From positions 1 to 9,242 of the forward strand of contig JARIGY010000084.1 in NCBI GenBank assembly GCA_029288535.1: DNA of 9,242 nt, in the 5' to 3' direction. The translations under genes were made by a program, and so were the position numbers. Position 1 is the first letter of the stretch. Every line of letters starts with the position of its first letter. This DNA comes from Candidatus Tayloriibacteriota bacterium. Lineage in GTDB: Bacteria > Patescibacteriota > Minisyncoccia > Phycocordibacterales > JAKAEA01. The notes under the pieces are model-generated. The model had not been told where the DNA came from, ran no database searches, and was given only the letters and a program-made list of their open reading frames with translations. This document shows positions 1-9,242 of this stretch, one piece after another.

Positions 1-2
1 AT

Positions 3-218
3 ATGAATCACCCGGTTATGGGTGACAAATCAAAAATGTGCAATTGCCCGCATCACAAAGTCGTACCGGTCGCTATTATGCTCATAGGTCTCGATGTGAT
101 CCTCGGCACGATGAATGTGTACAATATCATGTGGATGGCGCTGGTCGTCGGCATACTGCTTATCGTTATCGGAGGTACGAGGCTTGGCAGTGCAAAGTGC
201 GGCTGCTGCGGCAAATAA
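3..218 (+). CDS. Small cysteine-rich two-helix membrane protein, unknown function
   Basis: A 71-residue protein with two predicted membrane helices (about residues 20-36 and 43-58) joined by a very short turn. Both flanks carry possible metal ligands: C13, C15, H17 and H18 (motif CNCPHH) before helix 1 and C66, C68, C69 (CGCCGK) after helix 2. With a hairpin topology both clusters would lie on the same face of the membrane and could form one metal or thiol site; this is inference. The start is uncertain: ATG at 3, 18 and 36 are in frame, the last giving a protein that begins MCNCPHH, and the upstream region is cut off by the window edge. A strong terminator follows 22 nt after the stop. Small CxCPHH hairpin proteins resemble uncharacterised CPR proteins I have seen, but I cannot name a family. 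The gene is likely real; its function is unknown. Confidence 0.7.
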   Translation: MNHPVMGDKSKMCNCPHHKVVPVAIMLIGLDVILGTMNVYNIMWMALVVGILLIVIGGTRLGSAKCGCCGK

Positions 219-240
219 TTTCCGCTTAAAAATGAAGCGC

Positions 241-278
241 AAAAACTGCCTTCGTTTATCGGGCAGTTTTTGTTTTTT
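241..278 (+). terminator. Intrinsic terminator after the small membrane protein gene
   Basis: A 10-bp stem, AAAAACTGCC (241-250) pairing perfectly with GGCAGTTTTT (262-271), encloses an 11-nt loop and is followed by G and six T. It ends the transcript of the 3-218 gene and isolates it from the next gene. Confidence 0.88.
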
Positions 279-310
279 CCTAGAATTGGCCTTTCCTTCG
301 CTTTCGATAG

Positions 311-338
311 TTGATAAATAGCGCAGTTCTGGTAGATT
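311..338 (+). promoter_or_regulatory. Weak candidate promoter for the 378-707 gene
   Basis: TTGATA (311-316) and TAGATT (333-338) are separated by 16 bp, a plausible but imperfect sigma70-type pair. It lies between the upstream terminator and the gene, so a promoter is needed somewhere here. This is the best match I can see, not a strong one. Confidence 0.35.
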
Positions 339-344
339 AGCCGA

Positions 345-356
345 AGAACCGGTTCT
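345..356. promoter_or_regulatory. Perfect 12-bp palindrome in the leader of the 378-707 gene
   Basis: AGAACCGGTTCT is a perfect inverted repeat without spacer. It sits just downstream of the candidate -10 and 7 nt before the ribosome binding site. The position would suit an operator for a dimeric repressor; no regulator is visible, so the role is inference. Confidence 0.35.
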
Positions 357-363
357 CCCACAT

Positions 364-371
364 AAGGAAGG
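364..371 (+). promoter_or_regulatory. Strong Shine-Dalgarno site (AAGGAAGG)
   Basis: AAGGAAGG ends 6 nt before the ATG at 378 and fixes that start. It matters because the ribosomal genes nearby have no such site. Confidence 0.8.
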
Positions 372-377
372 TGTCTC

Positions 378-707
378 ATGAAGAATTTCCGTGTGCTCTA
401 TTCTGCTTGTCTCGTCCTCTGTCTTTCCCTTATTGTTATTTTCAGTGGTTTGAAACGAGGTACTCCACTTCATGAAGACGACATGATTGCCGGTCAGGAA
501 TACGAAGTCGTCGCTGTCCATGAATGGGATTCGTTTGAATCTGACCTTCTCATGTATGAGGTTAAAAAAGACAGGCAGATGATTACCAAGTATTACCTCA
601 TTCACAAGGAGGGGAGCGAAACCTTCGTCAGGGGCAACTACCGCTGCGTTCTAGAAAATGGCAAAAAGAAACTCGTTCTCATCAAGGCTTCGGCCGACTT
701 ACCATAG
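378..707 (+). CDS. Membrane-anchored small protein of unknown function
   Basis: A 109-residue protein with one N-terminal hydrophobic segment (about residues 6-24, preceded by Lys and Arg), best read as an uncleaved signal anchor or signal peptide. The rest would be an extracytoplasmic domain of about 80 residues rich in charged residues and alternating beta-like stretches (QEYEVVAVHEW, TKYYLIHKEG, KKKLVLIKA), suggesting a small beta fold; this is inference. No lipobox is convincing: C11 and C15 lack the usual preceding small residue and h-region. I recognise no family. The start is supported by a strong ribosome binding site 6 nt upstream. The stop codon lies inside the loop of the terminator that ends the gene. 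The gene is monocistronic, between a terminator and the tuf promoter, and nothing links it functionally to translation. Confidence 0.8.
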   Translation: MKNFRVLYSACLVLCLSLIVIFSGLKRGTPLHEDDMIAGQEYEVVAVHEWDSFESDLLMYEVKKDRQMITKYYLIHKEGSETFVRGNYRCVLENGKKKLVLIKASADLP

Positions 708-719
708 TCGGCCTTTTTT
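692..719 (+). terminator. Intrinsic terminator overlapping the stop codon of the 378-707 gene
   Basis: GGCCGAC (692-698) pairs with GTCGGCC (707-713) around an 8-nt loop and is followed by six T (714-719). The TAG stop at 705-707 spans the loop and the first stem base, so the terminator is partly built from coding sequence. It separates this gene from the tuf-S10 transcript. Confidence 0.88.
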
Positions 720-732
720 ATACCCCCGTTAT

Positions 733-760
733 TTGACAATATCCATGACTCTGATAATAT
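733..760 (+). promoter_or_regulatory. Promoter for tuf and the first half of the S10 cluster
   Basis: A perfect -35 TTGACA (733-738) lies 16 bp upstream of TAATAT (755-760), which is preceded by TG at the extended -10 position (752-753). Transcription would begin near 767, leaving a leader of roughly 95 nt before tuf. The leader is AU-rich, with a weak 4-bp hairpin (CGCA/TGCG, 769-780) followed by a T run. I see no clear riboswitch or attenuator. Confidence 0.7.
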
Positions 761-861
761 AAGCCAATCGCATTTTTGCGTCGTTTTTTGTATCTATCTC
801 GGTACACTATTCGTCAAAAAGTTATTATTAATAGACAGTTCATTTTTTATTACCCAATTTT

Positions 862-2055
862 ATGGCAGAATTATTTGATCGATCAAAGCCACACGTAAAC
901 GTCGGCACCATCGGCCACGTTGACCACGGCAAGACCACGCTCACCGCAGCTATCTTGAACGTTCTAAACCTCAGCGGTCAGAAAGTTAAGATGAAAGGCG
1001 TCAATGACATCGACTCCGCTCCGGAAGAAAAGGCCCGAGGCATCACCATTGCGCTTTCGCACAATGAGTACTCGACCAACAACCGACACTACGCTCACAT
1101 CGACGCGCCAGGTCACGCCGACTACATCAAGAACATGATCACCGGTGCCGCCCAAATGGACGGAGCTATCCTCGTGGTAGCCGCTACCGACGGTGTTATG
1201 CCCCAGACTCGCGAACACATCCTTCTTGCAAAGCAGGTTGGTGTGCCACGAATCATCGTCTTTTTGAACAAAGTAGACATGGTTGAGGACGCAGATCTTA
1301 TCGATCTCGTTGAAGAAGAAGTCCGAGATCTTCTTACAAAGCAGGACTACGACGGCGCAAACGCCCCTATTATCCGAGGTTCAGCCCTCAAGGCTCTCGA
1401 AGCAAAGGACATCAAAGATGAGTGGGCGCAGAAAGTGCTCAAGCTCACCGAGATGCTCGATGAATATATCCCTGTTCCTGTCCGAGATGTCGAGAAGCCA
1501 TTCCTCATGCCGATCGAAGACATTTTCTCAATTGAAGGCCGCGGAACCGTGGTTACCGGCAAAATCGAGCGAGGAATGATCAAAGTCGGAGAAGAAGCGG
1601 AAGTTGTCGGTCTCAAGGCTACTGCCAAGACTACCGTTACCGGTATCGAGGCTTTCAACAAGACCCTCAATGAAGGTATTGCCGGCGACAACGCAGGTAT
1701 CCTCCTCCGAGGTATTGCAAAGGATGACATCACCCGAGGTCAGGTTCTTGCAAAGCCGGGTTCAGTGAATCCTCACTCAGAATTCGAGGCGGAAGTTTAT
1801 ATCCTCAAGAAAGAGGAAGGTGGACGACACACTCCATTCTTTACCGGATACAAGCCACAGTTTTACGTCCGAACAACCGACGTAACCGGCGAAGTTACCC
1901 TCAAGGAAGGCGTTGAAATGGTTATGCCAGGCGACACGGTGACATTCAAGGTAAAACTTGTTGCCCCTATCGCGCTTGAGCAGAACACCCGATTCGCCAT
2001 TCGAGAAGGTGGAAAGACCGTAGGTGCCGGTGTCGTAACGAAGATCGTCGCCTAA
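862..2055 (+). CDS. tuf: Translation elongation factor Tu (EF-Tu)
   Basis: Full-length EF-Tu of 397 residues, the GTPase that brings aminoacyl-tRNA to the ribosomal A site. All G motifs are visible: GHVDHGKT (18-25), RGITI (59-63), DAPGH (81-85), NKVD (136-139) and GSAL (173-176), including the catalytic histidine H85. Domains 2 and 3 follow from about residue 205, with [13 protein letters not shown] as a typical domain 2 signature. Deviations from the E. coli protein are Ala instead of Cys in the DCPGH motif and ALSHNEY instead of NTxHVEY after RGITI. The gene heads the cluster, 33 nt before rpsJ; rpsL, rpsG and fusA, which precede tuf in many bacteria, are absent here. No Shine-Dalgarno is present before the ATG (context CCCAATTTT). 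By hand count 14 of its 16 arginines are encoded by CGA and 2 by CGC. Confidence 0.98.
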
Positions 2056-2088
2056 CTTTGATTCTATAAGTACTTTAACAACAGCATC

Positions 2089-2469
2089 ATGACAGCCGAA
2101 GTAACGCCAAAAAAACCAAAGACAGAAGCGCGCCCAAAGAAGGCTGCAGTTCGAAAGGACATTATTCAGAAGCTCCGCATCCGCGTTCGAGCCTATGAGT
2201 ACAAAGTTCTCGATCTTTCCGTAAAACAAATTATGGATACGGCTCTTCGTTATGATGCGGAAGTTATCGGACCCATCCCGCTTCCTACCGAGATCAAAAA
2301 GTACACGGTCAATCGCGCCGCATTCATCTACAAGAACACGCGCGAACAGTTTGAGATGCGAGTCCACAAGCGCCTGATCGATATCATCAACCCGACTCCA
2401 AAAATCATAGAATCTCTCTCAAACCTTAGCCTGCCATCCGGCGTCACGATCGACGTAAAGAGCATGTAA
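2089..2469 (+). CDS. rpsJ: 30S ribosomal protein S10
   Basis: S10 (uS10), a head-domain protein of the 30S subunit; in E. coli it also pairs with NusB in antitermination. The core starts near residue 26 (KLRIRVRAYEYKVLD), and the family signature appears as YTVNRAAFIYKNTREQFEMR with the typical end IDVKSM. The length is 126 residues against the usual 102-105, because of an N-terminal extension of about 24 residues rich in Lys, Pro and Ala (PKKPKTEARPKK). The ATG at 2089 has no ribosome binding site, only the context AACAGCATCATG. A downstream start would remove the extension, but no in-frame ATG lies between it and the core, so the extended form is preferred. It sits 27 nt before rplC. Confidence 0.95.
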   Translation: MTAEVTPKKPKTEARPKKAAVRKDIIQKLRIRVRAYEYKVLDLSVKQIMDTALRYDAEVIGPIPLPTEIKKYTVNRAAFIYKNTREQFEMRVHKRLIDIINPTPKIIESLSNLSLPSGVTIDVKSM

Positions 2470-2496
2470 CGCAAGAGCGCCTCACCATAAACCATC

Positions 2497-3117
2497 ATGA
2501 AATTCATCCTCGGAACAAAACAGAATATGACGCAGATCTTTACCGAAAGCGGGGAAGTGAAGCCTGTTACCATGCTTGCCATCGGCCCCGTTACTGTTAC
2601 CCAGGTGAAGACCGATGAGAAAGACGGTTACAGCGCTGTGCAGGTGGGATATGGCGAACGAAAAGCCAAGAACATCAACAAAGCCCAGAAAGGCCACTTC
2701 AAGGATTTGGGCAATTTTGCCCACGTTAAAGAATACCGCCTGAAAGACAAGGAAACAGCAAACCTGAATGTTGGCGACAAAGTAGACCTCACGGCATTCA
2801 AGGAGGGCGATCTCGTCACTGTATCAGCAATCTCAAAAGGCAAAGGCTTTCAGGGCGTGGTCAAGCGCCATGGTTTTCATGGAGGACCCCGAACTCACGG
2901 CCAGAAGCACTCCGAGCGTGAAGCCGGTTCCATTTCCGGCGGTACCCGAAACGGCGGACGCGTTCCAACCGGCATGCGCATGGCAGGCCGAATGGGTAGC
3001 GACAAAATCACCGTCAAGAATCTTAAAGTCGCACAGATCAATACCGAAGCAGGTTTCATTTTGGTTGAAGGAGCAGTTCCTGGCCGACGTGGCACGCTCG
3101 TAGAAATTCACGGCTAA
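2497..3117 (+). CDS. rplC: 50S ribosomal protein L3
   Basis: L3 (uL3), an early-assembly 23S rRNA-binding protein whose long loop reaches the peptidyl transferase centre. The sequence starts with the typical LGTKQNMTQIF, contains the hallmark GKGFQGVVKRHGFHGG (about 114-129), and continues with the loop GSISGGTRNGGRVPTGMRMA. The end, EGAVPGRRGTLVEI, matches the family. The length of 206 residues is normal. In E. coli the loop carries a methylated glutamine (GSIGQNQTPG); that segment is SGGTRN here, so the modified glutamine is absent. The start context is ATAAACCATCATG with no Shine-Dalgarno. rplD follows after 11 nt. Confidence 0.97.
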   Translation: MKFILGTKQNMTQIFTESGEVKPVTMLAIGPVTVTQVKTDEKDGYSAVQVGYGERKAKNINKAQKGHFKDLGNFAHVKEYRLKDKETANLNVGDKVDLTAFKEGDLVTVSAISKGKGFQGVVKRHGFHGGPRTHGQKHSEREAGSISGGTRNGGRVPTGMRMAGRMGSDKITVKNLKVAQINTEAGFILVEGAVPGRRGTLVEIHG

Positions 3118-3128
3118 TACTCACCATC

Positions 3129-3779
3129 ATGGAAACACAAGTATACAATCAGCAGGGAAAAGCAAGCAGCAAGTTTACCTTACCGGAAGCTATCTTTTCC
3201 AACCCTTGGAACGCCGACTTGGTGCACCAGGTTGTGACCGGCATGATGGCAAACGCCCGCGACCCTATCGCTCACACCAAAACCCGTGGAGAAGTCCGCG
3301 GTGGAGGCAAGAAGCCATGGCAGCAGAAAGGTCTTGGACGCGCCCGTCACGGTTCTTCACGTTCTCCTATCTGGGTCGGTGGAGGTGTCGCGCACGGTCC
3401 CCGCAACGACAAGAACTATACTCAGAAGATCAACAAGAAAATGAAGACTAAGGCGCTTTACACTATCTTGAGCAAGAAACTCAAAGACAACGAGATCATT
3501 TTTGTCGATTCACTCGACTTTGCTGCGCCAAAGACCAAAGATGCAAAAGAAGTCCTGGGACAGCTCGCTGGTATCAAGGGTTTTGAGCGGCTTGCAACAA
3601 AGCGCAAGAATGCGGTTTTCATCGCTCTTTCCACAAAGGATCGAATGGTTGAAAAGAGTTTCGGCAACTTCGGCAGCATCGAAGTCGGCGAAATGCGAAA
3701 CCTGAACCCGCTTCATGTTCTCAATTACAAGTACTTGGTGATCGCCGCGCCGGCAGAAAGCCTTAAGCAGATCGCATAA
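3129..3779 (+). CDS. rplD: 50S ribosomal protein L4
   Basis: L4 (uL4), which binds 23S rRNA and lines the exit-tunnel constriction. The diagnostic loop is intact at about residues 51-92 (TRGEVRGGGKKPWQQKGLGR, then GSSRSPIWVGGGVAHGPR), followed by the KALYTILSKKL helix and the C-terminal LNPLHVLNYKYLVIA. The length of 216 residues is in the normal range. In E. coli L4 represses its own operon through a leader before rpsJ; here tuf lies upstream and no equivalent leader is evident. The start context is ACTCACCATCATG without a Shine-Dalgarno. The next gene begins 6 nt after the stop. Confidence 0.97.
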   Translation: METQVYNQQGKASSKFTLPEAIFSNPWNADLVHQVVTGMMANARDPIAHTKTRGEVRGGGKKPWQQKGLGRARHGSSRSPIWVGGGVAHGPRNDKNYTQKINKKMKTKALYTILSKKLKDNEIIFVDSLDFAAPKTKDAKEVLGQLAGIKGFERLATKRKNAVFIALSTKDRMVEKSFGNFGSIEVGEMRNLNPLHVLNYKYLVIAAPAESLKQIA

Positions 3780-3785
3780 ACCACC

Positions 3786-4157
3786 ATGGCATTATTTGGA
3801 TCAAAAAAGAATACAAAAACTACAGCTCCTAAAGCAGAAACCAAGGAGGTGGCAATCGCGGCACCACAGGCGGCAAGCGCTCGCGATCTTTCACATATCA
3901 TCAAGAGTCCGCGCATCACCGAAAAAGCTTCGATGAAAGCCGAGGCCAACATCTACGCTTTCGAAGTGGCTGAAGTCGCAACCAAGAGCTCGATTGCGGC
4001 TGCTATCAAAGAAATGTACAATGTCAGTCCGGTCAAAGTCGCTATCGTGCGCATTCCCAAGAAAGAGGTTTTTGTCCGGGGCCGAGCCGGCACCAAGGGC
4101 GGCGGTAAAAAGGCATACATATACTTAAAGAAAGGGGAAACAATAGAATTTGCCTAA
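3786..4157 (+). CDS. rplW: 50S ribosomal protein L23
   Basis: L23 (uL23), located at the tunnel exit where it docks trigger factor and SRP. The core begins near residue 35 (DLSHIIKSPRITEKASM) and contains YAFEVAEVATKSSIAAAIKEMYNVSPVKV, followed by the basic loop and KKAYIYLKKGETIEF. The length is 123 residues against about 100, because of an N-terminal extension of roughly 34 residues rich in Lys, Thr and Ala (MALFGSKKNTKTTAPKAETK). The start follows the rplD stop by 6 nt in the context TAAACCACCATGG with no Shine-Dalgarno. The stop lies 1 nt before the rplB ATG, implying translational coupling. Confidence 0.95.
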   Translation: MALFGSKKNTKTTAPKAETKEVAIAAPQAASARDLSHIIKSPRITEKASMKAEANIYAFEVAEVATKSSIAAAIKEMYNVSPVKVAIVRIPKKEVFVRGRAGTKGGGKKAYIYLKKGETIEFA

Positions 4158-4158
4158 C

Positions 4159-5010
4159 ATGAAAACATACAGACCAACATCAAAATCGCGCCGCAACATG
4201 ACCGGCATCAATTACGGTAACTACATTACCGTTTCCGAGCCGCACAAGGCCCTCACAAGCGGCTTCAAGCGCGCTGTCGGCCGAAACTCACAGGGCAAGA
4301 TTACGACTCGCCATAAGGGTGCTGGCCACAAGCGACTCTTCCGCGATGTCGACTTCATGTACAACAAGAAAGAGGTTCCTGCCAAGATCACGACTGTCGA
4401 GTACGATCCAAACCGCACCGGTTTTATTGCGCTTGTTGTCTATGCTGACGGTGAGAAGCGCTACATGCTTTTGCCTAAGTCTGTGAAGGTCGGGGACACG
4501 GTTATCGTTTCTGCAAAAGCGGATATGAAGCCGGGCAACCGCACACAGCTCAAGCAGATCCCTGTCGGTACTTTCGTATACAATGTCGAGCTCAAGGTAA
4601 ACGGCGGCGCCAAGATCGCCCGATCGGCCGGCAACTTCGTTGAAGTTATCGCTCAGGACGCCGGTTATACTCAGATCAAAATGCCTTCAACCGAGATCCG
4701 CCGCGTGCCAGACAACGCATGGGCATCTATCGGTGAAGTTTCAAACGACGAAAACCGCCTCGTCAACCTCGGCAAAGCCGGACGTTCACGATGGCTCGGT
4801 ATCCGTCCAACTGTCCGAGGTACTGCCATGAACCCGGTAGACCATCCATACGGTGGTGGAGAAGGCCGACAGGGACGAGGAACCCGCCGTGCGAAGTCTA
4901 TCTACGGCAAGCCGACAGGCAAGGGTCAGAAGTCACGCCGAGCAAAGAAGTACTCAAACGTCTTCATCGTTACCCGCCGAAAAGTCGGCAAGTCGCGAGA
5001 TCAGAAATAA
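4159..5010 (+). CDS. rplB: 50S ribosomal protein L2
   Basis: L2 (uL2), a core protein near the peptidyl transferase centre that also bridges to the 30S subunit. At 283 residues it is close to the usual 275. The RNA-binding N-terminal region shows GRNSQGKITTRHKGAGHKR, the middle domain has ARSAGNFVEVIAQD, and the C-terminal region has GKAGRSRWLGIRPTVRGTAM and HPYGGGEG. The histidine of that last motif falls at residue 229, the same number as the functionally important E. coli H229. I chose the ATG at 4159, 1 nt after the rplW stop, over an in-frame TTG at 4150 because L2 normally begins with M-K/A-x-x-x-Y-x-P and this ATG gives MKTYRPTS. It is the last gene of the first half-operon; a terminator follows. 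Confidence 0.97.
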   Translation: MKTYRPTSKSRRNMTGINYGNYITVSEPHKALTSGFKRAVGRNSQGKITTRHKGAGHKRLFRDVDFMYNKKEVPAKITTVEYDPNRTGFIALVVYADGEKRYMLLPKSVKVGDTVIVSAKADMKPGNRTQLKQIPVGTFVYNVELKVNGGAKIARSAGNFVEVIAQDAGYTQIKMPSTEIRRVPDNAWASIGEVSNDENRLVNLGKAGRSRWLGIRPTVRGTAMNPVDHPYGGGEGRQGRGTRRAKSIYGKPTGKGQKSRRAKKYSNVFIVTRRKVGKSRDQK

Positions 5011-5037
5011 TCCTTCTCAAAATAATTTTAAAGCAAT

Positions 5038-5066
5038 AAAAAAACCGATCATGAGATCGGTTTTTT
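5038..5066. terminator. Bidirectional intrinsic terminator after rplB
   Basis: CCGATC (5045-5050) pairs with GATCGG (5055-5060) around ATGA, flanked by A7 before and T6 after, so the stem extends by A-U pairs and terminates on either strand. On the plus strand it ends the tuf-rplB transcript 28 nt past the stop. On the minus strand it would be a second barrier behind the terminator of the 5125-6627 gene. Confidence 0.88.
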
Positions 5067-5074
5067 GCATTTTT

Positions 5075-5109
5075 GATATAAGAAAAGCCCCGATGCATGC
5101 ATCGGGGCT
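5075..5109 (-). terminator. Terminator of the minus-strand gene: 24-bp perfect palindrome
   Basis: Positions 5086-5109 form a perfect 24-bp palindrome (AGCCCCGATGCA followed by its reverse complement), giving a stem of 10 bp with a 4-nt TGCA loop. Read on the minus strand it is followed by TTTCTTATAT, a fair termination tail. It starts only 15 nt past the stop codon of the gene at 5125-6627. Confidence 0.82.
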
Positions 5110-5124
5110 AAGAACCACTGTCTT

Positions 5125-6627
5125 CTACATCTTGAAATCAAGCGCGTGCAATTCAGTGAGGAGTCGTTGGCGGCTAGCCTCCAGTTTATGCAACTCCTGA
5201 GCAAAAAGCTTCTCTGCAACCTCGGGAGCTTGGTGATTGGCTTCGTCGTACACAATGAGTATGACGAGCTCGATATCAAGCTTCATCGGCTCAGCTTCGT
5301 TTGTGCCTGAACCATTCAGGATCTGGTGTCCGTCAAAGTAGATGTTGGTCGCTCCGGGGACATGATTTCCTTGGCTCCTAAGTTCTTCCTCAGTAACTGC
5401 ATCTGTGCAGCCATTGTGGAAGCGTTGCGCTTCACGGATTCGTGCCGTGAACGGCGCTGGGTCAAACCCCAAATCCTGCTGAAAGAAAATCTGGGTATTG
5501 CCCTTGGCGTATGTTCCTTGGCGCTGGATCACGATTGCTGCACGCCCGCCTTCGTTTGATCGGCAGAATTTTTGGAATTCAAACTCGCGGTTAAGTCCGG
5601 TTGTAAGCCGGAATTCGAAGAGTCGGTCTCGCCCTCGTGGCGTTGTGACCATGGTCTGGACGTACCGATGATCTGTTTCGTCCGGATTATTCCAGGTGGC
5701 TCGAACGCGATGTTGGAAGCTCAATTCCTTTCGGTGTAGAGCTTTCAGGAACACGTGTGCTGCCTCGACGATTTCTTTTTCCGAAGCAGTGTTGTGAAGA
5801 AATGCCAGCCGAATCATGGTTACGAGATCAAACTTGCTGTCTGACCACGTATTGTCGACTCGTTGATTGAGTCGTGCATACTCGAGGATCCTGTTCATTT
5901 CCGGATGTTCCTCGAGAACCATGAGCTTAGCCGCTATGCGCCGGGCGCCAAACTGTTTCGGGTCGCCATTGACGTACGAACGATGCGGCGCAATGAACTC
6001 CTCGTTTCCGGTGCTTGCAAGCCATGATACGATAATGTCGTTCATGCTGAAAGGGACACTGCACGGCGGCTGTTTGTTGGCAATCACTGATCTCTCGTTA
6101 TGCAGGATTGCCGAGAGAAAGATGCTTGCGGCATAAAACACATCGCTGATCCGCTGCTCCTTCTCGCCGTTTTCGCCATCACAGCAATAACGGAAAGCGG
6201 CCTTGAGCAAGGGACCTAAGTCCCATTCTCCACCAAGAGCGCTGTTGTTCTGGACCTGAGCATAGCTCACCAGCTTTGAGTACTCAGGCAATCTATCCAG
6301 GCCCATCCTTTTGCTGACCTGACTCGCACAACAATCTCCCTCAATCCGAGGTTTGCCGACATCGGGATGTTCGTCGGCCCATCCGTTGAGGATACCAAAC
6401 GCCACCTCGCCCTCAGCTTCAAGTTGCTCGGCAGTTTTTCCGATACGATCCCGACCGTCATACAGGCGAATGCCTGCTTGAGCAGTGTTCACGTATTCTG
6501 AAGTCTCCGTGCAACCAAACAGGAAGATGCCGATAACATCATCAACATCGGGATTCCGGTGTGTAAGCTTGGTGTGAACAAAAAGGGGCTTCTGAGACGC
6601 AGAAACAGGCACATTTGACGCAACCAT
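5125..6627 (-). CDS. Uncharacterised protein with two DHH-like tandem domains
   Basis: A 500-residue, apparently cytoplasmic protein with no signal peptide or membrane segment. Near the N-terminus HRNPDVDD (H23, D27, D29) matches motif I of DHH-superfamily phosphoesterases (HxNPDxD, as in Mn-dependent pyrophosphatase), where these residues bind metal. DEH at 85-87, followed by GDCCASQVSKRMGL (97-110), lies where MYG1-like relatives have DHH and then CAxxLV. Residues 114-180 and 242-305 resemble each other (SYAQVQN/EYARLNQ, then W, DL, AF, and a helix ending FLxAxLH), suggesting an internal duplication whose second copy has lost HxNPDxD. Residues 363-440 (AAIVIQRQG, IYFDGHQILNGS) look like a further domain, and the end is helical. 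Possible roles are a nucleotide or phosphate-ester hydrolase or a non-catalytic relative. That the gene is real is near certain; the family call is tentative. The start is fixed by AAGGAG 6 nt upstream. Confidence 0.9.
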   Translation of the reverse strand: MVASNVPVSASQKPLFVHTKLTHRNPDVDDVIGIFLFGCTETSEYVNTAQAGIRLYDGRDRIGKTAEQLEAEGEVAFGILNGWADEHPDVGKPRIEGDCCASQVSKRMGLDRLPEYSKLVSYAQVQNNSALGGEWDLGPLLKAAFRYCCDGENGEKEQRISDVFYAASIFLSAILHNERSVIANKQPPCSVPFSMNDIIVSWLASTGNEEFIAPHRSYVNGDPKQFGARRIAAKLMVLEEHPEMNRILEYARLNQRVDNTWSDSKFDLVTMIRLAFLHNTASEKEIVEAAHVFLKALHRKELSFQHRVRATWNNPDETDHRYVQTMVTTPRGRDRLFEFRLTTGLNREFEFQKFCRSNEGGRAAIVIQRQGTYAKGNTQIFFQQDLGFDPAPFTARIREAQRFHNGCTDAVTEEELRSQGNHVPGATNIYFDGHQILNGSGTNEAEPMKLDIELVILIVYDEANHQAPEVAEKLFAQELHKLEASRQRLLTELHALDFKM

Positions 6628-6633
6628 AGCATG

Positions 6634-6639
6634 CTCCTT
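6634..6639 (-). promoter_or_regulatory. Consensus Shine-Dalgarno of the minus-strand gene
   Basis: On the minus strand AAGGAG ends 6 nt before the ATG at 6627, a textbook arrangement. It decides the start and shows that ribosomes of this organism probably retain a usable anti-Shine-Dalgarno. Confidence 0.9.
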
Positions 6640-6671
6640 CCCGGATTTTAAAACGCGGGAATAGAAGACTT

Positions 6672-6714
6672 TTCAAAGAACTGAAGCATAGGAACACCCC
6701 ATGCTTTCTTTGAA
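6672..6714 (-). promoter_or_regulatory. Hairpin in the 5' leader of the minus-strand gene
   Basis: TTCAAAGAA (6672-6680) and TTCTTTGAA (6706-6714) are perfect inverted repeats, with an inner pair AAGCAT (6684-6689) and ATGCTT (6701-6706). In RNA this gives a two-part stem with a 3-4 nt bulge and an 11-nt loop. It would lie at the very 5' end of the transcript predicted from the promoter at 6724-6752, about 45 nt upstream of the ribosome binding site. There is no T-tract, so it is not a terminator. It could stabilise the mRNA or bind a protein; this is inference. Confidence 0.6.
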
Positions 6715-6723
6715 CCAAGCTGT

Positions 6724-6752
6724 ATTTTATCATAATTTACATATATTGTCAA
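6724..6752 (-). promoter_or_regulatory. Promoter of the minus-strand gene
   Basis: Read on the minus strand, TTGACA (plus positions 6747-6752) is followed after exactly 17 bp by TAAAAT (6724-6729), five of six matches to the -10 consensus. Transcription would start near 6717, giving a leader of about 90 nt. This is a strong constitutive-looking sigma70-type promoter. Confidence 0.78.
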
Positions 6753-6771
6753 TCAATAGTATGGGTACGCG

Positions 6772-6779
6772 GTCGCGAC
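6772..6779. promoter_or_regulatory. GTCGCGAC palindrome between divergent promoters
   Basis: A perfect 8-bp GC-only-core palindrome lies in a GC-rich island within otherwise AT-rich DNA, almost midway between the two outward-facing -35 boxes (6752 and 6793). It could be a shared operator; it is short, so chance is possible. Confidence 0.25.
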
Positions 6780-6792
6780 AGTGCCCAGCCAT

Positions 6793-6821
6793 TTGACATA
6801 TAACAGGCTTTTGTATAGTAT
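6793..6821 (+). promoter_or_regulatory. Promoter restarting the ribosomal operon before rpsS
   Basis: TTGACA (6793-6798) is followed by overlapping -10 candidates TATAGT (6814-6819, 15-bp spacer) and TAGTAT (6816-6821, 17-bp spacer). The likely start near 6826 leaves a leader of only about 30 nt before rpsS. Because rplB is followed by a terminator and the intervening gene points the other way, this promoter must drive rpsS and everything downstream. Confidence 0.72.
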
Positions 6822-6857
6822 ATCTCTCACGGCTCGTAAGGGCTATTTCTTTTCATT

Positions 6858-7211
6858 ATGGCACGATCACTAAAAAAAGGACCATTCGTCGAGGAGTATC
6901 TCCTCAAGAAAATCGAAGGTAAAAAACCACAGGCAACCGGGCCTATTAAAACCTGGGCGCGCCGCAGCCAGATCGCTCCCGAGATGATCGGTTTCATCTT
7001 TGCGGTTCACAACGGCAAGGATCATATCGAAGTTCTTATCTCAGAAGAGATGGTCGGGCACCGATTGGGCGAATTTGCGCTTACCCGCAAGTTCGTGAAG
7101 CACGGAGGCAAGATGCAGAAGGAATTGGAACAGAAGAAGAAGGAATCCGAAATCGCCGCCGCCCAGTCTGCAAAGGCTGCAACTGCCGATGCCGGAGCCG
7201 CTAAAAAATAA
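6858..7211 (+). CDS. rpsS: 30S ribosomal protein S19
   Basis: S19 (uS19), a head protein of the 30S subunit that contacts S13 and the A-site finger. The start [18 protein letters not shown], then [40 protein letters not shown] and the TRKFVKHGG end are classic. The length is 117 residues against about 92, because of a C-terminal tail (about 85-117) of Lys, Glu and Ala that looks disordered or helical. The ATG at 6858 is in the context TTTTCATTATG. AAGGG lies 15 nt upstream, too far for normal Shine-Dalgarno pairing. It is the first gene of the second half-operon; rplV begins 5 nt after the stop. Confidence 0.96.
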
Positions 7212-7216
7212 TATTC

Positions 7217-7600
7217 ATGGCACAGGTTACCGCAAAACTTTTTAATTACCGACAGGCTCCCCGCAAAGTGCGCATCGTCGCCAACCTTGTTCGAGGCAAG
7301 AGCGTTCCTGTGGCAGTCAATGAATTGGCTTTTTTGGCCAAGCGCGCAAGCGACCCGATCAAGAAACTCCTCATGTCAGGCGTGGCAAATGCCAAGAACC
7401 TGAGCATTGACGCAGACAATTTGTTTGTAAAGGAGATCCGCGTCGATCAGGGCACTATCATGAAGCGTTCAATGCCGCGAGCACGAGGCCGGGCATTTCC
7501 TATCCATAAGCACACAAGCCACATTATCCTTACGTTGGACACCGAAAACCCAATAGAAGTTAAGAAGGCCGCACGTAAAGCCGCAAAAGCTACAAAATAA
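7217..7600 (+). CDS. rplV: 50S ribosomal protein L22
   Basis: L22 (uL22), which with L4 forms the exit-tunnel constriction and is a site of macrolide resistance mutations in other bacteria. Signatures are NYRQAPRKVRIVANLVRGK near the N-terminus, the KKLLMSGVANAKN helix, and the extended hairpin TIMKRSMPRARGRAF followed by KHTSHI. The length of 127 residues is slightly above the usual 110, the excess being a basic C-terminal tail (KKAARKAAKATK). The start is 5 nt after rpsS in the context TAATATTCATG with no Shine-Dalgarno. rpsC follows after 5 nt. Confidence 0.97.
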   Translation: MAQVTAKLFNYRQAPRKVRIVANLVRGKSVPVAVNELAFLAKRASDPIKKLLMSGVANAKNLSIDADNLFVKEIRVDQGTIMKRSMPRARGRAFPIHKHTSHIILTLDTENPIEVKKAARKAAKATK

Positions 7601-7605
7601 CCATC

Positions 7606-8262
7606 ATGTCCAAACACGTACATCCATATTCACACCGCCTTGGAATCCTGAGAGACTGGAAATCTCGCTGGTTTACTTCCGATAAGAAATACCGCGATTA
7701 TCTAAAGTCGGATGTTCTTGTACGTGAGTATCTCGTGAAGAAGCTCCGTGGAATGTATGTTTCCGGCGTTGAAATCGAGCGAAGCGAAAAGACCATGCAC
7801 ATTATCGTGAAGACTTCGCGACCCGGCGTGCTCATCGGCCGCAATGGGGAAGGCCAGGTCAAGCTCAAGACCGATATCGAAAATTTTATGAAGAAGCATA
7901 AGCTTTTCATGAATCAGGAGATCAAGCTTTCTATTGAAGAGATCCGATCGCCTGAGTCAAACGCGGCCATTGTCGGTTTCATGGTGGCAGAAAGCCTGGA
8001 AAAGCGCTTGCCGTTCCGCCGTGTCATGAAGCAGATGGTCGAGAAAGTCATGGCGAACCGCGATGTTCAGGGAGTTCGCATTGCACTTGGCGGTCGTCTC
8101 GGAGGTGCCGATATGGCCCGCTACGAAGACCTCAAGCGAGGACGGATTCCTCTTCAGACCCTGCGCGCCGATATTGATTTCGCCCGAGAAAAGGCCCATA
8201 TGACCTACGGCGATATCGGGATCAAGGTCTGGATCTATAAGGGAGAAATTTTCAATAAATAA
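7606..8262 (+). CDS. rpsC: 30S ribosomal protein S3
   Basis: S3 (uS3), at the mRNA entry channel of the 30S subunit. The N-terminal KH domain has the GxxG loop at G78-R-N-G81 (VLIGRNGEG), and the C-terminal domain has LEKRLPFRRVMKQ, GGRLGGADMARYE and GRIPLQTLRADIDF, all typical. The length of 218 residues is normal. The start reads HPYSHRLGILRDWKSRWF, a common bacterial form. The ATG follows the rplV stop by 5 nt in the context TAACCATCATG, without a Shine-Dalgarno. rplP begins 6 nt after its stop. Confidence 0.97.
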   Translation: MSKHVHPYSHRLGILRDWKSRWFTSDKKYRDYLKSDVLVREYLVKKLRGMYVSGVEIERSEKTMHIIVKTSRPGVLIGRNGEGQVKLKTDIENFMKKHKLFMNQEIKLSIEEIRSPESNAAIVGFMVAESLEKRLPFRRVMKQMVEKVMANRDVQGVRIALGGRLGGADMARYEDLKRGRIPLQTLRADIDFAREKAHMTYGDIGIKVWIYKGEIFNK

Positions 8263-8268
8263 ACCGCC

Positions 8269-8694
8269 ATGAACTTCTTCCCTAAAAAAGTTTTACACCG
8301 CAAGTGGCATACGCTTCGACGCAATCCGAAGCGAGCCATGATAGAAAGCCGCGGTACGACCATCGCTTTCGGATCATTCGGCCTCAAGGCCATGTCTGCG
8401 GAGCGTGTCCGATCAAACCAGATCGAAGCGGCGCGAAAGGTTATCGCCCGATCCCTCGGCAAGACCGGCAAGATCTGGGTCCGGGTTTTCCCCGATATGC
8501 CGTTTACCCAGAAGCCTGCCGAAGTAAAGATGGGAAAGGGTAAGGGTGACCCAGTCGGTTACCAGACCCAAGTATGGCCAGGACGCATAATGTTTGAAAT
8601 CGATGGTATCGACGAAGCGACCGCGAAAGAAGCCCTCCGCAAAGCCGGCACCAAGCTTCCGCTCAAAACCAAGATCGTAAGCCGAGCCCATTAA
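8269..8694 (+). CDS. rplP: 50S ribosomal protein L16
   Basis: L16 (uL16), a late-assembly protein that helps place A-site tRNA. Recognisable parts are the basic start FFPKKVLHRKWHTLRR, FGSFGLKAM, the RVFPDMPFTQKPAEVKMGKG core and the C-terminal ALRKAGTKLPLKTKIV. The length of 141 residues is normal (about 136). The start ATG lies 6 nt after rpsC in the context AAACCGCCATG. A purine run AGGGAG lies more than 20 nt upstream and cannot act as a Shine-Dalgarno. rpmC follows after 10 nt. Confidence 0.97.
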   Translation: MNFFPKKVLHRKWHTLRRNPKRAMIESRGTTIAFGSFGLKAMSAERVRSNQIEAARKVIARSLGKTGKIWVRVFPDMPFTQKPAEVKMGKGKGDPVGYQTQVWPGRIMFEIDGIDEATAKEALRKAGTKLPLKTKIVSRAH

Positions 8695-8704
8695 AATCAC
8701 GACA

Positions 8705-8881
8705 ATGTCAGCATTTAAAAACAAAACCGAATTGGATTTGACCAAGCTCGCCGGCGAGAAGCGGAAGGCGCTGCAGGCTTTTCGATTCGGCTCAGCCGGT
8801 TCAAAGACCAAGAACGTCAAAGAGGGCCTCAATCTCCGCAAAGACATTGCGCGGATCATGACCGAATTGAATTCACGCTAA
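8705..8881 (+). CDS. rpmC: 50S ribosomal protein L29
   Basis: A 58-residue protein starting MSAFKNKTELDLTKL, with the L29 (uL29) helical hairpin. The first helix carries the AFRFGSAG segment (equivalent to the family's LRFQxAxG), and the second ends NLRKDIARIMTELNSR, the standard R(R/K)DIARIxTxL signature. L29 sits beside L23 at the tunnel exit. Its length is slightly below the usual 60-70. Position between rplP and rpsQ is exactly as expected for this operon and supports the call. The start context is ATCACGACAATG with no Shine-Dalgarno, and rpsQ begins 4 nt after the stop. Confidence 0.93.
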   Translation: MSAFKNKTELDLTKLAGEKRKALQAFRFGSAGSKTKNVKEGLNLRKDIARIMTELNSR

Positions 8882-8885
8882 TACC

Positions 8886-9149
8886 ATGGAAAAAACAATC
8901 ACCACAACCCCAAAGCACAAGACCTTAGACGGCGTCGTTTCATCCGACAAGATGAAAGACACGGTTGTGGTTATTGTGGAACGATACGTCAAGATACCGA
9001 AGTATCAGAAATTCGTTTCTTCCCGCAAGAAGTACAAGGTTCACGACCCGGGCAACACTGCCAAGATCGGCGACAAAGTGGTTATCGAAGAAACCCGCCC
9101 TATTTCAAAGCATAAGCATTTTAAGATCATCGAGATCAAGAAAAGTTAG
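8886..9149 (+). CDS. rpsQ: 30S ribosomal protein S17
   Basis: S17 (uS17), an OB-fold primary 16S rRNA-binding protein. Family features are LDGVVSSDKMKDTVVVIVER, followed by the basic loop PKYQKFVSSRKKYKVHDP and GDKVVIEETRPISKHKHFKI. The length of 87 residues is normal. The start ATG is 4 nt after rpmC in the context TAATACCATGG, the same form as the next gene, without a Shine-Dalgarno. The gene ends in TAG, whereas every other complete ribosomal gene here and tuf end in TAA. Confidence 0.97.
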   Translation: MEKTITTTPKHKTLDGVVSSDKMKDTVVVIVERYVKIPKYQKFVSSRKKYKVHDPGNTAKIGDKVVIEETRPISKHKHFKIIEIKKS

Positions 9150-9164
9150 TTTAAATTTAATACC

Positions 9165-9242
9165 ATGATTCAGCCCCGCTCCATCGTAATAATTGCAGAC
9201 AACACCGGCGCCAAGATCGGCCGCATCTTCAAGGTGCTCGGC
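9165..9242 (+). CDS. rplN: 50S ribosomal protein L14, 5' part only
   Basis: The first 26 codons of L14 (uL14) are present, reading MIQPRSIVIIADNTGAKIGR then IFKVLG, matching the typical bacterial start MIQ.....VADNSGA....IKVLG. The gene runs off the window end. It begins 15 nt after rpsQ in the context TTTAATACCATG with no Shine-Dalgarno, and continues the standard operon order. Confidence 0.93.
   Translation, partial: MIQPRSIVIIADNTGAKIGRIFKVLG

Follow-up and report, generated by a model that had tools for sequence, protein, structure and literature searches.

Interruption of the S10 operon between rplB and rpsS across a patescibacterial order, with lineage-differing genes in the gap and a predicted promoter before rpsS

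The S10 operon of the window, by which we mean the whole stretch of 9,242 nucleotides analysed here, is interrupted between rplB and rpsS, and this gap is most probably one case of a break at rplB|rpsS that runs through the entire order (Phycocordibacterales, uncultured Patescibacteria), holds different cargo genes in different lineages and leaves a downstream half that likely has its own promoter. Few gene orders in bacteria are as conserved as the S10-spc run. The window belongs to the order-wide class in that this junction is open in its relatives and others are closed; the dedicated rpsS promoter of the class is predicted for the window by consensus.

The upstream module starts with tuf (EF-Tu, 862..2055) and continues with rpsJ (S10, 2089..2469), rplC (L3, 2497..3117), rplD (L4, 3129..3779), rplW (L23, 3786..4157) and rplB (L2, 4159..5010), all on the plus strand and identified by Pfam (GTP_EFTU in the case of tuf). 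Ahead of tuf, the stretch 733..780 (plus strand) contains a predicted promoter, TTGACA (733-738) and TAATAT (755-760), and a small hairpin of 4 bp close to where the transcript is predicted to start, CGCA-UUUU-UGCG (769-780), which scored 6.4 against a counting threshold of 6.5 and had a fold z of only -1.3. The downstream module starts with rpsS (S19, 6858..7211, Pfam), followed on the same strand by rplV (L22, 7217..7600), rpsC (S3, 7606..8262), rplP (L16, 8269..8694), rpmC (L29, 8705..8881) and rpsQ (S17, 8886..9149), which were named from sequence and gene order rather than by a family scan and have homologues in place in relatives. The last gene, which we named rplN (L14, 9165..9242, plus strand), is truncated by the contig end; its start resembles the ORF at 2520-2897 of locus L113. 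Apart from the break, gene order and orientation are those of the canonical S10 operon.

The last position of rplB is 5010 and the first of rpsS is 6858, which places these two genes, adjacent in a contiguous S10 operon, 1,847 bp apart. The initial annotation had described a gap of about 1.85 kb with a single complete minus-strand gene that has its own promoter, Shine-Dalgarno sequence and terminator, and a ribosomal operon that ends and restarts around it; this description was confirmed, with the promoter and terminator as predicted sites. The only large ORF in the gap (5125-6627, minus strand) encodes 500 aa. Its start is preceded by AAGGAG and by a predicted minus-strand promoter (6724..6752), in which TTGACA (6752-6747) and TAAAAT (ending at 6724) are separated by 17 nt and match the consensus in 11 of 12 positions, with TG before the -10 box. 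Downstream of the gene are its own terminator-like hairpin (5086..5109, minus strand) and a bidirectional terminator-like hairpin of 12 bp located 3' of rplB (5039..5066, plus strand); the fold of 5033-5080 had -15.9 kcal/mol (z -5.2). A predicted rpsS promoter (TTGACA-17-TAGTAT, 6793..6821, plus strand) diverges from that of the cargo gene and is followed, near the predicted 5' end of the transcript, by the leader hairpin GGCUC-GUAA-GGGCU (6831..6844, plus strand; -6.1 kcal/mol, z -3.0) with a U-rich stretch after it. Since the gap stretch contains three promoter-like sites against a mean of 2.3 in shuffles, i.e. no enrichment, the weight of the promoter calls in the window comes from their conservation in relatives. 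The gap contains neither a transposase or integrase gene nor terminal repeats, and no flanking repeats of at least 12 nt were found in 4900-6960, the exceptions being both terminator hairpins and three pairs of 12-mers within the gap, in agreement with what had been claimed. Its G+C content is 49%, that of the whole window 50%. Scans of the window with Rfam (at gathering scores) and ARAGORN gave no match and no tRNA, respectively.

The comparison of gene order at rplB|rpsS in relatives, proposed earlier as a check, was run on an order set (loci with rplB and rpsS within 9 kb of each other on a single contig, together with 11 stretches that were chosen) and on 60 named close relatives. The gap exceeded 200 bp in 71 of 93 order loci and 500 bp in 59 of 93; for the named relatives, these counts were 54/60 and 44/60. 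The union of order and named loci, minus 12 detected duplicates, had a gap above 200 bp in 116 of 144. The stretch from rplC to rpsQ has eight further junctions, and these exceeded 200 bp in 10 and 500 bp in one of 744 cases in the order set, and in six and three of 491 cases, respectively, in the named set. At the level of the phylum, the rplB and rpsS domains were 1-250 bp apart in 117 of the 129 genomes that do not belong to the order versus 16 of 96 inside it (Fisher 3e-31), which shows that the open junction is nearly restricted to the order within the phylum sample. A second open junction, rplE|rpsN, exceeded 60 bp in 60 of 67 order loci versus one of 20 outgroup loci; its gap (median 244 bp) is shorter than that at rplB|rpsS.

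A sigma70-like promoter was predicted before rpsS in 81 of 93 order loci when only the gap sequence was searched, compared to 18% in shuffles. Even the short gaps (≤200 bp, 22 of the 93 loci) had one in 20 of 22 cases versus 12% in shuffles; some terminator-like matches in short gaps are the leader hairpin itself. The corresponding outgroup count of 1/19 is a weak control, because the promoter was sought only inside gaps that are mostly ≤32 bp (18 of 20). With the fairer control, in which 130 nt upstream of rpsS were searched with the rplB coding sequence included and a stricter score was applied, a promoter was predicted in 80 of 147 order and named loci versus 0 of 20 outgroup loci. The two halves of the operon are thus probably transcribed separately, as had been suggested. 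As the junction is open order-wide and a dedicated promoter ahead of rpsS is predicted also in loci that have hardly any insert, the uncoupling is more plausibly a feature of the lineage than a consequence of the cargo gene.

In the best reading, the S10-spc cluster of the order is split into separately transcribed modules whose junctions would act as docking sites. Transcription of tuf-rpsJ-rplC-rplD-rplW-rplB would terminate after rplB, and that of rpsS-rplV-rpsC-rplP-rpmC-rpsQ and the following genes would start at its own promoter; it is likely because of this predicted promoter, which would make the downstream half independent of the upstream one, that one fixed point can hold differing genes. 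Genes arriving between terminator and promoter may be tolerated, since this space is not needed for ribosomal-protein synthesis, and may then be gained, lost and swapped. The sequence of events could also have been the reverse, with an ancestral gene that had its own signals landing at rplB|rpsS, the promoter and leader coming with it or later, and short gaps arising by later deletions. We consider this a real possibility, though somewhat less than probable. According to a crude two-state model, the junction was already open when the order arose (0.93-1.00 for three cut-offs), short-gap genomes are nested within open clades, and the accessible portion of Brandis 2021 (PMC8046335) has a few-gene insertion followed by full disconnection. 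Against it, nearly all short-gap genomes have the rpsS promoter, as counted above, and the first-branching locus in the tree, L118, has a gap of merely 456 bp with a weak rpsS promoter. The shorter gaps at rplE|rpsN, where the layout is alike, are also what would be expected if promoters came first.

The leader hairpin of the window has counterparts throughout the order. A candidate stem was found in 112 of 117 rpsS leaders (mean score 8.2 versus 3.6 in shuffles); it starts 6-9 nt downstream of the predicted -10 box in 87 of these 112. Among rpsS leaders with a strong promoter, 69 of 77 have the hairpin, and in three loci (L022, L023, L024) the leader is just 11-14 nt long. We aligned only leaders preselected for a G-C-rich stem (100 passed, of which 84 were kept and 16, mostly look-alikes, were removed by hand), and in this set paired cells (87.8% versus 81.1%), double-changed cells (30 versus 10.2) and the covariation score (0.267 versus 0.150) all exceeded the shuffled values. 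When the alignment was slid as a control, paired cells (23-55%) and the covariation score (0.05-0.10) were both far lower; double-changed cells reached up to 21 at slide -3, and at slide -2 double changes occurred in six pairs. The outermost two pairs of the stem fail to form in 24 and 25 sequences. For leaders preselected in this way, comparison of the sequences showed a covarying candidate hairpin just past the rpsS -10 box.

A like layout of promoter and hairpin also stands ahead of rpsN, many tuf genes and many rRNA operons. Of 28 rRNA operon leaders, 17 have a hairpin in the corresponding position, as do 33 of 64 tuf leaders with a strong promoter; the letters are mostly other than those of rpsS. 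The finding in rRNA operons led us to give up the idea of a hairpin exclusive to rpsS and rpsN. The layout of tuf is not special to the order, because outgroup tuf genes have strong promoters as well (12 of 18) and some have hairpins (4 of 12; 14% in shuffles). A search of 60 genomes with the promoter-leader pattern gave 74 matches (20 at rpsS, 15 at rpsN and 39 elsewhere), compared to nine with the reversed pattern; since rpsS positions are known for 51 of the 60 genomes, there are at least 20 matches at rpsS. Rfam, applied to seven of the 39 matches elsewhere, placed five upstream of 16S rRNA and gave no match around G000:C85 and G001:C29. Many of the remaining ones resemble chance or adjoin unrelated genes.

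Because the like layout heads rpsN, many tuf genes and many 16S rRNA operons, we propose that the 5' hairpin of the rpsS transcript may protect a very abundant RNA. It could instead be an autoregulatory ribosomal-protein leader or an attenuator, made of a hairpin and a U-run, rather than a general stabiliser of the 5' end. The conserved letters AGCUC/GAGCU and a U-rich tail are found at rpsS and at several rpsN genes, the element is terminator-like in several genomes, and a conserved RNA structure, as expected of such a leader, is present among the preselected leaders as judged from their alignment. But this function is rather unlikely, given that rRNA is untranslated and yet its operon leaders carry hairpins at the same place, as do those of tuf, mostly with other letters, and that the window has no Rfam match.

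The cargo itself is mostly unrelated and differs between lineages. Its 170 ORFs fell into 149 BLAST clusters, 135 of them singletons, and the 69 Pfam families detected in 121 cargo proteins were each present in no more than four. In four of seven near-relative pairs nothing aligned inside the island, apart from a 59-nt stretch retained in one of the four, whereas in the same pairs rplB did align, as did the final 66-142 nt ahead of rpsS. No transposase or integrase was among the cargo Pfam families listed (18 of 18, 20 of 20 and 25 of 42 families in three sets). As a separate observation, L119 is the place of a retroelement.

The ORF at 5125-6627 is, on sequence grounds, a real gene and not a chance ORF, because profile relatives were found in 48 of 397 genomes of the order. 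The protein contains an H..PD.DD motif near the N-terminus and a DxH motif, and we take the family to resemble MYG1/UPF0160 and DHH-type phosphohydrolases in its motifs. D29, D85 and H87 are kept, and position 127 is N in the protein of the window versus D in 27 of 31 family members. By these motifs alone, the protein is predicted to be metal-dependent and phosphohydrolase-like. The spacing of the N-terminal H/D motif and DxH is similar to that in MYG1/UPF0160 (PF03690), but the family had no Pfam, PDB or profile match to MYG1 or DHH-type phosphohydrolases. Scans with Pfam, PHROGs and PADLOC assigned the protein to no family, and the PF03690 profile did not match it at E values up to 1. That it is a diverged MYG1 was not supported by hhalign of the family alignment against the one MYG1 sequence used, that of G002 (probability 0.2). 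A structure prediction from three sequences had a pLDDT of 45, too low for use.

Members of this family lie at or beside ribosomal-protein junctions in five of the 48 genomes with a match, the members of the other 43 having been only partly checked for their place relative to rpsS and rpsN: at rplB|rpsS in G000, G002 and G167, at rplE|rpsN in G039, and upstream of rpsS on a contig that lacks rplB in G001. The member in G002 is compact (315 aa). This repeated occurrence raises the idea that cargo is kept for a reason, i.e. that the window family and the MYG1 of G002 act on RNA and their co-expression with ribosomal genes is selected. Besides the five genomes, this idea draws on a true MYG1 (PF03690) located within the same gap of G002 and on the description of MYG1 as a 3'-5' RNA exonuclease in the accessible part of PMC11167044. 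Nevertheless, we regard it as improbable: most cargo is unrelated, the window copy is on a different branch of the family tree from the other four junction members (a long branch), it deviates at position 127, and it lies on the strand opposite to the ribosomal genes. The window gene and the related one that occupies this junction in the sister genus would have arrived independently.

A settled insertion, as first suggested for this locus, agrees with the lack of any mobile-element hallmark, but not with one insertion in one genome, since the junction is open order-wide with differing cargo. Two near relatives, G003 and G004, do have closed junctions of 43 and 45 bp. Even so, one recent insertion confined to the lineage of the window is very unlikely, given that four genes lie in the gap of the sister genome G002 and that four ORFs precede rpsS in G001, where rplB is on a different contig; the counts for the order and the phylum refute it as a general explanation. 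A chimeric assembly is hardly credible, even though the genome is a draft of 107 contigs and the window is one whole contig, because an open rplB|rpsS junction recurs in many genomes that were assembled independently, the single-contig G002 among them, and the window and its relatives have matching promoter-leaders ahead of rpsS.

A wider reading, to which our trust and our doubt are equal, is that the order has rewired S10-spc as three or more modules with transcription of their own (tuf..rplB, rpsS..rplE and rpsN..), each headed by a strong promoter and 5' hairpin of the rRNA-operon type, so that rRNA and ribosomal proteins would share one control layout; the freed junctions would then serve permanently as docking sites where lineage-specific genes, or even an entire diversity-generating retroelement, can settle. 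An order that breaks S10-spc at fixed points with seemingly one promoter-hairpin layout at rpsS, rpsN, many tuf genes and rRNA operons permits asking, by comparison and transcript mapping, how bacteria with small genomes balance ribosomal proteins and rRNA. In addition, rplB|rpsS is a defined and easily retrieved place to read newly gained genes across hundreds of genomes.

The canonical S10 operon is rpsJ-rplC-rplD-rplW-rplB-rpsS-rplV-rpsC-rplP-rpmC-rpsQ. The window has the same gene content and order on either side of the gap; it differs in the interruption between rplB and rpsS and in the predicted promoter before rpsS. A stabilising 5' stem-loop of E. coli is reportedly that of ompA. Stabilisation of E. 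coli mRNA by a 5'-terminal stem-loop is attributed to Emory et al. 1992 in the consulted section of PMC7509114, and the likeness would be that a highly expressed transcript starts with a hairpin or has one very close to its 5' end, whereas the hairpin of the order is known from comparison of genomes. The L2 leader of Alphaproteobacteria, as given in a table of PMC7247131, stands ahead of rplB, rpsS, rplV and rpsC; it thus precedes rplB, in another phylum, while the element of the order lies between rplB and rpsS. The composition and organization of the Leptospira S10-spc-alpha locus are likewise called unusual in the available text of PMC2481283, which makes no claim of a hotspot. Among the literature matches listed, in which subscription journals are mostly uncovered, no paper dealt with a split S10 operon in Patescibacteria/CPR, which is not proof of novelty. 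The closest comparison is PMC8046335, which, as far as its text was available, describes the order of the larger ribosomal gene cluster as highly conserved among bacteria and reports a few unrelated genes inserted at a cluster junction, with full separation afterwards in some lineages. The insertions described there lie between operons (str-S10, rpoBC-str) or inside rpoBC, with one defined insert each, whereas the break described here splits the S10 operon itself, always at one junction and order-wide, with mostly lineage-specific cargo and a predicted promoter-hairpin flank.

The rplB|rpsS break is not special to the genome of the window: this gap is open in most of the loci examined from its order. 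We mapped the L2 and S19 Pfam domains in 197 relatives, keeping the best 150 places per domain, and 123 genomes of the order were found with both. The two domains were on one contig and strand in 96/123 genomes, with a distance of 1-250 bp in 16 and a longer one in 77; in the other three, rpsS was located more than 43 kb away on the other side of rplB. The remaining 27 genomes had the two genes on different contigs in 26 cases (the genomes are nearly all drafts), and in the single-contig genome G108 (loci L114 and L115) the separation was complete, with 339 kb between the two genes and each on a different strand. Outside the order, the distance was 1-250 bp in 117/129 genomes of the phylum sample, compared with longer distances in 7 and rpsS upstream of rplB in 5 (G204, G225, G243, G275 and G303, all from family f104), and in 4 further genomes the genes were on different contigs. 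The order thus differed from the rest of the sample in the closeness of rplB and rpsS (Fisher p = 3e-31). The f104 genomes have an altered local gene order, with rpsS ~1 kb upstream of rplB.

To measure the gaps, we retrieved 100 stretches and annotated them with profiles built in this analysis: 89 of the 90 in which rplB and rpsS share a contig and are no more than 9 kb apart (the 90th is the window), plus 11 selected ones. Since the set was limited in this way, full separations of rplB and rpsS are under-counted. The rplB-rpsS gap was >200 bp in 71/93 and >500 bp in 59/93 order loci (median 842 bp), whereas it measured -1 to 32 bp in 18/20 outgroup loci and 193 and 955 bp in the remaining two. 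The only other strongly variable junction from rpsJ to rpsQ was rpsJ-rplC, with >500 bp in 15/89 order loci and also in 3/20 outgroup loci; the opened rpsJ|rplC junctions had terminator-like sites and few strong promoters before rplC. The eight other junctions from rplC to rpsQ exceeded 200 bp in 10/744 cases. A scan of genome contigs with the L2 of the window gave 80 loci from its nearest named relatives by this protein (Taylorbacteria, Nomurabacteria, Yonathbacteria, Kaiserbacteria, Vogelbacteria, Campbellbacteria and others), at least 12 of which belong to the order, as their contigs are shared with order loci; these 12 include one from Taylorbacteria and two from Yonathbacteria. In this named set, the gap was >200 bp in 54/60 loci, and rpsS was absent from 20/80, 12 of these 20 extending >4 kb beyond rplB. 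For the pooled order and named loci without duplicates, the gap was >200 bp in 116/144.

The window itself is a whole contig (9,242 bp) from a draft genome of 792 kb with the gene order tuf, rpsJ, rplC, rplD, rplW, rplB, the 1,847-bp gap, rpsS, rplV, rpsC, rplP, rpmC, rpsQ and the start of rplN, where the genes 3' of rpsS were named from sequence and gene order. Two small ORFs 5' of tuf (3-218 and 378-707) matched no Pfam family above the cut-off. The initial annotation had described a complete reverse-strand gene with its own signals in the gap, and indeed we found there a single minus-strand ORF of 500 aa (5125-6627) with promoter-like and terminator-like sites. Its start is preceded by AAGGAG, in contrast to the rarity of Shine-Dalgarno sequences at 12 tuf and ribosomal genes: in the order and named loci, none of them had such letters clearly above shuffles, and rpsS showed a weak excess at most (12% vs 6% shuffled).

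A direct search with the 500-aa protein, limited in sensitivity, detected two relatives among 5.8 billion proteins, and a profile search of the order identified family members in 48/397 genomes. Among 32 aligned members, D29 (30/30), D85 (28/31), H87 (30/31), D127 (27/31), R356 (29/32) and N438 (32/32) are conserved; the window protein has N at position 127 and deviates at other family positions too. The function of this protein is a prediction from motifs only. Further members occupy the rplB|rpsS gap of the sister genome G002 (315 aa, profile E 4e-43), where the gene adjoins a true MYG1 gene (PF03690, E 2e-42; locus L041, 9103-11025), and of G167 (504 aa, E 2e-46); the G001 member is upstream of rpsS on a contig without rplB, and that of G039 is at rplE|rpsN. 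Because the window protein joins the family member P0002 in the tree, apart from these four members, the simplest reading would be that its gene arrived independently of them, although its branch is long and its placement unsure.

The gaps of the order contained 170 ORFs of at least 70 aa, some possibly spurious, 120 on the operon strand and 50 on the opposite one. They fell into 149 BLAST clusters, 135 of them singletons. The Pfam scan covered 121 of the 132 cargo proteins of at least 100 aa (the other 11, all from locus L119, were scanned separately) and found 69 families, the most frequent having 4 members. The cargo includes IMP dehydrogenase, queuosine synthesis proteins, TruD, Fic, MazF-like and Zeta-toxin-like proteins and pilins; no transposase or integrase was among the cargo Pfam families listed, which comprise the 18 of cargo set A7, the 20 of A8 and 25 of the 42 of A9. 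Cargo sets A7 and A9 each hold one protein with a Ribosomal_L10 domain. In L119 (genome G135; JAGXAG010000001.1), a 14-kb rplB|rpsS island encodes an Avd-like protein, a reverse transcriptase and Fib_succ_major-domain proteins at 12020-14773; judged by its genes, this would be a diversity-generating retroelement.

Turnover of the islands was followed in seven pairs of near relatives (rplB DNA identity 79-95% in six, 75% in one). The pairwise alignment stopped near the rplB stop codon, except in L071/L027, where it ran ~90 nt beyond. The island was unalignable in 4/7 pairs, save for one 59-nt stretch in one pair, and in these four similarity restarted 66-142 nt 5' of rpsS, that is, at the promoter; in 3/7 pairs, part of the island was common to both members. 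In a quick IQ-TREE phylogeny (LG+G4; 111 concatenated rows), the order formed one clade against the outgroup, and the junction changed between open and closed at least 20 times at the 200-bp cut. A simple two-state model, using the data below the ancestral node of the order, suggests that the junction was open at that node (0.93-1.00 across three cut-offs).

The tolerance of rplB|rpsS for inserts may be due to a promoter of rpsS together with a terminator-like hairpin after rplB. A sigma70-like promoter (at least 9/12, inside the gap and up to 160 nt from rpsS) was predicted in 81/93 order loci vs 18% in shuffles, and for gaps <200 bp in 20/22 vs 12%; the outgroup value was 1/19, most of these gaps being too short to hold one. 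A second search of the 130 nt before rpsS, whatever their coding content, with at least 10/12 matches, gave 80/147 order and named loci vs 0/20 outgroup loci. Terminator-like hairpins followed rplB in 41/53 loci with gaps >700 bp (shuffles, 10%).

The rpsS leader carries a hairpin of 5-6 bp, mostly 6-9 nt past the -10 box. Its commonest form is AGCUC-loop-GAGCU, and after it come a U-rich stretch and then the start codon. A candidate stem was present in 112/117 distinct leaders (promoter score at least 9, length at least 27 nt), with a mean score of 8.2 vs 3.6 for shuffled leaders. In an alignment of 84 of the 100 leaders with at least 3 G-C pairs, which were thus preselected for having a stem, 87.8% of cells were paired vs 81.1% in shuffles, and two-sided changes occurred at all six pairs (30 double-changed cells vs 10.2 in shuffles). 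With slid structures as controls, 23-55% of cells paired, and one slide reached 21 double-changed cells. The window leader folds with -6.1 kcal/mol (z -3.0) and is the top window match of the hairpin model (E 0.009), in whose training set it was included.

A similar layout was found at other genes when we counted hairpins directly past the -10 box of 10-of-12 promoters. For rpsS, the hairpin was present in 69/77 cases (shuffles 16%; promoter in 80/147 loci), for rpsN in 28/40 (21%; 46/96) and for tuf in 33/64 (14%; 66/119), the tuf hairpin of the window being slightly below the counting threshold. Such promoters were scarce at four other genes (rpsJ 2/142, rplC 3/154, rplV 0/146, rpsQ 7/137), the searched length varying by gene. 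In the outgroup, they preceded rpsS in 0/20, rpsN in 2/20 (without hairpin) and tuf in 12/18 loci (hairpin in 4/12). The rplE-rpsN distance was >60 bp in 60/67 and >500 bp in 22/67 order loci (e.g., L025 near 6210) vs 1/20 and 0/20 in the outgroup. The rplE|rpsN junction is a second break, in the spc operon, and rpsN, preceded by a similar predicted promoter-hairpin layout, would open a second module.

A similar arrangement is seen at many rRNA operons. Five matches of the promoter-leader pattern were upstream of 16S rRNA (Rfam). In 29 analysed leaders from 30 loci (L298-L327), a promoter (best match within 700 nt) was found in 28, and a hairpin past it in 17/28 vs 18% in shuffles, with mostly different letters. 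A hairpin that varies in sequence but keeps a fixed position close to the 5' terminus of abundant RNAs would more probably act in protecting the RNA or in promoter escape than through one ribosomal protein.
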